From the IMG/VR virus record IMGVR_UViG_3300037840_000188, positions 62,001-126,000 of that record: a DNA stretch of 64,000 bases. One strand, given 5' to 3'. Positions 1 through 64,000 of the stretch are shown here, in pieces; positions within the stretch are counted from its first letter, which is position 1; each line of letters begins with the position of its first letter. Source of the DNA: a virus. The notes under the pieces were generated by a model that was not told where the DNA came from, did not search any database, and saw nothing but the letters and a program-made list of their open reading frames with translations. The position numbers and the translations under genes were made by a program.

Positions 1-38
1 GTTTACAGCCGGGTGGAGACCATTCCCCATCACGTCCA

Positions 39-109
39 TGGCGGAGTCGGAGTGATTCGAACACTCAATTGCTTTCGCAATCACGCCTTAGCGGGGCGCT
101 GCAATACCG
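39..109 (-). tRNA. tRNA-Ser(GCT), 3' part only
   Basis: Read on the minus strand this segment folds as the 3' two thirds of a class II tRNA: anticodon stem GCGCC/GGCGT around loop CCGCTAA (anticodon GCT), a long variable arm GATTGC-GAAA-GCAATT, T arm GAGTG/CACTC with TTCGAAT loop, acceptor 3' strand CGACTCC, discriminator G and an encoded CCA. The D arm is only partly present and the 5' acceptor strand (expected GGAGTCG) is missing; at about position 109 the sequence turns into transposase coding sequence. It cannot make a functional tRNA. It is either a tRNA cut by recombination or an att-like remnant. Confidence 0.8.
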
Positions 110-762
110 TTCTGGGGGTTACTCAGAAGACGGCGTGGTTTATGTTGAGTCGGATTCGCCTCGCAATGCAGGACGATCTCACGGGAGGAAACCTTGGCGG
201 CGAAGTCGAAGTGGACGAAACCTACATCGGCGGCAAGGCGCGCAACATGCATGCATCGGCCCGTCTTCGTCGGCACATCGGGACGGGCGGTGAAGGCAAG
301 ACGGTAGTTCTCGGGATTTTGGAACGCGCGAGCGGGAAGAAACCGAAGCGCATCCGCGCTACCGTCATTTCGGATCGCAAGAAAGCGACGATTCAGCCTG
401 AGGTGGCCGGACAAGTCGAGCGCGGCTCGAAAGTCTATACTGACGACTTCGCACATACGTGGAGAATGGAAGATCGCTTTGAGCATGAGATGGTCAACCA
501 TCTCGACAAGTACGTCTCTGGCAACTGCCATACAAATTCGCTTGAGAATTTTTGGTCCTTGCTCAAGCGGTCCGTTGGCGGAACTTACATCAGCGTGGAA
601 CCGTTCCACCTGTTTCGTTACGTCGATGAACAGGCGTTCCGGTTTAACAACCGGCTCATGGACGACGCTACGCGCTTCGTGATTGGCATGACTCAGATCG
701 TCGGACGCCGCTTGACGTATGCTCAGTTGACTGGGAAAGCAGAGGTTGTTCAACATGGCTGA
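109..762 (+). pseudogene. IS1595-family transposase, N-terminally truncated
   Basis: Cut-and-paste DDE-type transposase of the ISXO2/IS1595 group. Recognisable homology to the intact copy at 29951-30934 begins at VLGVTQKTAWFML and continues to the end: VEVDETYIGGKARNMH (first catalytic Asp), VYTDDF (second Asp) and HTNSLENFW (third motif). About 105 N-terminal residues, including the CxxC zinc ribbon and most of the helix-turn-helix, are missing, so the protein is inactive. An open frame extends upstream to position 13, but those codons read through the antisense of the tRNA fragment and are not family sequence. Confidence 0.85.
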
Positions 763-1000
763 CGGGCGGGAGACACAATTACCAGAATCCGCAACGCCAA
801 GGGCGCGGGAAGCGCATGGACCGCCATCTAATCGAACTCGCTTCGAGGCTACGCCGGAATTTAAAACGTTCAGGCGCGGCATGAAGAAACTCCTGATGGT
901 TCCGAAGGCGGCACTGGATGCGCGAGTGAAGGCTGCGAAAGAGGCGTCGCCCCGGGTTGGAAATCCGAAGGCGGCGGGACGTAAGAAAAAGAGTGGATAA
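755..1000 (+). CDS. small basic protein associated with IS1595 transposase
   Basis: An 81-residue protein overlapping the end of the transposase fragment. Its middle (EFKTFRRGMKKLL, then a P/S-K/R motif) and basic C terminus (GRKKKSG) resemble the small protein next to the T2 transposase (30931-31113, EFNAFDGLVGRVLSV). Small basic companions occur in all four IS1595-type elements here, which suggests a conserved accessory role such as regulation of transposition, though no function is known. ATG 755 is preferred over TTG 746. Confidence 0.6.
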   Translation: MADGRETQLPESATPRAREAHGPPSNRTRFEATPEFKTFRRGMKKLLMVPKAALDARVKAAKEASPRVGNPKAAGRKKKSG

Positions 1001-1910
1001 GACAGAGAACCCCAAAGACCCAGCCGATCAGGGCGACAATTCCGCCTTCCGCAACCAACTTCCCATCATTGCCGCAGTAGCCACCGATGCAGCAGAACAA
1101 ACCACAGGCACCCGCGAACGAAAGAATGATTCCAAAGACAAGCCAGGTCCAGTTAGGCTGGCTTGGTACTTCGTCAAAGACCCTAGTCATTCTGGCGCGG
1201 TCATGGCGATATTCACTGTTTTGCTTTTTCTCGTTAACGCTGGCTATATGGTGATATCTGGCTTGACCCTCAAGAATATGGGTCAGCAATTGACTGTGAT
1301 GAAACAGTCCACGCAAGCCGCCAGAGACGCCGCCGAGATTGCGCTTGCCGCGAATAGACCGCTGCTTAGATTGAAACTCAGTGTCGGCCATTTTACGGTT
1401 GAGCAAGACGGCAGTATAAGAGTGAATGTCGTTCCGCAGGTTCAGAACACCGGCAACGCGTTGCCCATAGCCACTGATCTCGCCGTATTTGCCGATGTCC
1501 CCAGTATGAGTGTGATGGACACGAACGAATACGGAGCGGACAGCCCCGAAGAAATTGCTAACCGACTTCGAGAACGTTGCCGAAAGACCCCGACTTCGGA
1601 GCGCAGCATGATCCCTCTCACTGTCATATTTCCCAACAGCCCACCAGCGGACCTTCGGCCCGATGGCGAAGAGATAGCCATCGATCTCATCAAGGCGCGC
1701 GGGAAAAGCATCGAAGGACGCTTTCAATTCGTGGTAATGGTTTATGGATGTATCACGTATTCCTACCCCGACAGATCCACCTTTCATAGGACAGGAATCG
1801 CCTACCAACTTCACACGGTCGGGTACCACCCGCTCAAGTCGATGACCGAGTACACCGCGACCGACTTGCAGTTGGAGCCTTGGGGATTCCACTCCGACTT
1901 CGCGGATTAA
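993..1910 (+). CDS. membrane-anchored passenger protein of T1
   Basis: About 305 residues. One clear transmembrane segment (IFTVLLFLVNAGYMVISGL) is followed by a short amphipathic stretch with Gln and Met and then a beta-rich C-terminal domain, expected outside the membrane. This N-terminal-anchor plus beta-domain plan resembles the passenger of T4 (56806-57549). The start is uncertain: GTG 993 overlaps the previous stop, TTG 957 and ATG 1204 are alternatives. It lies wholly within T1. The antisense strand at 870-1190 also encodes a coherent two-helix membrane ORF. Function unknown. Confidence 0.6.
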   Translation: MDKTENPKDPADQGDNSAFRNQLPIIAAVATDAAEQTTGTRERKNDSKDKPGPVRLAWYFVKDPSHSGAVMAIFTVLLFLVNAGYMVISGLTLKNMGQQLTVMKQSTQAARDAAEIALAANRPLLRLKLSVGHFTVEQDGSIRVNVVPQVQNTGNALPIATDLAVFADVPSMSVMDTNEYGADSPEEIANRLRERCRKTPTSERSMIPLTVIFPNSPPADLRPDGEEIAIDLIKARGKSIEGRFQFVVMVYGCITYSYPDRSTFHRTGIAYQLHTVGYHPLKSMTEYTATDLQLEPWGFHSDFAD

Positions 1911-1974
1911 CCGGCCTGTCACGCCGACTATAACTATTGCCGTCATCGCCAGTAAAGTCAAGTATATTATTACC

Positions 1975-2114
1975 AAAAAAAGGCCCCTGTGCTCCGTGAG
2001 TGCCGGATTTACCTGCACGTCGGCGCGGGATTCTATCGGCAGGACGACTTGTGGGACGCAGGCTGGACCGGTCCCGTCACATTCACCAGGGGCGTGAACG
2101 AGGCACTGTGTCAC
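1975..2114 (-). pseudogene. 5' fragment of a small gene cut by T1
   Basis: A GTG start at 2114 follows a GGAG ribosome site just downstream of the exported protein gene at 2127-2426. The reading frame (MTQCLVHAPGECDGTG and onwards) runs about 45 codons and enters the right inverted repeat of T1 at 1974. The remaining part of the gene would lie beyond the lost left end of T1 and is not in this window. Product unknown. Confidence 0.55.
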
Positions 2115-2126
2115 TTTGCCATCTCC

Positions 2127-2426
2127 TCACACAGCCGCCGTACCTCTTCCAGATCCGCCTGGCGGAAGATTCGAAAGATCGGTCACGTGAATCGCCTGGG
2201 GCGAATTTCTTACGCGGATGATCCACGGATGAAATCCCTCACGCCGCAGTGAGTCTCCCAGGATATTAAGAACGCGACGACTGATTCGGTTGGCGTCAGC
2301 TTCGATCATGATGTACTTATTCTGCTCGCCGGTGCTTCTGACTGCGTCTCCTGGCTTCGGCGCTACTAGCACCGGCGTCGTCGCTGCGCCGAAGATCGTT
2401 GAGAGGATGGTGCGGCGGGAGAGCAT
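2127..2426 (-). CDS. small exported protein
   Basis: A 99-residue protein with an N-terminal signal resembling a Tat signal: MLSRRTIL followed by a hydrophobic stretch and an Ala/Pro-rich region. The mature part is about 75 residues with no family recognised. It is the third gene of a minus-strand operon; its ATG directly abuts the stop of the 108-residue gene at 2427. Likely acts in the periplasm or envelope, but this is inferred from the signal only. Confidence 0.7.
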   Translation of the reverse strand: MLSRRTILSTIFGAATTPVLVAPKPGDAVRSTGEQNKYIMIEADANRISRRVLNILGDSLRREGFHPWIIRVRNSPQAIHVTDLSNLPPGGSGRGTAAV

Positions 2427-2753
2427 TTATTTCTCCTCCCTTAACTCTTTAACTATGGTCACCTTAATCTTCCCATATCGCTCCAGTAATTCACAGAAGT
2501 CGCCCGTATACCGAAGCCCCGCCATAGTCAGAGCGCCACGAAAGAACTCACCGTGCTCTTTGAATGTGAAGATCTTCTCAAAGGCGAAAGCCGCAGACTC
2601 GCCTTCGTATGCGGGATCTTTTTTTTCGGTGGAGAAGCCCCTGATAATCGCCCGCTGAAGCTCAGCCCCGTTAGTTCGGCAATCGTGAGATATTGTCCAC
2701 GCTGGAATGACGGGCTCAGCTGTCATATCGAGCATCCAACGCATATAGCTCAC
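2427..2753 (-). CDS. hypothetical 108-aa protein
   Basis: Soluble protein with a GTG start at 2753 that overlaps the stop of the upstream ribbon-helix-helix-like gene by 4 bp (GTGA), so translation is probably coupled. Aromatic-rich central part (AFAFEKIFTFKEHGEFF) and a charged C terminus. No family recognised. Confidence 0.7.
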   Translation of the reverse strand: MSYMRWMLDMTAEPVIPAWTISHDCRTNGAELQRAIIRGFSTEKKDPAYEGESAAFAFEKIFTFKEHGEFFRGALTMAGLRYTGDFCELLERYGKIKVTIVKELREEK

Positions 2754-2902
2754 TTCGCCTCCCTGTAATATTTATCCGCGTACTTCCTGATCGCCTCCAT
2801 CGCGATCCGGCTAACGGAGTCGCCGTTCTTTTTTGCAGCGCGCTTGGCGACTCGCAGGACTTTCTGGTCAGCAGGTGATGTGTAGATTGTCAGGTTTGCC
2901 AT
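2750..2902 (-). CDS. ribbon-helix-helix-like small protein
   Basis: A 50-residue basic protein starting MANLTIYTSPADQKVLRVAK. The short N-terminal strand followed by an alternating amphipathic helix and a second helix (SVSRIAMEAIRKYADKYY) fits MetJ/Arc ribbon-helix-helix regulators. It heads a three-gene minus-strand operon (2902 down to 2127) and could repress it. A related short protein is encoded at 33931-34083. Confidence 0.65.
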   Translation of the reverse strand: MANLTIYTSPADQKVLRVAKRAAKKNGDSVSRIAMEAIRKYADKYYREAK

Positions 2903-3003
2903 ACGTGTGAGTGTATCACAGCTTTAAGTCTGATACAATAGAAAAAGCCGCCAGCATTCGCGTGCCGACGGCCTGACATCGTGCCCTGAAAGGAGGGGCG
3001 CTA

Positions 3004-4293
3004 ATGCCTCAAGAAGAGTCTACCGCATCTGCATCACGAACGATCAAGTTTAATTCGACGGCGTTTGAGCGCTTCTGGTCCAAGGTCGATAAGAATGGGC
3101 CGGTGCCGGAACATCGACCGGATCTGGGGCAGTGTTGGGTTTGGACGGGGCAGATCAGTAGCGTTGGTTATGGCGTGCTCCAGCCTGCAAGTTATGTCCC
3201 TGAAGAAAAAGCGCATCGCGTATCGTGGATATTTGCGTATGGTGAAATACCGGATGGACTCCAAGTGCTGCATCGTTGTGATCGACGATCTTGCGTCAAC
3301 CCGGCTCATTTGAGATTGGGCACGCGAGACGACAACAGCAGAGATATGGCCACGAAGCTCAGAGCATCCAAAACGAAACTTGACATTGAGGCGATTAGAG
3401 ATATTCGCTCTCAATACGCTCACCGATATTACGGGACCGTACTTGAACTGTCAGAGAAATACGGAATCAACAGAAGCGAAGTCAGAAGAGTGGCAAAGGG
3501 GTTAATCTTTCGGGATGTAGATGCCGAGCGTGATCCAGATTCAGAATTTATTGCCGGAAGCGGCCTTGAGCGTCCACCAGCGATGGATGGATCGCAAATC
3601 AATTTCGTGCCGATAATCGTTAAGCCGCTGATGGACATCTCTGGACACACCTACGGGCAACTGACTGTTAAATACCTTATTGAAGCACTACCAAATGGTG
3701 ACGCTCGCTGGCTATGTGCCTGCTCTTGTGGTACCGAAAAGTCAATCAGGATGCAGAACCTGCGCAAAACTGGAGGGACGCGCAGTTGTGGGTGCTTATC
3801 CGATAAGGCTCGAAGGAATAATAAGCCACCGCTCGAAAAACGCTTCTGGGATCTCGTTGATAAGCGAGGTCCAGATGAGTGCTGGCCATGGAAGGGATCG
3901 CTCCGGGAAGGCTACGGACGAATTAAGCGCAAGGGCGTTCCGATGGGGGCGCATCGCGCCTCGTGGGAGATCGCTCACCCCGATGAACCACGCCTCGGGC
4001 CTAACGACTTTGTGTGTCATACCTGCAACGCGCCAACTTGCGTCAATCCTGCCCACCTCCTGCGCGGCAATGTGACTCTCAACAACTTCGATAGAGACAT
4101 CAAGGCTGCAAATAAAGATTGGACGTTCGATAAAACGGCAAATCTAATTTTAGAAATAAAAGGACTGCGCGCGAACGGCCTTAGATACTCCGAAATATCA
4201 GAAATAACCGGCGTGCATGAGATTTATATCAAGGAGGTGTTGACCAAGAAGCACGATCAAGAGTTCTCCAGAATACTTAAAGTTGAGCTTTAA
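3004..4293 (+). CDS. homing endonuclease with two HNH_3 domains
   Basis: A 429-residue free-standing homing endonuclease. Residues about 20-125 form a first HNH_3 domain (CWVWTG, AHRVSW, HRCDRRSCVNPAHL); a middle zinc-type domain follows (GHTYGQLTV, WLCACSCG, SCGCL); residues about 275-360 form a second HNH_3 domain (CWPWKG, AHRASW, CHTCNAPTCVNPAHL); a short helix-turn-helix-like tail follows. A strong AGGAGG ribosome site precedes ATG 3004. It is oriented against the flanking phage genes, as expected for a selfish endonuclease gene inserted between genes. A duplication of the HNH_3 module within one chain is unusual. Confidence 0.9.
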   Translation: MPQEESTASASRTIKFNSTAFERFWSKVDKNGPVPEHRPDLGQCWVWTGQISSVGYGVLQPASYVPEEKAHRVSWIFAYGEIPDGLQVLHRCDRRSCVNPAHLRLGTRDDNSRDMATKLRASKTKLDIEAIRDIRSQYAHRYYGTVLELSEKYGINRSEVRRVAKGLIFRDVDAERDPDSEFIAGSGLERPPAMDGSQINFVPIIVKPLMDISGHTYGQLTVKYLIEALPNGDARWLCACSCGTEKSIRMQNLRKTGGTRSCGCLSDKARRNNKPPLEKRFWDLVDKRGPDECWPWKGSLREGYGRIKRKGVPMGAHRASWEIAHPDEPRLGPNDFVCHTCNAPTCVNPAHLLRGNVTLNNFDRDIKAANKDWTFDKTANLILEIKGLRANGLRYSEISEITGVHEIYIKEVLTKKHDQEFSRILKVEL

Positions 4294-4308
4294 GTATTTC
4301 TTGTAAGT

Positions 4309-5574
4309 CTATACAAGGTAAGGTGCGTGGCTCGCACGCCACTTGCCGGTGTCCCATGGCGCTAAAATTTGTTCGAGTTGTTCGTAAGAAATATTCGTGA
4401 GGCCGACTTCCTCATCATTTCTCTCCATATCATTCAATAATCCCTCTGCCTTGATTTGGTGTTGCGTCGCGAGATTCAAATTAAAGTAGGGGTTGGGGTG
4501 ATCAATATCCGCGCCAGGATAACGAGCGCATTTCTCCAGTGCCATCTCCAGAAGTACTTCTCCACGGTTGGCGACGAATGGCGGTAATTGCGGTTGCTGA
4601 ACGGTGAGATCGCTTTCTTTCGCGATATAAATGTAAGGCAGGAGCGCGCTCTGAAACGAAGTCTGAAATGACGGCGCAGGCCAAATCTCGTATCGCGGTA
4701 CGCCGCTTGTGATTTGTGACTGTGCATTAATGACGAAAAGATCTCCCGAGATGTACGAGCCGCTCGTTGGAAAATAAATCTGAACACCATCCTGAAGATC
4801 TACCGGACTTCCGTCGGAAGGGGTCACGATAGGGCCAGTAAATGAAGTCTGTCCGGAGCGCATCCACTGAAATGCAGCGGTGCCAGGCGCGCCGGTCGTA
4901 GTGATCTGCACGATGTAAGTGGCGCTTGAAACATAAGAGTAGCCAAAGGTGGTTGTCGAGACTGGCGCGCTGCCCGTCGCCGCGACCGGAATCACTGGTC
5001 CAATCGTCCCGCCAAAGTTCGCTGTGTAATCCCTGAATGCAACCCCAATCGGGACTCCCTGGTTCGTACGCTGGGGGTCATACACCGCCAGTTCATTCTC
5101 GGTTATATTTATCCATAGGCGATAAGCTCCGCTTAGTGAAATAACTACGTACCAATAACCGAAATCCGCCGGGACCGGATAGTAACATTGCAAAATTTGG
5201 TACGGCACGTTGGTGATATCAGGCCCAGACCATGGTTGGTCGATTAAGATCGAAGTCGGTGATAGGTAGTTCTGGATCGTGTAATATGGATAGAGCAATC
5301 CAAATGCGCGAATCTGCTGTCCGACCATTTGCGGAGTCCAAGTGGTCCCAATACCGGTCAGGAGGTTCGGATTGCCAGTGCTGACATTTGTGGATATCGT
5401 GCCGGTATTGTAAATCGGAGGCGGGGCGAAAGTTCCGGACCTGCGGCGAAAAGACCATTCTCTCCGGCTTTGAAATGTGTGCCACGAATCCTGGATAAGC
5501 TGGGACGAAAGCTGCACCCCGACCGCTGGGCAACGATTTAAGAGGCGCTGGGTTAGTGTGTTATAGTCATCCAT
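4309..5574 (-). CDS. head-tail connector / head completion-like protein
   Basis: A 421-residue structural protein. The N terminus (YNTLTQRLLNRCPAVG, then DSW..F..RREWSFRRR) and the C terminus with AEGLLNDMERNDEE resemble phage head completion or adaptor proteins encoded near capsid genes; the long middle part is beta-rich with many aromatic, Ser and Thr residues and may be decoration or a collar domain. It is the most downstream gene of the minus-strand head cluster. Assignment to connector is by position and overall pattern, not by a diagnostic motif. Confidence 0.6.
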   Translation of the reverse strand: MDDYNTLTQRLLNRCPAVGVQLSSQLIQDSWHTFQSRREWSFRRRSGTFAPPPIYNTGTISTNVSTGNPNLLTGIGTTWTPQMVGQQIRAFGLLYPYYTIQNYLSPTSILIDQPWSGPDITNVPYQILQCYYPVPADFGYWYVVISLSGAYRLWINITENELAVYDPQRTNQGVPIGVAFRDYTANFGGTIGPVIPVAATGSAPVSTTTFGYSYVSSATYIVQITTTGAPGTAAFQWMRSGQTSFTGPIVTPSDGSPVDLQDGVQIYFPTSGSYISGDLFVINAQSQITSGVPRYEIWPAPSFQTSFQSALLPYIYIAKESDLTVQQPQLPPFVANRGEVLLEMALEKCARYPGADIDHPNPYFNLNLATQHQIKAEGLLNDMERNDEEVGLTNISYEQLEQILAPWDTGKWRASHAPYLV

Positions 5575-5642
5575 TCAAAGCGACCCAAAACAAAGAACGC
5601 CGCCCCCAAGGAGCGGCGTCATAAAATCGAGCACCAGTTACG

Positions 5643-5894
5643 CTACCCATAAAGAAACGGAGCTTCCCGCGACTTCTCGACCACTGGAGCCTCCCGCGAT
5701 TCAGGATTAATCCTCATCCCGGCACTCTCGGCAAAAATCAAAATCGCCTTCGCGCCTTCGATGTACCCGGCCTGCACCCGGCTATCGAGCCGATCCCATT
5801 CCGGAATCGCCTTCTCGGTCACTGGCGAGGTTGAGCCTACCGCCGAGCGGTATGCGGCGAAGAAAGCCTGGGCAGCCCAGAGATTAACGTCCAC
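5643..5894 (-). CDS. hypothetical 83-aa protein of the head cluster
   Basis: Helical protein with Ala-rich segments (AAQAFFAAYRSAVG, AILIFAESAGM). GTG start at 5894, immediately after and in frame with the TAG of the preceding basic protein gene. Located between connector and decoration-like genes, so probably a minor structural or assembly protein. Confidence 0.6.
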   Translation of the reverse strand: MDVNLWAAQAFFAAYRSAVGSTSPVTEKAIPEWDRLDSRVQAGYIEGAKAILIFAESAGMRINPESREAPVVEKSREAPFLYG

Positions 5895-5897
5895 AAG

Positions 5898-6044
5898 CTA
5901 GTACTTCTTCGACATGCCCCTGGACTTCTCGTGTTCCTTGTGCTCTTTCTTCTTCATGCCGATGGACTCGTGCTTGCGCCCTTCCTTCTTGTGCGCCATT
6001 TCCTTCTTCATGCCCATCGATTCGTGCTCTTCGGCTTTCTTCAT
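5898..6044 (-). CDS. small Lys/His/Glu-rich repeat protein
   Basis: A 48-residue, highly charged protein with an internally repeated motif HES(M/I)GMKK. A good AGGAG ribosome site precedes ATG 6044. A related motif, HESMGSKK, occurs in the protein at 9802-9969. Such basic peptides in a capsid cluster could bind DNA inside the head; this is inference. The open frame continues upstream of the ATG into the capsid-like segment at 6064-6126. Confidence 0.7.
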   Translation of the reverse strand: MKKAEEHESMGMKKEMAHKKEGRKHESIGMKKKEHKEHEKSRGMSKKY

Positions 6045-6063
6045 CGGAGATCTCCTTTTGGAT

Positions 6064-6126
6064 TGCCCGCTGATGTAGCGGCGGGTTGTGGTTTCGATTT
6101 GTGAGAGTTCGTCGGGGATATGCGTG
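6064..6126 (-). repeat. second copy of the capsid N-terminal coding segment
   Basis: In the frame that continues into the gene at 5898-6044 this stretch encodes THIPDELSQIETTTRRYI, nearly identical to TYTPDTLSQIEVTTRRYI encoded upstream of the first ATG of the major capsid gene (8401-8460). Nucleotide identity is also high. It has no start codon of its own. It appears to be a remnant duplication of the 5' end of the capsid gene. Confidence 0.8.
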
Positions 6127-6127
6127 C

Positions 6128-6403
6128 CTATTTGACGCTGCTGTGGCCCTGTGCAGCCTTATTCCCGATAGGTTTGAAACAATCCTCCATGGAAGTCATC
6201 AAGTGCTCTGCCGCGTCTTCCTTGGTGGCGTGGACGGCAGTGTGGGACTCCGAGGGTCCATACTCATCGCCCTCGGCACGATGACGGCTCCGTGAGATCA
6301 CACCGCCCTCAGCAGGTTCGAAGCTTATCTCGACGAGCTTCTTCTTGCCTGTCTTCGGCTTGTGTGCCTGTTCACGGAGAGCGATAGCTGAGGTCTTGGC
6401 CAT
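6128..6403 (-). CDS. hypothetical 91-aa protein of the head cluster
   Basis: Begins MAKTSAIALREQAHKPKTGKK, followed by a segment with HTAVHATKEDAAEHL. Looks like a small folded protein with a basic N-terminal tail. Encoded between the repeated basic peptide and an 89-residue beta-type protein. No family recognised. Confidence 0.65.
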   Translation of the reverse strand: MAKTSAIALREQAHKPKTGKKKLVEISFEPAEGGVISRSRHRAEGDEYGPSESHTAVHATKEDAAEHLMTSMEDCFKPIGNKAAQGHSSVK

Positions 6404-6412
6404 TATCTGTGC

Positions 6413-6682
6413 CTAGCCCTCGTGTGCCCAGACCATGATCACTTCGTTGACCATTGGAGCGGACGAGGTGAAGGTAATCACGCCGGTAACCGCATTGACG
6501 GTCATGCCAGTGATGAGCGAAGCGGTCCCAGCCTGGCAAAAGGACTGTACGTCCGCCCAGAGGATGCCGATCATATTCGTGTTCAGCGTCGAGCCGGTGG
6601 GTCCATTAACCACAAAGATACGGCTGATGTAGTTGCCTTGCAGGCGCTGGTTCGTGGGTGTACCGAAGGTTACCTGAGCCAT
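6413..6682 (-). CDS. small beta-rich structural protein
   Basis: An 89-residue protein starting MAQVTFGTPTNQRLQGNY, rich in Thr, Val and Gly with alternating hydrophobic strands, typical of small phage head decoration or structural proteins. It follows the 197-residue decoration-like gene, and both start with MAQV. Function inferred from position. Confidence 0.6.
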   Translation of the reverse strand: MAQVTFGTPTNQRLQGNYISRIFVVNGPTGSTLNTNMIGILWADVQSFCQAGTASLITGMTVNAVTGVITFTSSAPMVNEVIMVWAHEG

Positions 6683-6707
6683 GAATTCTCCTTAAGTCCT
6701 GCGCCGG

Positions 6708-7301
6708 TTAGTCAACGAAGCCGATGTTGACGTCGACCGGGGTGGTGTTTCCAGCGCTCAGTACGGAAGATGCGCAGATACCGATCACCTGGCTCACCGG
6801 AGCGGTCGTAACTGTCGCCTGGCTGATACCGCGCGCCACGCTTGCCGTGGTGTCCGCAATGAAGGCGGTTCCCTGGAGAATGGTTCCAGTGGCGGCAACA
6901 GGATACGCGCGCTTCTGGATGACAAGATCCGTGTAATACGTCACCGGGTTACCTGTCGCGTCATTCACGCCAGGAGCGGTGGATACCGCGAGTTGGAAAA
7001 TACCGGCCACACGATTGATCGCGCCAGACGGGCCGACATCGCATTGGTTCTTGTCGTTGGTGACAAGGGCATTAGCCTGATCCTTCCAGAATGCGAGCTG
7101 GCCAGCAGCTACCGCACCGACCGCAGTCGCCGACGTAGCGCCAGAATCGAGACGGACGCGGAGGTAAGAGCCGCCCGTCGTCTGGTCGTTGAAGGCGCAG
7201 CCGATTTCGCCATTCGCGTATGCCGGAGTCGGAGCATTGGTCTTATCCGGGGTGCCCTGTGGCATATATGGGTTCGGAATCCGTGGATATACTTGAGCCA
7301 T
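6708..7301 (-). CDS. capsid decoration-like protein
   Basis: A 197-residue Gly/Ala/Thr-rich protein directly downstream of the major capsid gene, with the low-complexity beta character of head decoration proteins (for example VRLDSGATSATAVGAVAAG). Preceded by an AGGAG ribosome site before ATG 7301. Likely displayed on or within the head; no catalytic motif. Family assignment is by context. Confidence 0.65.
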   Translation of the reverse strand: MAQVYPRIPNPYMPQGTPDKTNAPTPAYANGEIGCAFNDQTTGGSYLRVRLDSGATSATAVGAVAAGQLAFWKDQANALVTNDKNQCDVGPSGAINRVAGIFQLAVSTAPGVNDATGNPVTYYTDLVIQKRAYPVAATGTILQGTAFIADTTASVARGISQATVTTAPVSQVIGICASSVLSAGNTTPVDVNIGFVD

Positions 7302-7347
7302 AAAGACTTAACTCTCCTTGTCGTTCTGAAATTCTGGTACTAAAGTA

Positions 7348-8509
7348 CTACGCCACAAATCCGAACCCGGACGCATGATATCCCGGTAAGACCGATAAAT
7401 TGTGCGCTAGCAACACTTTACCGACTATTTTGGTGTTTCCAGCGCTGGGGATAAACCCATCATCATCCAGCGTCCCGTTGAACGGCGCATTCTTCGAAAT
7501 GCGGTACTTGATGTTCGGCTTGCGGGCGTTCAGGAACCAGATCGATTCGCCGCCCTGAAGGTTGCCGGACGGATACGCGGTCACCGCGCCGCCAGTGGTG
7601 TAAGACAGGTACCTGGTCGCCACGCGGTCGTTGGTGCCGCCGCTGGCTGTCAGGTAGGAGCCGGGAGCGTAACGAGAAGCCAGGATCACCGCACCGTTGT
7701 ATTCGAGGCCACGGAAACCGCCCTTGGCGATAGTGACGTTCTGGAAGCGCTGCTGAGTCTGATAGTTCGAACGAATGTAGCCCTGACCCTTGGCAGTTGT
7801 CAGGATGATGTTGGGCTCGTACTCGCCAGAACCATAGTTGACCGACTGGTACATGTTCTCCATCACCGGGAGGGTGATGTTCGCACCGGCGAAGTTGACG
7901 GGCGCGGGAGCCAGCATACGGCCACCATACAGCGAGCGAGTCAGGGTGCCATAGATCGGATAGGCCGAACCGTCCCAGCCGGGCGTCACGCCGTCAGAGA
8001 GGGCTTCATCGAGGCCGTTGATGACCTTGACATACGCGCCAGTCTGGCCCTGGAGATAGAGCTGGAGTGCGGTCTGCGCGCCGAGTTGCATGTAGGCGGA
8101 GTCCACGCGCTCTTCGACGAGCTTGATTACCGCGAGCGGCCCGTTGTTCAGCACCTTGATGTCTTCCTTGTAGAAGGGGATCATCACGGTCTGGTACTTC
8201 GGATCGAAGCGCAACTGCTGCTCGATCTGGCGCTGGTCGGCAGGCAGATCCTGACCCTTCGAGTACGAACCGCCATCCTGGACGTCATACTCGATGTTGT
8301 CGTTCCACGAAGAGCCGCCCTCGACCTCATCGAGACAGTTCTCGTCGAGGAAGGACATGAGCGGATCTTTATTGAATACGAGATCACGGAGCTTTGGCTG
8401 TTCGTCGATGTAGCGGCGAGTCGTGACTTCGATTTGCGAAAGAGTGTCAGGCGTATAGGTACCCTACCTTTGCTAGCTTAAATTCGTTACTGAACCGACT
8501 GAAACGCAT
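7348..8509 (-). CDS. major capsid protein, reading frame shifted near the N terminus
   Basis: The uninterrupted frame from ATG 8358 encodes 336 residues with the composition and motifs of HK97/P22-type major capsid proteins (GGSSWNDNIEYDV near the N terminus, then a long mixed domain). Family-like coding sequence continues 35 codons upstream (TYTPDTLSQIE to NKDPL, back to 8463) without any ATG, GTG or TTG. A start exists in another frame: ATG 8509 encodes MRFSRFSNEFKLAKVG, and removing one G from the GGG at about 8464-8466 would join the two. The gene is thus frameshifted, recoded, or contains an assembly error. It lies between scaffold and decoration genes. Confidence 0.8.
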
Positions 8510-9419
8510 CCAACAGCTTCGACCGGTCGTAAACTTTCTTGTCGCCACCGATTCCATCGCGTGACAGCGGCGATGGTGTACCGGCTCCAGTCGACGACGA
8601 CGCGCCCTCGGCACCTGCCGGGAAATTCGACTGCAACATCCGCTTCTTCATCCGCTCATTAACCTGGTCTTCGATGCGCTTTTCATCGGCGGCCAGCCGT
8701 GCGGCTTCAGCAGTCTTCTGGTCTTCGAGCACATTTGGCGCATCCCACTCTTCGTAGGCCTTGACCACGTCGCCCGCGATCTCTGGCTTTGCGGCCAGTT
8801 CGTCGAGCTTCTTCCAGTCGATGGGAGTCTTTTTGCCACGCGCGATATTGCGCATGATGTTCATCTCGACCGCAGTTCCGACTCCAATAAGAGTGCCCGT
8901 CACCTTCGGCGCGTAGACATTCTTATATGCCTCTTCGACACTCTCCTTCGCAGCGCCAGTACTGATTTCTTTGGCGATTGCCTGGACTTCTTCCTTGGTC
9001 AGGCCGGGGATCGAACTCGGGAGAGCAGGCGGGGTGGTGGTTGCGCCAATCTTCCCGTACTTGGCCTCATACTCCTTGACAGAAGCTTCAAGCGCCTTAC
9101 TGGAATCTTCGAGTTCTTTCAACTTGTTTGCGTTCCCGGTGATCGTCGCGTAGTTCTCGGCGTACCATTGCTGGTACTTGCGGCTGCCGGGCTTCGCATC
9201 GGTACCGATCAGTTCGGCTTCGAGTGTGGCCTTCGCGGCTTCGATCTGCTGCTTCTCGGCGAGCAGAGCATTAGCACGCTGCTCGATAGCCTGATACTCG
9301 GTGGCTTGGCGAAGTTGAGTTACCTTAGCCATCGTACTTGCGTTGCCAGTGAGCTTGGCGACCTCTTCGGTCGTCAACCCGCCTTCAATCAAAAGAGCCT
9401 GGAATTCTTGTGCGGTCAT
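8487..9419 (-). CDS. scaffolding-like protein
   Basis: A 310-residue, strongly helical and charged protein with coiled-coil regions (residues about 40-130) and a low-complexity Ala/Ser/Gly linker before a short basic C-terminal tail (DRSKLLDAFQSVQ). This is the classical plan of a phage scaffold, encoded immediately upstream of the capsid gene. It would guide procapsid assembly and then leave the head. Its 3' end overlaps the putative capsid start at 8509. Confidence 0.75.
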   Translation of the reverse strand: MTAQEFQALLIEGGLTTEEVAKLTGNASTMAKVTQLRQATEYQAIEQRANALLAEKQQIEAAKATLEAELIGTDAKPGSRKYQQWYAENYATITGNANKLKELEDSSKALEASVKEYEAKYGKIGATTTPPALPSSIPGLTKEEVQAIAKEISTGAAKESVEEAYKNVYAPKVTGTLIGVGTAVEMNIMRNIARGKKTPIDWKKLDELAAKPEIAGDVVKAYEEWDAPNVLEDQKTAEAARLAADEKRIEDQVNERMKKRMLQSNFPAGAEGASSSTGAGTPSPLSRDGIGGDKKVYDRSKLLDAFQSVQ

Positions 9420-9426
9420 ACGTTAG

Positions 9427-9801
9427 TTACTGTCCTTGTGGCGGCGCGCCCTGAGGTGGCCCACCTGGCGGCGGAGTCAGTGGTGCCTGGCCGCCCTGCT
9501 GCGGTTGATTTCCTTGTCCGCCCATCGCCTGCTGTACGGCCATGGGTACGAGCTGCTGAGCGAGCGCGATGATCTGCGCACAAATCTGTTCCGAGCCAGG
9601 CACTGCCCCCGAGGTCACGACCTGTTTGCAGGCCTGCTGGATTGAAGTAACTGCATCCTGGACCGGCTGCGTACCCTGAAGGATCGCTTTTAAAAATCCG
9701 CCCTGCTTCGCTGGCGCTGCTGCGGGCTGCGCGGGAAGATCCGGCAACGGAGGCAGCGGTGCGGTACCGGCGCTGGTCGCGGGCGTTGGAGAAGGCGACA
9801 C
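9427..9801 (-). CDS. Pro/Gln-rich structural protein
   Basis: A 124-residue protein with Pro-rich ends (PLPPLPDLPAQP; PPPGGPPQGAPPQGQ) and a helical core. GTG 9801 overlaps the stop of the preceding gene. Low-complexity head-cluster proteins of this kind are common upstream of scaffolds; function unknown. Confidence 0.65.
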   Translation of the reverse strand: MSPSPTPATSAGTAPLPPLPDLPAQPAAAPAKQGGFLKAILQGTQPVQDAVTSIQQACKQVVTSGAVPGSEQICAQIIALAQQLVPMAVQQAMGGQGNQPQQGGQAPLTPPPGGPPQGAPPQGQ

Positions 9802-9969
9802 TCAACGTATCCCCGCCTTATTTGCATCGCATGCGGGCGACGCGATTTCCTTGCCCATTGATTTTTGGCGACCGACCTTCGCGGAGAACCCGGTTTCCTT
9901 CTTCGTGAGTCCGACACCCCGGCTGGAGCCGCGCTTCTTACTGCCCATTGATTCGTGTTCGCGCTTCAT
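9802..9969 (-). CDS. small basic protein with HESMGSKK motif
   Basis: 55 residues, starting MKREHESMGSKKRG, strongly basic. It shares the HESMG motif with the gene at 5898-6044. ATG 9969 overlaps the stop of the upstream gene (ATGA). Probably nucleic-acid binding, perhaps packaged in the head, but this is inferred from charge only. Confidence 0.65.
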   Translation of the reverse strand: MKREHESMGSKKRGSSRGVGLTKKETGFSAKVGRQKSMGKEIASPACDANKAGIR

Positions 9970-10166
9970 TTGGCTATAGCCCCTTTACCCCTGAGCTTCG
10001 ACAATGTCTCCGCAAGGCGGGACTGTTTGCCGAGTTTTCCCGGCGATCCGGCGTTCTTCGCGGCAAATGACTGTGTGCCCATCCCGGCCTTCTTGGCTTT
10101 GGCTCCGAAAGCGCCCTTGTTGAGATTGGCGTGTTCTATCCAATCAGGGTCTGGGTTTGTGGGCAT
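9966..10166 (-). CDS. small basic protein
   Basis: 66 residues, Lys/Gly/Ala-rich (AFGAKAKKAGMGTQSFAAK). First gene of the minus-strand head cluster read here, with a 4-bp overlap to the next gene. Composition resembles the other basic peptides of the cluster. Confidence 0.65.
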   Translation of the reverse strand: MPTNPDPDWIEHANLNKGAFGAKAKKAGMGTQSFAAKNAGSPGKLGKQSRLAETLSKLRGKGAIAK

Positions 10167-10266
10167 CTAAGTGTGATGATGGACCTCGGAAAAGCGGGAA
10201 GTAAAGCGATCAAAGGGGTTACATCAAAGAAAGAACGACTGTGATAAACTGGGCGCAATCAGGACA

Positions 10267-10437
10267 ATGCTCATTACCGAGAGAGAGGTTGCCTCTATCA
10301 TGAATGTCTCCGTCAGCGTGGTCCGCAAATGGAGATGGAAGAATCACCCGCCAAGTTTTTTTAAAATAGGAAAATCTATTCGCTACGAAGAGAAAGACAT
10401 CTACGCTCTTAAGCAGAAAATGCGGGTAGAGCGATGA
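10267..10437 (+). CDS. MerR-type helix-turn-helix (excisionase-like) protein
   Basis: 56 residues: ITEREVASIMNVSVSVVRKW is a typical excisionase/HTH_17 recognition helix region, followed by the wing FFKIGKSIRYEEKDI. It heads a plus-strand operon running to 12623, opposite to the flanking late genes. Could be an excisionase or a small repressor; the fold is clear, the role is not. Confidence 0.75.
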   Translation: MLITEREVASIMNVSVSVVRKWRWKNHPPSFFKIGKSIRYEEKDIYALKQKMRVER

Positions 10438-10710
10438 TCGACCTGCGCATCGAGAGCCGCTTTAAGAATGCTGCGCTATATAACGCGATGATCGCGTATT
10501 GCCTCCCTGAGGAACGAGGACCCGGAAGATCTTTTCCCTCGCCACATCTATCAACTTTCGCTCCCCAAAATCGCCGTCACGGAACCGGCAGTACAGGAGA
10601 AGCCGGGGCCGCTGTCTGCGCTGCGCCGTAGCTGGGCACCGCTCGATCCGGATAAGTTCTGGATCGGGTTGCAGAAGGATCTGTTTGATAGAGGCATCGC
10701 CTTTGAATGA
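10434..10710 (+). pseudogene. small gene with an internal frameshift
   Basis: ATG 10434 overlaps the previous stop (ATGA) and encodes MIDLRIESRFKNAALYNA. Around 10495-10515 the coding signal moves to another frame, which then reads NEDPEDLFPRHIYQLSLPK and ends at 10710 with RGIAFE. The second part has no start codon of its own. A single protein of about 91 residues broken by one indel, or a programmed shift, would explain both halves. Confidence 0.6.
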
Positions 10711-10804
10711 CAATTTTCCAGAGCGGATGTGTTATTACGGGAGATCCGTGATTGCCTTGTCTTTGGGGTCATGAATCACCACTCTGGAATTCAAGGAGCA
10801 TAAA

Positions 10805-10999
10805 ATGAAACAGGTTTTCCTTTCTCGCGGCAGCACGCATCAAGTAGTCTGCGTCCCCGCTCAATTCGCAATACGCGGCGCGTATCTTCGCATCCTCGAC
10901 GAGGATGGCTGGCGCGTGGACGAGGTGTATTCAGTCGGCGCGTCGCTCGCGACAAGCGATAGAAGAAATCTGAGGGGATTGTTCGGATCACTGGCATGA
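10805..10999 (+). CDS. hypothetical 64-aa protein
   Basis: Strong AAGGAG ribosome site before ATG 10805. Short mixed alpha/beta protein (VFLSRGSTHQVVCV and onwards). Its stop overlaps the next ATG (ATGA). No family recognised. Confidence 0.65.
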   Translation: MKQVFLSRGSTHQVVCVPAQFAIRGAYLRILDEDGWRVDEVYSVGASLATSDRRNLRGLFGSLA

Positions 11000-11235
11000 A
11001 AATGTCCTCCATCCAACCCGGCATGCGCCTGCGCTCGACCATTTCGCGAGTGCCGATGGAGGAGTTCATCACCGTCACAGAACTGACGGAGTCTGGGTTT
11101 CGATTTTCTCTCGATGCCGAGTACGTGATGATTACACGCTGGGGAATGACAATGGCAAAGGATGGCCACGAACATTTCGGATTCAATGGCGAGGCGTTTT
11201 ACGAGCCAGTGTATCAGTGCGAGGGCGCAGATTGA
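10996..11235 (+). CDS. hypothetical 79-aa protein
   Basis: Starts at ATGA overlap with the previous gene. Contains an SH3-like pattern of short strands (GMRLRSTISRVPMEEFITV, then YVMITRWGM). Unknown function, part of the 10.3-12.6 kb plus-strand operon. Confidence 0.65.
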   Translation: MKMSSIQPGMRLRSTISRVPMEEFITVTELTESGFRFSLDAEYVMITRWGMTMAKDGHEHFGFNGEAFYEPVYQCEGAD

Positions 11236-11408
11236 AGCCCAAGGTTAAATATCTGAATGGCTCCTGGTACGTCACCGGCGGCCTCGTGCCCATTGATTTA
11301 AGATTTGTCGCGCACGAGACATTAGGTGCGGCGGTTGAGGCGCTGTGTCGGTGGTATCGGGGTGGTGGTGGGGCAGCAATGATTCCATATGGAGGACAAA
11401 CGCAATGA
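11232..11408 (+). CDS. hypothetical 58-aa protein
   Basis: TTG 11232 overlaps the preceding stop (TTGA). The protein KVKYLNGSWYVTGG and onward has a short beta hairpin then a helix (LGAAVEALCRWY), a pattern seen in small phage proteins that process or display nothing known. Stop overlaps the next ATG. Confidence 0.55.
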   Translation: MKPKVKYLNGSWYVTGGLVPIDLRFVAHETLGAAVEALCRWYRGGGGAAMIPYGGQTQ

Positions 11409-11851
11409 ATCTGTCCCGTCGCGGATTTCTCGGTGGTGCTATTGCCGCTATCACCCTGCGGATACTCCCATCGCCGCTCGCCGCTCGCGAGCCACGCAAA
11501 TGGATCTGGCTGCAATTCCACACAGGATTTGATCCGAACTGTACGAGGGCTTGGGCGCGATGGGCCGCATGTCGCTCAGATGGCGTTTACTTTACTACCG
11601 CCGGGCCGATATTCCTTGAAGACGTAGGCACGTCCAGCATGGAATCTTCACCGGCGGTCCTTGCCGTAAAGCAGCAGACCCGCATTCTCCTGAATGAATT
11701 CCTCGATTCTCGCTGTGACTGCCATCCTGGCTATTGGTGCCAGATTCACGAGCACATGAGGCCGAAGGATTTTTCTGGATATATTCCGGACGATGAAGAT
11801 GAGGATGAGGAAGATACGCCTACAGCGATTTATGAGGTAGTCTCCGGATGA
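11405..11851 (+). CDS. exported protein with Tat-like signal
   Basis: ATG 11405 (ATGA overlap) gives 148 residues with a twin-arginine style leader MNLSRRGFLGGAIAAIT and cleavage near PLAAREP. The mature domain has several Cys and His residues (SRCDCHPGYWCQIHEH) that could bind metal, and an acidic C terminus. An upstream in-frame start at 11345 would place the signal internally and is less likely. Confidence 0.7.
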   Translation: MNLSRRGFLGGAIAAITLRILPSPLAAREPRKWIWLQFHTGFDPNCTRAWARWAACRSDGVYFTTAGPIFLEDVGTSSMESSPAVLAVKQQTRILLNEFLDSRCDCHPGYWCQIHEHMRPKDFSGYIPDDEDEDEEDTPTAIYEVVSG

Positions 11852-12354
11852 TCTCTTGCGACCAACTCCCACCCGACAATAAACTTGTCTTCTCCGACGA
11901 CAGAGCACTACTTCCACATGGCTTTAACTGGGACATTCAGAAATGGCTATCGGAGTGGAGGCCGCTTCCGTATTTAATGCTTCGCGAACCGCTGCCGTAC
12001 GCAGACTGGACCGAGCTTCCAGACTTCCTTAAGATGACCATCCGGCAAGTCTGCTTCCAGCGCCAGCACTGGCAATTAAATAATATGCAACGCCTTTTCC
12101 GCGCGGCAGTCTGCGTAGAACACGGCTGGCAGATTCTTGGCCCGGAGATCGACACCCAGCATGGTCACGTAATCGCCGACTCTCCTGTCGTGGATGTGAT
12201 CGTTCGCCAGGCAGACCAGCCACCAGCGTCGATCCAGAGCCTAGCCGAGTTATCCGCGCAAGTATGGGCTGGGATGACAGATGCCGAGCGCGAGAAGCAT
12301 CCAAGGATCGGCGAGGTCGCCGCGTGTGCGGATCTAGATGGACTTAGCTTGTGA
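11848..12354 (+). CDS. hypothetical 168-aa protein
   Basis: Starts at ATGA overlap. Trp- and Leu-rich N-terminal half (WDIQKWLSEWRPLPYL), helical centre, acidic end. Soluble; no family recognised. Coupled to the neighbours by 4-bp overlaps on both sides. Confidence 0.65.
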   Translation: MISCDQLPPDNKLVFSDDRALLPHGFNWDIQKWLSEWRPLPYLMLREPLPYADWTELPDFLKMTIRQVCFQRQHWQLNNMQRLFRAAVCVEHGWQILGPEIDTQHGHVIADSPVVDVIVRQADQPPASIQSLAELSAQVWAGMTDAEREKHPRIGEVAACADLDGLSL

Positions 12355-12623
12355 GTATGTGTCGTGGCTGCGGTCAAGCAGATGGACGACCACGCCTCTG
12401 CCATAGTTGCACTGTGAGGCGTCAGGATCTATTTGCCGTTCAGGTAATGACTATGCAAGCGATGGGTATGAGCTTGAGAGAGATCGGCGAGAGGCTGGGA
12501 AAATCAGCCGAGCGCGTGCGGCAGATCCTGTACTTGGGCTGCCGACGGTGTTTTGTGTTGCGCGATGAACGAGGAGCAATTATCCCCTCCGAACGCAAAT
12601 CGAGATTTTACGGTACAATCTAA
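12351..12623 (+). CDS. zinc-ribbon plus sigma-region-4-like HTH protein
   Basis: 90 residues starting at GTGA overlap. N-terminal CRGCGQADGRPRLCHSC can bind zinc; residues 36-60 (MSLREIGERLGKSAERVRQI) match the helix-turn-helix of sigma factor region 4 and similar regulators. Last gene of the operon, likely a DNA-binding regulator. Directly followed by the hairpin-closed RNA candidate at 12626. Confidence 0.7.
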   Translation: MSMCRGCGQADGRPRLCHSCTVRRQDLFAVQVMTMQAMGMSLREIGERLGKSAERVRQILYLGCRRCFVLRDERGAIIPSERKSRFYGTI

Positions 12624-12625
12624 TT

Positions 12626-12774
12626 CTGCGAGCAAGTTGATAGATCGGGATCGCTTCGTCAACGTCGCCCCTGATCCTTGCGTCCCCGTAGTTGCTGGAA
12701 GGAAGCCTCGGCCACCGGGGTGATAACAAAGCGACGGAGCGGTGAATCCGGCCAGTTCCGGAACTTGCTCGCAG
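12626..12774 (+). ncRNA. candidate structured RNA closed by a 13-bp stem
   Basis: The ends form a perfect 13-bp helix: CTGCGAGCAAGTT at 12626-12638 pairs with AACTTGCTCGCAG at 12762-12774. The enclosed 120 nt is GC-rich with further short complementary blocks (GGGATC with GATCC; CCCCG with CGGGG). It fills the gap between the HTH gene and the fibre gene and no coding frame is convincing. It could be a leader element of the fibre mRNA or an independent RNA. I could not match it to a known riboswitch. Confidence 0.5.
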
Positions 12775-12793
12775 CGTAATATCATCGTAGTCA

Positions 12794-14413
12794 GTGGCCC
12801 AAAACCAAATCCCCGCCCGTCTGCCCGGCGCAACGCCACAGACGATCAGCGACCTTTACGACAAAATTAACTACCTCCTCTCAAAGCAATCCCCATCTTC
12901 AACCCCAACCACCACCCCAACTGCCCCCACCACTCCGACCACCTCCATAGTCGCTGATATCAGCGGCGCGAGCGGTCAGGCATCTGGTCCACAGTTCGCC
13001 GACATCCCGATCCTCGCCACCCTTCCATCTAATAACCCCGTGCAGGGCGCACCGTACGCACAAAATGGCCTGATGATCGACGTTGGCGGTCAACTGTATA
13101 TCTATGTCGCGGGGCCAACCTTTGCCTGGACTCCTGCCGTTGCCGAAGCCACGTTTCAGGCTGCCGAGACGCTGACCGTTGGCGGCACTGCCAATGCGAT
13201 CACTGGCACCACGCCGACCACCTACGCCGCACTCGCTACCGGTTACGTAATCCGCCTTATTCCGACCGCTACAAATACCGGGGCCGTGACTATCAACATA
13301 AATTCCATCGGCGCAAAAGCCATCACAAAGAACGGCACTGCGGCGCTCGTTGGGGGAGAACTGGTCAATGGCAATACGTATTTCCTCTTATACGATGGCA
13401 CTCGTTTTCAGATTCTTGGTGAAATCATCAACGAAGTCACCTTGGCGAACAGTGAATGGGTGACCGTCGGGGGGGCGGCAAACGCCATCACTGGCATTAC
13501 GGCGAATAAATACACCGCACTCGCGAATGGTTTTCTCCTGCGCCTTATTCCAACCTCCACAAATACGGGGGCTACGACACTCAACATCAACAGTATCGGC
13601 GCGCACGCAGTCACAAAGAACGGCAACGTCGCCCTGACGGGCGGAGAACTCACTTCCGGAATTGTTTATTTTCTGCTCTGGGATGGTACGGAATTTCAGA
13701 TCGTCGGATCGCAACCTGTTACCGAGGCCGCGATTGCGAACAGTGAGTGGATAACGGTTGGCGGCACTGCGAATGCGATTACCGGTGCTACGGCTACCCC
13801 CTACACCTCTCTCGCTCCTGGATTCCTTATCCGGATCATTCCGACCGCAAATAATACCAGCGCCACGACGCTGAATGTAAATGGTATCGGCGCACAGCCG
13901 GTAACGAAGGACGGTAACACAGCCCTCTCGGGAGGTGAACTGCTCAGCGGCGTAGCGGCCTTTCTATTGTGGGATGGAACAGAATTTCAAATAGTTGGAG
14001 CTGCTGCCGGAGTGACGCAGACTGTGGCTACTTTCACTCCTGCGCTTCTTATCGGCGGCTCTGGTACCGGCATCACCTATTCCAACCAGACCGGCGTTTC
14101 TATCCTGACCGGCGATCAGGTAGTACTGCTCGTATCGCTGACCCTATCCGGAATCCCAGCCCCGAGTGGTGGTGCGCTGACAATCGACGTATCTGGTGCC
14201 GCTGTTCCTGTGTCGGTCGCCCCTGGCGGCATCGTGACGATCTGCTACATGACAGGCTGGCAGTCATTAACGGGCGCGCCGAGCGGGCTCCTTCCCACCG
14301 GAACCGGGAGCGTGCATCTTTACCAGTGGGGTGCTACGGGCGTTTCTGGCCTCACTGACGCCAACATCACTGCTGCCAGTGTGATTTATCTGGCGGTGGT
14401 CTATGTGACGTAG
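12794..14413 (+). CDS. tail fibre / spike-like protein with three tandem repeats
   Basis: 539 residues. After a helical N terminus and a Thr/Pro-rich linker (SSTPTTTPTAPTTPT), three repeats of about 95 residues each contain TVGG-ANAITG, LLRLIPT-NTGATTLNINSIGA and VTKNG-AL-GGEL ... LLWDGTEFQI. A C-terminal beta-rich domain follows. This architecture fits receptor-binding or fibre proteins. The GTG start at 12794 has no strong ribosome site, so the exact N terminus is uncertain. The repeats encourage recombination that can change fibre length. Confidence 0.75.
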   Translation: MAQNQIPARLPGATPQTISDLYDKINYLLSKQSPSSTPTTTPTAPTTPTTSIVADISGASGQASGPQFADIPILATLPSNNPVQGAPYAQNGLMIDVGGQLYIYVAGPTFAWTPAVAEATFQAAETLTVGGTANAITGTTPTTYAALATGYVIRLIPTATNTGAVTININSIGAKAITKNGTAALVGGELVNGNTYFLLYDGTRFQILGEIINEVTLANSEWVTVGGAANAITGITANKYTALANGFLLRLIPTSTNTGATTLNINSIGAHAVTKNGNVALTGGELTSGIVYFLLWDGTEFQIVGSQPVTEAAIANSEWITVGGTANAITGATATPYTSLAPGFLIRIIPTANNTSATTLNVNGIGAQPVTKDGNTALSGGELLSGVAAFLLWDGTEFQIVGAAAGVTQTVATFTPALLIGGSGTGITYSNQTGVSILTGDQVVLLVSLTLSGIPAPSGGALTIDVSGAAVPVSVAPGGIVTICYMTGWQSLTGAPSGLLPTGTGSVHLYQWGATGVSGLTDANITAASVIYLAVVYVT

Positions 14414-14926
14414 TGGTTTGCCTCATCACAATTCCGAGACTGTCGAGCGGACTTACGTCAACGCCGAAGCCGAAGATTGCGGAGCCGTGGCTGGCGGCTT
14501 CCTGGCGGCGGTTTTCGCGGAGAACGCCGAACTTTAATCGGGATTTGACGAAGACCACGGAATCACAGGCACGAAGGGCGCGCTGGAAGATGCGCGTGTC
14601 GGTGTGTGAGGGGATCAGCAGGACCACTTTTCGTGATTGGCCTTCGAGGATGCAGCGCTCGACCCAGCGGCCCCTAACTTCGCCATACGGTGGGTTTATG
14701 AAGCAGGTAGGACTATCCCACGGCAATACGCAACCGTCTTGGGGGGGGTATAGAAGGACAGAGCGCCAGTCGGATTATCCGGTTCCGTGCACGGGTCGAG
14801 GCCGATACCTCCCAAAAGAGCACGGATGGGCTCCAGTACGTACTCTGGCGTCAGCATTGCCTGCCTGGCGTGACTCTCTGGTCTTCGGCGTTTGGTGTTG
14901 TCGAAGCGGTGGGAGGCGGTTGGCAT
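14367..14926 (-). pseudogene. phage DNA N6-adenine methyltransferase, frameshifted
   Basis: Phage Dam-type adenine methyltransferase. The 5' frame encodes MLTPEYVLEPIRALLGG and LDPCTEPDNPTGAL.FYTPP; the coding sequence then jumps frame at a run of eight G on the plus strand (14741-14748) and continues as QDGCVLPWDSPTCFINPPYG, carrying the catalytic NPPY, then the C-terminal half. One base change in the homopolymer restores the protein. It may be phase variation, decay or an assembly error. The likely start is Met at 14857. Confidence 0.75.
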
Positions 14927-14927
14927 T

Positions 14928-15318
14928 CTAGCCTAGGCAGGCGAATTCGCGGTGCAATTGCTTCAGTGGAGCAGCTTTACAGTAGGCCTCGTGAGCCAAC
15001 TCCGGAGTCGAAAAACACCCAAGATGAATTCTCTTTTTTGACTTCTGTATAACGGCACGCCAGCGATTGCCGATCTTGTGGACGCCTTTGTATCCGATTC
15101 ATGACGACGTTTTCCATAAGGATCAACTTTCCATCCCCATAGCGACAGGCGTGGTAGCTGGCGGTTCTGGCGAGCCAAATAGCTTGCCACTTCCACTGCA
15201 TTAAATATTCGTAGTTATGCTCGTCTACAAGCGATGTCATTCCGTTATCGAGCGGAATGCGGTACTCTTTTATTGGCTGGGTTTCCTGCTCATTCAGGTT
15301 CATGTGGTCGCGCTCCAA
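14928..15318 (-). pseudogene. AP2/HNH homing endonuclease remnant
   Basis: The N-terminal part (EYRIPLDNGMTSLVDEHNY) matches AP2-type HNH endonucleases. The second part, in another frame, is an AP2 DNA-binding domain: GVHKIGNRWRAVIQKSKKRI, then HLGCFSTPELAHEAY, ending at 14928. The HNH catalytic core expected between them is missing. The gene has therefore suffered an internal deletion plus a frameshift and should be inactive. Confidence 0.7.
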
Positions 15319-15354
15319 CGCGAGTTACAACTCAGCCATTATATCACACTTGGA

Positions 15355-17340
15355 TCAACCCGATGTTGCTATTGTGGGTCCATTTGCATTCTGCTTGAGA
15401 CTTGGTGGGGCTTGGTCTGTCTGCTTCCGACCCGCCGAGTTCGCGATTAAGCCTATCCCGAGTTGCTGCTGAAGTGCCAGCCGACCAATTTCATCAGCAG
15501 GGATTTTTAATCCAGGAGGAGAAAAATTATCTCTTCCCGCAGCTTCCATGAGAGAAAAAACGGATAAATATCCCATTTTAGCCAACATAAAGTCCTGAAG
15601 GAGCTCCTGCTGCCCGGCAGAATTAAGCAACGAAGATGGCGCGAATTTAAATGCAAACGACGCAAGCATTGCCTTCGCTCTTTCATACAGCGGTCGCGGT
15701 CCATCAGACATAAAAGCATCCAGCGTCGAGCCCACGTCACCAGGCTCCCCATCCGGCACATCATCTGGAATGAAGTTTCCAGCAGAGAAATCATAATCCT
15801 CTGCTGTTACTGCGTCTGGACCAAACTTCATTAACCGCTTGGAAAGTGTATCGAATTCAGCAATACAATATAAAAATTGTTCGCTAAATTCCTTCATAAA
15901 CCCTTCCAGAATCCTTGATCTTAAACGGATTCCAGGCGTTTGAAACTTGGCGATGGTATCGAGTGTATCGTCGGATGGTATCTGATTTAACGACGCCATT
16001 CCCTGAATATTCGCCGTCCCTGCCGCCTCCCGCATCCATTCTTCGAGCTTCTCGATATGCGTCCAGATTGACTGCGGAAGAGTAGGCGGATTAACGATCT
16101 GAATTCCCTTCCCAGAAGCCGGATTAGATCTCACTTTATATCCGGCGACCGCCGAATTAAACTTAGTAAACTCGCTGCGGGAAACATTGCGATCCGCAAT
16201 AGCACCAGGCTGCGCAATTTGAGCGGCATTATTATCCACCACTCGACACAGACCGTTCAGCGACTCATTAAGCGGAAGAAGGTCCCAGAGCGGGGCCTTC
16301 CCCAAGAACGACATCGGCCACGGATTCAACGTGAGCTTGATGAGGGGATATTGACCATGCCAGTACGGCGACGTATCGTCATAAAGCATGACGCCGTTTG
16401 ACCATACAATCATCCGCTTAAACGGGTAGAGCGGCATCCCGGGCTTGACCTTGTATGACCATTGATTCTGCCCGACTAGTTCGCCTTTTTCGTTTTTCTC
16501 CCAACCCCCCATGTAGACATCGTGTTTATATGGATTAGTGCGCGGGTCGTCCAGATAGAGGGTACGCAGAAAGCACGTGGGAGTCTTTGGAATTGGGGCG
16601 TCTGCATGCTTCCGGTCTGGAGATAACGGCCCAGTAACCGAACTCTTGCCGGTAACTGCCCCCACTGCGTGAAGAAACCACCCGAAGATAGATTGCCCGC
16701 CAACGTTAGGGGCTACGTCTTTTCCGTACTCTGATTTAATCCATGCTGGAGTTTTTGCCTGATTGAGGATGACGCCCTCAGCATCCTGAAGGGTGTGATA
16801 CGAGATGGGTCCGATTGGAATTACGTTTCGTGGATCGACGGCATCCACCATCATGTCATTCAGGCGGCGGGAGTAATACAAGTGGGCATAGCCCGTACCG
16901 CAACACGTGTAGTATCGAATTACATCACTGATCCGCAGGTCGATGCAGCGCTGCGTATACCAAGCCGAAGCTTCTTTATTGGATATTCTAGCCTGATTTT
17001 CGTACTTGGGATTATTCGTGGAGTAGTTCCAAAACACCCGTGCGTCGGTCAGCATCGCCGTGATATCTTCAGCGGTAATTGCCACCTTGTTGACCCGAGT
17101 GTTACTCAGGGGGCGCGGCGTCGGAGCATAACTGGCATTCGATGAGGTCTTTTCGTAAGCGAAAATCGCCCCGATGGTCTTGTCGATCTTGTCGTACCCA
17201 ACCTGCGCCTCAATAAACTCCTGCCCCTGTTTAAGGCGAGCCTCGCACCAGCTGATGATCGCGTAATCCCGCGTCCCCGGCTTAGCAGGATCGGGCTCAG
17301 GCAGAGGCGGCAAATCAAAGTCAGGCATTGCCTCTATCAT
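15355..17340 (-). CDS. portal protein
   Basis: 661 residues, full length for a podovirus/P22-like portal, the dodecameric ring through which DNA enters the head. Long helical protein with a typical portal centre (WPMSFLGKAPLWDLLPLNES, NGLCRVVDNNAAQIAQPG) and later AAGTANIQGMAS and an acidic loop before a helical crown. Encoded on the minus strand upstream of the capsid cluster. No internal stop, in contrast to terminase and capsid. Confidence 0.85.
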   Translation of the reverse strand: MIEAMPDFDLPPLPEPDPAKPGTRDYAIISWCEARLKQGQEFIEAQVGYDKIDKTIGAIFAYEKTSSNASYAPTPRPLSNTRVNKVAITAEDITAMLTDARVFWNYSTNNPKYENQARISNKEASAWYTQRCIDLRISDVIRYYTCCGTGYAHLYYSRRLNDMMVDAVDPRNVIPIGPISYHTLQDAEGVILNQAKTPAWIKSEYGKDVAPNVGGQSIFGWFLHAVGAVTGKSSVTGPLSPDRKHADAPIPKTPTCFLRTLYLDDPRTNPYKHDVYMGGWEKNEKGELVGQNQWSYKVKPGMPLYPFKRMIVWSNGVMLYDDTSPYWHGQYPLIKLTLNPWPMSFLGKAPLWDLLPLNESLNGLCRVVDNNAAQIAQPGAIADRNVSRSEFTKFNSAVAGYKVRSNPASGKGIQIVNPPTLPQSIWTHIEKLEEWMREAAGTANIQGMASLNQIPSDDTLDTIAKFQTPGIRLRSRILEGFMKEFSEQFLYCIAEFDTLSKRLMKFGPDAVTAEDYDFSAGNFIPDDVPDGEPGDVGSTLDAFMSDGPRPLYERAKAMLASFAFKFAPSSLLNSAGQQELLQDFMLAKMGYLSVFSLMEAAGRDNFSPPGLKIPADEIGRLALQQQLGIGLIANSAGRKQTDQAPPSLKQNANGPTIATSG

Positions 17341-17385
17341 ACGGCAAGTCGTGCCGAATCACCCAATTGCGATATGCTGGAGAGA

Positions 17386-17706
17386 ATGAACTGGCCAGTC
17401 ATCGGCTCATGGATCGTTGCGTTTGCCACGAAACATGAAGAAGCTCTCGGACTTTTCGCGCTCGCCATGGCTGTGACGATGCGGCCAAAATTACCGTGGC
17501 CTTTCGCCCTGATCGAGCCACTCGAATGGCTTTACGAATGGGTACGGGACGGCCTGCTCACATTCGTGTCGATGCGCGGCCCAGCGCATTCAGAAGCAAG
17601 CGTAGAGAAAACCACGAAGTCCATCATAGACCAAACTGGCAAGACAACCGAGGTCACCTCTTCAATCAAGGCCGAAGAGGGAACGCACGAGGAGTCAGCG
17701 AAATGA
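17386..17706 (+). CDS. small membrane protein, holin-like
   Basis: About 106 residues. Hydrophobic N-terminal segment (WPVIGSWIVAFATK, LGLFALAMAVTM) then an amphipathic region and a soluble charged tail. Lies at the head of a plus-strand cluster with a coiled-coil envelope protein and another two-helix membrane protein, a lysis-module-like arrangement. GGAGAG precedes ATG 17386; ATG 17374 is in the same frame. Confidence 0.55.
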   Translation: MNWPVIGSWIVAFATKHEEALGLFALAMAVTMRPKLPWPFALIEPLEWLYEWVRDGLLTFVSMRGPAHSEASVEKTTKSIIDQTGKTTEVTSSIKAEEGTHEESAK

Positions 17707-18239
17707 TGCGATTGATTCTCATTCTGGCAGTCTCCTCAGTCGCCCTCGCCGACTCCAAATCAGACAGAGACCGCATTGCTGAACTCAATCGCCAGAACGC
17801 GGATCTGATCCAGCAGATAAAAGCCTCGATAGCAGGAAATCAATCCGAACTTCTCAAGCTCCGCGCCCAGGTCGCCGCGCGGTCGAAAGATGCTGCTTCT
17901 CTCGCGGCCTCCGGTCGCTCTGAGGCAAAGGCAACAGCGAGCGGCCAGTCCGATGCCATTGCAACCGTACAGCAGTCCACGGATGCCATCCAGCTCCAGA
18001 TCGCGCAACTGAAGGCAGCGAGTCCGGTCAATTCAGTTCCAGTGTGGCTCGCGGCAATAGCTCTGATCGGGACGTTTTTCGGAACGCTCGGCACCGTGAT
18101 ACTCGCAATCATCAATCACACGAAAACGAGCGTCATTGAACAGCATGTCAACGGCATGGTAGAGAAGATGGGTGCGGCACGGGAACAAAAAGGCCGTGAC
18201 GATGCGCGCGCCGAGGACAGAGAAGTTCGTGGTGGATGA
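17703..18239 (+). CDS. envelope-spanning coiled-coil protein, spanin-like
   Basis: 178 residues: N-terminal signal peptide (MMRLILILAVSSVALAD), an alpha-helical coiled coil at about 20-110, and a C-terminal transmembrane helix (WLAAIALIGTFFGTLGTVIL) with a short basic-acidic tail. This topology matches unimolecular spanins, which join inner and outer membranes at lysis, except that no lipobox Cys follows the signal. It follows the holin-like gene with ATGATG overlap. Confidence 0.65.
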   Translation: MMRLILILAVSSVALADSKSDRDRIAELNRQNADLIQQIKASIAGNQSELLKLRAQVAARSKDAASLAASGRSEAKATASGQSDAIATVQQSTDAIQLQIAQLKAASPVNSVPVWLAAIALIGTFFGTLGTVILAIINHTKTSVIEQHVNGMVEKMGAAREQKGRDDARAEDREVRGG

Positions 18240-18412
18240 TGGACGGCGACGAGATAGGGCGTGCGGAAGAGGTCTATCAGTTTGTGTCGGAGCTAGCGGA
18301 CGCGCTCCAGGACGCGCTGGAGATGGTGGATTCAGGACCACACAGCAGAGAGTCTGTGCTTCAGGAGTTTGCAGCACGGCTGGTGCTTATGATGCGCTCG
18401 AATAGCGAGTAG
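18236..18412 (+). CDS. small acidic helical protein
   Basis: 58 residues, MMDGDEIGRAEEVYQFVSEL and onward, predicted to be two helices. ATG 18236 overlaps the preceding stop. Function unknown; part of the 17.4-18.9 kb plus-strand cluster. Confidence 0.6.
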   Translation: MMDGDEIGRAEEVYQFVSELADALQDALEMVDSGPHSRESVLQEFAARLVLMMRSNSE

Positions 18413-18461
18413 AATCAGCGGACGGGCAGTGGCGTGCTCTTAGGTGGGGGAGGTGGTGCGC

Positions 18462-18671
18462 ATGCAGACCAGGAAAGCCAGTCCTCCGGCTGAGCAAGCT
18501 AAGGAGTTAGAGCGTCGCGTCAAGGCTCTCGAAGATCGACTCGCAGCAGGGCCAGGCGCTCAGGGACGTCCCGGCGAGAAGGGTGCCCGGGGCGAGAAGG
18601 GCGACACTGGCGAGTCTGGAAATCGCGGAGCAGAAGGACCACGGGGTCCTGGGTTTTGGGGAGGGGAATAA
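18462..18671 (+). CDS. collagen-like repeat protein
   Basis: 69 residues: a short coiled coil (ELERRVKALEDRL) followed by about 11 Gly-X-Y triplets (GRPGEKGARGEKGDTG and so on). Collagen-like stretches with a trimerising coiled coil are common in phage fibres. It is very short for a fibre, so it may be an accessory tip protein. Met 18462 or GTG/ATG at 18444 could start it. Confidence 0.7.
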   Translation: MQTRKASPPAEQAKELERRVKALEDRLAAGPGAQGRPGEKGARGEKGDTGESGNRGAEGPRGPGFWGGE

Positions 18672-18674
18672 ATC

Positions 18675-18890
18675 ATGGAAACGTTGATCTATGTATTGAT
18701 CTGTATTGTCATATTCTGCATTCTTGCCTATGGGCTGCTTTGGGTCTGCGGCAAATTCTTCCCGGAATTTCCGCCCGCCCGCTGGATTTGCGGAGCCATC
18801 CTACTGATCGTTTTGCTTATTTTTGCGGCCAGTCAATTTGGTGGTGGAAGCGGCGTTCACTTCCCTGAATTTCGACACGATTCGCGTTAG
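18675..18890 (+). CDS. two-helix small membrane protein
   Basis: 71 residues with two strongly hydrophobic helices (LIYVLICIVIFCILAYGLLW; GAILLIVLLIFAASQF) separated by a short Pro-containing loop, and a short polar C terminus. Class II holin-like topology. Ends convergently with the minus-strand gene at 18887. Confidence 0.65.
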   Translation: METLIYVLICIVIFCILAYGLLWVCGKFFPEFPPARWICGAILLIVLLIFAASQFGGGSGVHFPEFRHDSR

Positions 18891-19153
18891 CGCGGCGCGA
18901 GGAAGCAGTGAATCTTGCGGCCTTCGGTGCGAGTGCAGAGACGCCAGTCGCCCTTGTGGATACGTTGACCGGCGGTGAGAATTGTGGAGCGGAAGGAGGG
19001 AACCGTGAGATTGGTGGGGGTAACGACTTCCAGTTGCTGGCCCGGCTCAAGAGCCTTTAACTGGGAATTCAAACCGGACCAGTCGGATCGTTGTCTGGGG
19101 ATATCCAGAAGTTCACTGACCCGACCGATCCTGGTTCGAAGAGGACTCGCCAT
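18887..19153 (-). CDS. hypothetical 88-aa protein
   Basis: Basic soluble protein (MASPLRTRIGRVSELL). Two central strands (QQLEVVTPTNLTVPSF) and a basic end. It directly follows the 114-residue coiled-coil gene and precedes the convergent membrane gene. Unknown. Confidence 0.6.
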   Translation of the reverse strand: MASPLRTRIGRVSELLDIPRQRSDWSGLNSQLKALEPGQQLEVVTPTNLTVPSFRSTILTAGQRIHKGDWRLCTRTEGRKIHCFLAPR

Positions 19154-19498
19154 CTACCGCCCGGTTTTCGCCGGTGTGAGGCCGAGCTTGTTCTGGAGAG
19201 CCGCCATCTTCTTGACAGCTTCAGTCTTGCGCTCGCTCGTGGTCTTGTAACCCTCAAGCTCTGCTTCGATACGCTTCAGCTCTGCCATATCGGCAGCGCG
19301 AGTGCGACGGTCGATCTCATCACGCAGAACGGTGGTCGACTTCTCCAACCATTCCGGCGCGGAGATCTGAAGGTGGCCGTACTCATTCTCCAGATTGCGC
19401 GCGTAGGCCGATAGCGTCACCGCTTCGTCCATATCAAGAACGCGATCCAGATTCAGATTCTTCAATGCCTGTAACATTGCTTTAATCCTTTCTACCAC
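19154..19498 (-). CDS. coiled-coil protein
   Basis: 114 residues, almost entirely helical with heptad patterns in the second half (AELKRIEAELEGYKTTSERK). Stop abuts the next start. Downstream of the rsr-HNH pair and probably co-transcribed with it. Function unknown. Confidence 0.65.
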   Translation of the reverse strand: MVERIKAMLQALKNLNLDRVLDMDEAVTLSAYARNLENEYGHLQISAPEWLEKSTTVLRDEIDRRTRAADMAELKRIEAELEGYKTTSERKTEAVKKMAALQNKLGLTPAKTGR

Positions 19499-19503
19499 GA
19501 AGC

Positions 19504-20097
19504 TCAGCGCGAGCGCGGCTTGGCAGTTATTTTTCGCAAATCATTCAAGCGCTCGACGAGCGCCTCGTTAGCCAGGTAAGTCTTGTAATTTATCTCATCC
19601 GGCTGATTTAGATAATGCATATCCGAGGAAACACGACCATATTCGGATGAGGCTATCCACGCCGAATATTCCATGCTCCCCCGAAGCTTATTACAGCGAC
19701 GGCAGGCGCTAACTAGATTGTCCTCAGCCGTCGCCCCACCATCCTCCCAGAGAATTACGTGATCCACCGTTAATGGCTTTTCTTGACCACAGTACCTACA
19801 CCGAAAGTGATCTCTCCGAAAGACATTCCAGCTGACGAACTGATCTATCTGCCGCTGGCTCTTTCGAAGAATCGCCTTTCCCGGCCCTCGCACATCGAGC
19901 ACGTCGGACTGATTCAGGAAGCGCTCCCACTGAGCGGTGTCCATCACGAGCAGTTCGTGCTCGCCCGCGAGGTCTTCGTCTGGTAACGGGACGAGATACA
20001 CTTTCCCGTTACCAGTCCAGATCGCACCGCCGAGTTGAATCGTGTGGCCGACTTCGAGGATGTCGAGGTCGGCTAACGTCACCTGAGTGGCGGTCAT
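19504..20097 (-). CDS. HNH endonuclease coupled to rsr
   Basis: 197 residues. An N-terminal beta-rich domain (about 1-90) precedes a classical HNH nuclease: RCRYCG, LTVDHVI, GG, NLVSACRRCNKLRG. The start overlaps the rsr stop by 4 bp (ATGA), so translation is coupled to Ro60. Unlike the homing endonucleases elsewhere it reads with its neighbours, which suggests a functional partnership with the Ro60-Y RNA system rather than simple parasitism; this is inference. Confidence 0.8.
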   Translation of the reverse strand: MTATQVTLADLDILEVGHTIQLGGAIWTGNGKVYLVPLPDEDLAGEHELLVMDTAQWERFLNQSDVLDVRGPGKAILRKSQRQIDQFVSWNVFRRDHFRCRYCGQEKPLTVDHVILWEDGGATAEDNLVSACRRCNKLRGSMEYSAWIASSEYGRVSSDMHYLNQPDEINYKTYLANEALVERLNDLRKITAKPRSR

Positions 20098-21614
20098 GCC
20101 GCCACCAACTCACGAACGCCGAGCACCTGATCGAGGGTCAACAGAGGGCACGACATGATCTTTTCAACGACACCAAACCGAGAGGCGTTCATCGACTGTA
20201 CGAGGTTTGGCAGCGCATAGTAGTCGGTCCCATTCGTCAGATCATATTCCGTGAACTGCAACCCAGCCGCTGCCATTGCGGCTCCAAACAGACGCGGACT
20301 TCCATTGCCCATCGCGTACCGAGCATCAACAAATGTCCGGTACAGGTAAACCGGAACCTGCTTGTCCGTCTGGCGCTTGAAATGTTGATACGCCGTCGCG
20401 AACATCGGGTGACTGTTCTCGCCTCCATCGCCCACGATTGCGATCCCATCGATATTAAGCTTCTTGTCGAGCGCCCAAGCGAGGCCAACGCCATACGAAG
20501 TACCACCGCTGGCGAAGATGAACTTCGTCTGCCCTTTGATCTCGTCAAGCGTCTTGCCGGTTACCTCGATAGGAGTCACGTCCGTATTGCAGAAAACAAG
20601 CCATACGCGGCCCGTCACAAACTTCGCAATAGCAGCACCGATGTGCGCTCCGAGTTCAATAGCCTGCTCCTGCGACTGGCTGCGATCCACGATCACAAGC
20701 CAATCACCCTCAATCCCCCGCCCCGCATCCTTCTGAGCCTGAATCTGACGCTCCTGGAGTTCGCGAAGCATGGTCTTCAATCCCTTGTCCTCGACTTCAT
20801 CAGCCGCGACCGAGGTCTTGAGCGTTGCCTTATTGCTCTTCGTCGCCTTCGCAACTTTCTTTCGGAAGGTGTCCTTCAGCGCGGCATCTCGCGAGAGACC
20901 CTTCTTTTCGAGGCTCTTTGCCCGCGTCACGACCTCGGTATCGCTCATTTGGTCCATACCGGCCTGAACGACCTCTGAGGCCTGCTGCGTGGCCTTTGCG
21001 CCAGTCATGGCACCACTGACCACCAGTGGAGACAAATGCCACTTCTGGATCGTTGCAGCAACCTGTGCCGGGGTCATCTTCGAGAGATTCTTGATGTCGG
21101 CGAAGATCGTACCCTGCGCCGGATTGCCGTTGAACAGCACATCCGCAGCGAAAGCTGGAATCTTCGCATGAGTCAGCGCGTACAGCGACTTCAAACTGCG
21201 CCGGTGGCGAGCCGCGAGGCGGTTCCATTTGCCCGGCTCGGCAGCCTTGGCGTCGAGATAAGAATGGATCATCCGTTTGATCGCCGTATCGCGACGGCGG
21301 GCCAAATTAAGTGTGGCCGAGAAGCGGAGCGCGCGAAGAATTTCGCGCGGCGACTGCATCGCCAGATGCGCCAGCGAGTTCTCGACAAGCTCATCGGGAA
21401 ACTCACGCGTGGCCAGCGTGATCACTGGGAGAGCGATCTTTGTATCCTTTATTTGCCCGTTCGTGAAGTCAAAAGCGATTAAATGGGCGAGAAATTCCGG
21501 GTCCTGACGGCAGGCTGCGCCGATCACGTTCTGATAGGCGGCGAGGTCTCCGTGAAGGGAAAGATTTAACTTCCCTACGATTTCGTTGCGCGTGATTCCG
21601 AGTTCTTGTGACAT
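20094..21614 (-). CDS. rsr: Ro60/TROVE domain RNA-binding protein
   Basis: 506 residues, normal for bacterial Ro60. The N-terminal 300 residues form the HEAT-repeat-like TROVE ring that binds misfolded RNA ends in its cavity and Y RNA on its outside. The C-terminal domain is von Willebrand A with a MIDAS: VDRSQSQ (DxSxS), GGTSYG and GDGGEN. Known Ro60 relatives act in RNA quality control and stress recovery, in some bacteria together with polynucleotide phosphorylase through Y RNA. Three Y RNAs lie directly upstream on the same strand, the last ending 9 nt before the ATG. A phage-borne copy could remodel host RNA decay. Confidence 0.92.
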   Translation of the reverse strand: MSQELGITRNEIVGKLNLSLHGDLAAYQNVIGAACRQDPEFLAHLIAFDFTNGQIKDTKIALPVITLATREFPDELVENSLAHLAMQSPREILRALRFSATLNLARRRDTAIKRMIHSYLDAKAAEPGKWNRLAARHRRSLKSLYALTHAKIPAFAADVLFNGNPAQGTIFADIKNLSKMTPAQVAATIQKWHLSPLVVSGAMTGAKATQQASEVVQAGMDQMSDTEVVTRAKSLEKKGLSRDAALKDTFRKKVAKATKSNKATLKTSVAADEVEDKGLKTMLRELQERQIQAQKDAGRGIEGDWLVIVDRSQSQEQAIELGAHIGAAIAKFVTGRVWLVFCNTDVTPIEVTGKTLDEIKGQTKFIFASGGTSYGVGLAWALDKKLNIDGIAIVGDGGENSHPMFATAYQHFKRQTDKQVPVYLYRTFVDARYAMGNGSPRLFGAAMAAAGLQFTEYDLTNGTDYYALPNLVQSMNASRFGVVEKIMSCPLLTLDQVLGVRELVAA

Positions 21615-21622
21615 AAAAATAA

Positions 21623-21793
21623 AGGGCGGCGTGTCGATGGACTGTTGCTTTTAGGCAATCACCAAATGATTGTGCCCCGCCGTGGAGCCTCTCCCCCGTA
21701 AGCGCTTTTCAGCAGTTTTATGGGTGGGGGAGGTCGGAATCGAACCGACTGTCTTCTTGCGAAGATGCGTGTAAGTCCGTCAGTTTCCGCCCT
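21623..21793 (-). ncRNA. yrlA: Y RNA 3 (YrlA-type), class II tRNA-like module
   Basis: Ends pair as AGGGCGG/CCGCCCT. The conserved internal loop strands are ACTGAC and ATCGACACG, with an inner helix GGAC/GTCC that covaries with GCGC/GCGC in the other two copies. The inserted module carries a T arm (GTCGG, TTCGATT, CCGAC), acceptor strands CTCCCCC and GGGGGAG in permuted order, and an anticodon-like hairpin CAATC/GATTG, plus a TCTTC-GCAA-GAAGA arm. It overlaps the 5' leader of rsr. Confidence 0.8.
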
Positions 21794-21828
21794 AACTTAG
21801 TGCCTCAATAAAACGGAGGCGAAATCAA

Positions 21829-21995
21829 AGGAAGCCATGTCGATGCGCTTTGCTGTTATTGGCAAGTCATGCGCTCTACCGCTGAGCTAATCGCTCACTG
21901 GTGAAATCGTTTCCGACTAGTCGACCAGTGAACGATTCTGGATTTGAACCAGAGACCTCATGAATTAAACGTGTATGCGCGTCAGTTTGCTTCCT
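21829..21995 (-). ncRNA. yrlA: Y RNA 2 (YrlA-type), module opened at the anticodon loop
   Basis: Ends pair as AGGAAGC/GCTTCCT around the same internal loop (ACTGAC; ATCGACATG). The 3' tRNA half (TCATG, T arm TCTGG/CCAGA, ATCGTTCA) comes before the 5' half (GAGCGAT, D arm TAGCTCAGCGGTAGAGC, CATGA). Acceptor strands extend into a 13-bp helix, so the acceptor ends are bridged by a loop and no CCA is exposed. This circular permutation is what tRNA-mimicking Y RNAs do and argues against a translating tRNA. Confidence 0.82.
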
Positions 21996-22033
21996 GTCTC
22001 GATGAAAGCCGCGTCGTCAGACTCTCGAACTTA

Positions 22034-22157
22034 TTCCCGGCATGTCGATGCGCGTTGATCCCTTACGGGAACGGTTGGAGTTGAACCAACTACCTAAAGC
22101 GTTGAAGGCTTTTGCTCTACCAAATGAGCTACGTGTAAGCGCGTCAGTGTCCGGGAA
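22034..22157 (-). ncRNA. yrlA: Y RNA 1 (YrlA-type), module opened in the acceptor stem
   Basis: Ends pair as TTCCCGG/CCGGGAA with the conserved internal loop (ACTGAC; ATCGACATG) and inner helix GCGC/GCGC. The module contains a D arm (TAGCTCATTTGGTAGAGC), an anticodon-like hairpin AAAGC-CTTCAAC-GCTTT, T arm GTTGG/CCAAC, and an acceptor-like CGTTCCC capped by GTAA and GGGA. The apparent anticodon TCA should not be read as a suppressor tRNA, because the acceptor end is closed. Confidence 0.8.
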
Positions 22158-22187
22158 AACCTTTCGAACTTGCGTCCGAAACATCAG

Positions 22188-22216
22188 ACTACCACATTAC
22201 CCATGTTACCTGTCAA
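22188..22216 (-). promoter_or_regulatory. possible promoter of the Y RNA-rsr transcript
   Basis: A perfect TTGACA on the minus strand (22211-22216) stands about 30 nt upstream of Y RNA 1. With 17-bp spacing the -10 would be GGTAGT, a weak match. It is the only good -35 in this gap and is placed correctly to drive the three Y RNAs and rsr. Confidence 0.35.
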
Positions 22217-22236
22217 GTGATTTCTGAAAATAAATC

Positions 22237-22725
22237 TCAGACCTTAACAGTCAGCACCGGATCTGAATAAGCCTGATCCAGAATCTTCGTCTCCTGAATG
22301 GGCGACCCGACATTCGTCAGCAGCTCCCGCTCCGCCGTAGCCGACCCCTTATCGAAGTGCGACGCCTCATGTACGAGCCCGGTCTTACGCTCGAAGTCGT
22401 TCCGCTTCTGATGGGTGTCAAGCTCGACGCGCTCATATCCCTGCCGCCGGTAGACTTCAGGCATCTGAAGATCGGCACGTGCGGGAATGCGGCGCTCGCC
22501 GGTGCGGGGGTTCATATACACCACGGCGCGTTCGGATGGGTGGATCGAGGAGATGCGGCTTCCACCGTGGGGGGCCGTATGTCCGTGCTTCCCGGATTCA
22601 TCCTGGCAATATGGCCAGGACCCTACCGGGCGCGGTCGGCCACATGAAGGACACAGATCAACAACACCAGCAGGAGCAGGGGGAGATTCTCGCGATTGAG
22701 CAGAAATTTCATTGACGGAAGTCAT
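22237..22725 (-). CDS. zinc-ribbon protein
   Basis: 162 residues from ATG 22725. Early zinc ribbon CPSCGRPRPVGSWPYC, then VVYMNPRTGERRIPARAD and a segment with PEVYRRQGYERVELDT typical of small phage proteins, ending in a helical charged region. In-frame ATG 22761 is possible, but 22725 follows directly after the upstream stop. Role unknown, perhaps nucleic-acid binding. Confidence 0.65.
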   Translation of the reverse strand: MTSVNEISAQSRESPPAPAGVVDLCPSCGRPRPVGSWPYCQDESGKHGHTAPHGGSRISSIHPSERAVVYMNPRTGERRIPARADLQMPEVYRRQGYERVELDTHQKRNDFERKTGLVHEASHFDKGSATAERELLTNVGSPIQETKILDQAYSDPVLTVKV

Positions 22726-22729
22726 TAGA

Positions 22730-22879
22730 TTAGCACGCACACTTCCCAAACCTCTCCGCACACCGACACAGATTGCACCTGCAATCCCGAGATCGCGCTA
22801 TCCACGGCGACATCAGGATGGCGCTGAAGAGCAACGCAAGACCGAGGAGAGCAAGTAACGTGGGGCGAGTCAGGGTCAT
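22730..22879 (-). CDS. small membrane protein with Cys-rich tail
   Basis: 49 residues, MTLTRPTLLALLGLALLF and on: one transmembrane helix followed by a short Cys-rich tail (CRCNLCRCAERFGKCAC). ATG 22879 overlaps the end of the preceding gene. Function unknown. Confidence 0.6.
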   Translation of the reverse strand: MTLTRPTLLALLGLALLFSAILMSPWIARSRDCRCNLCRCAERFGKCAC

Positions 22880-23073
22880 GTCCGCGAAGGCGTAAGCCGC
22901 CCGGTGACCACGGCAAATGCCGCTAGATCGTCCTCGTCTTTGATCGAGACGTTCACGCCGCCGAGGTCCACATCCATGTAATCTTTCTTCGTTACTGGAT
23001 CGATCTGCGGGGAGACCCGTACGACTTGATCGAGATTCAGGAGTTGGCCGGTTTTTAGCTTAAAGAGGGTCAA
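22876..23073 (-). CDS. hypothetical 65-aa protein
   Basis: TTG 23073 overlaps the preceding stop (TTGA). Beta-type small protein: LLNLDQVVRVSPQIDP, YMDVDLGGVNVSIKD. Such 65-residue proteins with a DQVV strand are common unknowns in phage genomes. Confidence 0.65.
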   Translation of the reverse strand: MTLFKLKTGQLLNLDQVVRVSPQIDPVTKKDYMDVDLGGVNVSIKDEDDLAAFAVVTGRLTPSRT

Positions 23074-23375
23074 TACGTCGCTCCGTACAGCGCAGGCCGG
23101 ATCACAGTGCTCCACGTGAATTCGCTCACCGAGACGCCCTGCGAGCGGTTCTTTAGTCGCTTCAGTACGTCTGGCGGGATGATAATTCTCGCAACACCTT
23201 CGCCATTCGGCATTTCCTCGATAGAGCATTCAGGGCAGACTGGCTTCGGCTTCGCCTGGCGTGGGGCTGGTGCGCCCTCGGGGGCTTCTTCGACTCGCTC
23301 CGCTTGCGGGAGCGGTATTGCGGATTGCTTGACTGGGGGGCGGAGGACTGTTGGCTTTTCGGCTGCTGTACTCAT
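23070..23375 (-). CDS. hypothetical protein with Pro-rich N terminus
   Basis: 101 residues from ATG 23375, which overlaps the previous stop (TAATG). Pro/Ala-rich first half, a CPEC motif, then a ribbon-helix-helix-like end (ARIIIPPDVLKRLKNRSQGV). Possibly DNA-binding. Confidence 0.6.
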   Translation of the reverse strand: MSTAAEKPTVLRPPVKQSAIPLPQAERVEEAPEGAPAPRQAKPKPVCPECSIEEMPNGEGVARIIIPPDVLKRLKNRSQGVSVSEFTWSTVIRPALYGATY

Positions 23376-23641
23376 TATTTCTGATCTCCGATATTTTCTA
23401 TTCTGACACATCTTCCAGCGTATTCTTCATCGGTCTCGTTAATCCGGCGCGACGGGAGCGCGTACATGGTTCCGTCCGGCATCCATGGCGCTGAGCGGAT
23501 GTCCGGCATCACGAACTGGATATCGTCTGGTGTTGCTGGGATCGTCTTGATGTTGGCCACTTTTCGGTAGACCTCGTCTGCGGCCCGAAAGGCGGCTATG
23601 TGGAGTGGGTTGAAGGGGTCGAATTTAAAAGTATCGCTCAT
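23375..23641 (-). CDS. hypothetical 88-aa protein
   Basis: Starts MSDTFKFDPFNPLHIAAFRA directly downstream of terminase (3-nt gap). Mixed protein with no motif. It is in the packaging cluster by position. Confidence 0.65.
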   Translation of the reverse strand: MSDTFKFDPFNPLHIAAFRAADEVYRKVANIKTIPATPDDIQFVMPDIRSAPWMPDGTMYALPSRRINETDEEYAGRCVRIENIGDQK

Positions 23642-23644
23642 GAT

Positions 23645-24562
23645 TTAATCGTCAGACCAGTCGTCCACCGCCGCTGCCCAAGCCTCGCGATACGACTTTT
23701 GCTCGCCGCTCATCGTTGGAGCTAGGTGCTGCCAGTCTACATCGAGTCGCTCTGTGACAGGCTCGTCAGTTCGCTCTGGATTATCTGTCCAGCGATGACC
23801 AGCCCAGAATGCCAGGTTACAGGCCCGGAGGCGATCATCGTGGATTCCATAAGCACCACGAGCAGTCATTCTTTGCATGTCAACAACGGCATTAGCGTAC
23901 TCATCTACAGCCCACGGCGACATTAATTTCACCCTGCGAGACATCAGGTGCATGCGTGCCCTGGTCCACAGAATTCTCGTGCTCCTTGGCGTCGCCTGCC
24001 AGCCTATAACGTTCGTGTCTTCCGCGACGGTGTTGGCAAACTGCTGCCACATCCACATATTCCCGTACCCAAGTCGGATTAATTCCTGCGTCATTAGGGG
24101 ACCGGGGCCGGGGTATGACTCGTATATAAACTCGCACTGATCCCCTTCTTCTCCCGCGTACATGCGCCCCATGACATTGGCTACTTTTGCCAGCTCTGCA
24201 GCATCAACAGGAGCCGCGAACTCGGCCACCTGAAGATCCCGCATGACAAACGCTTGTGTGCCCGTAGCCTTGTCGATGACCGGCTTATTATTCTTGAATA
24301 GCGGCATCTTTATGGCATTCGGTCGGAAAATTTCGATCACGCCGTTATCGGTCTTATAGTCATCTTCGCGACGAGACCCTCGGCTCCAGTTCGTAATCCC
24401 CTCGGACGGGTCCGCCGCCATTATGTATTTGGCCCAATGTTTTGGCTCTTCCCAGACGAGCAGTAATCCCCTGGGGTCACCATTGACAGACTCGTCGGCT
24501 TCGCCAGTTCGCAAGAAGGAACTTCCAGATACGTGGAAGGCGGATTGGAATTCGTCGTTCAC
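23645..24562 (-). CDS. terL: terminase large subunit, nuclease part
   Basis: 305 residues holding the RNase H-like headful nuclease: YIMAADPSEGI (first Asp), CEFIYESYPG and the late GIHDDRLRACNLAFWAG (Asp pair). It is in frame with the ATPase part and separated from it by a single TAG codon at 24569-24571 (…SVN, TAG, DIVNDEF…). It could start separately at GTG 24562, but the family normally has one chain. Confidence 0.85.
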   Translation of the reverse strand: MNDEFQSAFHVSGSSFLRTGEADESVNGDPRGLLLVWEEPKHWAKYIMAADPSEGITNWSRGSRREDDYKTDNGVIEIFRPNAIKMPLFKNNKPVIDKATGTQAFVMRDLQVAEFAAPVDAAELAKVANVMGRMYAGEEGDQCEFIYESYPGPGPLMTQELIRLGYGNMWMWQQFANTVAEDTNVIGWQATPRSTRILWTRARMHLMSRRVKLMSPWAVDEYANAVVDMQRMTARGAYGIHDDRLRACNLAFWAGHRWTDNPERTDEPVTERLDVDWQHLAPTMSGEQKSYREAWAAAVDDWSDD

Positions 24563-24568
24563 AATATC

Positions 24569-25810
24569 CTAGTTTACCGACAACTCATACTCATAACAGG
24601 CCCCTGGATTCATGCACTCGTTAGTTAGCTGCTCGATAAGCTCTGGCGACAAGGCCCCTTTATGTGGCGATTGAAAGGTCTCTCCGGGATCAGCCCCAAA
24701 ATTGGTCAGAAACTCTGGCAACTCTCCGTTACTTACATGCTCTGCCCGCGTGGACTCCCACCAATAAAGCTGCTCGCGAGTCGGTCGATATGTAATGCCA
24801 TCATTGAACTCCGGCGAAGTGCGCTCGATCTTCTCGGCGTGCTTACGTGTATGCTCTTCCGGAACCCAATCATCTGGCGCAATGGCTCGATATTTGGTTT
24901 TGTTATACCACCACGGAACGAAGCAATAAATCCAGTCCTCGTAACCTCGACGGTGCCACCTCGCTCCCTCCGAAGACTCATGCCAATAATTCCCCTTACC
25001 GTCAGACGTAGATTCCTGCACGTGGAGGGTCGTGATGGCTTTTGGAATCGAAGGAACGAAGCTGAACCTTATTTTTCCAGGCTGCTTGAATAACGCGACC
25101 TCAGTGAGGTGCGAAATATCGTTCTGCGTACCCGTGCCAAAGCCAGTTTCCGAATTCTCCGCCTGATAGCTGATACGACTTGATATCGGATCTTCAAATC
25201 CCAGTTCCGCATTCTGTTTGTCAGGATAAATGTTAGGCTTTAACCACCAGGCGAGCTTATCGAGAAAGAGATGATCACGAGCAAAAACTTCCGAAATGCG
25301 CTGATCGTCGAGAGTCGCGAACAGGCCGCGCACTGGATACCAGAAAAGCATCCGATGCCACATCATGCCGCGCACTGTCGCTGTTGCGGCGACCTGGCGA
25401 ACCTTGTGGATGTACGCCTTAATGCCTGTCGTGAACTTATACTTGCGCTGCTCTTCGTGGCACTCTACCTCGCGCTTGCCAAAAAGTTTGATATATCGAT
25501 GCTGAGATTCAAGCAGCATTGGCGGTCCGATACCGCTGCCACGCCCGACGCCGGGGTCGATTTCCAGATTGAAATATCTCGAAAAAAAATACTCGAAGTC
25601 TACCTTGCATAACAGGCGCTCACTATCCAGAAATTCTTCTTCCTCGCGGTTTAGTGGCCTGATTAATTGCCCCTGCGGTAGGAGCTTTCTTGTTTTCGGA
25701 TCGCGAATCAGCGTCTCTAGGTGCGTAGAAAATTCAATCGAACGGTCGCGGCTCTGGCGCTGGAATTTGAGACCAGCCTTTTTGGCCTTGTGTAAACGCT
25801 GGGCGATTAT
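24569..25810 (-). CDS. terL: terminase large subunit, ATPase part, start codon not found
   Basis: Packaging motor ATPase. The frame from ATG 25519 gives 316 residues with FGTGTQNDISHLTEVALF (Walker B/acidic motif) and a degenerate Walker A-like region. Clear TerL-like coding continues upstream (SRDRSIEFSTHLETLIRDP, VDFEYFFSRYFN) as far as about 25810, open to 25891, without ATG, GTG or TTG. The upstream 69-residue gene ends in AGGAAATAA; a -1 slip there would fuse it to this frame. An in-frame TAG separates the nuclease part. Damaged or recoded. Confidence 0.8.
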   Translation of the reverse strand: MIAQRLHKAKKAGLKFQRQSRDRSIEFSTHLETLIRDPKTRKLLPQGQLIRPLNREEEEFLDSERLLCKVDFEYFFSRYFNLEIDPGVGRGSGIGPPMLLESQHRYIKLFGKREVECHEEQRKYKFTTGIKAYIHKVRQVAATATVRGMMWHRMLFWYPVRGLFATLDDQRISEVFARDHLFLDKLAWWLKPNIYPDKQNAELGFEDPISSRISYQAENSETGFGTGTQNDISHLTEVALFKQPGKIRFSFVPSIPKAITTLHVQESTSDGKGNYWHESSEGARWHRRGYEDWIYCFVPWWYNKTKYRAIAPDDWVPEEHTRKHAEKIERTSPEFNDGITYRPTREQLYWWESTRAEHVSNGELPEFLTNFGADPGETFQSPHKGALSPELIEQLTNECMNPGACYEYELSVN

Positions 25811-26016
25811 TTCCTGACTGTACGTAGCCGATTCTCCTGTGCCATCCCGACGCGCTCTGTATAACCCTGCCTGCTCTGCGCCTCGGTAGCCTTACGATAC
25901 TCCGCAGCATCCCGAGCCGTCCACTGCCTGTTACCGATGGCGCGCAGGGCGACTACGTTGTCAGTGGGACCGTCGCCGAAGAGGCGGAATTTTTTGGAGA
26001 GGATGGGTTCTGTCAT
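25807..26016 (-). CDS. hypothetical protein overlapping TerL
   Basis: 69 residues starting MTEPILSKKFRLFGDG, helical basic second half. The final codons overlap the open frame of terL in the -1 register. It is either an independent small protein or the N-terminal part of TerL joined by frameshifting. Confidence 0.6.
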   Translation of the reverse strand: MTEPILSKKFRLFGDGPTDNVVALRAIGNRQWTARDAAEYRKATEAQSRQGYTERVGMAQENRLRTVRK

Positions 26017-26095
26017 ACCGTGTTAAGCTAAGGGCTGACCGCCCAGTGCGTCAAACACTGAACGGCCAGCAAACGACCACGGGAGGGTCGCCGCA

Positions 26096-26710
26096 TTGCC
26101 CAACTTAAAGCCTACCGCACTTGAACGCCTGATGGCGAAAGTAATCGTACTGCCGAATGGATGCTGGCAGTGGACGGGCTCGCTGGATGATTGTGGATAT
26201 GGATTCTTTCGAATGGATCGAGGGGTAATGTGGCGAGCGCATCGTGCGTCGTATGTCCTGCGAAATGGACCAATCCTAAAAGGAGCGGAATTGGATCACT
26301 CGTGCCATGATCCTAAATTATGCAAGCTGGGGAATAAATGCCCTCATCGAGCGTGCGTAAATCCTGAACATATGGTCGTTTCAACTCACGCTAATAATTG
26401 TTCTCGCGAGCGAGCTAATAATGGCATGGAGGCAGCCCATGCCGCACAGAGAGCAAGGACACACTGCAAGCATGGTCACGAATTTACTCCGGAAAATACG
26501 TATAAAACAAAGAGCGGAAGAAGTTGCAGGCTATGTACATTGCTGAGTATGAGGGTAAAGCCACAGTTGAAATTAGAATGCATCCGTGGCCATATACTCA
26601 CCCCAGATAATCGATGCGGGAAAAGATCTAACTCATGCAAAATGTGCAGAAAGGAGCAGCTACACGCTAACTACATAGCGAGAAAAAATAAACATCAAGA
26701 CCTGATCTGA
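26096..26710 (+). CDS. HNH_3 homing endonuclease
   Basis: 204 residues, TTG start at 26096 with a GGGAGG ribosome site. One HNH_3 domain: CWQWTG, GYGFF, AHRASYVL, LDHSCHDPKLC, CVNPEHM; followed by zinc-binding repeats (HCKHGHEFTPENTY; CIRGHILTPDNRC) that match DNA-binding tails of such enzymes. Inserted in antisense orientation between terminase-cluster genes, as expected for a free-standing homing gene. Confidence 0.85.
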   Translation: MPNLKPTALERLMAKVIVLPNGCWQWTGSLDDCGYGFFRMDRGVMWRAHRASYVLRNGPILKGAELDHSCHDPKLCKLGNKCPHRACVNPEHMVVSTHANNCSRERANNGMEAAHAAQRARTHCKHGHEFTPENTYKTKSGRSCRLCTLLSMRVKPQLKLECIRGHILTPDNRCGKRSNSCKMCRKEQLHANYIARKNKHQDLI

Positions 26711-26955
26711 TCATCAAATTCATCGTCATTGACATCTGGTTTATCGAAAGCAAGAAAGCGTCGCCATGCAGGCTTTTCATCAGAGCCATCAAATACCTCA
26801 GTATCAAATCTTGGATTCGGCTCTTCGGTTCTTCTAATGATCGGCGGCATTCGTGAGCCAAGCTCCTCCTCGTAAAGCTCTCGAATGATTCGCAACTCTC
26901 GCGCAATCTCCTTCATGGGGGAAAAAATCAACCGCAACATCCGAAGGAGTTTCAA
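26695..26955 (-). CDS. hypothetical 86-aa protein
   Basis: Amphipathic basic N-terminal helix (MKLLRMLRLIFSPMKEIARE) followed by an acidic disordered tail ending DDEFDDQIRS. Overlaps the tail of the antisense HNH gene. Possibly membrane-peripheral. Unknown. Confidence 0.6.
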   Translation of the reverse strand: MKLLRMLRLIFSPMKEIARELRIIRELYEEELGSRMPPIIRRTEEPNPRFDTEVFDGSDEKPAWRRFLAFDKPDVNDDEFDDQIRS

Positions 26956-27152
26956 GCTCGATACTCCCTCTCCGCGTGATTCGGTTCCGCCAATTCTCGC
27001 CGATCAAAGCTGTTATGAACTATCACGTCAGCCGTAGTTTCAGGATGCCGCTCGGGATGGCAGTGGCAATCCGGTATCTCGAAATGGGGCTCCACGTCTT
27101 CTGTGGGGATGATATGCATGACACCGCTTACGCTGCGTACCTTCCACGGCAT
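26952..27152 (-). CDS. His/Cys-containing small protein
   Basis: 66 residues with a DCHCHPERHPE stretch that could bind metal. Overlaps its downstream neighbour by 4 bp (ATGA). No family recognised. Confidence 0.6.
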   Translation of the reverse strand: MPWKVRSVSGVMHIIPTEDVEPHFEIPDCHCHPERHPETTADVIVHNSFDRRELAEPNHAEREYRA

Positions 27153-27418
27153 TACTTGAAGTCCTCGAAATAAACAGGCATGTACTTATCCTGCGTAACG
27201 TTCCTCAGGACGCCACAATAAATCGGCAGATATTTATTTTCGCGGATCGGAATCAGCGTGCTGCCAAATGCAGATTTATTCTCCTTCTCGGAGGCGTCAA
27301 AGAAGTCTCGATATCGATTCGGGCTCTCGGGGTGTACATGAAGCTCGATCACGTCCAGTACGGGCGGAAGGGAATTATAGAGCGCCTCTATATCTGCGAG
27401 AGTGAGACTGCCGGTCAT
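27152..27418 (-). CDS. hypothetical 88-aa protein
   Basis: From ATG 27418 (overlapping the preceding stop). Begins MTGSLTLADIEALYNSLPP, with strands VIELHVHPESP and KYMPVYFEDF. Part of the minus-strand small-gene run. Confidence 0.6.
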   Translation of the reverse strand: MTGSLTLADIEALYNSLPPVLDVIELHVHPESPNRYRDFFDASEKENKSAFGSTLIPIRENKYLPIYCGVLRNVTQDKYMPVYFEDFK

Positions 27419-27567
27419 AGCCGCACTCCATACCACCGCGCCACATTCCTCACCGCTGACGCCCACTCGAAATAATTACACGGAGGATCGTCGTCTGTCG
27501 ATACACGCCAGAGCCAGACACCGGGCCAGCGGCTCGGGGCGGAGAAGATGCGGGGTTTGATTTTCAT
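27415..27567 (-). CDS. hypothetical 50-aa protein
   Basis: MKIKPRIFSAPSRWPGVWLW and on, Trp-rich. Both ends overlap neighbours by 4 bp (ATGA at 27564-27567 and 27415-27418), which supports the short reading. Longer upstream in-frame starts would overlap the previous gene. Confidence 0.55.
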   Translation of the reverse strand: MKIKPRIFSAPSRWPGVWLWRVSTDDDPPCNYFEWASAVRNVARWYGVRL

Positions 27568-27938
27568 ACAGGCAGCCTCGCCGGAGTCGCAGGATATCGA
27601 AGACCGCCATCCATGCGCTTCCAACCCTCGCCGGGTTTTCGATAGTATTTGTCGCCAGGCGACCACCGAACGTCGGGATCATTCCTCAGAGCCCACTTCG
27701 CGTTCAGATACTCAAAGACGGGCGATGAGCAGAAGATCATATCAGGGAGTCCGGCGTCACTCATGTATTGCAGCGTGATCGAATTTATTTGATCGAGGCC
27801 CCCGTTCCATGTTGGGTTAATCTGCTCATTGATAAACGTCCCGATCTCTGGCTGTTTAATTGGCAGAAATCGAGCCGCCAACGGGGCAAGCACTGGCGCG
27901 AGAAGCGCAGCGAAAAATGAGTGGCGATTATTCTCCAT
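27564..27938 (-). CDS. exported or membrane-associated 124-aa protein
   Basis: ATG 27938 lies inside the last codons of the TerS-like gene. The N terminus (FFAALLAPVLAPLAARFLP) is a signal-like hydrophobic segment; the rest is soluble and aromatic-rich (WKRMDGGLRYP). Unknown function. Confidence 0.65.
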   Translation of the reverse strand: MENNRHSFFAALLAPVLAPLAARFLPIKQPEIGTFINEQINPTWNGGLDQINSITLQYMSDAGLPDMIFCSSPVFEYLNAKWALRNDPDVRWSPGDKYYRKPGEGWKRMDGGLRYPATPARLPV

Positions 27939-28734
27939 TTTCAACCTCGGATATGTCGGCGGGACCTTTATCAGAATGTTCGGGCACCTGATTCCAGTCC
28001 CGCTCCGCTTCGATTGCTGGATCACCCCCTTCTGTGATTGTGTCGGCACTTAAATCGAAAGTGACTCCCGCCAAGCGGTTCCCAGCCGCTTCAATACCGT
28101 GGCCGCCGTAATTATTATTTATGGCGACCGTCACACCAGCCGACTTATTGGAAATGCCGTTCATAAGGAGAATCTTCTCTCGCGCATGGCTATCGCCCGG
28201 CTTACTCAGCTTACCTTTACCGCTGCATTGTGGGCAGTCCCGAACAAACCTCGCTCCCATCGGACGAATACCTCCTGGTATTGGTCCGCCATCCTCAGGT
28301 AACGGTGGCATCTCCTGCTCTGACACATTCACAAACCCCCACCCGTCACACCGGCCACACGCCTCCTTCTGTGTGAGCGCATCGTCGGCCATGTGAGAGG
28401 TGATCTCGGGGAGTCGCTGCGCCGCTATGGAAAGCGCGCGGGTCCGACTGGCACTACGGAGGAAGTCTGTAAACTCTGCGAGCGAGATATCCATTATCTT
28501 CGCGAGAGTCGAGGCCTTTTTGTTGCGGTTCTTAGGGAGGTTTAGCTGGCGCAGGTACTCGCGGAAGCGCTTATCGGTTGACGCGGCCAGCGCCTGCTGC
28601 ATCTCCGGGCTCTGGAGTTTGGCTTCTTCAAGGAAAGCCTGGTACGGGACGTCGATCTCTTCAGCGTCCCACGCCGGAACAAGGCCGCGATACTTTTCGA
28701 GCATCATGCCGGGCGGGATGGGGGGTTTAGGCAT
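27928..28734 (-). CDS. terminase small subunit-like protein with DnaJ-type zinc motifs
   Basis: 268 residues from ATG 28734. Helical N-terminal half including TLAKIMDISLAEFTDFLRSA, a probable helix-turn-helix, fits DNA-recognising terminase small subunits; it sits upstream of TerL. The centre holds CGRCDGWGFV and CPQCSGKGKL, CxxCxGxG repeats like the DnaJ zinc finger. An acidic tail follows. TerS is the best guess from position and helical N terminus. Confidence 0.55.
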   Translation of the reverse strand: MPKPPIPPGMMLEKYRGLVPAWDAEEIDVPYQAFLEEAKLQSPEMQQALAASTDKRFREYLRQLNLPKNRNKKASTLAKIMDISLAEFTDFLRSASRTRALSIAAQRLPEITSHMADDALTQKEACGRCDGWGFVNVSEQEMPPLPEDGGPIPGGIRPMGARFVRDCPQCSGKGKLSKPGDSHAREKILLMNGISNKSAGVTVAINNNYGGHGIEAAGNRLAGVTFDLSADTITEGGDPAIEAERDWNQVPEHSDKGPADISEVENGE

Positions 28735-28901
28735 TACGCTACCCACATAGCGACGACGCCGGTATTTATACCCACAGCAGCCGCCGAAACAATATAAGAC
28801 CAGTATTTTTTCTGATTACCCATAGCGAAGGCCATGAGAGTAAATGCAATTGAAAGCGCAATAGCGGTAACCGCCAACTTCCATATGGGAATACAGATCA
28901 C
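28734..28901 (-). CDS. small two-helix membrane protein
   Basis: 55 residues from GTG 28901: MICIPIWKLAVTAIALSIAF, a loop GNQKKYW, then a second hydrophobic helix SAAAVGINTGVVAMWVA. The stop overlaps the TerS-like start (TAATG). Two-helix topology with a short positive loop; function unknown. Confidence 0.65.
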   Translation of the reverse strand: MICIPIWKLAVTAIALSIAFTLMAFAMGNQKKYWSYIVSAAAVGINTGVVAMWVA

Positions 28902-28913
28902 GTGACTAATCGC

Positions 28914-29093
28914 CTATTTCTTCTTCGCGGTCGAGCGGCCAGACATCTTGGCTTCGTGCTTCTGATCCATCTTGCGGCCTAGGGCAGTTTCGTTGGGACC
29001 CTTCATCCAGCCTTTAGCGTTCGCGATCTTATACGGAATTTTGCTATCAGCGCCATACTCCTGCTTCAGCTTTTTTAAAAGGAATTCCGGCAT
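28914..29093 (-). CDS. small Lys-rich protein
   Basis: 59 residues, basic: MPEFLLKKLKQEYG, then HEAKMSGRSTAKKK. Overlaps the preceding gene by TAATG. Resembles the basic peptides of the capsid cluster in composition. Confidence 0.6.
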   Translation of the reverse strand: MPEFLLKKLKQEYGADSKIPYKIANAKGWMKGPNETALGRKMDQKHEAKMSGRSTAKKK

Positions 29094-29260
29094 TACCCCT
29101 CCACCTTCCTCAGCCCCATCGGCGTCACCTGAAAAACCTTGGGATCGTCAGGATACTTACAGTCAGGGCAGTTATAGAGGTTCTCTCCAGTCCACTTTCC
29201 ATTCTCGGCGGTGCCAAGCTGCCGAAGTTCCGTGCTGTGGATCGGACACCTGTGCCCCAT
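29093..29260 (-). CDS. zinc-ribbon small protein
   Basis: 55 residues with CPIH near the N terminus and NCPDCKYPD later, a four-ligand zinc ribbon. ATG 29260. Short intergenic gap (29261-29375) upstream holds nothing I can assign. Confidence 0.6.
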   Translation of the reverse strand: MGHRCPIHSTELRQLGTAENGKWTGENLYNCPDCKYPDDPKVFQVTPMGLRKVEG

Positions 29261-29375
29261 GCGTCCATCTTAACGCAAAGAGGGACCACACGCGGAGGAT
29301 GGGTTGCCCCTCTTCGTTGCACCCGGAAAAGCTTCCGGCGACTGATTCCCTTACCGCTAAAGCCGCTCGCGCGAG

Positions 29376-29654
29376 TTACGGAGTGGGCAGGCCGGTACGA
29401 AGGGCGGGTGCGATATCAATCAGATCTCTTCTCGACGTAGCGCCTGTCTTGTCAAAGATGTGGCGCATGAATGTCTTAATGCTTCCTTTCGCGATCCCGA
29501 GCGTGCTCGCGATCACTCTATCAGAACAGCCACGCGCCGCCAGTGCGGCTACCTCAGATTCACGCTGAGAGAGACCCTTGGAGGTGACCCCGCGCGGCTT
29601 GTAGTCGCGGCGTGGGGTGCGCTGGAGAGAGAAGGTGGAGAGGGCGGAATTCAT
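29376..29654 (-). CDS. LuxR/GerE-type helix-turn-helix regulator
   Basis: 92 residues. LSQRESEVAALAARGCSDRV and IASTLGIAKGSIKTF followed by RHIFDKTGATSRRDL is a full GerE DNA-binding domain (about residues 27-85), without a receiver domain. A stand-alone HTH of this class may regulate the late operon in which it lies. Confidence 0.8.
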   Translation of the reverse strand: MNSALSTFSLQRTPRRDYKPRGVTSKGLSQRESEVAALAARGCSDRVIASTLGIAKGSIKTFMRHIFDKTGATSRRDLIDIAPALRTGLPTP

Positions 29655-29657
29655 GGG

Positions 29658-29900
29658 CTAGCCGATAAGCCTCGACTCTGGAATATATCGCTCGCGCCAA
29701 AGGAACTCTGCCTGCCTTGCGGTGAATCCAGCGCGCCTCGCGGCGGCGATAAAGTTCAGACGCGGAGCCTCTCGCTCGCGCACTCTCGCGGCCTCCTGCT
29801 CGACATGTACGCGTTTCAACGCCTCGTTTAACTTATTTAACTGTGCGGGTGATAGTCGCTTACCCATCTGATTGAGAGAGCGAGAGTGGATGACACTCAT
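29658..29900 (-). CDS. hypothetical 80-aa helical protein
   Basis: Start ATG 29900, inside the 8-bp target duplication of T2. Before T2 inserted, this ATG overlapped the stop of the gene now at 32544-32888 (TCATGAGT). Helical protein with GKRLSPAQLNKLNEALKRVH and AARRAGFTARQAEFLWRER, perhaps DNA-binding. Confidence 0.65.
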   Translation of the reverse strand: MSVIHSRSLNQMGKRLSPAQLNKLNEALKRVHVEQEAARVREREAPRLNFIAAARRAGFTARQAEFLWRERYIPESRLIG

Positions 29901-29915
29901 GAGGTGAAAATATAC

Positions 29916-29944
29916 TTGACTCCTCAAATCAGTTCTCCTAAAAT
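29916..29944 (+). promoter_or_regulatory. transposase promoter inside the T2 left inverted repeat
   Basis: TTGACT (29916-29921), 17-bp spacer, TAAAAT (29939-29944), near the sigma-70 consensus. The -35 lies in the inverted repeat; the ATG at 29951 is only 6 nt beyond the -10, so the transposase mRNA would be leaderless or start inside the gene from this promoter. Confidence 0.7.
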
Positions 29945-29950
29945 GGGTTT

Positions 29951-30934
29951 ATGGAAGCCGCCGCACCCGAACCAAAGACATTTCTGGAAGCCGTTCAGTA
30001 CTTCGCTAACATCGACAATTGCATCGCATACCTTGCTAACAAGCGTTGGTCGAACGGCATCGTAGAGTGTCCGACGTGTGGCCGTAAGGATGCGGCCTAC
30101 GTGCCGTCTCGTCGTTACTGGCAGTGCAAGACGCGGCACCCTAAGGCGCAGTTCTCGGTTAAGGTCGGGACGATCTTTGAGGACTCTCCTATCGGTCTCG
30201 ACAAGTGGCTTCCCGTCATGTGGCAGGTTGCCAGTTGCAAGAATGGCGTCTCGTCCTGGGAAATCAGCCGGAACCTCGGAGTAACCCAGAAGACCGCGTG
30301 GTTCATGCTCCATCGCATCCGGCTTGCAATGCAGGACGACTTCACGGGCGGAAAGCTTGGTGGCGAAGTGGAAGTCGACGAGACTTTCATCGGCGGTAAG
30401 GCACGGAACATGCACAAGGACCGCAAGTGGCGTGCGCTTGAAGGGGCTGGTGGTGGCCAAGTCGGAAAGACCGCCGTTATCGGGCTGCTCGAACGTGGCG
30501 GCAAGGTTCGCACTCAAGTCATCCCGAACCGGAAGCGGCCCACGATTCAGGCCGAAGTACGGAAGCACGTTGAGCCGGGATCGCCGCTGTACACGGATCA
30601 GCTTGAGTCCTATCGCGGCCTGAATGAGTTTGAGCATCAGGTGATCGATCACGCCGTGGCATACGTCAATGGGCAGGTTCATACCAACGGGCTCGAAAAC
30701 TTCTGGTCCTTGCTCAAGCGCGGATTGGGCGGCACCTATGTTTCCGTCGAACCGTTCCATCTGTTTCGGTACGTTGACGAACAGGCGTTCCGCTACAACA
30801 CGCGCAAGGACGCGGACGGCGAAGTGATCCCCGATGCAGAGCGTTTCGGCGAACTGTGTCGAAAGGTCGTGGGTAAGCGGCTGACGTATGCCGAACTCAC
30901 CGGCAAGGTGGGACAAAAACCGGAAGACTTCTAG
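29951..30934 (+). CDS. IS1595-family transposase (T2)
   Basis: 327 residues, intact. Zinc ribbon CPTCGRKDAAYVPSRRYWQC (about 40-60), helix-turn-helix around EISRNLGVTQKTAWFMLHR, catalytic domain with VEVDETFIGGK (Asp), LYTDQLESY (Asp) and HTNGLENFW (third catalytic motif). Same sub-family as the T1 fragment. Moves T2 by cut and paste. Confidence 0.93.
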   Translation: MEAAAPEPKTFLEAVQYFANIDNCIAYLANKRWSNGIVECPTCGRKDAAYVPSRRYWQCKTRHPKAQFSVKVGTIFEDSPIGLDKWLPVMWQVASCKNGVSSWEISRNLGVTQKTAWFMLHRIRLAMQDDFTGGKLGGEVEVDETFIGGKARNMHKDRKWRALEGAGGGQVGKTAVIGLLERGGKVRTQVIPNRKRPTIQAEVRKHVEPGSPLYTDQLESYRGLNEFEHQVIDHAVAYVNGQVHTNGLENFWSLLKRGLGGTYVSVEPFHLFRYVDEQAFRYNTRKDADGEVIPDAERFGELCRKVVGKRLTYAELTGKVGQKPEDF

Positions 30935-31113
30935 GAATCTTCCCCGTGGTCCGAAGCGGAAGGCTTGACCCTCCGTTTTGGTCCGCGCCTGTTGGGGTTC
31001 GCGTCTACCTGTTTCCGATACTCCGCCTCGCGGCGCTGCATCTCTTCGCGCGATACAGACAGAACCCTTCCGACCAGCCCATCGAAGGCGTTGAACTCGG
31101 CAGAGTGTTTCAT
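30931..31113 (-). CDS. small basic IS1595-associated protein (T2)
   Basis: 60 residues from Met 31113 (in-frame 31131 also possible): KHSAEFNAFDGLVGRVLSVS, then a basic tail GPKRRVKPS. Related to the T1 companion at 755-1000, but placed convergent to its transposase with a 4-bp overlap at the stops. The conserved pairing suggests regulation of transposition, unproven. Confidence 0.6.
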   Translation of the reverse strand: MKHSAEFNAFDGLVGRVLSVSREEMQRREAEYRKQVDANPNRRGPKRRVKPSASDHGEDS

Positions 31114-31165
31114 TCGTGCCCATCCTATCAATTTCCTCGCGGCGACGCGGTGATAGACTCCCCAG

Positions 31166-31606
31166 ATGGCGAAGCCGCGACCATTTGACCCTCAATACCC
31201 ACTCCTCTGCAAGGGTGAGGGTTGTTCGCAATATATCTGGCTCCCTCAAGGAATCCTCGCAGATATACTTGGCGATCCACTGGGCCGCCCAAAAATCCAG
31301 TATCCCGCCATAGCCGTTGTATGCCCTCACTGCAAGCAACTTCAAACGCTATCGAAGGACCAATTTGTCGCGGGTCACATGGAAGGGCGATACCTTGATG
31401 TGGCCACCGAGTTTTATACGTTGCTTCAATGCGACGAGGAAAAGTGCAGCATTCAAGTACCACTGTACGTGCAATGGAAAGCTCCCACATTTCCCTCCAC
31501 CGAAGCAGAGTTATTCGAAGAAACCGATACATGGAAATGGGGTGACCTGCGCTGTGCTGCTGGGCACTCAATTGTGAAACCACCCCATTGGCCGCTGGTC
31601 TCATAG
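31166..31606 (+). CDS. Cys-rich passenger protein of T2
   Basis: 146 residues with three Cys pairs (LLCKGEGC, VVCPHCKQL, QCDEEKC) and a late RCAAGH, suggesting two zinc-binding sites. Carried inside T2 next to the DUF3800-like gene with which it converges exactly (31606/31607). Function unknown. Confidence 0.6.
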   Translation: MAKPRPFDPQYPLLCKGEGCSQYIWLPQGILADILGDPLGRPKIQYPAIAVVCPHCKQLQTLSKDQFVAGHMEGRYLDVATEFYTLLQCDEEKCSIQVPLYVQWKAPTFPSTEAELFEETDTWKWGDLRCAAGHSIVKPPHWPLVS

Positions 31607-32473
31607 TTAGCCGCCGCCCTTCGCCTCGTCCAGACGCGCAAACATGTTATCCACGATCCCGGCCAATTGCTTGGTGGTCCACTTGTGCTCGTCAGGTTTA
31701 GCGGCACGACCATACAGTAATCGAAGTCGCTTAAGGTCCACCGTATCTGCTTTCCCTGAAAGCTTACGTTGGCGATGCCAGCACAACACGTCCGCAGCCT
31801 GTAACGGAAGACGGGTCTCCATGTCGCCAGGTATGACATCTCCGATGTAACGGTAAGCGTCTGGATAAAGGGACCCGAACCATTCCCTGAAGTCGTCCTG
31901 AGTCTTATCGAGTGTTTTGGAGATGTATTGCTTTTTGGAAACTACGAAGTCCACCTTGTCCGCATCTGGGAAGTGCCTGCGAACCGCTGCCACGACTCTT
32001 ACCATGTATGTCAAATAGCAGTAGTAATCCGGAAACTTTAAGCGGTCTGGAATATGCCTTTTCTTTTGAAATCGAGAGTGAATGAGATTCTTTATTTCAT
32101 CTTGGCTGATCGCCGATGTTGTTACCCGCAGCGAACCGCAACAAGACAGGATTCTGGCTGCTTGGTCGATTCTGTTCTGTGCCTCAATGTATGACATCCC
32201 GATTTTCTTAAGCCACTCCTCTGACATCTCGGACATGTGCAGATAAGGCAACGACCCAGTGCGTGGCGGTCCATCCAATACTTGCTCCTGCCACGCTCGG
32301 GCGATGTATGGCCAGTCATCCTTCGGGGCGATATAACCGCCAACAAAAAACTCGCTAGTATTTTTTACTTCCGACTCATCCGAATGAGAAATAAACACAG
32401 CCACTCGCTTATACCTCGGAGAGAAGCCAGAGAATAGCGAATCCGTGAGAGCCGCTGCTGTAGCTCCCCTCAT
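31607..32473 (-). CDS. DUF3800-like protein (T2 passenger)
   Basis: 288 residues. VAVFISHSDESEVKNTSEFF and GGYIAPKDDWPYIARAWQEQ near the N terminus and QAADVLCWHRQRK near the C terminus are hallmarks of DUF3800, an RNase H-like family often found in defence islands and mobile elements. Conserved Asp in the first strand and Asp in QAAD could be metal ligands. Driven by the promoter in the right inverted repeat of T2. Confidence 0.8.
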   Translation of the reverse strand: MRGATAAALTDSLFSGFSPRYKRVAVFISHSDESEVKNTSEFFVGGYIAPKDDWPYIARAWQEQVLDGPPRTGSLPYLHMSEMSEEWLKKIGMSYIEAQNRIDQAARILSCCGSLRVTTSAISQDEIKNLIHSRFQKKRHIPDRLKFPDYYCYLTYMVRVVAAVRRHFPDADKVDFVVSKKQYISKTLDKTQDDFREWFGSLYPDAYRYIGDVIPGDMETRLPLQAADVLCWHRQRKLSGKADTVDLKRLRLLYGRAAKPDEHKWTTKQLAGIVDNMFARLDEAKGGG

Positions 32474-32499
32474 GCGTAACCCCTGCGACTCTGTGAAAA

Positions 32500-32528
32500 A
32501 TGGTACCGCTCTCCGCTTGAGGAGTCAA
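32500..32528 (-). promoter_or_regulatory. inward promoter in the T2 right inverted repeat
   Basis: On the minus strand TTGACT (32523-32528), 17-bp spacer, TACCAT (32500-32505), 27 nt ahead of the DUF3800-like start at 32473. It mirrors the left-end promoter, so both ends of T2 drive cargo inward. Confidence 0.6.
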
Positions 32529-32543
32529 CGATATTATCACCAC

Positions 32544-32888
32544 TCATGAGCCGACCTGTTCCGTTGTCCCTTCCCACACGAACTGATCGAGAGGGTAATG
32601 CGCCCCGCACCGGCAGCAAAATGTCCCGCTATAAAAGCCGGGATCGCGGGCATAGGTTTCCGCCAGAGCGGTTCCCATTGTGGTTACGGAGCCGCATTTT
32701 TTATGAATATAGGAGCGTCGCACTGGCCGAACAAAACCCTTGGCGCGTTCCTTTTCACAGAGGACCACATATCCCTTCTGCTGGCCATCTGATCGCAACT
32801 CACGGTGATCTTCCGTCACGGGAGAGCCATCGGTCAGAACGCGACAACTGCGATCCACTGGCGGAATTTGATCTATTTCCATGTCCAT
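32544..32888 (-). CDS. zinc-binding hypothetical protein
   Basis: 114 residues. KKCGSV and FCCRCGAHYPLDQFVW form a probable zinc site. The stop TGA lies in the T2 target duplication. Similar proteins with the SGTFCCRCGAHYP pattern are common phage unknowns. Confidence 0.65.
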   Translation of the reverse strand: MDMEIDQIPPVDRSCRVLTDGSPVTEDHRELRSDGQQKGYVVLCEKERAKGFVRPVRRSYIHKKCGSVTTMGTALAETYARDPGFYSGTFCCRCGAHYPLDQFVWEGTTEQVGS

Positions 32889-32893
32889 TACCC

Positions 32894-33136
32894 TTAATTA
32901 AGCGGTGGCGCGACCTTTACTAAAATTGTTTCCGGTACCGGCCCATCCCCTTGATATATGACCCGAATACCAGGAAACCGCTCCTTTAACTTCGCGATGT
33001 AACGATCCGCTTTGCCTTCCTCGGAATCCGTGACGAAACCCACCACCAGCTTTTCCTGCATCGCCTTTTCGCCGATCTGACGAATACGCTCGTCTTCTTG
33101 CAGATCCGCTATATCTTTGTAGGGTATTGGCTTCAC
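32894..33136 (-). CDS. hypothetical 80-aa protein
   Basis: GTG 33136 overlaps the upstream stop (GTGA). Alpha/beta protein (VVGFVTDSEEGKADRYIAKL, then IRVIYQGDG). Possibly a small Rossmann-like fold; unknown function. Confidence 0.6.
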   Translation of the reverse strand: MKPIPYKDIADLQEDERIRQIGEKAMQEKLVVGFVTDSEEGKADRYIAKLKERFPGIRVIYQGDGPVPETILVKVAPPLN

Positions 33137-33270
33137 GGCGTCGCTCCCATCTGCGCTCTCTCTCGGGGATTCGAGTCCACATTTAACCCAAGATCATCCG
33201 ACAGTCTGACGCCGAGCCAGAGGCCAACTACGGTGAGCGCCAGAGCGGAGATGATTACCCAGCGGCTCAT
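33133..33270 (-). CDS. small membrane protein
   Basis: 45 residues, MSRWVIISALALTVVGLWLG: one N-terminal transmembrane helix and a short polar tail. Overlaps both neighbours by 4 bp, which supports the call. Confidence 0.6.
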   Translation of the reverse strand: MSRWVIISALALTVVGLWLGVRLSDDLGLNVDSNPRERAQMGATP

Positions 33271-33467
33271 AGATCGGCCATCCTCTCCAGCTCATCAACG
33301 GCCCGGCCTGCCCACAACTCCTCAATAAACATCTGGACCACGTGCTCGTTACTCACACTGCTCAGATCAGTCGCTCGGTCGGACCTATCCACTCGCAACG
33401 CAGTTCCATGCGGAGACGTAGACGCCTTGACATCAGAGTCCCTACCGCCTTGCGAGTAGAGAGCCAT
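33267..33467 (-). CDS. hypothetical 66-aa protein
   Basis: ATG 33467 overlaps the upstream stop by one base (TGATG). Polar first half and a helical acidic end (EHVVQMFIEELWAGRAVDEL). No family recognised. Confidence 0.55.
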   Translation of the reverse strand: MALYSQGGRDSDVKASTSPHGTALRVDRSDRATDLSSVSNEHVVQMFIEELWAGRAVDELERMADL

Positions 33468-33931
33468 CACTTGATCGCTTTCAATTTCAAACCGCACGCA
33501 ATCCAGTCCGTCGTCAGACAAGCTTGTCCATCATAGAGCGTCATCTTTCCAGAGCAGATTGCGCGGTTAACCGCCTTTTCAACCACGTCCTTGACGCGGG
33601 CGTTGTATTTACCGGAATACGGCTCTGCCCAGAGATTCTTGTCAGGATCGTTAGATCCACCGTTCTCCAGACTGAGGTAGTGATCTACTTCACAGCATCC
33701 GCTCTTCATCTGCTTGTCGCGAGCCAGGATTTGCTTCTTCGTCGCCTCGGTGACAGAGCGGACGGTCGCCGTGTATCCAACAACGCAGATCGTTGAATTG
33801 ATCGTCGCCTGCGTTACAGCCTTATCGCGGTCGCCAGTCACACCCACTGGCGGATAAGCCTCAGGAGGCCCAATCCGGTCGGCAGCGAAGAGTGCCACGC
33901 AAAGGCAGGAGACCAGTACGAGTGGCCGCAT
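33467..33931 (-). CDS. exported HNH-like nuclease
   Basis: 154 residues with a signal peptide (MRPLVLVSCLCVALFAADR). The mature part contains CCEVDHYLSLENGGSN and KNLWAEPYSGKYNARVKD, the DH...L..GGS..NLW.EPY pattern of a known HNH sub-family, then KDVVEKAVNRAICSG. Exported DNases could degrade external DNA or act in the envelope; here inferred from the signal. Overlaps its neighbours. Confidence 0.75.
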   Translation of the reverse strand: MRPLVLVSCLCVALFAADRIGPPEAYPPVGVTGDRDKAVTQATINSTICVVGYTATVRSVTEATKKQILARDKQMKSGCCEVDHYLSLENGGSNDPDKNLWAEPYSGKYNARVKDVVEKAVNRAICSGKMTLYDGQACLTTDWIACGLKLKAIK

Positions 33932-34083
33932 TATGCCGCCTTCACGTACTCGCGGAGAAGTCCGACGATAAGTTGCGACATATTCTTATTTTCGCCCTCA
34001 GCCTTCTTCTTCGCTTTTGCACGGAGAGGAGCGGGAACGGATACATTGACCCGAGGGTCGGTTGCTGGAATTCGTTTTGACAT
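33931..34083 (-). CDS. ribbon-helix-helix-like small protein
   Basis: 50 residues: DPRVNVSVPAPLRAKAKKKA and MSQLIVGLLREYVKAA fit a ribbon-helix-helix DNA-binding fold. TAATG overlap with the nuclease gene it precedes. Confidence 0.65.
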   Translation of the reverse strand: MSKRIPATDPRVNVSVPAPLRAKAKKKAEGENKNMSQLIVGLLREYVKAA

Positions 34084-34115
34084 GAGTTCAGATTAATTCA
34101 GGGCGGGGATTAATG

Positions 34116-34487
34116 TCAAATCTTCTGAAGGATGTGCTTGCCCTCTTCTGTCGTTAATCGATATATATGGCCGCTCACGGTATGCCTCAGAATGACACTG
34201 TCTGGAGTTTTCTCTTCAATCTGTTCCCAATCCACGCATTGACCGATGACCCAGGTTTTATCGTCCATCTGCCATAGGTCACGGATCTCCACTTTCTTGC
34301 CCTCGCCGAGTGGATAGCACGGATACGAGTAGAGTTTCGGCGGCGGAGCTTTAAGTGCGGGCTTGCCGCTTAACAGACGACGCAGGAGTGCGGAGTGATC
34401 GGCGTCTACATCGCGAGTGCCGCGTCCGTAATGCTCGCATATACGAAGCCATTCGGAAACGGCTTTTACTTGCTGCTCTATGTCCAT
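34116..34487 (-). CDS. hypothetical 123-aa protein
   Basis: Helical N terminus and a beta-rich C-terminal half (KVEIRDLWQMDDKTWVIGQC, VILRHTVSGHIYRLT). Soluble, unknown. ATG 34487 abuts the stop of the alpha-CTD-like frame. Confidence 0.65.
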   Translation of the reverse strand: MDIEQQVKAVSEWLRICEHYGRGTRDVDADHSALLRRLLSGKPALKAPPPKLYSYPCYPLGEGKKVEIRDLWQMDDKTWVIGQCVDWEQIEEKTPDSVILRHTVSGHIYRLTTEEGKHILQKI

Positions 34488-34739
34488 CTACCGGCTTTCT
34501 CTCAGCCTCATTCCGATTCTCGCAAGTTCATCTTTTACCTCAGCGAGTGAGCGTTTTCCGAAATTCTGGATTCTCATGAGATCGCGTTCGGTCATGGATA
34601 GCAACTGCCCAATGGTTTGAATCCCAGCATTTTTCACACAGTTATACGCACGGACTGATAATTCTAATTCCTCTACTGATTTACTATTGTCTGGGGCAGC
34701 GATTTCTCTCCGCTCACCTCCCGGAATCTCCGCCGGATG
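34488..34739 (-). CDS. RNA polymerase alpha C-terminal-domain-like segment
   Basis: 83 codons encoding SVEELELSVRAYNCVKNAGI, QTIGQLLSMTERDLMRIQNF and GKRSLAEVKDELARIGMRL, a clear match to the alpha-CTD of bacterial RNA polymerase (the domain that binds UP elements and activators). It has no ATG, GTG or TTG start. It is in frame with the upstream zinc-protein gene, from which it is separated by one TAG (34740-34742). It would be made by amber read-through, giving a fusion, or is a relic. A phage alpha-CTD could redirect host transcription. Confidence 0.85.
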   Translation of the reverse strand, partial: HPAEIPGGERREIAAPDNSKSVEELELSVRAYNCVKNAGIQTIGQLLSMTERDLMRIQNFGKRSLAEVKDELARIGMRLRESR

Positions 34740-35096
34740 CTAGCTCTTCATGTGCTCAGCAATATTCTCAAATGTGCGATTGCAACACGGGCAGACACCG
34801 TGCATGACACGATTTTTCAGTCTGGCCAGTTCTTGTTTTTCCTCTGCGAGTGCCTTCTCCGCAACTAAGCGCGCATGCCGCTCTTCATTGGCTTTCGCCT
34901 GAACCTGATTCACCTTCTCGCGCTCAATATCGAGATCCGTCTTCCCGGCATACTGCTGCTGATGGCCCATCGGACAATAAAACCAATTGTGCGACTTTAT
35001 TAATTCCGCCTTAAAATCTGAAGCAATAGCGAAATGCATGCCGCACTGGCAACATCGCAAAACGTCAAAACCAATCCCAAATACGATCTGGGCCAC
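34740..35096 (-). CDS. coiled-coil protein with two zinc sites, ending in an in-frame amber
   Basis: 118 residues: N-terminal CCQCGMHF and YCPMGH, a coiled coil (about 50-95) and C-terminal GVCPCCNRTFENIAEHMKS, a C2H2-like finger. In the family this end normally continues with a basic residue and HP; here TAG replaces that residue and the frame goes on HPAEIPGGERRE into the alpha-CTD-like segment. Likely a nucleic-acid-binding phage protein. Confidence 0.75.
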   Translation of the reverse strand: MAQIVFGIGFDVLRCCQCGMHFAIASDFKAELIKSHNWFYCPMGHQQQYAGKTDLDIEREKVNQVQAKANEERHARLVAEKALAEEKQELARLKNRVMHGVCPCCNRTFENIAEHMKS

Positions 35097-35099
35097 AGA

Positions 35100-35339
35100 T
35101 TACTCCTTGATCATCTTCTTCAACTCTTCCACCGTCGGCGTCCCCGGCTCAACTGCTTCCCAATCGAGAGCGTCGTAACGCCCCACGAATACACGCCAGG
35201 CGATCTTCCAGCGACGAGGATGGAGCAGCGATAGCTCAAAGCTGAGGCAGCGCGCAGGCCGATATTTACCGGATTCGTATTCCTCCCCAACGGGCCAGTG
35301 CTGGAGTTCGGACGGGGTGTGGATGGAGGGGGCTCTCAT
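35100..35339 (-). CDS. hypothetical 79-aa protein
   Basis: Mixed protein with YRPARCLSFELSLLHPRRWK and an acidic helical end (TVEELKKMIKE). Part of the minus-strand small-gene operon. Confidence 0.6.
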   Translation of the reverse strand: MRAPSIHTPSELQHWPVGEEYESGKYRPARCLSFELSLLHPRRWKIAWRVFVGRYDALDWEAVEPGTPTVEELKKMIKE

Positions 35340-35342
35340 GTT

Positions 35343-35537
35343 TTATGGGCGATGCTGACCGACCTTAAAGTTCTTAGCTCCAAATCCAGGAGGATGCCAA
35401 TTGTGATAACCACCACAGAACCTACATCGATAATGATTCAGTCCGCGCATCTTTGTCCCAGCGGCAGCTTCAGCGGCTGTGTTGTAACGAATCTTTCCCT
35501 CACACGATCTTCGCCTGACGCGCCTCTTACTGCTCAT
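35343..35537 (-). CDS. basic zinc-ribbon protein
   Basis: 64 residues, MSSKRRVRRRSCEGKIRY then HYRCRFCGGYHNWHPP: the pattern of small phage proteins in which C-x8-C-xx-C and His form a zinc ribbon. Probably nucleic-acid binding. Confidence 0.65.
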   Translation of the reverse strand: MSSKRRVRRRSCEGKIRYNTAAEAAAGTKMRGLNHYRCRFCGGYHNWHPPGFGAKNFKVGQHRP

Positions 35538-35538
35538 T

Positions 35539-35898
35539 TCACCAGTAATTCGCAGTAACGCTAATCTTCGCCTTACACCGATGCCGCATGCAGATATCAG
35601 AAGCCCACGATGCCAGTTCTTCTTTTTGCGCGGCCAGCTTCTCCCATGAGATCTGCTCGCCGTATCCGTACGTCACCAGATCGAAGATAATGATGTCGCC
35701 TTCCTGCGCACCGATCTGCCAGTCACTGTCGTAGCGGGATTCCATCACCTTGATGTTGTATTTCTCGGTGCCGATGGGAATCTGGACATCGTCGTCGAAC
35801 ACGACGCCGGACTCTACGATAATTTCACGGTGCGTCTTCCGCGCCAGATCATCTGGCGTGAGCGTCAGGAGGAGGATTACATTCGGATGCTGGCTCAT
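35539..35898 (-). CDS. hypothetical 119-aa protein
   Basis: From ATG 35898 (ATGA overlap with the upstream gene). MSQHPNVILLLTLTPDDLAR, acidic alpha/beta protein with IIIFDLVTYGYG. Unknown. Confidence 0.6.
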   Translation of the reverse strand: MSQHPNVILLLTLTPDDLARKTHREIIVESGVVFDDDVQIPIGTEKYNIKVMESRYDSDWQIGAQEGDIIIFDLVTYGYGEQISWEKLAAQKEELASWASDICMRHRCKAKISVTANYW

Positions 35899-36116
35899 GC
35901 CGTCGCCGCCGGAGCAATCAGTTCCGAGATTTTCTTGTGTACGCAGGATTCCCCGCACAGATCGAATACGACAGCGCCATCGGAGCCTACAGCTCGTACA
36001 TCACCGTGAGTGAGGATATAAATGCAACCATCGCCAGTCTTGCCAACGACATACCAGTGATTAGTCTGCTGCTTCACGGCCCTGCATACATCGCACGTGA
36101 TGGCTTCACTACGCAT
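35895..36116 (-). CDS. zinc-binding hypothetical protein
   Basis: 73 residues: ITCDVCRAVKQQTNHWY and FDLCGESCVHKKISE give two Cys pairs, a treble-clef-like pattern common in phage unknowns that resemble double-zinc ribbons. Confidence 0.65.
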   Translation of the reverse strand: MRSEAITCDVCRAVKQQTNHWYVVGKTGDGCIYILTHGDVRAVGSDGAVVFDLCGESCVHKKISELIAPAATA

Positions 36117-36864
36117 TATTCTTCGCCACCTGCTTCCGTTCCGCTGCCACCATCAGACCATCGAATACTGGCCCATCTATCAGTCGCTGGCAGGCCTCCA
36201 GTACGTGCCCGACCTTCTTCATATCCAGCCTGTCGTCAGAGTCGCGGACGCGTCCTTCCATATCGATCCAAAATGCGCCAGAACGAAACGCCATAATGCC
36301 GCCCACAGTCTCAGTCACGTCATCCGGCCCGATACCGCCCGCATAACCCACGTACTCAGAATCAACCATCCCATCCCACGCCCGCACCTGACGGCCTTCG
36401 CCGCCAGATTCGTCAAATAATGGAGCGCAGTTGAGGCCCTGTTCCTGACAGGCTCGCATATACTGACCCGCACGTGGATACTGAAAGACCAACTGTTGCT
36501 TGGCACCATACATGCTCATCTCTGCCGCCAACGCAGAAGCTGAGAGGCGCGTCCATAACGGTGTCTCGCCATTAATCTGCACTCGCTGGACGCCAGCGCG
36601 GATCGGAGGCAGCACATCCCACCTCATCTCCCCTGCCATCAGATCGCGAGCCCATTTCCCACAGATATGCATGGACAAGTTCATCCGGTGCGCGTACTTC
36701 AGGAGTTTCTCCTGCCAGGCGCGAGAAGGATAGCGCGGGGAGCCTTCTCTCTTATGGCTAACGAGAATTCCGAACTCCAACCACGGATAAGCCAACGCCA
36801 GATCGAGGAGTTCAAGTGGGTCGGTTTGGTCGTCGGAGCCGGTGATGGTTACGCGGTCAAGCAT
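36109..36864 (-). CDS. TIM-barrel-like phage protein
   Basis: 251 residues. DRVTITGSDDQTDPLELLDL and YPWLEFGILVSHKREG at the N terminus, alternating strands and helices, and VQRVQINGETP and late GGIMAFRSGAFWIDMEGRVR give a barrel pattern resembling phosphoribosylanthranilate isomerase-like phage proteins. No catalytic assignment can be made. Confidence 0.6.
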   Translation of the reverse strand: MLDRVTITGSDDQTDPLELLDLALAYPWLEFGILVSHKREGSPRYPSRAWQEKLLKYAHRMNLSMHICGKWARDLMAGEMRWDVLPPIRAGVQRVQINGETPLWTRLSASALAAEMSMYGAKQQLVFQYPRAGQYMRACQEQGLNCAPLFDESGGEGRQVRAWDGMVDSEYVGYAGGIGPDDVTETVGGIMAFRSGAFWIDMEGRVRDSDDRLDMKKVGHVLEACQRLIDGPVFDGLMVAAERKQVAKNNA

Positions 36865-37093
36865 GTTTACTCACTATAGACGCAGCGCTGGTTCTACGAT
36901 TCCTCCACTCACCAACCTCTCTCTCCTGTACCCGAATATTCTCGTAGCGCGGAGCCCGACCACTTACCATCAAGCGCTTATTCGCCTGCCTGGCTCGGAG
37001 GATAGCTTTATCGATCTTCTCCTGAAAGCGGAGCGCTGTACTGATCGGTGATAGTTTTCCATTGAGATCAGCAACTACGCGCAACTCAGTCAT
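36857..37093 (-). CDS. hypothetical 78-aa protein
   Basis: Basic helical protein (LRFQEKIDKAILRARQANKR). Overlaps the upstream gene by ATGA and the downstream gene by 8 bp. Unknown. Confidence 0.55.
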   Translation of the reverse strand: MTELRVVADLNGKLSPISTALRFQEKIDKAILRARQANKRLMVSGRAPRYENIRVQEREVGEWRNRRTSAASIVSKHA

Positions 37094-37428
37094 ACGGACT
37101 CACTCCGTTGCAACCTATCGATTTCCGCCGCAATAAGCGCCCCAGCCTTCTCCAGCATTCGAATGCGCTCAGTCGAATTAGGTGTACCGGTCGTCCGCTT
37201 ATCCCAGTGCCGCTGCCATGGCCATGGATCGGAGAATTTATGAAATCGCTCTGTCCTGTATTCGTGACTCCGTAAAGTATAAACGCGATCCCCAACTGCG
37301 GCTGCGGCGTAACAAATAGCCGCCATCACCATCTCCCCGGCATCGTGCTTATCATCGTGCTCGGGCGTCCATCTCTCGACGGATATCTGGCGGTTGCGTT
37401 CGGCGGAGATTCTCTCGGAGCCGGTCAT
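37090..37428 (-). CDS. phage protein of the EHDD type
   Basis: 112 residues: RNRQISVERWTPEHDDKHDA, AAICYAAA, DPWPWQRHWDK and LEKAGALIAAEIDRL. This is a widespread family in temperate phage genomes, function unknown. Both ends overlap neighbours. Confidence 0.75.
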   Translation of the reverse strand: MTGSERISAERNRQISVERWTPEHDDKHDAGEMVMAAICYAAAAVGDRVYTLRSHEYRTERFHKFSDPWPWQRHWDKRTTGTPNSTERIRMLEKAGALIAAEIDRLQRSESV

Positions 37429-37676
37429 GCGGTTGCCCTCAGAACATCCTCAGCGGTGGCAATAGAGGGAAGGCTGTAGCCACCCTTCAAATTTGAAAGC
37501 TGAACGAGCGAAATGTCCATCCGTTTTGCAATATTACTCAATTCCCCAGTGCCCTCAAACGACTGGAGATGATCCTGGAGAGCAGCCCGCATTTCCTCGC
37601 GCTTCTGGCGGAAGACTGCTTTGGCTTCTTTTAATTCCGCGACCTTAATGGTCAATTTTTTACCAGTGATCTTCAC
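37425..37676 (-). CDS. helix-turn-helix regulator
   Basis: 83 residues from GTG 37676. Coiled-coil-like N-terminal half (LKEAKAVFRQKREEMRAAL) and a Cro/C1-like helix-turn-helix (ELSNIAKRMDISLVQLSNLK). First gene of the long minus-strand run 37.7-32.5 kb. A palindrome overlapping its start codon suggests autoregulation. Confidence 0.65.
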   Translation of the reverse strand: MKITGKKLTIKVAELKEAKAVFRQKREEMRAALQDHLQSFEGTGELSNIAKRMDISLVQLSNLKGGYSLPSIATAEDVLRATA

Positions 37677-37679
37677 TGG
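37663..37679. promoter_or_regulatory. palindromic operator candidate
   Basis: CCAGTGA-TCT-TCACTGG, perfect 7-bp arms, covering the start codon of the HTH gene. Fits a dimeric repressor site. Confidence 0.5.
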
Positions 37680-37711
37680 TAGTACTGTACACGCTGCGCG
37701 CCAGCCTGTCA

Positions 37712-37753
37712 AGAAAATAAAAAGCCCGCCCTCCCCGAAGAGAGAAGCGGGCT
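37712..37753 (-). terminator. rho-independent terminator
   Basis: On the minus strand AGCCCGC...GCGGGCT stem is followed by TTTTTATTTT. It ends transcription of the Ig-like gene at 37787-38128 just before the HTH operon. Confidence 0.75.
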
Positions 37754-37786
37754 CGTGGTGACAGTGGATTGGTCCGAGTATAGCAG

Positions 37787-38128
37787 TTACTTTGGCGTGC
37801 CGAAAGTAAACACAAGCGAAGCTGCGACCGACGGGGGTGGCGGAGGCGCGGCGGTCAATACGATAGTTGCGACGCCCTGAACCTGCTCAGTCGTCGTGCC
37901 GTCCGGCTCTAAAGCGGTTGCCACTTCTGTGAGCGTGGCAGTGCCAACGCCGACGCCGGTGATGATCGCTCCATTGGGAGTGCTGGGGTCCGGCGCAACA
38001 GTAAAGACTGTCGGGTCCGAACTCGTGTAAGAGGTACTCGAAAGAGTCGCCGTACTGGCTCCTCCCGAGGCGTTTACTGGCGAGCCGATCACACTGACCG
38101 ACTGCGTTGCGAGCATGGTGAATTGCAT
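37787..38128 (-). CDS. Ig-like (BIG_2-type) domain protein
   Basis: 113 residues from ATG 38128, which has an AGGAG ribosome site. Thr/Ser/Val-rich with SSTSYTSSDPTVFTVAPD and GVGVGTATLTEVA, the SD..V..V...G.ItG...GtAtIt pattern of bacterial Ig-like domains, followed by a Pro-rich linker. Such domains decorate phage virions and bind surfaces. Confidence 0.75.
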   Translation of the reverse strand: MQFTMLATQSVSVIGSPVNASGGASTATLSSTSYTSSDPTVFTVAPDPSTPNGAIITGVGVGTATLTEVATALEPDGTTTEQVQGVATIVLTAAPPPPPSVAASLVFTFGTPK

Positions 38129-38499
38129 TTGTTCTCCTGAAATTTGGTTTTGACCAAGGCTGAATGTAAATCTGATCCTGTGCGCGTGGTGGCGAAACCG
38201 GTGTTCTCTGAAGTACCGGGTTAGCGAGAACCAGTGACACTGGCTACGGTGGGACATTAGGCAACTTAAGTATGACAGAAGGCTGGTTAACGTCTGGTGT
38301 CCGTACTATGCGGCTTCCCATCACTATACGACATCGCGTTGAGTGTGGGCAGGGGGCTGCAATGCTACCCCACCCCCTCCCGGCTCGGAGATGGCCATCG
38401 TTGGCCTTGCTGCTATGCGGGTGGTTTAGTTAATCCCTGCCTGTACTCGGTTTAAAATTTCTCTTGACATGATACCTAGTTTTATGTCACAATCAAATC
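38129..38499. other. intergenic region between divergent operons
   Basis: 371 bp without a convincing gene. It contains the leader of the Ig-like gene (minus) and the promoter region of the recombinase (plus). Near 38463 TTGACA precedes the inverted pair TGACAT...ATGTCA, which may be an operator or a recombination half-site pair. Poly-C/G tracts at 38360-38385 may fold. Confidence 0.4.
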
Positions 38500-39219
38500 A
38501 TGGAAACAATCAAGAAGGTCATCGGTTACTGCCGCGTGTCAACAAATCGACAGGAGCACTCTCGCGATGCCCAGGAGTTTCGCATTCGAAAAACAGCTGA
38601 AAGCCACCCGGAGTGGGAGCTTCAGGATGTGATTATCGACTTCGATGAATGCAGTGGAAATCTAAACCGACCCGGCGTTCAGCGAGTCTTGGAGATGGTT
38701 CGCAATAAGACCGTCGACGCGGTCATCATCTGCAAGATGGATCGCATAACCCGCTCAACCCGCGACGCCATCGATCTGATTGAGTTGTTTGCGAAGCAGG
38801 GTGTGACGCTCGTGAGTCTTAACGAGTCGCTCGACACCAGCAGTGCTATCGGTCGTTTCTTTGTGCGCACGCTTGCCAGTATTGCCGAGCTTGAAAGGGA
38901 GATCACGAGCGAGCGCACCACGGCGGTCCTGCGCTATCAAAAGTCGCAGGGGTATCCAGCCGGAGCGACGCCTTACGGATGGACGCGTCAGCCAAAGGTC
39001 GCCAATGTTAACGGAAGGCTGGTATCCCAGCCGCTGGTGATTAATGAATCCGAGCAGGAGATTTTATCTAAAGCTCGCGATCTGCGTGCCACCGGCCAGA
39101 GCTATCAGCGAATCGCGGCGGCCCTGAACGAAGGCGGCTATCGCACTCGCACTGGCGGCCAGTGGGTCAAACAGTATGTGATTGGAATCCTGAAGACTTC
39201 TGAGGTTGCGGCTGCGTGA
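38500..39219 (+). CDS. serine recombinase (resolvase/invertase family)
   Basis: 239 residues. IGYCRVSTNRQEHSRDAQEF holds the catalytic Ser; VDAVIICKMDRITRSTRDAI and SLNESLDTSSAIGRFF, EREITSERTTAVLRYQKSQG follow the resolvase order. The C-terminal recombinase-type domain (ARDLRATGQSYQRIAAALNE) is short. Translation is coupled to the HNH gene (GTGA overlap). Could integrate, excise or invert this element, or mobilise the pair. Confidence 0.9.
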   Translation: METIKKVIGYCRVSTNRQEHSRDAQEFRIRKTAESHPEWELQDVIIDFDECSGNLNRPGVQRVLEMVRNKTVDAVIICKMDRITRSTRDAIDLIELFAKQGVTLVSLNESLDTSSAIGRFFVRTLASIAELEREITSERTTAVLRYQKSQGYPAGATPYGWTRQPKVANVNGRLVSQPLVINESEQEILSKARDLRATGQSYQRIAAALNEGGYRTRTGGQWVKQYVIGILKTSEVAAA

Positions 39220-39827
39220 AGCACCCCAACCGAGCGCCCTTCGAGTCTGCATTCAAGGCCATACGTCCATTTGTAATTGAGCGCGATGGCGGTCGCTGTG
39301 TGAAGTGCGCGTCAGATGTGCGCATAGAGGTCCATCATGTAAATGGATACGAAGATAACGCGCCCGATAATCTTCAGACTTTATGCTATTTCTGTCATGG
39401 TGTCGCGCCAATGGGAGATGAATATTGGATATGGAAGCAGTCTGGCGCTGATGGATGGAATCACTTTTTCGCGGCGATGCGATTGTCGTTCCCGAATCTG
39501 ACGGAAGAGTATATGCGGTCCACGGCAGCAGAGATTGTCAAGTACCAAAAGATAATGGAATCTGGGTCGGCACGCGCGGCACGCGCGATCATCCGTCAAC
39601 GTTCTGGCCGTTGTGAGGGACCCAAGCCTTACGGGCACAGGCCTCATGAAATGTCATGTCTGCTAAAAATGCGTGAACTACGCGCCTCTGGCATGACCTA
39701 CGAATCAGTAGCTATGGCGCTGAATGACGGTGGTTTCGTCACTCGCTATGGCAAGCAATGGAGCAGGGCTGCTATCTATCAGATCCTCCAGCGTAACCGC
39801 GATGCCGCCACTCGCCCGCCCCAATAA
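39216..39827 (+). CDS. HNH nuclease fused to a recombinase-type DNA-binding domain
   Basis: 203 residues. N-terminal HNH: GGRCVKCASDVRIEVHHVNG, DNLQTLCYFCHG. The C-terminal part (CEGPKPYGHRPHE, LLKMRELRASGMTYESVAMA, LNDGGFVTRYGKQWSRAAIY) mimics the DNA-binding region of serine recombinases, including that of its neighbour. The shared domain suggests both proteins recognise the same site. GTG 39216. Confidence 0.8.
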   Translation: MKHPNRAPFESAFKAIRPFVIERDGGRCVKCASDVRIEVHHVNGYEDNAPDNLQTLCYFCHGVAPMGDEYWIWKQSGADGWNHFFAAMRLSFPNLTEEYMRSTAAEIVKYQKIMESGSARAARAIIRQRSGRCEGPKPYGHRPHEMSCLLKMRELRASGMTYESVAMALNDGGFVTRYGKQWSRAAIYQILQRNRDAATRPPQ

Positions 39828-39990
39828 GAAACGGCCCAATCATTCTCGGAGGAAGAAGTTGATCGGGCCGCCTCACGCGTCTCTAACTGTGCAGGGTAGT
39901 ATATCTCACCTGACGCAGTGAAACCACAACCCCTTGCGTCCACCGCCACGGTTGCCACTACGCCGCAAAATTCCTCACAATCCAGTTGCA

Positions 39991-40404
39991 ATGTTCTGCG
40001 GTGCTCAGTATGATCGATTCTGTCCCGGCGAGCGGGCGGCACAGAAGCGACGGCTGATGTGTTCGGAAGGCGGCGGGTGCCACATACGCCCGCCGTCGCT
40101 CTTTTATGTGGAAAGGGTACGTGTGCAACGCAACGGCAGTCCATTCTCTGATCTCCAGAAATTCCCCCTCCTCCGCACTACCATCTGCCCCTGTGGCGAG
40201 TCCGTGCTCCACGAGTTCATCCAGCCGGGGACTGTTTACTCCCTCGACATGTCGACCCGGCGCGGTGGCTTCACTTATCGGTGCGGGAGATGCGGCGTTG
40301 AACAACCCGACGTTCAGGTCGTCAAGGCCAGCCAGCAGTTGAATCCTGACCTTGGAATGGGGTGGTTGCCGTGGGGGTTGTTCAGCGAGGCAGAAGCGGC
40401 GTGA
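39991..40404 (+). CDS. zinc-binding hypothetical protein
   Basis: About 137 residues from ATG 39991; GTG 40123 is an alternative giving 93. Cys pairs ICPCGE and YRCGRCGVE in the C-terminal half form a zinc ribbon. The stop overlaps the methyltransferase start (GTGA). Unknown. Confidence 0.5.
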   Translation: MFCGAQYDRFCPGERAAQKRRLMCSEGGGCHIRPPSLFYVERVRVQRNGSPFSDLQKFPLLRTTICPCGESVLHEFIQPGTVYSLDMSTRRGGFTYRCGRCGVEQPDVQVVKASQQLNPDLGMGWLPWGLFSEAEAA

Positions 40405-41201
40405 ATTACTACAACGACAATAATCCAGATTCAGTTGCATGGCTAAAGCAATTGATTCTCGCCAATTTAATCCCAAATGGAGATATCGATGACCGATCCA
40501 TCGCCGACGTTGCGGGCGACGACCTTAAAGGCTATACCCAGTGTCATTTCTTTGCCGGGATCGGAGGATGGGCGGAGGCCCTGCGGCTCGCTGGATGGCC
40601 ATCTGACAGACCAGTGTGGACAGGGAGTTGTCCCTGTCAGCCATTCAGCGCAGGCGGACAGCAAAAAGGATTTAATGACGAGCGCCATTTATGGCCGCAC
40701 TTCAGACGCCTCATCGCGGAGCGCCGTCCTTCAGTTATCTTTGGAGAGCAAGTTGCATCGAAGCTTGGACGTAAATGGCTCGCCTCTTTACGACTTGACC
40801 TGGAAGCATTGGACTATGCAGTGGGGGGGGCAGATTTGTGCGCTGCGGGCCTCTGTGCGCCACATATCAGGCAGCGACTTTACTGGGTGGCTGACTCCGC
40901 TAGCTCGGGACTGGAAGGGGTATACGAAGCGATCCGGGGAATCGATATGCAATCAACTATCACGGCTTTACGGTCGCAGTGGGACGCCGAACCCAAAATG
41001 GACCGCGTGGCTTATGGGATACCCGCCAAAGTGGGACGATTGTGCGGTTTTGGGAATTCCATCGTCCCGCAGATCGGGGCGGTCTTCGTGAGGTCCTGCA
41101 TGGAAGCCGTTAATCAACCAGTTATTTCCTGTCACATATGCGGTGACGTTACGTCTATCAATACTGCGTGCCCCTCCTGTGGCGAGGTCTGTACCGCATG
41201 A
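40401..41201 (+). CDS. DNA cytosine-5 methyltransferase
   Basis: 266 residues. Motif I CHFFAGIGGW, motif IV GSCPCQPFS with catalytic Cys, motif VI-like FGEQV, motif VIII APHIRQRLYWVAD and motif X GFGNSIVPQIGA are present; a short zinc tail (CHICGD, CPSCGE) follows. The target-recognition region is very compact. It would protect phage DNA from restriction. An overlapping frame (40477-41091) also shows coding character. Confidence 0.9.
   Translation: MNYYNDNNPDSVAWLKQLILANLIPNGDIDDRSIADVAGDDLKGYTQCHFFAGIGGWAEALRLAGWPSDRPVWTGSCPCQPFSAGGQQKGFNDERHLWPHFRRLIAERRPSVIFGEQVASKLGRKWLASLRLDLEALDYAVGGADLCAAGLCAPHIRQRLYWVADSASSGLEGVYEAIRGIDMQSTITALRSQWDAEPKMDRVAYGIPAKVGRLCGFGNSIVPQIGAVFVRSCMEAVNQPVISCHICGDVTSINTACPSCGEVCTA
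40477..41091 (+). CDS. overlapping ORF within the C5-methyltransferase gene
   Basis: A second frame with protein-like sequence: GSPLYDLTWKHWTMQWGG, ALRASVRHISGSDFTGWLTP, ARDWKG, NPKWTAWLMGYPPKWDDCA. Similar alternative-frame products are annotated next to phage cytosine methyltransferases as I recall, hence dual coding is plausible. The functional evidence here is only the family-like wording of the frame; the start is unknown. Confidence 0.35.
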   Translation: MEISMTDPSPTLRATTLKAIPSVISLPGSEDGRRPCGSLDGHLTDQCGQGVVPVSHSAQADSKKDLMTSAIYGRTSDASSRSAVLQLSLESKLHRSLDVNGSPLYDLTWKHWTMQWGGQICALRASVRHISGSDFTGWLTPLARDWKGYTKRSGESICNQLSRLYGRSGTPNPKWTAWLMGYPPKWDDCAVLGIPSSRRSGRSS

Positions 41202-41241
41202 TCTGGCACCTCTCCCACCGCGCGGATAAGCGAGCGCTGCT

Positions 41242-41793
41242 ATGAAGTTCGCCTACTGCGATCCGCCATATATCGGCCAAGCCGCTCGACACTACAATTG
41301 CGCTGAAGTTGATCACCCGAAATTAATCACGCGACTCGTTGACGAGTTTCCTGACGGATGGGCGCTGTCGCTTTCGTCCACAACGCTTCAACAAATCCTG
41401 CCTCTCTGTCCGGCTGATGTCCGCATAGCGGCTTGGTGCAAATCATTCTGCGCTTTCAAGAAGGGCGTGAGGCCGTGCTACGCGTGGGAGCCGATCATCT
41501 TCTGGGGGGGGCGTAATCCGATGAACGGCTACAAGCACGCGCCGCCACCTAAGAATGGCAAGCAGAATACACCGAAGGATTTTCTGGTCGAGCCGATCAC
41601 CATGAAGAAAGGATTAACTGGCGCAAAGCCGCAGAAGGTCTGCGCCTGGATTCTGGATCTTCTCAACTTCCAGTACGGCGAAGACGAGATCCACGACCTC
41701 TTTCCCGGCAGTGGCTCCATGGCGGCGACGGTTGCAGGGCGTTGCGCCGATGGCTATATCGGCTATACCGAACGCTTCGAGGTGGTAGCGTGA
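41242..41793 (+). CDS. DNA N6-adenine/N4-cytosine methyltransferase-like
   Basis: 183 residues. KFAYCDPPYIGQAARHY has the DPPY catalytic motif at the very N terminus; HDLFPGSGSMAATVAGRCAD is the AdoMet-binding FxGSG motif near the C terminus, a permuted (beta-type) order. Lies between the C5 enzyme and the primase, so the element encodes at least two DNA modification systems plus the broken one at 14.4-14.9 kb. Confidence 0.8.
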   Translation: MKFAYCDPPYIGQAARHYNCAEVDHPKLITRLVDEFPDGWALSLSSTTLQQILPLCPADVRIAAWCKSFCAFKKGVRPCYAWEPIIFWGGRNPMNGYKHAPPPKNGKQNTPKDFLVEPITMKKGLTGAKPQKVCAWILDLLNFQYGEDEIHDLFPGSGSMAATVAGRCADGYIGYTERFEVVA

Positions 41794-41882
41794 GTGTCCT
41801 CTGCCCTGCGCCCGTCGTCGTCCACCTCGCCACCGCTGACCTGCCAGCGGCTCGGGCAGCGCTGCCTTATCTTGCCGTTTAA
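41790..41882 (+). CDS. possible 30-aa peptide
   Basis: GTG 41790 overlaps the methyltransferase stop (GTGA) and encodes SVLCPAPVVVHLATADLPAA and 10 more residues. Supported only by the overlap and by filling the gap before 41890. Confidence 0.3.
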   Translation: MSVLCPAPVVVHLATADLPAARAALPYLAV

Positions 41883-41889
41883 GAATTTT

Positions 41890-42177
41890 ATGAAAATCAA
41901 CAATCAAAACGAACTCCTTTGTGCCGCGTGTGGGTACAACTACACCCACCTGATTTCCATCGAGGCTTTCGAGCGCGCCGAGGATGCTGTCTCGGGGCTT
42001 CATGTCATTATTGAAGGCCAATCAGCCATCACGAATACAGCCCTCGACGGCAATCCCAGTGATCGCCGAGATGCTGTTCGTCTTACTTATTCCTGTGAAG
42101 GTTGCGATAAGCTGACGGTTATTTCCTTTATCCAGCACAAGGGCAATACTTTTGTGGAGTACGGTATTCAAGTCTGA
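41890..42177 (+). CDS. zinc-ribbon protein upstream of the primase
   Basis: 95 residues from ATG 41890: LLCAACGYNYTHL and TYSCEGCDKLTVISF form a zinc ribbon typical of small phage proteins with RLTYSCEGC strands. Three nucleotides precede the primase GTG. May take part in replication. Confidence 0.65.
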   Translation: MKINNQNELLCAACGYNYTHLISIEAFERAEDAVSGLHVIIEGQSAITNTALDGNPSDRRDAVRLTYSCEGCDKLTVISFIQHKGNTFVEYGIQV

Positions 42178-42180
42178 TCT

Positions 42181-45165
42181 GTGTCCCCACTCCAGCCCGA
42201 CCTCGATACAATTCGCCGCTCCGTCGCTCTATTCCTTAAACCAGGCTCAGTAGCCGAACTGCGCGCCCCGAAATCCAGTCAGGGCGTCATTTCCGGTTAC
42301 TTTTCTGATCCCGAGGCTCTCGTCAAAGCGGCGGCCTCAGTTAGTGGGCGAGCGCCGGGCGTTTACGCCACGATCAACAAGGTCCATCCAGACGCGCTTA
42401 AAAAGAATACTCCAAACCAGGCGCGTGCCAACGCTATCGAGACCACAGCCGACCGCGAGATCACGCACCGCTGCTGGCTCCTTTTTGACTTCGATCCGAA
42501 CCGTGCCACCGGAACTTCATCCACAGACGCCGAACACGATGAGGCTCTGAAGGTAGCCGCCGAGGTCGGAAACGCCATTATCGGTGAAGGGTGGCCCGAG
42601 CCGATTTATGCGGACTCTGGAAATGGCGGACATCTTCTCTACCCGCTCGATCTTCCAAACACAGACTATACCCGCGATCTCATAAAAGCCGTCCTTAAAG
42701 CACTGGCGAAGCGCTACGAGACCACCTCGATCACCATCGATAAAACGGTATTTAACGCTTCGCGCATTTCGAAGATATACGGCACTGCGGCATGCAAGGG
42801 GCAGCATACCGAAGAGCGCCCACACCGCCTCAGCTCGCTGATCCACGTACCGTCCGATCTTAAACCAGTTACACAGGATCTTCTCGAAGCCCTTGCAGCG
42901 GAAGTGAAGCCTGAGCCCGCGCCTCCCGCGCCGGAAAGATACTCAAACGCGCCATCGAATTTCCGTCTCGAAGATTTCATGTCCCGTTACGGGATCAGAG
43001 TACATCGCGGGCCGATTCCTTATGACGGCGGAGAAAAATGGCAGCTGAAGAACTGTCCTTTCAATCCAGAGCACAAAGCTCCGGATTCGATGATTTTCCG
43101 CGCACCATCGGGACGTCTTGGATTCCGGTGCCTCCATAATTCCTGCGCGGATTACAACTGGACCAGCCTGCGCGATCTTTTCGAACCAGAGCGGCCAAAG
43201 GCCAAAGTCACGTCAATCACGAATGGCCATGCCGCTGATCACCCGCCCGCCGAGCCAGAACCAGAAGAAGATCCGGACAGTCATCTCCTCGCGTTATGCG
43301 ATGAGATCATCGCCTCAAAGCAGTCTCACCGGATATACGAGAAGAGCCTATTCGACCTGATCGGAAAAGCAGACAAGTACGTCGGTATCCAAGTCCGTTC
43401 CATGCTCCGAAAAGAGTTCGGGACCGATATGGTGATGACTGGCACTGGATCATGGCCCGAGCTTTATCGGGACGCGATTAAAACCGCCCCATGGCGAAAG
43501 AGAACTCCGGAACTGGAAGACAATCCATCCCCCGGCTCACTACTTCCGGTTCAGATAACCGACCGCCAGCTCCGTGATATATCGCTCGATGCGATCCGTC
43601 AGGTGAAAGCCAAGAACGACCCACCCAGCCTGTTTGTCCGCTCGGGCGCGCTGGTCCACGTCATTCAGGACGAGAAGGAACGCCCCAGCGTCTCCGTAGT
43701 TACCGAATCCCGGCTGCGAGGAGTCCTCGCCCGCGTCGCCAATTTCATGAAGACCGACCGAAACGGCGAGCAGAGAAACGCGTTCCCGCCGGTCGAGGTT
43801 GTGAAGGACATCATGGCCTTCAATCCCCAATCCTGGCCGTTCCCGCGCCTGATCAGCGTGGCTGAAGTGCCGACCCTCCGTCCGGACGGGACTATCCTCG
43901 ACCAGCCCGGATACGACGAGGACTCGGCTATTTTCTACGCCCCCGCCAGCACCCTGAAGCCTTTCCCGCTCCCGGAGTCTCCCACTTTCGACGATGTAGA
44001 GAGCGCGAAGTGCCTGGTAGAGGAGGCTATCGGAGAATTTCCTTATGCGGACCTAGCCAGCCACGCCAATACCTACGGCTTGCTTCTCACGCCAATCCTG
44101 CGCCCGGCATTCAGCGGCTGCGCCCCCCTCGCCGTGGTAGACGCGCCTCAGGCCGGAACCGGTAAGTCTCTCCTGATCGACGTCCTCTCGATCATCACCA
44201 CCGGACGCCCGGCGGCTATGATGCCATACCCATACAAGGAAGAAGAGATGCAGAAACAGATTGGCGCGTCGCTCTCCGCTGGACGCCAACTCATCGTCTT
44301 CGACAACCTGGAAGGTGAACTCCGGAGCCCGGCTCTCGCGCTCGCAATCACCGCCAAAGAATTCGAGGCCAGAATCCTCGGCGTCAGCCAAAACATGACG
44401 GTCGAGAATTCATCGACGTGGGTAGTAACAGGAAACAATATCCGGCCCGCTGGCGATATGCCCCGACGGTGCTATCAGATCCGGCTGAATGCACAGAGAT
44501 CAAAGCCGTACATGGACCGCCAGTTCAAGCACCCCAGACTGCTTAATTGGGTGACTGAAAATCGGTCACAGATCCTCCACGCTCTACTCGTTATCGCCAG
44601 AGCGTGGTTCGCTGATGGCCGAAAAGAAACGGTCCAAAAGACGCTCGGTAGTTTCGAGGAATGGCATCAGATTGTGGGTAGTGTAATTGAACATGCCAAG
44701 ATGCCAGAATTTTTGAAGAACTACTCCGACTTCATAGACCAGGAAGACGAGAGTCCTAGACAGTGGGAGGAGTTTCTTTTACAGATATTTACAATTTGGG
44801 GCGCTGCGAATGCCGAGAAAACTAATGAATTTACTATCGCCGACTTGATTATAGCGATCAATACCGATAAGACGGAACTTCGCACCGTCCTTCCAGCGGA
44901 GGTCGCTGACTGCCTCGAAAAGAAAATCAGTCACCGGATCGTGATCGGCAAGATGTTCCGCACCCGCCGACAACGCCACTTTGGCATCGGTGCACGTGAG
45001 TGCTGGCTTGACCGAGCCGACGACGGTACAGAGCACAAAGGCTCGGCTAAGTGGGTGGTCTGCCGATCCCTGAAGGGTGCTCAAGCTACGGTTGAAACTA
45101 ATCCCCAGATCGAGAGCAAGCCGCCCGACGAAGACCTAGAAGACCGGATGACGCTCTGGTCATAA
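42181..45165 (+). CDS. primase-helicase replication protein
   Basis: 994 residues, GTG start. Residues about 1-250: archaeo-eukaryotic primase-like domain (CWLLFDFDPNR, YADSGNGGHLLYPLDL, ITIDKTVFNASRISKIYGTA). About 265-340: CHC2-like zinc region (NCPFNPEHKAPDSMIF, FRCLHNSC). About 600-850: helicase with Walker A DAPQAGTGKS, Walker B-like LIVFDNLEG and a sensor WVVTGNNIRP. Combines primer synthesis and DNA unwinding in one chain, as in phage and plasmid replication. The candidate origin follows immediately. Confidence 0.88.
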   Translation: MSPLQPDLDTIRRSVALFLKPGSVAELRAPKSSQGVISGYFSDPEALVKAAASVSGRAPGVYATINKVHPDALKKNTPNQARANAIETTADREITHRCWLLFDFDPNRATGTSSTDAEHDEALKVAAEVGNAIIGEGWPEPIYADSGNGGHLLYPLDLPNTDYTRDLIKAVLKALAKRYETTSITIDKTVFNASRISKIYGTAACKGQHTEERPHRLSSLIHVPSDLKPVTQDLLEALAAEVKPEPAPPAPERYSNAPSNFRLEDFMSRYGIRVHRGPIPYDGGEKWQLKNCPFNPEHKAPDSMIFRAPSGRLGFRCLHNSCADYNWTSLRDLFEPERPKAKVTSITNGHAADHPPAEPEPEEDPDSHLLALCDEIIASKQSHRIYEKSLFDLIGKADKYVGIQVRSMLRKEFGTDMVMTGTGSWPELYRDAIKTAPWRKRTPELEDNPSPGSLLPVQITDRQLRDISLDAIRQVKAKNDPPSLFVRSGALVHVIQDEKERPSVSVVTESRLRGVLARVANFMKTDRNGEQRNAFPPVEVVKDIMAFNPQSWPFPRLISVAEVPTLRPDGTILDQPGYDEDSAIFYAPASTLKPFPLPESPTFDDVESAKCLVEEAIGEFPYADLASHANTYGLLLTPILRPAFSGCAPLAVVDAPQAGTGKSLLIDVLSIITTGRPAAMMPYPYKEEEMQKQIGASLSAGRQLIVFDNLEGELRSPALALAITAKEFEARILGVSQNMTVENSSTWVVTGNNIRPAGDMPRRCYQIRLNAQRSKPYMDRQFKHPRLLNWVTENRSQILHALLVIARAWFADGRKETVQKTLGSFEEWHQIVGSVIEHAKMPEFLKNYSDFIDQEDESPRQWEEFLLQIFTIWGAANAEKTNEFTIADLIIAINTDKTELRTVLPAEVADCLEKKISHRIVIGKMFRTRRQRHFGIGARECWLDRADDGTEHKGSAKWVVCRSLKGAQATVETNPQIESKPPDEDLEDRMTLWS

Positions 45166-46051
45166 TCGAGCCCAACTTTAGGTTCATTCCGAGAATAAAA
45201 ACAAAAACACTCCCCATTGTTTTTTTGTGTACTACAGATGAAGTTTTTACGATTTATTCGGGGAGTCGCGGAAACTACTTAGATCTCCCCAGCAATTCCC
45301 CATACACACTCCCCAAATTTATAAGTCTGTATATATGTTATATTTATACGGATACTACGTTTATAGTATGGGGAGTTGGGGAGTCATATGGACTTCGTAT
45401 ATGAGAACAAAATAAAATACACATTTCCGCATATAATCTTTATTGCTGCATGTGTTCTCACAGCGCCGGGCGGCTCTACAACTCCCCCGACTCCCCAACC
45501 CCCCAAAAAAAATCAGCGCCCGATGGAAGGCGTTTTCCGCTCACCCCGCTCACCTCCGCCACGCACATTCGAAACTGCTCCTGTTCGCTCGGCTCTCGGG
45601 GGCGACTCCGTGGCGCTGGCGATCCGCCAAGCTCCGTGAGGTCGCCCAACCGCCGGAAATTCGCTGTAGGCCTCCCTAGCACGAAAGGAGGCCATCCCAC
45701 GAACCACTCACACAGCTCCATGGAGCCTAGCTTTACGGCCTTCCTAATTTTTTTTTGATTTTTTTTGGAATTTTACGGTGGTTCCTGAAAAAACCGTTAT
45801 TGGGCCTGAGCGTTCAGCGACGCGTCCGCGCGTGGCGTCCGGACCCATCAAACAATGTGGAAGTCTATTTAAGTCAATACTTTGAATGTCTTACGTGCGG
45901 TCTCCGGATACCATGAAAGGACACATAACCGCTCGGTTACGTGTCAACACGAGACGGCATAAACACAGCTAACAACAACAAAACAAACAACATAATAGCG
46001 GGATAATGGGATAATGGCCGCCGGAGAGTGGCGGTAGTGCCGGAGACCGCG
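45166..46051. other. non-coding region downstream of the primase
   Basis: About 890 bp. The first 330 bp is AT-rich with repeated GGGGAGT motifs (see the repeat entry). The rest contains poly-T tracts at 45749-45770 and no gene I can support; an open frame at 45376-45639 is of low-complexity Pro/Arg type and is probably spurious. Confidence 0.5.
45209..45497. repeat. iteron-like GGGGAGT/ACTCCCC repeats, candidate origin
   Basis: Seven copies of ACTCCCC or its complement at about 45209, 45260, 45308, 45370, 45378, 45481 and 45490, in both orientations, around an AT-rich core (45316-45368, including TATATATGTTATATTTATAC). Position directly after the primase-helicase gene fits an origin. Confidence 0.55.
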
Positions 46052-46258
46052 TTACAGGCCGCGTGTAGGGAGTCCGGCGCGCCGATAAAGAGCTGCCACG
46101 CGTTCACTTGCCGCATGTTCACGCGCTAAATCTGCCAATTCCCGACGTGTGCGCCCTAGGTAATCCCGAGGGTGCGCGCAAACAGAACACGCGGTTTTAC
46201 TCCGTCGATTGAAGTGTTTACATTGACTGCATCGCCAATCTGAAGCGCCAATCAGCAC
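46052..46258 (-). CDS. RanBP2-type zinc finger protein
   Basis: 68 residues: DWRCSQCKHFNRRSKTACSV followed by CAHPRDYLG matches W-x-C-xx-C-...-N-...-C-xx-C of RanBP2/NZF fingers, which bind single-stranded RNA or ubiquitin in eukaryotes and occur in some bacterial and phage proteins. Then a basic helix. The only minus-strand gene in the right half outside elements. Confidence 0.7.
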   Translation of the reverse strand: MLIGASDWRCSQCKHFNRRSKTACSVCAHPRDYLGRTRRELADLAREHAASERVAALYRRAGLPTRGL

Positions 46259-46432
46259 GTAGACAATCTTACCTAGTCAATGAATATTTATGCAATCAGA
46301 TGACGGATTTAAGCATAGATCAAGTATGGACTCATGTTTCCCGAGTGACCGCGCGGAATGAATAGATATTCATCGCGGTGAATATTTATACATATTCGCG
46401 GGAGACCACAAACAGCACGGCGAAGATAGGTA

Positions 46433-46461
46433 TTGACGCCAGCAGTGGTACATGCTAACTT
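46433..46461 (+). promoter_or_regulatory. repeated early promoter, copy 1
   Basis: TTGACG, 17-bp spacer ending GGTACATGC, TAACTT. The spacer end and -10 (GTACATGCTAA) are shared with the promoters at 47003 and 48661. Drives the 46481 gene. Confidence 0.75.
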
Positions 46462-46480
46462 ACATAGTGAGGTGATAGCC

Positions 46481-46702
46481 ATGAAACAGAGACAGATTAC
46501 AGTGCTGGCAGCTGAGAGTCAAGACATGTTGGAGTCTCACGGCGCTAGTGTAGAGCAATTATTCGATACCATCGGTGAAGCGAAGAAACGCGCTAAATAC
46601 TACCTCACTGAGGACTACATGAACGTTTGCGAGTCCAGTACGAAACTCGGGTATGCTCGGGTCCTGGTGAATGGTGATTGCGTGGCGGACTATGGCGAAT
46701 AG
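46481..46702 (+). CDS. hypothetical 73-aa early protein
   Basis: MKQRQITVLAAESQDMLESH, helical. AGGTGAT ribosome site before ATG 46481; 20 nt after the early promoter. Resembles small early proteins ending YARVLVNGDCVADYG. Unknown. Confidence 0.7.
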   Translation: MKQRQITVLAAESQDMLESHGASVEQLFDTIGEAKKRAKYYLTEDYMNVCESSTKLGYARVLVNGDCVADYGE

Positions 46703-47006
46703 CTTGGAACGCGATCCGTTCGGAAAATGCGAGTGTGGCTGTAACCGCGCGCAACATTCAGGCGGACTTGGAATGTGCAATGGCTTCAAATGCCGTTGTG
46801 GACGTTACAAAAAACAGACTCGCGAGTTTCTGCATATGCAAATGATGCGAGACGCGCTGAATGCGGCAATCGAAATGATTGAAGATTTACCCGGCGATGG
46901 ACGGACTATAAAGGTATGCTTGCCGAATTACCAGGAACGTAATGATATGGTTCGGCAAATGAAGGCCGCTATCTCGGGTCCGGTGACACTCGAAAAAAAG
47001 TCTTGA
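46692..47006 (+). CDS. Cys-rich early protein
   Basis: 104 residues from ATG 46692. N-terminal CECGCNRAQHSGGLGMCNGF then KCRCG is a compact Cys/His zinc cluster; helical C-terminal half. Overlaps the previous gene. The second repeated promoter overlaps its end. Confidence 0.65.
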   Translation: MANSLERDPFGKCECGCNRAQHSGGLGMCNGFKCRCGRYKKQTREFLHMQMMRDALNAAIEMIEDLPGDGRTIKVCLPNYQERNDMVRQMKAAISGPVTLEKKS

Positions 47007-47031
47007 CTTGGTGCATCGTACATGCTAAGCT
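47003..47031 (+). promoter_or_regulatory. repeated early promoter, copy 2
   Basis: TTGACT, 17-bp spacer with CGTACATGC at its end, TAAGCT. Identical -10 region to copy 3. It precedes the 618-nt structured leader, not a gene. Confidence 0.75.
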
Positions 47032-47649
47032 GGTTTCAGTTAAGGCGAGACACAAGCAAGCGGATAGAGTCACTCCAAGGATACTCACCGATAGCGCGGG
47101 AAACTGCAAGCTTTAACGAGACCACGGGTTACCACGGGACACGGGCAGGGGTTAAATGAGACCTGCCCGTATTACAGGTGCGCCATTCGTTTGCGGAATG
47201 CGGGTAAACTCCGATTCGTCAGCAAGCTTATACGCTCACTTGCGGGAGACACGGGAGACCAGCACGGCGAGACCTGACGCACGCGAGTGGCGACACTGGT
47301 AAGGGTCTCAAGAGTAGTAACCGCGAAACGCGTTCGAGTGGCGACACTGATATCGCGGAGACCACGGGTAGTCAGTTCATTGATATAGCGTCTCGGGACA
47401 AGCTTACGCTTGCTTCGGATGCAATCGGCCATGGGATACGCGGCCATGGCTATCGTCAGAGACACTGGCGATTCATAACCGGAAACATCAGGTTCGCAAA
47501 AACGTCCGGTTAACGTGCTGATAGACCGCGTGGCACGCGCGGGACTGTGACAGAGTCGGATAGGTGTCAACACACTACGGGAGACCGTAGACGAACATAT
47601 AGAGCCATGAGTGCTTACGCATTCGTGGCTCTTAGTGTTTGGAGATAAC
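47032..47649 (+). ncRNA. long structured non-coding leader RNA
   Basis: 618 nt between a strong promoter and ATG 47650 without a plausible plus-strand gene. Many local hairpins are visible: CGGGCAGG/CCTGCCCG (47140-47172), CTACGG-GAGA-CCGTAG (about 47575), GAGCCA...TGGCTC (47602-47631), CCATGG pairs near 47430-47450. Repeated words include GAGTGGCGACACTG (twice) and GAGACCACGGGT (twice). Size and ornate structure recall large phage RNAs such as ROOL or GOLLD, but I cannot match a family. Confidence 0.6.
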
Positions 47650-48342
47650 ATGTCAAAACTGATTAAAGACGGCGATAGCCTGGTTTCCGCTAAGACGTCA
47701 GGCGGATATGAAATCCATGTCTATGATGACGGATTCGGCCCATTGTGGATATCCCGAAACTCAATCGGGATTAACGGTATCGTTCGCGCGCGGTCATGGG
47801 AAGACGCGTACTCGATTTGTGAAGACGAGTTTTTTCCGGAAGCGGACGAGACCATAGAACAGCTGGTTAAAGAGTACGGATTTAAGCGGGAGAATGTCAA
47901 AATCATTCATCCTGCGCACCGTAAGACTTCCCCAGTGACGTACGCCAATGGCCACGTGGAAGAATTCGACATAGAAACATCCGTCCAACGTGATGCGACT
48001 ATGGCGGATTACCAGCTAACCGGCGGTAGTCTATTGCCTGGCCAGTTCGTACGCTGGGAAACGCGGGAAACTCCGGATGCGGACGCGTGGTCCGAGAATG
48101 AACTGTTTTGTGAGGCGTACGGATTCCGTCCAAATGGCCGCAATGAACGGGATACCATCGGCCATGGGATTTACTCGAAAGACTTGAACGGCGATAGCCT
48201 GGATAGGCTCACTCCGGAATTGCTGGCGGATATCGGTATTGAACTGGTGATTGAGGCTGAAGAGTCCGAAGAATCGGACCCGCGCGACGATCCTGCAAAT
48301 AACCCGGATGACGGCGGACGCGAGACACTGGCGGACGCGTAG
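47650..48342 (+). CDS. hypothetical 230-aa acidic protein
   Basis: GGAGAT ribosome site. Begins MSKLIKDGDSLVSAKTSGGY; alpha/beta first domain, second domain with GQFVRWETRETPDADAW, acidic disordered tail (EAEESEESDPRDD). No family recognised. Expressed from the long leader RNA if the transcript is continuous. Confidence 0.7.
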   Translation: MSKLIKDGDSLVSAKTSGGYEIHVYDDGFGPLWISRNSIGINGIVRARSWEDAYSICEDEFFPEADETIEQLVKEYGFKRENVKIIHPAHRKTSPVTYANGHVEEFDIETSVQRDATMADYQLTGGSLLPGQFVRWETRETPDADAWSENELFCEAYGFRPNGRNERDTIGHGIYSKDLNGDSLDRLTPELLADIGIELVIEAEESEESDPRDDPANNPDDGGRETLADA

Positions 48343-48345
48343 ACC

Positions 48346-48475
48346 ATGGAAAAACGCAAAAAACACTCCCATCGTTGCGCGATATGCCGTCAAGGCGTGT
48401 GAGGGGGTGTGTGCGTGTATTGGGCGGGTGGCGGTGAGCTACCCGGATGGTACGGAGGCTAAAGGTGAAATATAA
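48346..48475 (+). pseudogene. small Cys-rich gene, probably frameshifted
   Basis: ATG 48346 encodes MEKRKKHSHRCAICRQGV then TGA. The neighbouring frame continues KACEGVCACIGRVAVSYPDG and ends at 48475, where it overlaps the next start. Together they would form one Cys-rich protein with a +1 shift near 48395. Confidence 0.35.
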
Positions 48476-48644
48476 CGACAAAACCACACGCGCAATCGCG
48501 CTTCGTGAGACATGGCCAGCCACCTATGGTGCGGAATTCGTATCTCGCATAATGCTCGACGATGAGAACGTGAGCACCGAGCAAAAGGCACTCATCCGCG
48601 AATGGCTGGAACGCGACACTACCGCGCGGATCTCTGGAGCATAA
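48465..48644 (+). CDS. hypothetical 59-aa protein
   Basis: GTG 48465: KYNDKTTRAIALRETWPATY and on, helical. Unknown; the third repeated promoter follows its end. Confidence 0.6.
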   Translation: MKYNDKTTRAIALRETWPATYGAEFVSRIMLDDENVSTEQKALIREWLERDTTARISGA

Positions 48645-48660
48645 GTTTTGTCGAGTGCGC

Positions 48661-48689
48661 TTGACAGCGTACTTCGTACATGCTAAGCT
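48661..48689 (+). promoter_or_regulatory. repeated early promoter, copy 3
   Basis: TTGACA, 17-bp spacer ending CGTACATGC, TAAGCT. Eight nt before the ATG at 48697, leaving a very short leader. Best consensus of the three copies. Confidence 0.8.
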
Positions 48690-48696
48690 ACAAACC

Positions 48697-48882
48697 ATGA
48701 CAGAGACGCCCACGCAAAAACTACAGCGTCATACGGCCCTGAGCGTCGAGTACCGGCGCGAAGCCTGGGCAGCGGGCATTACGTCACCGTACCGCCTCGG
48801 GCGCTACGTTCAGGATCGCTTGTGTGGCGTGAGCCATGCACGGGCGATGGAGTTGCAGAAAGGGAAGAGAGAGCCAGTATGA
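48697..48882 (+). CDS. hypothetical 61-aa early protein
   Basis: MTETPTQKLQRHTALSVEYR, Arg-rich helix protein with a Cys. Directly behind promoter copy 3, so likely early and nearly leaderless. First gene of the long plus-strand run to 64 kb. Confidence 0.65.
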   Translation: MTETPTQKLQRHTALSVEYRREAWAAGITSPYRLGRYVQDRLCGVSHARAMELQKGKREPV

Positions 48883-49016
48883 GCAAACGGGAAGCGCTTG
48901 ACATTATCATGGACCTCGCACTCGGGAACATGTGCGACCGGGACAAGATGCCAGAAGAGCACACACGGCAGGCGCAGGCAATGGATATTGTGCTAGCGAT
49001 GGCGCAGGAGAGCTGA
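48879..49016 (+). CDS. hypothetical 45-aa protein
   Basis: ATGA overlap with previous gene. MSKREALDIIMDLALGNMCD, two helices, probably a small regulator or adaptor. Unknown. Confidence 0.6.
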   Translation: MSKREALDIIMDLALGNMCDRDKMPEEHTRQAQAMDIVLAMAQES

Positions 49017-49019
49017 GGC

Positions 49020-49226
49020 ATGCCCAAGCCAACCGAGAAAAGCGGCGACTGCTTTCTTTGCCGGTCCGCGCGTACTCAAATGCGGGGAATTATCCGCCGT
49101 TTGGAGATTTGTGCGCGAACGAATCAGAGCGAGCCAAGGGGCGAGATCGGGGCGCACGCGGTAGCGGCTGAGCAGTGGCGTGTCGCCGCGATCCTGAAAC
49201 ACTTCGTCGCGGAGTGTCTCTCATGA
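49020..49226 (+). CDS. zinc-containing 68-aa protein
   Basis: CFLCRSARTQMRG and ICART hint at metal binding; Arg-rich helical C terminus. The stop overlaps the next ATG. Confidence 0.55.
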   Translation: MPKPTEKSGDCFLCRSARTQMRGIIRRLEICARTNQSEPRGEIGAHAVAAEQWRVAAILKHFVAECLS

Positions 49227-49444
49227 CCACCCAGACCCAGACCCCCGCCGAATGGCTGGCGGAATAGTTCGAATACGAGTATTGCGCCGAATGCGGCGGG
49301 GACGCGGAGCACCATACCGTTATCGGAGTGCTTGGCAATTACTTCGCGCGCTGCGATTATCCGCCATCGGAGGCTACGGGATTGGGGTTTGATCCGGTCA
49401 TCGTGGAATACAGGGCACAGAAAGAGAAGGCGACTTCGATCTGA
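49223..49444 (+). pseudogene. small Cys-rich gene with an in-frame amber codon
   Basis: ATG 49223 (ATGA overlap) encodes MTTQTQTPAEWLAE, then TAG (49265-49267), then in the same frame FEYEYCAECGGDAEHHTVIG and NYFARCDYPP to TGA 49444. The part after TAG is a typical CAECGGDAEHH zinc protein and has no start of its own. Third case in the window of one TAG inside an otherwise intact gene. Confidence 0.7.
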
Positions 49445-49471
49445 TGGCGAAGGAAGGGGATATTTAAGCGA

Positions 49472-49861
49472 ATGTCGACACGTTGCACGACTCATTTTAA
49501 GTACGGCGAACGCACGGCAGCAGTTGTCTTCCGGCATACCGACGGCTATCCGTCAGGCGCGGGCGTCGACCTGCGTAAGTTTCTGGTCGAATGTAAGGCG
49601 CTGGAAGATAGCAGACTAAGCGACCCCTCAATGCTGGCCGCAAGATATGTGGTTTACCTTGCGGATATGTTCAGGGAGCACGGTGCGTCGCGGTTAAACT
49701 TTCTCTCGGTGCGAGTGATGATGGACGATTCTGGAGACGCTCAGTATCGGTATGTCATCGACTGTGCAAAAATTGACGCGGACGGCCTGCCGGAGCTGAC
49801 CTGCCTGAGTGTTTACGACGATCACAAAGAGGTAGCGATACCGAAGGCGGTCGCACTATGA
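49472..49861 (+). CDS. hypothetical 129-aa protein
   Basis: MSTRCTTHFKYGERTAAVVF and DGYPSGAGVDLRKFL: a phage family seen with RH(T)DGYP motifs, alpha/beta, unknown function. GGGGAT-type weak ribosome site. Ends with ATGA overlap. Confidence 0.7.
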   Translation: MSTRCTTHFKYGERTAAVVFRHTDGYPSGAGVDLRKFLVECKALEDSRLSDPSMLAARYVVYLADMFREHGASRLNFLSVRVMMDDSGDAQYRYVIDCAKIDADGLPELTCLSVYDDHKEVAIPKAVAL

Positions 49862-49938
49862 CCGACGCCCTGATAGCAGGAGTCTGTTTCGCGGCCATGA
49901 TAATCGCGGTTATCATTGGGACAAGGAAGGAGTACTGA
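49858..49938 (+). CDS. 26-aa membrane peptide
   Basis: MTDALIAGVCFAAMIIAVII plus GTRKEY: a single transmembrane helix with a basic end, overlapping both neighbours (ATGA, TGATG). Confidence 0.5.
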   Translation: MTDALIAGVCFAAMIIAVIIGTRKEY

Positions 49939-50309
49939 TGCGCGCGTTAATACTCGGCTGTTTTCTATGCGCCTCTGCGCTGGGATGCGACTACACCCCT
50001 ATCGGCGACAACTGGCGGGAAATCAAGACCGCGCCTCACGTCAGCACGGTCGAGCTGTTCGATGCGACCCAGCCGTGGTATGGCCTTTACAGGTGGCGTG
50101 CTGGCCGGTGGGATCGGATAAGCGCGGGCGGCGATGGGCATTGGCGAATTAAAGAGAGCGGGTGTTTGTTCTGGCGTCCTTACGTTGGACGACTCGCGGA
50201 GTATAAAGATCCTACCGGCGGCGGGCAAGTGGGAAACCATCGACGGGATGCCGTGGGAATGCCGGGAACGAAGCGCACCGAAGCCATCAAAGAATTACGT
50301 TCTCGCTGA
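49938..50309 (+). CDS. exported or lipoprotein-like protein
   Basis: 123 residues with MRALILGCFLCASALGC, a lipobox-like signal (SALGC). The mature N-terminal part WREIKTAPHVSTVELFD, then WYGLYRWRAGRWDRI, is family-like. From about 50130 another frame (MGIGELKRAGV, then GKWETIDGMPWECRERSAP to 50379) looks equally coding, so a frameshift or overlapping gene may exist. Confidence 0.5.
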   Translation: MRALILGCFLCASALGCDYTPIGDNWREIKTAPHVSTVELFDATQPWYGLYRWRAGRWDRISAGGDGHWRIKESGCLFWRPYVGRLAEYKDPTGGGQVGNHRRDAVGMPGTKRTEAIKELRSR

Positions 50310-50469
50310 GGCCGGGAAGATGTTCATCAGGAAGGGCAGGGCGACAAGCGTGACGGCGGCTAAGCCTGCCTGCCTGTAGGTGATCTCTGGGCGCGAGTCG
50401 GGCGGCTTGCCCGACGCTGCAAGCAAAGCATTTGGTTTTGGTGTTTGAGTAGGGGAGGTAGAGAGGGAA

Positions 50470-50868
50470 ATGGAATTCGACACGAAAGAACTGGAGCGGC
50501 TGGAGGCAAAGGCCGCTTTGGACTTACAAGCTCATCGTATAGCCGAAAAGACGTGGCGTGAAACCTCGGAGGCGGAGGCATCTGAGCGATCGCGGCTACG
50601 CGCTCTCGGATATGGATCACCGTTTCCGCTTGGGAGCCGCGTTATCAAAACCTCATGGGGAAGAAAAAGCAAATCCATTAAAGGTGTCGTCGAATGCATG
50701 ACAAATGAGAATCGCCGCACTTATGCCGAAAACGGCGGCTCTGGTCATGGCGGTGTATTCGTGGTGCGTCATCTAAAGGCCGATGGAACACCCGGGATTG
50801 CGTTCACTTCGCTTGATCGGTGGGAGTTGGGGAATTGGTCGCTCGTGAAGTCCGAGGTATCTGCATGA
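50470..50868 (+). CDS. hypothetical 132-aa protein
   Basis: AGGTAGAGAGGG ribosome region. Coiled-coil N terminus (ELERLEAKAALDLQAHRIAE), then SPFPLGSRVIKTSWGR and a beta-rich C terminus. Unknown. Confidence 0.65.
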   Translation: MEFDTKELERLEAKAALDLQAHRIAEKTWRETSEAEASERSRLRALGYGSPFPLGSRVIKTSWGRKSKSIKGVVECMTNENRRTYAENGGSGHGGVFVVRHLKADGTPGIAFTSLDRWELGNWSLVKSEVSA

Positions 50869-51086
50869 CCCCTCCAAAGACACCGCAGGCCGAAAGAGAT
50901 CCGCGAGTTAACCCGCGCGTCGGTGATGTCTGCTCGTTTCGGGACAAGCCGAGTCGAACCGTGACCAAGCGATTCACCGACGCCTGCGGCTCTGAATGGG
51001 TGGACTACACGATCACAAAGCAGATTCGCCTCGAAGGATGGAAGCGGACGATGAAGAACAGCCGCGTTTGGGTGGTTTCGGTATGA
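50865..51086 (+). CDS. hypothetical 73-aa protein
   Basis: ATGA overlap. NPRVGDVCSFRDKPSRTVTK and YTITKQIRLEGWKRTM: an SH3-like barrel pattern shared with the genes at 51358 and 61230 (VGDVW-type N termini), which suggests a small paralogous family. Confidence 0.6.
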   Translation: MTPPKTPQAERDPRVNPRVGDVCSFRDKPSRTVTKRFTDACGSEWVDYTITKQIRLEGWKRTMKNSRVWVVSV

Positions 51087-51361
51087 GCCAGTCTACCCGC
51101 AGGGAGCAGCACACGCCGAACCGCTTCCGCATTATCTTCAACGGCGAAGAGTATCGAGTTTCGATTCCGAACTACGAGGGCGGCGAGGTTGTTACGGCTG
51201 AGATCGCCGATCAGATGCTGGTGGCACTAAAATCCATCAACGAATGGATACTCGATACCGGACATCCGATTGAGCGTCGGGATTTGTGGAACGCGAAGTT
51301 TTTGAAGGCTCACGATCTCGCCGCCGCTGCGATCAAGAGAGCAGAGGGTACAGCCCGATGA
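51083..51361 (+). CDS. hypothetical 92-aa protein
   Basis: ATGA overlap. RFRIIFNGEEYRVSIPNYEG then a helical half with IADQMLVALKSINEWI. Unknown, embedded in the early small-gene run. Confidence 0.6.
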   Translation: MSQSTRREQHTPNRFRIIFNGEEYRVSIPNYEGGEVVTAEIADQMLVALKSINEWILDTGHPIERRDLWNAKFLKAHDLAAAAIKRAEGTAR

Positions 51362-51609
51362 GACAACCAAAACCGAAGATTGAGATCCGCGTCGGCCAAG
51401 TGTGGCGGGACAAGGACCGCAGACGGCAAGAGGATGGGAATGTGCGCGAGATGACGGTAGCCTTCGTAAACGAGACAATGATAACCGTTGATGTCCATCA
51501 CGGACAGGAGCCGGAACTCGACTGGCGCACGATGTTTCAGCGCTCACGTTTCGGCTCAGGCCGCGCGAACGACAGTTTTGAGCTTGTTTCTGAACCGGAG
51601 GCCACGAAG

Positions 51610-52744
51610 TCAACGACTATCGACCGAAAGTCGATAGCTTGTCCCGCCCGCTGAAAGCGGGCTGAAGACGTTCGGCGCGTTGACGTTGCGCCCTGCGGCG
51701 GTGATTTGCCGCAGCGTTGGTATCTGCATGGGCCTCGTGATGGCACGAGACGCAGCGGAACTTAGACTGGCTGGAGCGGTTGGATTTTGAGATATGACTG
51801 CAACGATTACATTCGCGGGACGAGTTTCGGGGATCGGTCACCTCGACCGGCACGCCCCCAATTCCAGCTTTGTAAGCCACGAACGATCTCAATTGCCTGA
51901 ACGCCCAACTTCGCAGAACTACCCGTTGCGACTTCCTAACCTTTACCCGGTCGAGAATACCGCCAAGTTCTTCGATGGCGATACCCCGACCAGTGCCTTT
52001 GGCTGTCGCAACGATCTGTTTGGATATGCAATGGTTAATGTCACGAGCAAAACGCGATTCTTTGCCCGCCAATTTACGAAGACGACGGCGTGCCGACTTC
52101 GTTTGAAGCTTCTGGAGTTTGGTTCTCAGTCGGCGCTGCCGATGCCGCACGGCTTTGACCGGCTTACCGCTGTAGTGCTTTCCGTCCGAGTCGCTGGCGA
52201 TATTAGTAATCCCGAAGTCGACGCCAAGGAAATCATCGGCGTCTCTCGGTTCGGGCTCCTCAACGTTACACGTGGCTGTCAGAAACCAGTTGCCGCGATG
52301 GAAGAGAAGATCAGATTCGCCCTGGCGGGATGCGAGCAGCGCCAGCTGCCTCTCTCCTGCGACAAAGTTGCATTTTATGCGCCCGTCGAGAGTGCTTATG
52401 GAAACTGTCTTCTTATCGACATGCCACGTCAGATTTCGGTCGTCGAATGCGAGGCTACCGAGCGGCTTAAATCGCCGCTTTGTTTTCTTGTCGAGCTTAT
52501 ATGCGTCCGCGACCTTCGCTGTGCATCGGACGGCCACTTGGGCTGGAATTCCGAAGGTCTCTCGCAGTTCTCGGTACGAGAGTTTCTGGAGCGCGTATTG
52601 GGCAAACGTCTTCTGTTTCCACGCTTGATCGCTCAGCCAATTGCAGGCTTTATTTGCCGTGCGCAGTAACTTATCGAGAGCCATCCGTTGCGCGGCGTCG
52701 GGGAGCAATTTAACTTTTGCGGAAAGCTTCAATGATCCAGTATA
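51610..52744 (-). mobile_element. IS200/IS605-group TnpB element 1
   Basis: About 1,135 bp with a single tnpB gene and no TnpA, so non-autonomous. On the minus strand the left flank ends TTGAT, the known target/TAM type of ISDra2-like elements, and the right end contains hairpins CAGCCCGC...GCGGGC and CTATCGAC-TTT-GGTCGATAG followed by TTGAC. The right end is expected to form the omega RNA whose guide would be copied from the flank at about 51590-51609. Confidence 0.75.
51617..52732 (-). CDS. tnpB: TnpB RNA-guided nuclease 1
   Basis: About 371 residues from TTG 52732. RuvC-like motifs: FLGVDFGITNIASD (Asp), GIAIEELGGIL (Glu) and HADTNAAANHR (Asp); zinc finger CNRCSHISKSNRSSQSKFRC with CVSC. 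N-terminal part typical (KLLPDAAQRMALDKLLRTAN). TnpB cleaves DNA using an RNA from the element's right end and helps element retention. Upstream open frame is outside the element. Confidence 0.9.
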   Translation of the reverse strand: MKLSAKVKLLPDAAQRMALDKLLRTANKACNWLSDQAWKQKTFAQYALQKLSYRELRETFGIPAQVAVRCTAKVADAYKLDKKTKRRFKPLGSLAFDDRNLTWHVDKKTVSISTLDGRIKCNFVAGERQLALLASRQGESDLLFHRGNWFLTATCNVEEPEPRDADDFLGVDFGITNIASDSDGKHYSGKPVKAVRHRQRRLRTKLQKLQTKSARRRLRKLAGKESRFARDINHCISKQIVATAKGTGRGIAIEELGGILDRVKVRKSQRVVLRSWAFRQLRSFVAYKAGIGGVPVEVTDPRNSSRECNRCSHISKSNRSSQSKFRCVSCHHEAHADTNAAANHRRRAQRQRAERLQPAFSGRDKLSTFGR

Positions 52745-52754
52745 ATCAAGTATT

Positions 52755-52874
52755 GATGAAAAAAGCAAATCTCGACGGAAACTGGCAGTCGATGGGCGAC
52801 GAGAAGTTGGATGCCGTAGCCGCTGCCTTGGGCTGGGAAGATCCCGCTGGCTGCACGTCTGAGGCGAAGCAATG
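52755..52874 (+). CDS. 39-aa peptide
   Basis: ATG 52755: MKKANLDGNWQSMGDEKLDA and 19 more. Overlaps the restored preceding gene (TGATG) and the next gene (ATGA). CsbD-like or stress peptide resemblance is weak. Confidence 0.6.
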
Positions 52875-52990
52875 AGCGACCGCCTGAAAGGCTGCATTGT
52901 CAGTTTCGACCACGATATCCGCGAAGACGACGCCGAGTTTTACCTAAACGCCATCCGTGCAATAAAAGGGAATTATATACATAATTTCCC

Positions 52991-53019
52991 TTGACTCCTT
53001 TGGGGTAATCATCTACTAT
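52991..53019 (+). promoter_or_regulatory. T3 left-end promoter
   Basis: TTGACT, 17-bp spacer, TACTAT, 6 nt before the ATG at 53026. Same layout as the T2 left-end promoter. Confidence 0.7.
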
Positions 53020-53025
53020 TGAGAC

Positions 53026-53349
53026 ATGGAGAGCAACACAATGACCTGCGAAAAATGTACCGAACAGATAACAATTCACGCCGACGGCACGGCTGCTTGC
53101 GGATGCGAACTTCGGAGTTTGGCCGAGTTGCTGGCGGGTAAAACCGACCCGGCGGGATGGGACGCGGAACTGGTGACGCGGGACGCGGCGAAAGAAGTCC
53201 TGATGTCCGCAATCGACGATGAAGAGTTGGCCGATTTCGTCCACGAATCGGTGGATGAGCCTGCTGTGCTTCTTCGTGCCAAGGGCGACATCGAACTCGC
53301 TATATCTTTGTGCCAGGCAGCTCTGGCCGATTTTAAGGCGGAAGCGTAA
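53026..53349 (+). CDS. T3 accessory protein upstream of the transposase
   Basis: 107 residues: TCEKCTEQITIHADGTAACG plus CELRSL gives a small zinc site, then an acidic helical region (AIDDEELADFVHESVDEPAV). The stop abuts the transposase start. Possibly a transposition regulator; function unknown. Confidence 0.65.
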   Translation: MESNTMTCEKCTEQITIHADGTAACGCELRSLAELLAGKTDPAGWDAELVTRDAAKEVLMSAIDDEELADFVHESVDEPAVLLRAKGDIELAISLCQAALADFKAEA

Positions 53350-54273
53350 ATGTCGAAATCCACCATCTCCACCTTCCAACTTTTCGCGCTGTTTCCCGAC
53401 GAGGAGACGGCGCGAAAATATCTGGAGGGCCGTCTGTGGCCCAACGGGCTGGTTTGCCCGCAGTGCGGTAATGCCGCGTTGCTGACGCGCCCAAACGGCT
53501 TCTTTCGCTGCAATCCGTGTGGGAAGTACACGTTTTCTGTGCGCGAAGGCACAATCTTCGGACGCTCGAAGATCCCACTGCACAAGTGGATTTACGCGAT
53601 GTATCTGCTGGTCACCGCCCGCAAGGGCATCAGCAGCCTGCAACTCGCAAAAGAGATCGGCGTCACCCAGAAATCCGCGTGGTTCATGCTTCAGCGCCTG
53701 CGGGAGGCGTGCGGAGACTCTGACGACATCGACAAACTGCGCGGCGATATTGAGATCGATGAATGCTTTGTGGGCGGGAAAGAGGCCAACAAGCACGAGC
53801 GGAAGAAGCTCCACGCGGGACGAGGCGCGGTCGGCAAAGTCGCAGTACTCGGAATGCGGGAGCGCGGCGGCAGGACGCGGGCGCAAGTCATCGACCAGCG
53901 CACCATCGAGACGATCCAGGGCGCGATTCACGCTGGCGTTGAGGTTGGATCGCAACTCTACACCGATGAGCACGTAGCGTATACGGATCTGGACGGCCTG
54001 TTCTTCCGTCACGAGACAGTCAACCACGGCGCGGGAGAATACGCGCGGGGCGAAGCTCACACGAACAGCATTGAGAGCGTCTGGGCGGTCCTGAAGCGCG
54101 GGCTGCATGGCGTCTACCACCACGCCAGTCCGAAGCATCTCAGCCGATACGTTGACGAGTTCACATTTCGGCTGAACGAGGGCAAGGTGTCCCGGCACAG
54201 TCTGGAGCGGCTCGCGTCGTTTGTTGATCGCGTGGCGGGTAAGCGGATCACCTATGCGGAGGTCATCGCATGA
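53350..54273 (+). CDS. IS1595-family transposase (T3)
   Basis: 307 residues, intact. Zinc ribbon CPQCGN...RCNPCGK, HTH region SSLQLAKEIGVTQKSAWFML, catalytic motifs IEIDECFVGGK, LYTDEHVAY, HTNSIESVWAVL. Terminal AEVIA overlaps the next small gene (ATGA). Confidence 0.93.
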   Translation: MSKSTISTFQLFALFPDEETARKYLEGRLWPNGLVCPQCGNAALLTRPNGFFRCNPCGKYTFSVREGTIFGRSKIPLHKWIYAMYLLVTARKGISSLQLAKEIGVTQKSAWFMLQRLREACGDSDDIDKLRGDIEIDECFVGGKEANKHERKKLHAGRGAVGKVAVLGMRERGGRTRAQVIDQRTIETIQGAIHAGVEVGSQLYTDEHVAYTDLDGLFFRHETVNHGAGEYARGEAHTNSIESVWAVLKRGLHGVYHHASPKHLSRYVDEFTFRLNEGKVSRHSLERLASFVDRVAGKRITYAEVIA

Positions 54274-54425
54274 GCGAGACTCCCAAGGTGCCAGAGCTGC
54301 TCGATTTGATCGTTGACAAGGTGCTGGCATACAAGCCGAAGCCTGTGAGCGTGGCGCAAAAGCGTCTCGCCCGAAAAGCGAAGAAGGCAAAGGCGAAAGA
54401 TCAATGTGGGAAATCATCTATATAA
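54270..54425 (+). CDS. small basic T3 companion protein
   Basis: 51 residues, MSETPKVPELLDLIVDKVLA then QKRLARKAKKAKAK. The stop codon lies within the right inverted repeat. Position and basic tail match the companions in T1, T2 and T4. Confidence 0.65.
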   Translation: MSETPKVPELLDLIVDKVLAYKPKPVSVAQKRLARKAKKAKAKDQCGKSSI

Positions 54426-54551
54426 TTCCCCAATAAAAGGCGTCGTAGATGTGAAGCCGGTACTTGCCGACACGGACGACTGGATAGTACGGTCGCGAGT
54501 ACGACGTGATGTCAGTATGAAGCTATACGACGCCATCAAGAGCATTACCGA

Positions 54552-54896
54552 ATGACCCCCGACCCTCAGTCTAAATCCGAAGCCCGCGAAATGTGGCGCG
54601 AGCTGGAGAGCGCCCCGCGTGAGAAGGAGAGCGCCCCGCGACCACGCCAGATCGAGCGCCCCAACACCGGTTCGCCGTTCGATCTGATGAACGAGGCTCA
54701 CGACATTGAAATCACCCGAGTTATCGAGCACTACGAGGGCGCTGTACAGCACCTGGAGAATCGCATTATCGAAGCCGAGATCGAATGCGAGGATATGCGG
54801 GAGGAAAAGACGCGACAGAAGCAGAAAATCGACCGCCTGTGGCTCGGCATCTTCGCGGCGGGGTTGTTTATTTGCTATCTGGTGGGGAAGTCATGA
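54552..54896 (+). CDS. coiled-coil membrane protein
   Basis: 114 residues, ATGA overlap with the T3-split gene. Polar N terminus with repeated ESAPREKESAPR, long coiled coil (YEGAVQHLENRIIEAEIECE) and a C-terminal transmembrane helix (LWLGIFAAGLFICYLVG). Tail-anchored topology. Confidence 0.65.
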   Translation: MTPDPQSKSEAREMWRELESAPREKESAPRPRQIERPNTGSPFDLMNEAHDIEITRVIEHYEGAVQHLENRIIEAEIECEDMREEKTRQKQKIDRLWLGIFAAGLFICYLVGKS

Positions 54897-55117
54897 CTTG
54901 GGAGCACCAAACAGAGACCGAAAAGTACGGCGAGAGTTGGCGACTTCGGGACGCCGAGCTACCCTTGGCGCTGGTGGTCAAGCACCACGAAAAACTGTAT
55001 AGCGCCTGCATTTATTCGCTGGGTAAAAGCATCAAGGTCGGCGATGTTTACAGTTCGGCTGGCGGCGCGAAGGCCGCTTGCGTGAAGCGGTTGAGGAAGG
55101 CGGGGGTAATTACATGA
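54893..55117 (+). CDS. hypothetical 74-aa protein
   Basis: ATGA overlap. MTWEHQTETEKYGESWRLRD, then a helix-rich end. Unknown. Confidence 0.6.
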   Translation: MTWEHQTETEKYGESWRLRDAELPLALVVKHHEKLYSACIYSLGKSIKVGDVYSSAGGAKAACVKRLRKAGVIT

Positions 55118-55509
55118 AGTACAGATACGAATATAACGGCAATACCGAATACGTGACTCTGCATCTGACGGAGGCACTCATATCCTGTGATTTTCTGTCA
55201 AAATTTGCGAGTAATGCAACCGCTGAGGATAACTTTCGCCTCGGCCTCTTCGAAGTGGTTAAAGGGGTTACGGATATCACTTTACGGCGATATTCGGTAA
55301 CTGCCAAGCGCGGCGCAGCGTTTGATCGGGATGCGATTCTTGATAGTCTTCTTGAGATCGCCAGGATGATCTTTTCGTGGGAAGAGTCATGGACTGCTCT
55401 ACCCACCCTGCGGAGTGATATCAACTATCACATGTGCGAGCAATGCGTGGCCGAGCGAAACCGGGAAGCCGCCATCGCGATGCGGGACTTCGATGCGCTG
55501 GATTACTGA
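55114..55509 (+). CDS. hypothetical 131-aa protein
   Basis: ATGA overlap. MKYRYEYNGNTEYVTLHLTE; HMCEQCVAERNREA near the end contributes a Cys pair. Unknown. Confidence 0.6.
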   Translation: MKYRYEYNGNTEYVTLHLTEALISCDFLSKFASNATAEDNFRLGLFEVVKGVTDITLRRYSVTAKRGAAFDRDAILDSLLEIARMIFSWEESWTALPTLRSDINYHMCEQCVAERNREAAIAMRDFDALDY

Positions 55510-55510
55510 T

Positions 55511-55873
55511 ATGACCACTGAACAGATCCAAGCCTGGCGTGCTGCCGCCGAGGCTGACGGCTGGGAAGTTAATCCGACCTATAGCCATGAGCCAGTCGAC
55601 CGGGCTGCAACAATGTCGCGCGAAGGTTTTCAGGCGCAGGCCATCACGCGCGGCAATCGCGGGGACGAACTGACAATCTGGGGTCCTGACAAGCTTCAGG
55701 TGACCGTACCTGACGCGTATTTATGGGCCACGCTCACGGAGAACCTGAAGCGGTGTATGGAGTGCGCTCGGGTAGTAGCGCACGTTCAGCGCGTTGGTTT
55801 TGCTGGCCGATGCTGCGATGCGTGTTTGCCTAGCGCGCGGAGACGGGATGAGTTTCCGGGGTGGACGAGGTGA
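55511..55873 (+). CDS. hypothetical 120-aa protein with a zinc site
   Basis: ATG 55511. IQAWRAAAEADGWEVNPTY, NRGDELTIWGPDKLQV and a C-terminal CMECARVV...CCDACLPSARRR zinc-like cluster. Unknown family. Confidence 0.6.
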   Translation: MTTEQIQAWRAAAEADGWEVNPTYSHEPVDRAATMSREGFQAQAITRGNRGDELTIWGPDKLQVTVPDAYLWATLTENLKRCMECARVVAHVQRVGFAGRCCDACLPSARRRDEFPGWTR

Positions 55874-55885
55874 GGGAGAGGGATT

Positions 55886-56269
55886 ATGGCGGAACTGAGT
55901 TGGAAAGCAAGACGAAACGGCGCAATCTACTGCGCACCTGCATGTGGCGCTCGCTGCACATGGGTCGCGCATCAACGGGCCGTGAAGGATGCGACAGCAC
56001 TAGCGAGGGAGCTTGGTAAAGGATGGAGCCCGCGCGTTCATGAGAACCTCGGGTGGCATTTCAGCGCGACTCGCGGCAAGGGATACTGTACCGTCTATCG
56101 CCATGGTAGAAACTATACGGCCTATATCGGTCCGAATCAACCCGGCGGTTGGTGGGTCGGTAGTGGCAAGACCGCGATTGAAGCGGTGCGTGATGGAGTT
56201 CGGCAGGCGCAGGATGAACTTGCGGAAATCAAGGCGGTAGTGGAGTTTGTCGAAGGAATGGCGGCATAA
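55886..56269 (+). CDS. hypothetical 127-aa protein with Cys-rich start
   Basis: GGAGAGGG ribosome site. AIYCAPACGARCTWVAHQRA, then WHFSATRGKGYCTVYRHGRN and a long C-terminal helix. The pattern Y-C-x-x-x-C-G-x-x-C-T resembles small phage zinc proteins. Role unknown. Confidence 0.65.
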   Translation: MAELSWKARRNGAIYCAPACGARCTWVAHQRAVKDATALARELGKGWSPRVHENLGWHFSATRGKGYCTVYRHGRNYTAYIGPNQPGGWWVGSGKTAIEAVRDGVRQAQDELAEIKAVVEFVEGMAA

Positions 56270-56270
56270 A

Positions 56271-56726
56271 ATGAGCCTCGATGTTTACCTGACATCCGAA
56301 GAGCCGGTCGCTGCGCCAGTGGGGCAGAGCGGTATTTTCATCCGGCATGAAGGGCGCACGGTGGAAATTACCCGCGACCAGTGGAATCTCATGAATCCTG
56401 GACGCGAGCCACTGTTCGCGCAGTCCACCGAAGAAACTACCACTTTATTCAGTTGCAATATCACTCACAACTTGGGGCGCATGGCTCGGGCGGCTGGTAT
56501 TTATGAGTTTCTATGGCGTCCCGAAGAAGTCAGCGTAACGCGAGCGGCACAGCTTATCGAGCCGCTACGAGCAGGATTGCGGCGGTTGGCCGTAGATCCG
56601 GATCGGTTCCGCCAGTTCAATCCTGCTAACGGCTGGGGCAATTACGAAGGGCTGGTGGACTTCGTGGGTAGGTATCTGACGGCATGTGAACATTGGCCCG
56701 AAGCCCTTGTGAGGGCTAGCCGATGA
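56271..56726 (+). CDS. hypothetical 151-aa protein
   Basis: ATG 56271. MSLDVYLTSEEPVAAPVGQS, NITHNLGRMARAAGIYEFLW, WGNYEGLVDFVGRYL: a well-known phage/bacterial family of unknown function with SLDVYL and NITHNLG motifs. Overlaps the T4-split gene (GATGAG). Confidence 0.75.
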   Translation: MSLDVYLTSEEPVAAPVGQSGIFIRHEGRTVEITRDQWNLMNPGREPLFAQSTEETTTLFSCNITHNLGRMARAAGIYEFLWRPEEVSVTRAAQLIEPLRAGLRRLAVDPDRFRQFNPANGWGNYEGLVDFVGRYLTACEHWPEALVRASR

Positions 56727-56805
56727 GCACCCCGCGCTACAAGCGCACCGATAAAAACTTCCATGACGATATACTTCACACAAGGCGTGTGGTAGCATTC
56801 GGCAC

Positions 56806-57549
56806 ATGGATTTCAAGCCAATACGTTTTATCGCCACTGTATGGAATCACTGGGAGGCGCGCTTTGGCACGACGTTCGCCGTGCTTCTAGCGGTTATGCA
56901 GGCAGTAATAGTCGCAGTGGCAGATCCGGTGAAAGTTCCTGAATGGATCAAAACATTTCCACCTCTGCTATGGCTATCCATAGGAGCGGTGCTTTTATTT
57001 TGGTCATGCTATGCAGCATGGAGGGACGTTGATACTAAACTTGCAGTACTCAAAGCGACTAACTCGAAGCCTAGCTTTTCGGGAAAGATAAAACTACTCT
57101 CGTTTGCTTCTGGTGGACCGAATAACGAGTCGTCAATTGTAACGGCTGTACTATCTCTGAATAATCCAACTGGTCCACCGAGTATCACTGAGGACTGGAA
57201 AATATCAGTCATTATTGGAGGTGAGGAGATAGTGAGCAAGGCGATTCTTTCTCCAAAGGGCGATATTCGATTGGGGTTCGCGTCGGACCCGCAAAAGAAC
57301 ATTATTTTGGGTAATGACAACTGGCTACCACGAGCCGGGAAGATAACTCCGATACCTTCTGGCGGCGGAATAGACGGATGGCTGATGGGTCTAGTGCCAT
57401 GCCGCAGGGAGATTCTACAGAGGGCAGGTAATATGGTCCGGATTAGATTTAACGACGTTACCGGATATGAACACACAATTGATGAACCAATAACCGGTAT
57501 AACCAGTGACCCCCTAGGGATGGATGGGTTACAAAATAAAACCTCCTAG
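56806..57549 (+). CDS. T4 membrane passenger protein
   Basis: 247 residues. Two transmembrane helices (FAVLLAVMQAVIVAVAD; PLLWLSIGAVLLFWSCYAAW) and a C-terminal beta-rich soluble domain. Resembles the T1 passenger in plan. Converges with the transposase (4-bp overlap of ends). Function unknown; passenger genes of such transposons often affect host fitness or defence, which is speculation here. Confidence 0.7.
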   Translation: MDFKPIRFIATVWNHWEARFGTTFAVLLAVMQAVIVAVADPVKVPEWIKTFPPLLWLSIGAVLLFWSCYAAWRDVDTKLAVLKATNSKPSFSGKIKLLSFASGGPNNESSIVTAVLSLNNPTGPPSITEDWKISVIIGGEEIVSKAILSPKGDIRLGFASDPQKNIILGNDNWLPRAGKITPIPSGGGIDGWLMGLVPCRREILQRAGNMVRIRFNDVTGYEHTIDEPITGITSDPLGMDGLQNKTS

Positions 57550-58454
57550 GCGATGAGTTCCCTATACTCCATCTTCTCGGTCTGTACCAACCGCGTGAGC
57601 GTGTCACGGAACAGGAACGGATTCTCCCGGTTGTTGAAACGAAACTCAAACTCTTCAAGGTAACGATCCAAATGCTTCGCGCTCACCTGATGATAGGAAC
57701 CGACGATAGACCGTTTGAACAGCGACCATGCGCCCTCGATGCCGTTCGTGTGAACGTCTCCCCTGACCCATTCTTCCGCGCTGTGGTTCACGCTGTGGTG
57801 CTCGGTGTCTGCGTCCGCGATCCCCGAGTATCCGGGGTTGTCATCAGTGACAATGCGCGATGTATCCGGCTTCGTGGTTTCCGCTACGAAGGCGTGCAGG
57901 GCTTTCTTGTTGCCCCGCTTCTTTTGCTTCTCGACGCGCAGCCGAATCTGTCCGCCGCGTTCGAGCGCCCCGAGGACCATTGTTTTGTTGTCGAGGTTCC
58001 CGCTGCCTACGTGCCGCTTGTGTCCGCCTACATAGGTTTCGTCCATCTCAACCGTTTTACCGATCCCGCCGATCTTGGTAGGACTCACTTCGGTCATAGC
58101 CTTGCGGATGCGATGACAGAGGTACCAAGCGGTCTTATAGGCCACTTTGATCGACCGGCCCAACTGATTAGCAGAGATGCCTTTCTTTCCCTCGCACATC
58201 AGATACACAGCAAGAAACCACTTCCAGAGCGGAAGGTGAGTGTCATTGAAGATCGTACCGGCGGTTACGGAGAACTGGTAGCGGCATGAGTCACAGTCAT
58301 ACACTCCGCGTTCTGCGATGCGGGAGACCGTCGTCTTGCCCGGGCAACGCGGGCAACGCGCGCCAGTGGGCCAGCGCAGCAACTCCAGGTATTCACGGCA
58401 GGCATCATCATTACCGCCAAACTGTTCAACTAGAGCGACAAGGTTAGTTTCCAT
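57546..58454 (-). CDS. IS1595-family transposase (T4)
   Basis: 302 residues, intact. Zinc ribbon CPRCPGKT...YDCDSCRYQF, HTH part SANQLGRSIKVAYKTAWYLC, catalytic motifs VEMDETYVGGHKR, IVTDDNPGYS, HTNGIEGAW. Its start codon overlaps the start of the divergent small gene (58452-58455). Confidence 0.93.
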   Translation of the reverse strand: METNLVALVEQFGGNDDACREYLELLRWPTGARCPRCPGKTTVSRIAERGVYDCDSCRYQFSVTAGTIFNDTHLPLWKWFLAVYLMCEGKKGISANQLGRSIKVAYKTAWYLCHRIRKAMTEVSPTKIGGIGKTVEMDETYVGGHKRHVGSGNLDNKTMVLGALERGGQIRLRVEKQKKRGNKKALHAFVAETTKPDTSRIVTDDNPGYSGIADADTEHHSVNHSAEEWVRGDVHTNGIEGAWSLFKRSIVGSYHQVSAKHLDRYLEEFEFRFNNRENPFLFRDTLTRLVQTEKMEYRELIA

Positions 58455-58602
58455 GAAAAAGCCTCAGAAGCATCCCGAGAAAATGACGACCCCAGAGGTC
58501 ATCCGGCACCTGTTCCATCCCAAGGTTGTAGAGGAAATGGAAAGGCACTCGAAGGAACTCAATGGGAAGCCGTCAAAGGTAAGAAAGGTCGCCACTAAGT
58601 AA
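58453..58602 (+). CDS. small basic T4 companion protein
   Basis: 49 residues, MKKPQKHPEKMTTPEVIRHL then a helix and basic tail KVRKVATK. Divergent from the transposase with overlapping start codons; it lies antisense to the transposase leader made from the right-end promoter. Confidence 0.6.
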   Translation: MKKPQKHPEKMTTPEVIRHLFHPKVVEEMERHSKELNGKPSKVRKVATK

Positions 58603-58631
58603 ATTCTAGCGGATCACATACCATGTGTCAA
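58603..58631 (-). promoter_or_regulatory. T4 right-end inward promoter
   Basis: Minus strand TTGACA (58626-58631), 17-bp spacer, TAGAAT (58603-58608). Transcription would cross the small companion gene in antisense and then enter the transposase. Confidence 0.65.
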
Positions 58632-58720
58632 GTATATAATCATGAAAACTTCCATGCCTGCTTGCTGTTGGCTGGAATTGGCTGTTGCGCCCTCATGTAT
58701 CTGGTTGTCAGGTGGGTAGG

Positions 58721-58957
58721 GTGAGATACAACAAGAAGCACTGGTCAAAGATTTACTTTAAAGTCGGGACCATGCCGGGAGATCATTACTTTGTCGCCAC
58801 GTCCGACCTGCCAAATATGGTCATCGGTGGGCATTTGACCATACGACGTGACGATGGATCGACAAATCCAGCGTATCAACATGGAGAATCAGTGTTGATA
58901 GACGAAATTCGGTCGATTGGCCCTAGGCAGATACTGTACGTAGTTGAGAGGATGTAA
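58721..58957 (+). CDS. hypothetical 78-aa protein
   Basis: GTG 58721 overlaps the stop of the T4-split gene. NKKHWSKIYFKVGTMPGDHY and ESVLIDEIRSIGPRQILYVV: beta-rich. Unknown. Confidence 0.6.
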   Translation: MRYNKKHWSKIYFKVGTMPGDHYFVATSDLPNMVIGGHLTIRRDDGSTNPAYQHGESVLIDEIRSIGPRQILYVVERM

Positions 58958-58987
58958 GCACCGCGCGGTGCCTGTCAAAATAGATTA

Positions 58988-59314
58988 ATGCCCCGAAAAA
59001 ATATATACACCTCTCGCTCCGAAGCCAACCGCGCCAACGTCCTGAAGCGCTGGTCTAAATTAACGCCAGCCCAGCGCCGTGTGCAGATGCAACCCGCTAT
59101 CGACGGACATACCGAGGAATCCCGCGCCATGGCCGGGACCGCCGGAGGGTGGGCGACAGCTCGTGGGATGACCAAGGCCGAGCGTCGCGAACGCGGACAG
59201 AAGGGCGGCGAAGCCCGAGGTGCGGCGTGGGCGAAATTAACGGCGGGTGAGCGTAAAAAGCAGGCGCAGGTTATGCGGGCTGGTCGGGCGAAGAAAAGCA
59301 ATAAGGCGGCTTGA
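58988..59314 (+). CDS. Arg/Ala-rich DNA-binding-like protein
   Basis: 108 residues: MPRKNIYTSRSEANRANVLK, then AGTAGGWATARGMTKAERRE and a basic tail. The pattern of repeated K/R-x-A/G helices resembles general stress or DNA-binding KGG-type proteins (GQKGGEARG). Possibly binds DNA. Confidence 0.6.
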   Translation: MPRKNIYTSRSEANRANVLKRWSKLTPAQRRVQMQPAIDGHTEESRAMAGTAGGWATARGMTKAERRERGQKGGEARGAAWAKLTAGERKKQAQVMRAGRAKKSNKAA

Positions 59315-59330
59315 AAAAGGAAGGTGTTTG

Positions 59331-59525
59331 ATGCCTGAAGACTCTGTACCGGGATCGGCGGAAGCAATAAGGGAGATCGCGGAGAAGATCATGGGGTGGG
59401 GTTGCGCGGCCTCCATACCAGACGGGCAGATTATATTCGCCTACCCAGATGACGGACCAGCTATTCGCGCATTTGATCCCTACACCAACCCGGCCCACTC
59501 TATGCTTAGTGGCGTTAGTGGGTAG
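59331..59525 (+). CDS. hypothetical 64-aa protein
   Basis: ATG 59331 after GGAAGG. MPEDSVPGSAEAIREIAEKI, small acidic protein with a Cys. Overlaps the next GTG start. Confidence 0.55.
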   Translation: MPEDSVPGSAEAIREIAEKIMGWGCAASIPDGQIIFAYPDDGPAIRAFDPYTNPAHSMLSGVSG

Positions 59526-59646
59526 CTTCGAGACAGAGCCGGTGAGATGGTGGGAGCCGTGGTTCATCAGGGCCTTGGGAATTTGTTGGGGATGGATGAG
59601 TTTTCTTCTGTTTAGATATTCCTTTACCGGAAAGGAGATCATATGA
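59518..59646 (+). CDS. small membrane-associated protein
   Basis: 42 residues from GTG 59518: WWEPWFIRALGICWGWMSFL and LFRYSF form an aromatic hydrophobic segment. ATGA overlap with the next gene. Confidence 0.5.
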   Translation: MGSFETEPVRWWEPWFIRALGICWGWMSFLLFRYSFTGKEII

Positions 59647-60087
59647 CTGATCTCTCAGCAGCTCTGGAGCGGTGCTGTAAAGCGGCGGGGTGGACCTACA
59701 TCGAATACAACGGCTACCAGCACGTACTGGAGAAGCCAACAGGCACGACCACTAAAGCAACGTGGCACTTCGATGACTCGTCTCACGACGACGCCATAGC
59801 CCTTCAGTCCGCTCTGGTGAAGCGGTATCCACAGATGTGGCCTTCGTTCGTTTCCCAAGTAAGGGCACAAGCTCTGAGTGTTGTTGGGTGGGAACTGTTG
59901 GCGGTTCATCTGTTGACCCTTGCCCCCTCCGCCCGTATTCTGGCGCTTGAAGCTGCGTTGCCGAGATGTGGGGAGTGCGGGGGCAGCGGTGAAAAACCGA
60001 CGGAGCGCAGCATCAGGCTATGCCTTGAAACCGGCTCGCCGATGGAAACTGGTATGTGCCCCGCCTGCGACGGTGTGGGGATAGAGA

Positions 60088-61213
60088 CGTGCTGAGAACG
60101 TATCAATTCAGGCTGCTTCCGAACGCCACCCAAACAGCGATACTTGAGCGCGTTCTTGCGGATAACTGTGAAACCTACAATGCTGCCCTTCAGGAGCGCA
60201 GGGATGCATGGCGACTATGCCGCGAGGGTATAACCTACCAGGATCAACAAAGGGAATTGACCGAGTTACGGAAAGACCCAAGTTTCAGTTGGATAGCCTG
60301 CAAAATTCAACGAGATGCCCTGCATCGAGTAGATCGTGCATTCAAGGCATTCTTCCGTCGATGCAAGGATGGGGAGAAGCCCGGATTTCCGAGATTTCGA
60401 TCCATCTACAGGTACAGGTCGTTCACAATTGAAAGCAAACCAAGCATCAAGCATCGGTCGATTCTTATCCCCAAGATAGGGTACATCCGGATGCGAGGAG
60501 GAAGGCCGGTAGCGGGGATCGTAAAAACAGCGACGATCAAAAAAGACGGAAGCATCTGGAATGCGAATATCGTGTGTGATATCGGGGCATCGCCGACCCG
60601 ACAACCGGTGTCACATCCGGTCGGAATTGACGTAGGCCTGACAAATCTCGCCGTTCTTAGCGATGGGACAAAAATCGACAACCCGCGCTGGACCAGGAAG
60701 CACGAAGCGAGGATCGCCGCCGCAAGCCGACGATTGGCCGTTAAACAGAAGCGATCAAAAAATCGTATCCGCGCACGAGAAGTTTTGCGTCGTGCCCACC
60801 AGCGAGCAGCAGATGCGCGTAAGAATTACCTGCATCATGTCTCTAAGTGGCTCATATTAAATTACGATCTGATCGCCCACGAAGACCTGAAGATCCGAAA
60901 CATGGTAAAGTCCCCGCGACTTGCCAAATCAATCATGGACGCCGCCTGGGGTATTCTCATCTGGCAACTGACGTACAAAGCTGAAAAGGCTGGGCGTTGG
61001 ATTGTTCCGGTGAATCCGCGCGGGACATCGATCCGTTGCTCTGGCTGTGGCGAGGCGGTCCCGAAGACACTGGCAGACCGTCAGCATACTTGCGTCTGTG
61101 GTGTGAGCCTCGGACGCGATCACAACGCAGCAATTAACATTCAAAGGCTCGGGATGAGCCTTGCGGGCTTTGGGCCTTCAGAACGTGAGGTCAACTCATG
61201 AGTTCCATAGAGA
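60088..61213 (+). mobile_element. TnpB element 2
   Basis: About 1,126 bp with only tnpB. Flanked by the 7-bp direct repeat ATAGAGA (60081-60087, 61207-61213). The right end after the gene contains GAACGTGAGGTCAACTCATG, the kind of sequence from which an omega RNA guide end is made. No transposase, so it must be mobilised in trans or be immobile. Confidence 0.75.
60089..61201 (+). CDS. tnpB: TnpB RNA-guided nuclease 2
   Basis: 370 residues from GTG 60089. Motifs: LLPNATQTAILERVLADNCE, VGIDVGLTNLAVLSDG (Asp), LIAHEDLKIRNM (Glu), zinc finger CSGCGEAVPKTLADRQHTC plus CVCG, and GRDHNAAINIQRLG (Asp). Differs clearly from TnpB 1 in sequence and zinc spacing. Intact catalytic set. Confidence 0.92.
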   Translation: MLRTYQFRLLPNATQTAILERVLADNCETYNAALQERRDAWRLCREGITYQDQQRELTELRKDPSFSWIACKIQRDALHRVDRAFKAFFRRCKDGEKPGFPRFRSIYRYRSFTIESKPSIKHRSILIPKIGYIRMRGGRPVAGIVKTATIKKDGSIWNANIVCDIGASPTRQPVSHPVGIDVGLTNLAVLSDGTKIDNPRWTRKHEARIAAASRRLAVKQKRSKNRIRAREVLRRAHQRAADARKNYLHHVSKWLILNYDLIAHEDLKIRNMVKSPRLAKSIMDAAWGILIWQLTYKAEKAGRWIVPVNPRGTSIRCSGCGEAVPKTLADRQHTCVCGVSLGRDHNAAINIQRLGMSLAGFGPSEREVNS

Positions 61214-61229
61214 AGCCGAAGGAGAAAGC

Positions 61230-61493
61230 GTGACCAGCAAAGAGAAGCAGTATTTGGCAACGGAGCGGCAGAAGTCCGAAGCCATCACCAATCCCGTCGC
61301 TGGCGATGTCTGGGTATCGAAGCGGATGACGAGGATGGTGGTGTGGGCATACCTAGGTAATAGGATTCAAGTGGCACAGCCAAAGTCAATGTCTCTGGAT
61401 CGTTGTGATAAGTGGATGGAGCCGTGTGAGTTCCGCCGTTGGTGCCGCACGGCAACGCTTGTGTCTCGTGGGCGTGGGGATGAAAAACAGTGA
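61230..61493 (+). CDS. hypothetical 87-aa protein
   Basis: GTG 61230 (GTGA overlap). ITNPVAGDVWVSKRMTRMVV, WAYLGNRIQVAQ: SH3-like pattern related to the 50865 and 51358 products. Ends with ATGA-type overlap to the radical SAM gene. Confidence 0.65.
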   Translation: MTSKEKQYLATERQKSEAITNPVAGDVWVSKRMTRMVVWAYLGNRIQVAQPKSMSLDRCDKWMEPCEFRRWCRTATLVSRGRGDEKQ

Positions 61494-62521
61494 ACGTTGA
61501 GTTACTCCAGATCGACGGCAAGATTCCGAACATTGCGCTGATGCGCCTTGCGGCTCACCACAAGCAACTCGGTGATGACGTGGTGTATCACCGCGCAGAT
61601 TCGCTCGCGTCGGTCCATCCATTTCGTTTCCGGCCCGATGCGAAGGTTTACGCCAGTACGATATTTTCGCGGTCCGCGCCGGTCGTGAAGGAATTACTGA
61701 AGGGCAGGCCGGATGCCATTGTCGGCGGAACCGGCAGTGACGTTCCTCCATTGCAGATATCCCAACTCGAAAAACACGGCGTCACTAGTCTTGATCAGGA
61801 CTATTCGATCTACCCAAACTTCCGGCAGTCCATTGGATTCACGCAGCGCGGTTGCCGGTTGAAGTGCTCGTTTTGCGTCGTTCCTCAGAAGGAGGGACGC
61901 ATCCGCGAAGAGAAGACTATCGCGGAAATCTGGCGCGGCGATCCGTGGCCACGTGAAATCATTCTGTTGGATAACGACTTCTTCGGACAGCCAAACTGGA
62001 GAGGACGGATCGCAGAGATTCGTGACGGCGGATTCAAGGTCAGTTTCAATCAAGGCATCAACGCACGCTGCATCACAGACGAAGCGGCGGAAGCGATTGC
62101 CTCGGTTAAGTATCGGGATGACAACTTCAAGACGAAGACTATCTATACGGCATGGGATAGCCGGGAAGACGAGGAACGCCTTTTTACCGGCCTGGGCCGA
62201 CTGGTCAAGTACGGCGTGAAGCCCGACAACATCACCGTTTACATGCTGATCGGGTACTGGCCAGGTGAAACAGCCGAGGACCGCGAATATCGAAGGGCGA
62301 AGCTGAGAGCGTTTGGCGCTCGTCCGTTTCCAATGGCATACATTACAAACGACACGCCACCCGAGAAGGCCCTCGAACTCAGGGGTTTTCAGCGGTGGGT
62401 TATTCGCCGCGCAGATGTGGGGAAGAATCGGTGCTCGTGGGCTGAGTTTACGGCAGCGCGCTACCGGCCCGAGAAAATCGGCATGAGGGTTGGCGGGCGT
62501 GGGGATGAGGGAGGAAAATGA
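61490..62521 (+). CDS. radical SAM protein
   Basis: 343 residues. N-terminal cobalamin-binding-like region (IDGKIPNIALMRLAAHHKQL), then the [4Fe-4S] motif FTQRGCRLKCSFCVVPQKEG (CxxxCxxC), followed by a TIM-barrel-like segment (REIILLDNDFFGQPNW, FNQGINARCITDEAA, YMLIGYWPGETAED). Generates a 5'-deoxyadenosyl radical; substrate unknown. Phages use such enzymes in nucleotide or DNA base modification, so modification of phage DNA or tRNA is a reasonable but unproven role. Confidence 0.88.
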   Translation: MNVELLQIDGKIPNIALMRLAAHHKQLGDDVVYHRADSLASVHPFRFRPDAKVYASTIFSRSAPVVKELLKGRPDAIVGGTGSDVPPLQISQLEKHGVTSLDQDYSIYPNFRQSIGFTQRGCRLKCSFCVVPQKEGRIREEKTIAEIWRGDPWPREIILLDNDFFGQPNWRGRIAEIRDGGFKVSFNQGINARCITDEAAEAIASVKYRDDNFKTKTIYTAWDSREDEERLFTGLGRLVKYGVKPDNITVYMLIGYWPGETAEDREYRRAKLRAFGARPFPMAYITNDTPPEKALELRGFQRWVIRRADVGKNRCSWAEFTAARYRPEKIGMRVGGRGDEGGK

Positions 62522-62790
62522 CGCTAACCGAAGCAAAAAGAGAGTTCTGTAGCGCATATCCAAATCTGCGCGTCAACGGCTGGGACGAGCGGGATTACGA
62601 TCTGTGGGGCAAGCTGCAAAGTCTACCTTCATGGGGGCTGATCGCAGGCGACGTGAATGACCCGATGATCTCGCGCAAGCACGTGATCGCCTTGTTGGAA
62701 GAGGCTGCTGAGGCACGCTTTGAACAGGATTGGAAAGCAAGATTCGGTCGCCCCACACCGGAGAAGGACACCCCATGGAAAGTAACCTGA
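62518..62790 (+). CDS. hypothetical 90-aa protein
   Basis: ATGA overlap with the radical SAM gene. MTLTEAKREFCSAYPNLRVN, helical with HVIALLEEAAEARF. Unknown. Confidence 0.6.
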   Translation: MTLTEAKREFCSAYPNLRVNGWDERDYDLWGKLQSLPSWGLIAGDVNDPMISRKHVIALLEEAAEARFEQDWKARFGRPTPEKDTPWKVT

Positions 62791-63053
62791 CACCTAGGCG
62801 GGCGATGGAACTGGCGAATATACAAGCTGAATTGCATCATGTCAGTGATGCGTCGCTCGTGGATATACGGAGGTTGGCCCGCTTCATCCTCTCCCGAGAG
62901 ACGGCGGTGAGGCCACAGCGAAAGGGTGGCACTGACGGCGACGACACCGAATGCACCTGTGGTGCCCACGTGGTTGGGTGGATGAGTTACTGCGCCGATT
63001 GCGGAAAACCCCTCGACTGGACCCCAGCGCCCGAGAAGGAGACAACGAAGTGA
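62775..63053 (+). CDS. hypothetical 92-aa protein with C-terminal zinc ribbon
   Basis: ATG 62775 overlapping the previous gene. Helical N-terminal half and CTCGAHVVGWMSYCADCGKP at the end. Unknown. Confidence 0.6.
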   Translation: MESNLTPRRAMELANIQAELHHVSDASLVDIRRLARFILSRETAVRPQRKGGTDGDDTECTCGAHVVGWMSYCADCGKPLDWTPAPEKETTK

Positions 63054-63445
63054 CACCTATGGATCATAACGAGAACGTGACAATGGCGAATGCCGTCGAA
63101 CTGCAACGTCAGGAAATAGAATTTCTAGGGTCTGCACTTGAAAAGGCCGATGCGGATAAGACCCAAGCATTCTCTGAGATAATTCAACTCCGGGCCGAAC
63201 ACGACAATCTTCAGCGCCGATTCGATCACCACTGCGACACCATTCGTGCTTATGATGCCGTAATGGGCAGCATCTCAGCCCGCTGGCATGTGGACTTCAT
63301 CGGTGTCAATCCGCCAGAAGCGATGCTCCGCGCCATTGAGTTGCTGTGCTTATCTGCCATTACGCCAGTACCGAGGAGCGGTAATCGCGTGGATGCCGAC
63401 AAAGAACTGAAAGAAGCGATGGAGGCCTTGAAATGGGACAAGTAG
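63050..63445 (+). CDS. coiled-coil protein
   Basis: 131 residues from GTG 63050 (GTGA overlap); Met 63059 is alternative. Heptad-rich (LQRQEIEFLGSALEKADADK), then a helical C terminus. Likely structural or scaffold-like adaptor. Unknown. Confidence 0.6.
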   Translation: MTPMDHNENVTMANAVELQRQEIEFLGSALEKADADKTQAFSEIIQLRAEHDNLQRRFDHHCDTIRAYDAVMGSISARWHVDFIGVNPPEAMLRAIELLCLSAITPVPRSGNRVDADKELKEAMEALKWDK

Positions 63446-64000
63446 GCGGCGGTGGGGGTTGTGGCCCGATCAACTACAAACTGGAATTACGGGTGGCCAA
63501 CGAGCGCATCGCCACCCTGACCGCCGAACGGGATCGGGCGCGGGCCGCACTGTCCTTGGCTAAAGAGGCGGGGCATTTCTACCTTCGGAAAGCTGCCGAC
63601 GCCGGTATTCTGCGCAATTCAGCGGAGTCCGAACTCTCCACCATGCGGGAGCGTGCGGAGGGTGCTGAGTATGTCGGCTCTCTTTATCGTAGTCGTTTAG
63701 ACGAGCTTGAACCAATCGCCAGCTATCCCGGCCACTACGTCTCTAGTTCTTGTCAGGCCGGTCTGCATGGGCAGTGCCGGTGCGTCAGCAAGTACGGTGA
63801 GCAGTGTCAGTGCTCGTGTGGGCATACCGACGCATCCACAAAGCCGACGTATCGGGAACTGGAGCGGGAACTCGCGGAGATCAAGGAAAAGCAGGAGTGG
63901 GGTGTGGAATGCCTGACGGGCAACCTTTCGCGGAAAGGTAACGTACTGACCGCTCTCGATGAGGCTGATGCCAGCAGAATTGAATCACGGTTTCCAGATG
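63433..64000 (+). CDS. coiled-coil Cys-rich protein, incomplete at the window end
   Basis: ATG 63433 opens 189 codons without a stop to the end of the window. Gly-rich N terminus (MGQVGGGGGCGPINY), coiled coils (ERIATLTAERDRARAALSLA; LERELAEIKEK) and a Cys cluster CQAGLHGQCRCVSKYGEQCQ followed by CSCGH. The 3' end is outside the window. Confidence 0.65.
   Translation, partial: MGQVGGGGGCGPINYKLELRVANERIATLTAERDRARAALSLAKEAGHFYLRKAADAGILRNSAESELSTMRERAEGAEYVGSLYRSRLDELEPIASYPGHYVSSSCQAGLHGQCRCVSKYGEQCQCSCGHTDASTKPTYRELERELAEIKEKQEWGVECLTGNLSRKGNVLTALDEADASRIESRFPD

What the first reader, a model, noticed from the sequence alone, without database searches (positions are those of the whole stretch)
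20094..22157. Phage-borne Ro60 with three tandem Y RNAs
Seen: a full TROVE plus von Willebrand A protein, and directly upstream on the same strand three RNAs with the same closing-stem architecture and conserved loop strands (ACTGAC; ATCGACATG or ATCGACACG). Known: bacterial Ro60 binds YrlA-type Y RNAs that mimic tRNA and act in RNA quality control and decay. Inferred: one transcription unit makes three Y RNAs and their protein, so the element carries a multi-RNA Ro ribonucleoprotein. Three Y RNAs per rsr in a phage-like context is unusual.
Basis: partly seen in the sequence, partly recalled or inferred. Interest (0 to 1): 0.88.

Follow-up and report, generated by a model that had tools for sequence, protein, structure and literature searches.

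The report
Phage Ro protein with tRNA-mimic RNAs
This phage carries its own distant relative of the Ro60 RNA-binding ring protein together with three small RNAs, each a look-alike of a whole tRNA hung from the Ro-binding stem at a different corner; phage Ro/Y-RNA loci are already known, but this multi-corner tRNA mimicry, found here in about 40 related phages, appears not to have been described.

Summary
The 506-aa ORF (20094-21614, -) is a TROVE + vWA protein: Pfam and NCBIfam miss it, but the top 12 Foldseek hits of an AlphaFold2 model (pLDDT 79) are all Ro60/Rsr/TROVE structures. Directly upstream are three RNAs (124, 167, 171 nt). Relatives in 49 IMG/VR contigs and two MAGs carry the same Y stem, usually 2-6 copies. 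The stem covaries strongly and shares a UACAYG motif with bacterial YrlA. Each tRNA-like domain is a near-complete tRNA, circularly permuted, with the Y stem grafted at the acceptor 5' strand (RNA1), anticodon loop (RNA2) or variable loop (RNA3). Across 60 scored mimics the anticodon loops look intact (U33 53/60, R37 59/60). Acceptor-side and variable-loop grafts were not seen in small samples of bacterial and actinophage Y RNAs, which are all anticodon-side. A conserved ~100-aa ORF follows the Ro gene in 42 of 52 loci. Phage Ro genes (377 annotated phages) and several Y RNAs per phage rsr are already known, so 'three per rsr' is not unusual. Likely role: tRNA-shaped adaptors or baits on a Ro ring; function untested. 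Verdict: new variant of a known kind.

The parts
22034..22157 (-). Y-like RNA 1: tRNA domain in D-anticodon-T order; Y stem grafted in the acceptor 5' strand between nt 4 and 5; acceptor GGGA+ACG/CGTTCCC capped by a GTAA tetraloop; anticodon loop CTTCAAC
   Evidence: fit 54; 0 of 645 shuffled inserts fitted; covariation; model R1, 121 bits; the window RNA is part of the model; MFE; Rfam tRNA 51.8 bits
21829..21995 (-). Y-like RNA 2: tRNA domain permuted T-acceptor-D; Y stem in the anticodon loop; 7-bp acceptor extended into a long closed hairpin
   Evidence: (fit 52); Rfam YrlA 27.2 bits, below the 69-bit threshold
21623..21793 (-). Y-like RNA 3: permuted T-acceptor-D-anticodon; Y stem in the variable loop, long variable-arm hairpin, anticodon arm CAATC ATTTGGT GATTG intact; 3' end 8 nt before the Ro start codon
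   Evidence: MFE fold; automatic fit scored only 37, so the break point is assigned from the fold; sub-threshold tmRNA_permuted match
20094..21614 (-). Ro60/Rsr-like TROVE + vWA protein, 506 aa; MIDAS-type DxSxS at D310-S312-S314, invariant in 8 homologues
   Evidence: Foldseek: 9kop E 1.3e-8, 2nvo D. radiodurans Rsr 6.5e-8, 9l5y Thermus phage phiLo Ro60, 1yvp Ro; Pfam PF05731 not matched
19504..20097 (-). HNH endonuclease ORF overlapping the Ro stop; homologues in 23 loci (window included), upstream or downstream of Ro
   Evidence: (PF01844, 9.6e-13)
19154..19498 (-). conserved small ORF (114 aa), usually the next gene after Ro in relatives; family unknown
   Evidence: 42 of 52 loci; no known family, no match in the annotated phages
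22186..22216 (-). promoter-like TTGACA...TAGTCT (spacer 19) upstream of RNA 1
   Evidence: read; not found by the consensus scan; TTGAC lies within 90 nt of the first Y RNA in 18 of 42 loci against 5 of 42 control stretches; weak

Best explanation
The locus encodes a phage Ro ribonucleoprotein: a divergent Ro60/Rsr ring protein and three Y RNAs made from the same strand, probably one transcription unit. Each Y RNA has a Ro-binding-type stem (7-bp variable lower stem, a short covarying stem with conserved internal-loop bases, UACAYG) that carries a near-complete tRNA shape. The tRNA body is circularly permuted, so the stem leaves from the acceptor arm (RNA1), the anticodon loop (RNA2) or the variable loop (RNA3), while the aminoacyl end is closed. 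Most likely the RNAs act as adaptors or baits: the stem docks on the Ro ring and the tRNA-shaped module catches host enzymes that recognise tRNA (PNPase as in the Deinococcus RYPER complex, tRNA-modifying enzymes or tRNA-cutting nucleases), each graft leaving different tRNA faces free. Shown here: fold of the protein, RNA structures, their covariation and gene neighbourhood. Inferred: transcription, Ro binding, recruited partner and benefit to the phage.
For: Fold. RNA stem covariation. The RNA motif alone recovered contigs whose next gene is the Ro homologue: L129, L131, L133 and L023. A scanner built on phage RNAs also picks up YrlA beside bacterial TROVE genes, sharing UACAUG after the upper stem. 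Break points cluster at the acceptor end, acceptor 5' strand, anticodon stem/loop and variable loop; 17 of 21 loci with two or more fitted RNAs mix acceptor-side and other grafts. Closed acceptor caps are often GNRA or UUCG. Literature: bacterial YrlA tethers Rsr to PNPase and mimics tRNA (PMC8394870, PMC7790460); a Listeria phage with an Rsr-like protein makes abundant RNAs upstream of it and packs the protein in virions (PMC12282133), although the P100 relative of that protein is not alignable with ours.
Against: No expression, binding or host data; the host is unknown. Rfam YrlA is not reached by any window RNA or in 12 relative loci, and Pfam TROVE is not reached. No RtcB or RNA ligase in the 141-kb record, so a link to RNA repair is unsupported. 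About 48 of 129 RNAs have no detectable tRNA domain, so tRNA mimicry is not the only role.
Confidence: 0.6

Rival explanations
1. Decoy model: the RNAs are mock tRNAs, parked on the Ro ring, that soak up or sense host anticodon nucleases and other tRNA-cleaving defences; keeping real anticodon loops is the point.
For: Anticodon loops are rebuilt even when the Y stem splits the arm; U33 in 53/60 and R37 in 59/60; many different anticodons (the fit gives a small bonus for U33/R37, so the counts are slightly biased). The phages are rich in tRNA genes. Hughes et al. propose that YrlA may competitively inhibit an anticodon nuclease (PMC7790460).
Against: The same paper says the YrlA tRNA-like domain is not a substrate of that nuclease; window RNA2 has a split anticodon loop; many array members have no tRNA; no defence gene was studied.
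Confidence: 0.3
2. The RNAs are permuted tRNA genes that are cut and rejoined or trimmed into working tRNAs.
For: Complete cloverleaves; 7 of 9 acceptor-end grafts and 6 of 30 permuted ones keep NCCA at 73-76.
Against: Most acceptor-strand mimics are closed by small caps (1 of 24 has NCCA); no RNA ligase or RtcB in the record; the covarying Y stem would be useless; UACAYG is shared with YrlA.
Confidence: 0.06
3. The array is mainly a cis-acting leader: Ro binding to the last Y RNA, 8 nt before the Ro start codon, regulates Ro translation.
For: In the window, L001 and L002 the last Y RNA ends a few nucleotides before the ATG and no clear Shine-Dalgarno is visible.
Against: In many other loci the array is separated from the gene by other sequence (L005 and L133 show a terminator-like hairpin there), and several different RNAs are not needed for autoregulation.
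Confidence: 0.1

Closest known systems
Bacterial Rsr/YrlA (Deinococcus RYPER, Salmonella rsr-yrlBA; Rfam RF02553)
   Same: Ro ring protein next to Y RNAs; terminal stem plus tRNA-like domain with a closed acceptor; UACAUG after the upper stem in Acidobacteriota YrlA; anticodon-side graft as in RNA2
   Different: Protein below Pfam detection; all window RNAs below the Rfam threshold; acceptor-side and variable-loop grafts not seen in the 5 bacterial YrlAs scored; no RtcB in the record
Ro-like proteins of actinobacteriophages (e.g. Mycobacterium phages HyRo and Sparky, Gordonia phage Neville)
   Same: Phage-borne Ro with 2-4 Y-like RNAs upstream; near tRNA genes in several
   Different: Protein not alignable by tblastn with ours; GGUUAYC instead of UACAYG; the tRNA-like ones scored are all anticodon-stem grafts at position 27-28
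Thermus phage phiLo Ro60 (PDB 9l5y)
   Same: Same fold; phage Ro60 with a solved structure
   Different: About 15% identity; its RNAs were not examined
Listeria phage CKA15/P100 Rsr-like protein (CKA15_055; P100 gp165 by position)
   Same: Rsr-like protein with abundant small RNAs upstream (PMC12282133)
   Different: No sequence similarity of gp165 to our family by profile
LR756511, 595-kb uncultured phage
   Same: 28.6% identical homologue over 95% of the protein, with a canonical-order tRNA inside a Y-like stem upstream
   Different: More divergent stem sequence, not scored by the window-type scanner; record has no annotation

Membership tests
Ro60/Rsr (TROVE) proteins | TROVE + vWA fold | tested here: met
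   AF2 pLDDT 79, pTM 0.58; Foldseek top 12 all Ro60/Rsr/TROVE
Ro60/Rsr (TROVE) proteins | Pfam PF05731 above cut-off | tested here: not met
   none of the 7 relatives tested matches either
Ro60/Rsr (TROVE) proteins | vWA MIDAS DxSxS | tested here: met
   D310, S312, S314 invariant in 8 sequences
Ro60/Rsr (TROVE) proteins | binds Y RNA and single-stranded RNA ends | not testable with these tools
   needs biochemistry
YrlA-type Y RNA (RF02553) | Rfam gathering score 69 | tested here: not met
   best 27.2 bits, RNA2; none in 12 relative loci
YrlA-type Y RNA (RF02553) | encoded beside a Ro gene, long terminal stem, UACAYG element | tested here: met
YrlA-type Y RNA (RF02553) | tRNA-like domain in T-acceptor-D order | tested here: inconclusive
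   met by RNA2 and RNA3, not met by RNA1, which has D-anticodon-T order
Permuted tRNA genes | processing to a mature tRNA with free CCA end | not testable with these tools
   closed acceptor caps argue against it

The most novel reading that the evidence does not exclude
A widespread phage system in which a Ro ring displays a set of whole-tRNA mimics of several anticodons, tethered through the acceptor arm, anticodon arm or variable loop, as baits for host tRNA-targeting enzymes, together with a conserved small partner protein.
Probability: 0.3. Interest if true: 0.85.

Novelty: new variant of a known kind. Interest (0 to 1): 0.62.

Why it matters
Why bacterial and phage Y RNAs copy tRNA is still open. 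These arrays keep the tRNA shape and a plausible anticodon loop while moving the tether to different corners, which suggests that the whole tRNA body, not one arm, is what is being shown to some partner. The set gives a ready panel of natural circular permutants and a small conserved candidate partner gene with which to find that partner. It also shows that Pfam and Rfam models miss a whole clade of phage Ro RNPs.

Tried and rejected
Pfam, PHROGs and NCBIfam for the protein: no TROVE. Sequence profiles against PDB: TROVE chains only at E 0.17-0.5, not used as proof. First AF2 model from 4 close sequences was poor (pLDDT 59), replaced by A3. First genome-contig scan found nothing. RtcB and RNA_ligase in the record: none. 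Model R1 over 297 Acidobacteriota genomes is swamped by ordinary tRNAs (about 60-72 bits, only 11 candidates scored per genome); only the MAG holding the phage-type locus stands out at 117 bits, so it neither proves nor excludes bacterial acceptor-type Y RNAs. My first classification of 'split anticodon loop' was no better than a leader-shuffled control (12 against mean 9.8); it was replaced by the break-point fit, which showed that most of these are breaks in the anticodon stem with the loop rebuilt. Listeria phage P100 as an expressed relative: protein not homologous by profile. Review papers on bacterial Y RNAs were not held; from memory, Chen et al. 2014 (RNA 20:1715) already reported likely Y RNAs near Ro60 in bacteria and phages with at least one tRNA-like per species, which is one reason novelty is held at 'variant'.

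Full report
What is there. The window is part of a 140,995-base virus record. On the minus strand, ORF 21614-20094 encodes 506 aa, preceded by three RNAs: 22157-22034, 21995-21829 and 21793-21623.

The protein. Pfam, PHROGs and NCBIfam find no TROVE domain. An AlphaFold2 model from eight sequences has mean pLDDT 79, and the top twelve PDB matches are all Ro60, Rsr or TROVE structures, among them D. radiodurans Rsr, the Ro autoantigen and the Ro60 of Thermus phage phiLo. TM-scores are about 0.5 with high rmsd, at 10-15% identity, so domain orientation is not settled. The vWA DxSxS motif is invariant in the eight. In the viral structure library the full-length hits include annotated Ro-like phage proteins.

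Relatives. Protein scans gave L001, L002, L005 and, with a broader alignment, 49 IMG/VR contigs and two MAG contigs. Independently, DNA patterns taken from the RNAs alone recovered contigs L129, L131, L133 and L023, whose next gene is a 36-40% identical homologue. RNA and protein therefore travel together.

The Y stem. A scanner for the stem finds 174 hits in 123 kb upstream of the genes against 68 in 747 kb elsewhere. In a set chosen only by the TACAYG and GAYW motifs and the lower stem, upper-stem bases pair in 72% of cells against 46% when partners are dealt anew and 33-41% when slid; GC, CG, AU, UA and GU pairs all occur. The stem has a variable 7-bp base, a 3-bp covarying element (UGA/UCG, UGG/CCG, UAG/CUG), a 4-bp upper stem and UACAYG. 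Acidobacteriota YrlA RNAs beside TROVE genes carry UACAUG at the same place, which ties the phage RNAs to Y RNAs although Rfam YrlA scores stay below threshold.

The tRNA domains. Fitting a full cloverleaf with one free break point placed the Y stem at: the acceptor end (9), the acceptor 5' strand after nt 1-5 (26), the anticodon stem 26-30 (25), the anticodon loop or just after it (4, positions 38-39) and the 3' anticodon strand or variable loop 41-44 (8); none of 645 shuffled inserts could be fitted (72 fits at score 30 or more, the weaker ones less certain; 63 score 45 or more). In the acceptor-strand type the missing acceptor half is supplied after a small cap, often GNRA or UUCG: window RNA1 rebuilds GGGA+ACG against CGTTCCC, seven pairs. 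In the anticodon-stem type the arm is rebuilt from two separated pieces with five of five pairs in most cases. Among 60 scored loops U33 is kept in 53 and a purine at 37 in 59 (the fit slightly favours both). Window RNA2 is an anticodon-loop graft; RNA3 is a variable-loop graft by its MFE fold, its automatic fit being weak because its D arm is unusual. L001 and L002 also hold one acceptor, one anticodon-loop and one variable-loop type each (some assigned by eye). An alignment of 24 acceptor-type RNAs has 29 of 35 pairs with changes on both sides.

Comparison. 377 annotated phages carry a classical Ro-like protein. HyRo has three Y-like stems upstream, Sparky two, Neville several; their scored tRNA-like members are all anticodon-stem grafts at 27-28, and the five bacterial YrlAs scored are also anticodon-side (28-38). 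Hence phage Ro with several Y RNAs is known; acceptor-side and variable-loop grafts are, in these small samples, peculiar to this clade. LR756511 shows an acceptor-side tRNA too.

Neighbourhood. A ~100-aa ORF (window 19154-19498) is the next gene after Ro, or one gene further, in 42 of 52 loci and matches no known family. An HNH gene recurs in 23 loci, but not at a fixed place. The record has a tRNA-rich stretch at about 52-60 kb.

How it probably works. From the known Deinococcus and Salmonella systems (PMC8394870, PMC7790460) the stem should dock on the Ro ring and the tRNA shape should be offered to a tRNA-binding partner. Several different tethering points make sense if different faces must be exposed or if several partners are targeted. 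Adaptor and decoy versions cannot be separated by sequence. Expression is unproven here; in a Listeria phage regions upstream of an Rsr-like gene are highly transcribed and the protein is found in virions (PMC12282133), but the P100 protein at that position is not detectably related to ours.

Verdict. Confirmed observation, interpretation partly right, a new variant of a known kind.

Noticed in passing
window 19154-19498 (-): Small ORF conserved after the Ro gene in 42 of 52 loci, no known family; candidate third component.
   Followed up: partly
L181 57-346 (+): Phage-borne permuted tmRNA (Rfam RF04321, 101 bits) about 2 kb upstream of the Y-RNA array.
   Followed up: no
record G000:C1:52686-60429 (-), outside the window: Stretch with about ten tRNA-like matches some 24 kb from the array; many relative loci (L153, L155, L160, L166, L181) are also embedded in dense tRNA gene clusters.
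   Followed up: no
window 51617-52897 (-), 57546-58454 (-), 60056-61201 (+): Three transposase genes (phrog_506 type twice, ISXO2/IS1595 type once) inside a phage-like record with portal and polymerase genes.
   Followed up: no
L003 2590-3270: In the 595-kb phage LR756511, a row of stems CCGTCCCCGACA...TTACAAAC...ACTTGGACGG, some without tRNA and one holding a canonical-order tRNA.
   Followed up: partly
L192, within 700 nt upstream of 28091 (-), Listeria phage P100: Three small stem RNAs sharing ACAGCAAWTACTA directly upstream of gp165, the likely counterpart of the Rsr-like gene of the related phage CKA15.
   Followed up: no
L001 3602-3784, L144 3654-3810 and 3185-3294: Rfam tRNA matches that run from the D/anticodon half of one permuted Y RNA into the T arm of the next structure, hinting that the permuted units arose from tandem tRNA genes.
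   Followed up: no
window 21614-21623: The last Y RNA ends 8 nt before the Ro start codon with no visible Shine-Dalgarno; similar short spacing in L001 and L002.
   Followed up: no

What the first reader, a model, noticed from the sequence alone, without database searches (positions are those of the whole stretch)
47003..47649. Promoter-driven 618-nt structured RNA without a gene
A strong promoter is followed by 618 nt rich in hairpins, GNRA-like loops and repeated words (GAGTGGCGACACTG twice, GAGACCACGGGT twice), with no plus-strand gene. It resembles in size the ornate large phage RNAs (ROOL, GOLLD classes) but I see no match.
Basis: partly seen in the sequence, partly recalled or inferred. 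Interest (0 to 1): 0.7.

Follow-up and report, generated by a model that had tools for sequence, protein, structure and literature searches.

The report
Orphan structured RNA in large phage
A bacterial virus from an environmental sample carries, just behind its own promoter, about 600 letters that look like a tightly folded RNA rather than a gene, but no relative of it could be found, so its shape is predicted and its job is unknown.

Summary
Window 47003-47649 lies in a 141-kb phage record (probable Acidobacteriota host). A promoter, one of three near-identical copies within 2.3 kb and found nowhere else in the record, is followed by 604 nt without a plausible gene. These fold far better than shuffled sequence (z -6.6; -4.7 without the 3' hairpin; antisense -2.3). 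They hold four GNRA-capped hairpins with stems of at least 4 bp (0.4 expected) and are strongly enriched in repeated words on one strand (GAGAC 9 times, 1.3 expected). I read it as a real structured phage RNA of three multi-helix domains. The ROOL/GOLLD comparison is analogy only: no Rfam family matches even at E up to 10 beyond chance-level miRNA/pseudoknot scores, and no homologue was found by blastn, exact patterns or single-sequence covariance models, so covariation cannot be tested. The 3' end is uncertain: the long 3' hairpin has a poor U-tract and stands beside the Shine-Dalgarno of a conserved phage gene, for which no other promoter was found. A free RNA (favoured) and a processed or structured 5' leader are both open. 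The minus-strand ORF found no relatives. Function is inferred, not shown.

The parts
47003..47031 (+). Promoter TTGACT-N17-TAAGCT, extended -10; predicted start of transcription about 47038
   Evidence: Sequence; 3 exact copies in the record, all within 2.3 kb on +, none elsewhere with up to 2 mismatches
47038..47641 (+). Predicted 604-nt structured noncoding RNA
   Evidence: Fold z -6.62, antisense -3.37; no Rfam match; no homologue found
47039..47117 (+). 5' domain, closed by GUUAAGGC/GCUUUAAC (47039-47046 with 47110-47117), holds the GCGG-GAAA-CUGC hairpin 47096-47107
   Evidence: Base-pair probabilities 0.99-1.00 for these helices
47127..47322 (+). Middle domain: long-range helices 47127-47140/47305-47322, 9-bp hairpin 47141-47170, 10-bp helix 47181-47190/47283-47292
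   Evidence: Probabilities 0.86-0.98; z -4.04 for 47125-47324
47338..47573 (+). 3' domain: multi-branch junction with four hairpins (47388-47422, 47427-47451, 47452-47472, 47476-47512) closed by 47362-47376/47517-47533
   Evidence: Probabilities mostly above 0.9, some pairs 0.6-0.9; z -4.15 for 47336-47575
47575..47590 (+). Hairpin CUACGG-GAGA-CCGUAG with GNRA loop
   Evidence: Probability 0.99
47592..47641 (+). 3' hairpin: 7 bp, 2x2 loop, 14 bp; possible terminator with poor U-tract, or possible RNase III site
   Evidence: Listed as terminator-like; -32.6 kcal/mol for 47589-47645
47285..47298 (+). Repeat GAGTGGCGACACTG, copy 1 (can form AGUG-GCGA-CACU)
47336..47349 (+). Repeat GAGTGGCGACACTG, copy 2
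47118..47129 (+). Repeat GAGACCACGGGT, copy 1; one of 6 plus-strand GAGACC in the RNA
47358..47369 (+). Repeat GAGACCACGGGT, copy 2
46433..46461 (+). Sister promoter in front of gene 46481
48661..48689 (+). Sister promoter in front of gene 48697
47650..48342 (+). Downstream gene: 230-aa conserved phage protein of unknown function, no own promoter found
   Evidence: 12 relatives in viral contigs; no Pfam; promoter scan

Best explanation
A phage-encoded structured noncoding RNA of about 604 nt. Steps and their status: (1) it is transcribed from its own promoter, one of a set of three that this phage places only in this small-gene region (sequence shown; activity inferred); (2) it folds into three multi-helix domains joined in a chain plus a GAGA-capped hairpin (predicted from one sequence, statistically strong, no covariation); (3) it is released at the 3' hairpin by termination or by RNase III-type cleavage, leaving the downstream mRNA with its Shine-Dalgarno (inferred); (4) it works in trans as a multi-site scaffold or decoy, in which the repeated GARA/GCGA tetraloops and GGGARAC/GAGAC words are the repeated docking sites for a protein or for other helices of the same or neighbouring RNA molecules, probably early in infection (inferred).
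For: Fold z -6.62 on the + strand, -4.71 without the 3' hairpin, clearly better than antisense and than 32 controls. The first helix starts one base after the predicted start site. GNRA hairpins 4 against 0.42 expected; GAGAC 9, GAGACC 6, CACGGG 5 on the + strand against 1.3, 0.18 and 0.45 expected, and 2, 1 and 0 on the other strand. Dedicated promoter family. No plus-strand ORF above 48 aa; no relatives of the minus ORF. The gene downstream has no similar DNA upstream in 12 other phages, so the element is not tied to that gene.
Against: No homologue at all, so no covariation and no sign of conservation. The 3' hairpin is followed by TAGTGTTTG, a poor terminator tail, and gene 47650 seems to depend on the same promoter. 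The 200-nt window 47200-47399 alone does not fold better than chance (z +0.8). No transcript data. The trans role rests on motif repetition only.
Confidence: 0.5

Rival explanations
1. Long structured 5' leader: the transcript from 47003 runs into gene 47650-48342, and the 600-nt fold plus the hairpin next to the Shine-Dalgarno controls termination, stability or translation of that gene.
For: No sigma-70-like + promoter found between 47031 and 47650; the hairpin ends at 47641, next to GGAG; weak U-tract; the start codon region is paired in the joint fold.
Against: Pairing of RNA and gene start gains -10.3 kcal/mol against -7.4 +/- 2.6 for shuffled starts, 11 of 60 shuffles as good, and among 11 other gene starts of the phage one reaches -20.2 and one -10.9, so no specific masking. 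The 12 relatives of the gene lack a similar leader.
Confidence: 0.3
2. DNA-level element: the one-strand word repeats are binding sites (iterons, regulator or recombination sites) and the fold is a by-product.
For: GAGACC and CGGGARAC also cluster just outside the RNA (46043, 46399/46402, 47848, 48064).
Against: No tandem array was found. The fold stays exceptional and strand-asymmetric. A separate ACTCCCC cluster at 45209-45496 is the better origin candidate.
Confidence: 0.1
3. Unrecognised or decayed gene: the start-less + frame (47209-47514) or the 159-aa minus ORF (47172-47651) is or was coding.
For: Both frames are fairly long for chance; a 14-nt word (ATCGGCCATGGGAT) is shared in the same frame with gene 47650. 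Codon statistics miss at least one small gene here (46052-46258 scores -11.2 although L014 encodes a similar protein by eye), so they cannot exclude this.
Against: No relatives of the minus ORF; HMM of the downstream protein family against six frames, best E 0.13; codon scores -8.5 and -4.3; no Shine-Dalgarno before the minus ORF by eye; the GAGACC copies fall in different frames.
Confidence: 0.07

Closest known systems
ROOL RNA
   Same: Phage-borne, similar size (659 nt in the solved example, PMC12286853), elaborate multi-helix fold, no protein gene
   Different: No Rfam match; not beside the tRNA cluster; no covariation, multimer or pseudoknot evidence; rich in short repeated words
GOLLD RNA
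   Same: Large structured phage RNA in a genome with many tRNA genes
   Different: No Rfam match; shorter (604 against often over 800 nt); tRNA cluster about 47 kb away
OLE RNA
   Same: About 600-nt ornate RNA
   Different: OLE is a bacterial RNA mostly of Bacillota (abstract of PMC12054373 in a search listing); no Rfam match here
CsrB/RsmZ-type sponge RNAs (recalled)
   Same: One-strand repetition of a short motif partly shown in hairpin loops
   Different: Repeated word is GGGARAC/GAGACC, not the recalled ANGGA of CsrA; no Rfam match; longer

Membership tests
ROOL | Match to the family covariance model | tested here: not met
   Rfam 15 scan of the window at gathering scores and of 46950-47750 at E up to 10 gave no ROOL
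ROOL | Often near phage tRNA islands (PMC12286853) | tested here: not met
   22 tRNAs at record 52.7-61.9 kb, RNA at 109.0 kb; this is a tendency, not a strict rule
ROOL | Homo-octameric nanocage with kissing loops and A-minor contacts | not testable with these tools
   Needs cryo-EM or mass photometry
GOLLD | Match to the family covariance model | tested here: not met
GOLLD | Universally conserved 3' region with covariation | not testable with these tools
   No homologue found
Conserved cis-regulatory leader of the 47650 gene family | Similar structured element upstream of the gene in relatives | tested here: not met
   12 of 12 relatives show no blastn similarity upstream of the gene; most have ORFs there
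Self-splicing group I or II intron | Match to intron covariance models | tested here: not met
Intrinsically terminated independent RNA | G+C-rich hairpin followed by a U-run | tested here: inconclusive
   14-bp stem, but tail TAGTGTTTG

The most novel reading that the evidence does not exclude
A new class of ornate phage RNA, unrelated to ROOL, GOLLD and OLE, that assembles through repeated GNRA-type contacts into an RNA-only or RNA-protein particle during early infection of an acidobacterium.
Probability: 0.15. Interest if true: 0.85.

Novelty: new variant of a known kind. Interest (0 to 1): 0.45.

Why it matters
Only a few large structured phage RNAs are described, and their functions are poorly understood; two of them form RNA nanocages (PMC12286853). 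A further, unrelated candidate with its own promoter set, in a phage of a little-studied host phylum, would give an independent case for asking whether large RNAs are a common phage tool. The claim stays modest until homologues or a transcript are seen.

Tried and rejected
Homologue hunts that gave nothing: blastn of 46960-47660 against phages and plasmids; blastn of 47031-47645 against 14 related viral records (6 of 14 with chance pieces at E 0.03-0.5), 6 genomes behind named loci (4 of 6 with pieces at E 0.19-0.92) and 396 genomes of the putative host phylum (8 of 396 at E up to 0.01, about 4 expected, pieces of 26-38 nt, at most two candidates per genome scored). Exact patterns in viral contigs: double GTGGCGACAC (5 hits; read, four look like protein repeats and one, L020, is an unrelated array), promoter (3 short contigs; no R1/R2 match and at best chance-level blastn pieces), CTACGGGAGACCGTAG (2 hits; flanks unrelated). 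Single-sequence covariance models R1 and R2 (built from one sequence given twice): only the window itself in 15 records and 27 sources (R2 also gave a weak antisense match at E 0.62), 0 of 299 genomes each (the tool notes that an empty answer shows nothing without a genome known to match). Gene context: relatives of the primase (one, 51%, L014) and of the downstream gene (12) do not carry the RNA. Structure of the downstream protein: pLDDT 71, pTM 0.46, best PDB match E 0.08; no function inferred. CsrA sponge: considered, the ANGGA motif (recalled) is nearly absent by eye. Cis masking of the start codon: not better than chance.

Full report
Where it is. The window is positions 62001-126000 of a 140,995-bp virus record. 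Phage genes are a major head protein, a portal and a DNA methyltransferase by PHROGs, and a 994-aa primase/helicase-like protein. The portal's only relatives among 50,697 phage records are two Tunturiibacter (Acidobacteriota) phages, and an IS1595-like transposase in the window is closest to acidobacterial copies, so an acidobacterial host is likely, not shown. A 5-kb contig in IMG/VR has a 91% identical portal, but no near relative of the genes or ORFs around the RNA was found (the best are 61% and 51% identical proteins).

Promoter. TTGAC-N11-TACATGCTAA occurs at 46433, 47003 and 48661, all on +, in front of a gene, the RNA and a gene respectively. The search of the whole record with up to 2 mismatches gave these 3 forward and 0 reverse sites, 0 in the reversed control, and 0 sites in the 11 other phage records searched in the same call (one control hit in G013). 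The match to the E. coli -10 is modest (TAAGCT), so the strength is open; that three copies share 15 fixed bases is not chance.

Noncoding. Plus-strand ORFs inside are at most 48 aa. The minus-strand ORF of 159 aa has no relatives in viral contigs or phages, no Pfam or PHROG match and, by eye, no Shine-Dalgarno. Codon scores for the region are low, but the same test also rejects the small ORF 46052-46258, which resembles a protein in L014 by eye, so I give it little weight.

Fold. MFE of 47038-47641 is -239.7 kcal/mol against -196.0 +/- 6.6 for 150 shuffles (z -6.62); without the 3' hairpin z is -4.71; antisense -3.37 and -2.31. Thirty-two stretches of 554 nt (16 places, both strands) gave -3.40 to +1.41, the lowest at 45000, which overlaps a noncoding repeat region; ten further neighbouring stretches gave -2.91 to +0.14. 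An independent run on 47037-47640 with 20 shuffles gave z -6.17. Not every part is exceptional: 47200-47399 alone has z +0.8. High-probability helices define a 5' domain whose first helix starts at 47039, one base after the predicted start site, a middle domain, a branched 3' domain, a GAGA hairpin and the 3' hairpin.

Words. The RNA has 9 GAGAC, 6 GAGACC and 5 CACGGG on + (1.3, 0.18 and 0.45 expected; 2, 1 and 0 on -) and 4 GNRA hairpins with stems of at least 4 bp (0.42 expected). CGGGARAC occurs 10 times on + in the window, 6 of them between 46000 and 48500. Words of the RNA recur in the downstream gene at 48062, 48157 and 48322 and near 46400: more than chance by rough count, not explained.

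Relatives. None were found by any route (see Tried and rejected). The 12 relatives of the downstream protein have unrelated upstream regions, most of them with ORFs. Rfam gives only a tRNA in the whole window at gathering scores and three weak matches with E 0.31-7.7 in the region, none of a large phage RNA.

How it may work. I favour a free structured RNA acting in trans (0.5) over a structured leader of gene 47650 (0.3). The leader is favoured by position: no other promoter was found, the U-tract is weak, and the Shine-Dalgarno lies next to the hairpin. It is disfavoured by the absence of the element in relatives and by the lack of specific pairing to the gene start. Both readings share the statement that this is a transcribed, folded RNA, for which I would give about 0.8. 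A mixed reading, in which an RNase III-type cut at the 21-bp hairpin releases both an RNA and an mRNA, fits all the data and is untested.

Literature. I read the abstract, found passages and section 8 of PMC12286853 on ROOL, GOLLD and OLE; other papers were seen only as search listings. Those searches listed no report that I recognised as describing this RNA; I did not look further.

Noticed in passing
45209-45496; L014 18153-18411: Seven ACTCCCC/GGGGAGT words cluster in 290 bp behind the primase gene; five cluster in a noncoding stretch about 5 kb behind the related primase of L014. Possible replication origin with iterons.
   Followed up: partly
L076 10678-19947 (record 52.7-61.9 kb): 22 tRNA genes in the phage, just outside the window.
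   Followed up: no
L020 4635-4806: Six copies of AGTGGCGACACT, the same GNRA-capped palindrome as the repeat in the RNA, about 31-33 bp apart directly upstream of an ORF in another viral contig (counted by eye).
   Followed up: no
47650-48342: Conserved 230-aa phage protein family (ICEDEFFPEADE, HGIYAKDLNG) with 12 relatives in viral contigs, no Pfam match and none in 50,697 phage records.
   Followed up: partly
29951-30934, 53350-54273, 57546-58454, 51617-52897, 60056-61201; L076 17261-18256: Several IS1595-like transposases (named by eye; 53350 was the query) and two TnpB-like proteins (51617 by Pfam; 60056 by eye) in one phage record: an unusual load of insertion sequences.
   Followed up: no
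23645-25519: Two adjacent minus-strand ORFs that look to me like halves of a large terminase (recalled likeness; no PHROG match).
   Followed up: no
47417-47437 and 48150-48170: 21-nt stretch of the RNA (14 nt exact, ATCGGCCATGGGAT) recurs in the same sense in the downstream gene; with two further shared words of 11-12 nt this looks more than chance and is unexplained.
   Followed up: partly
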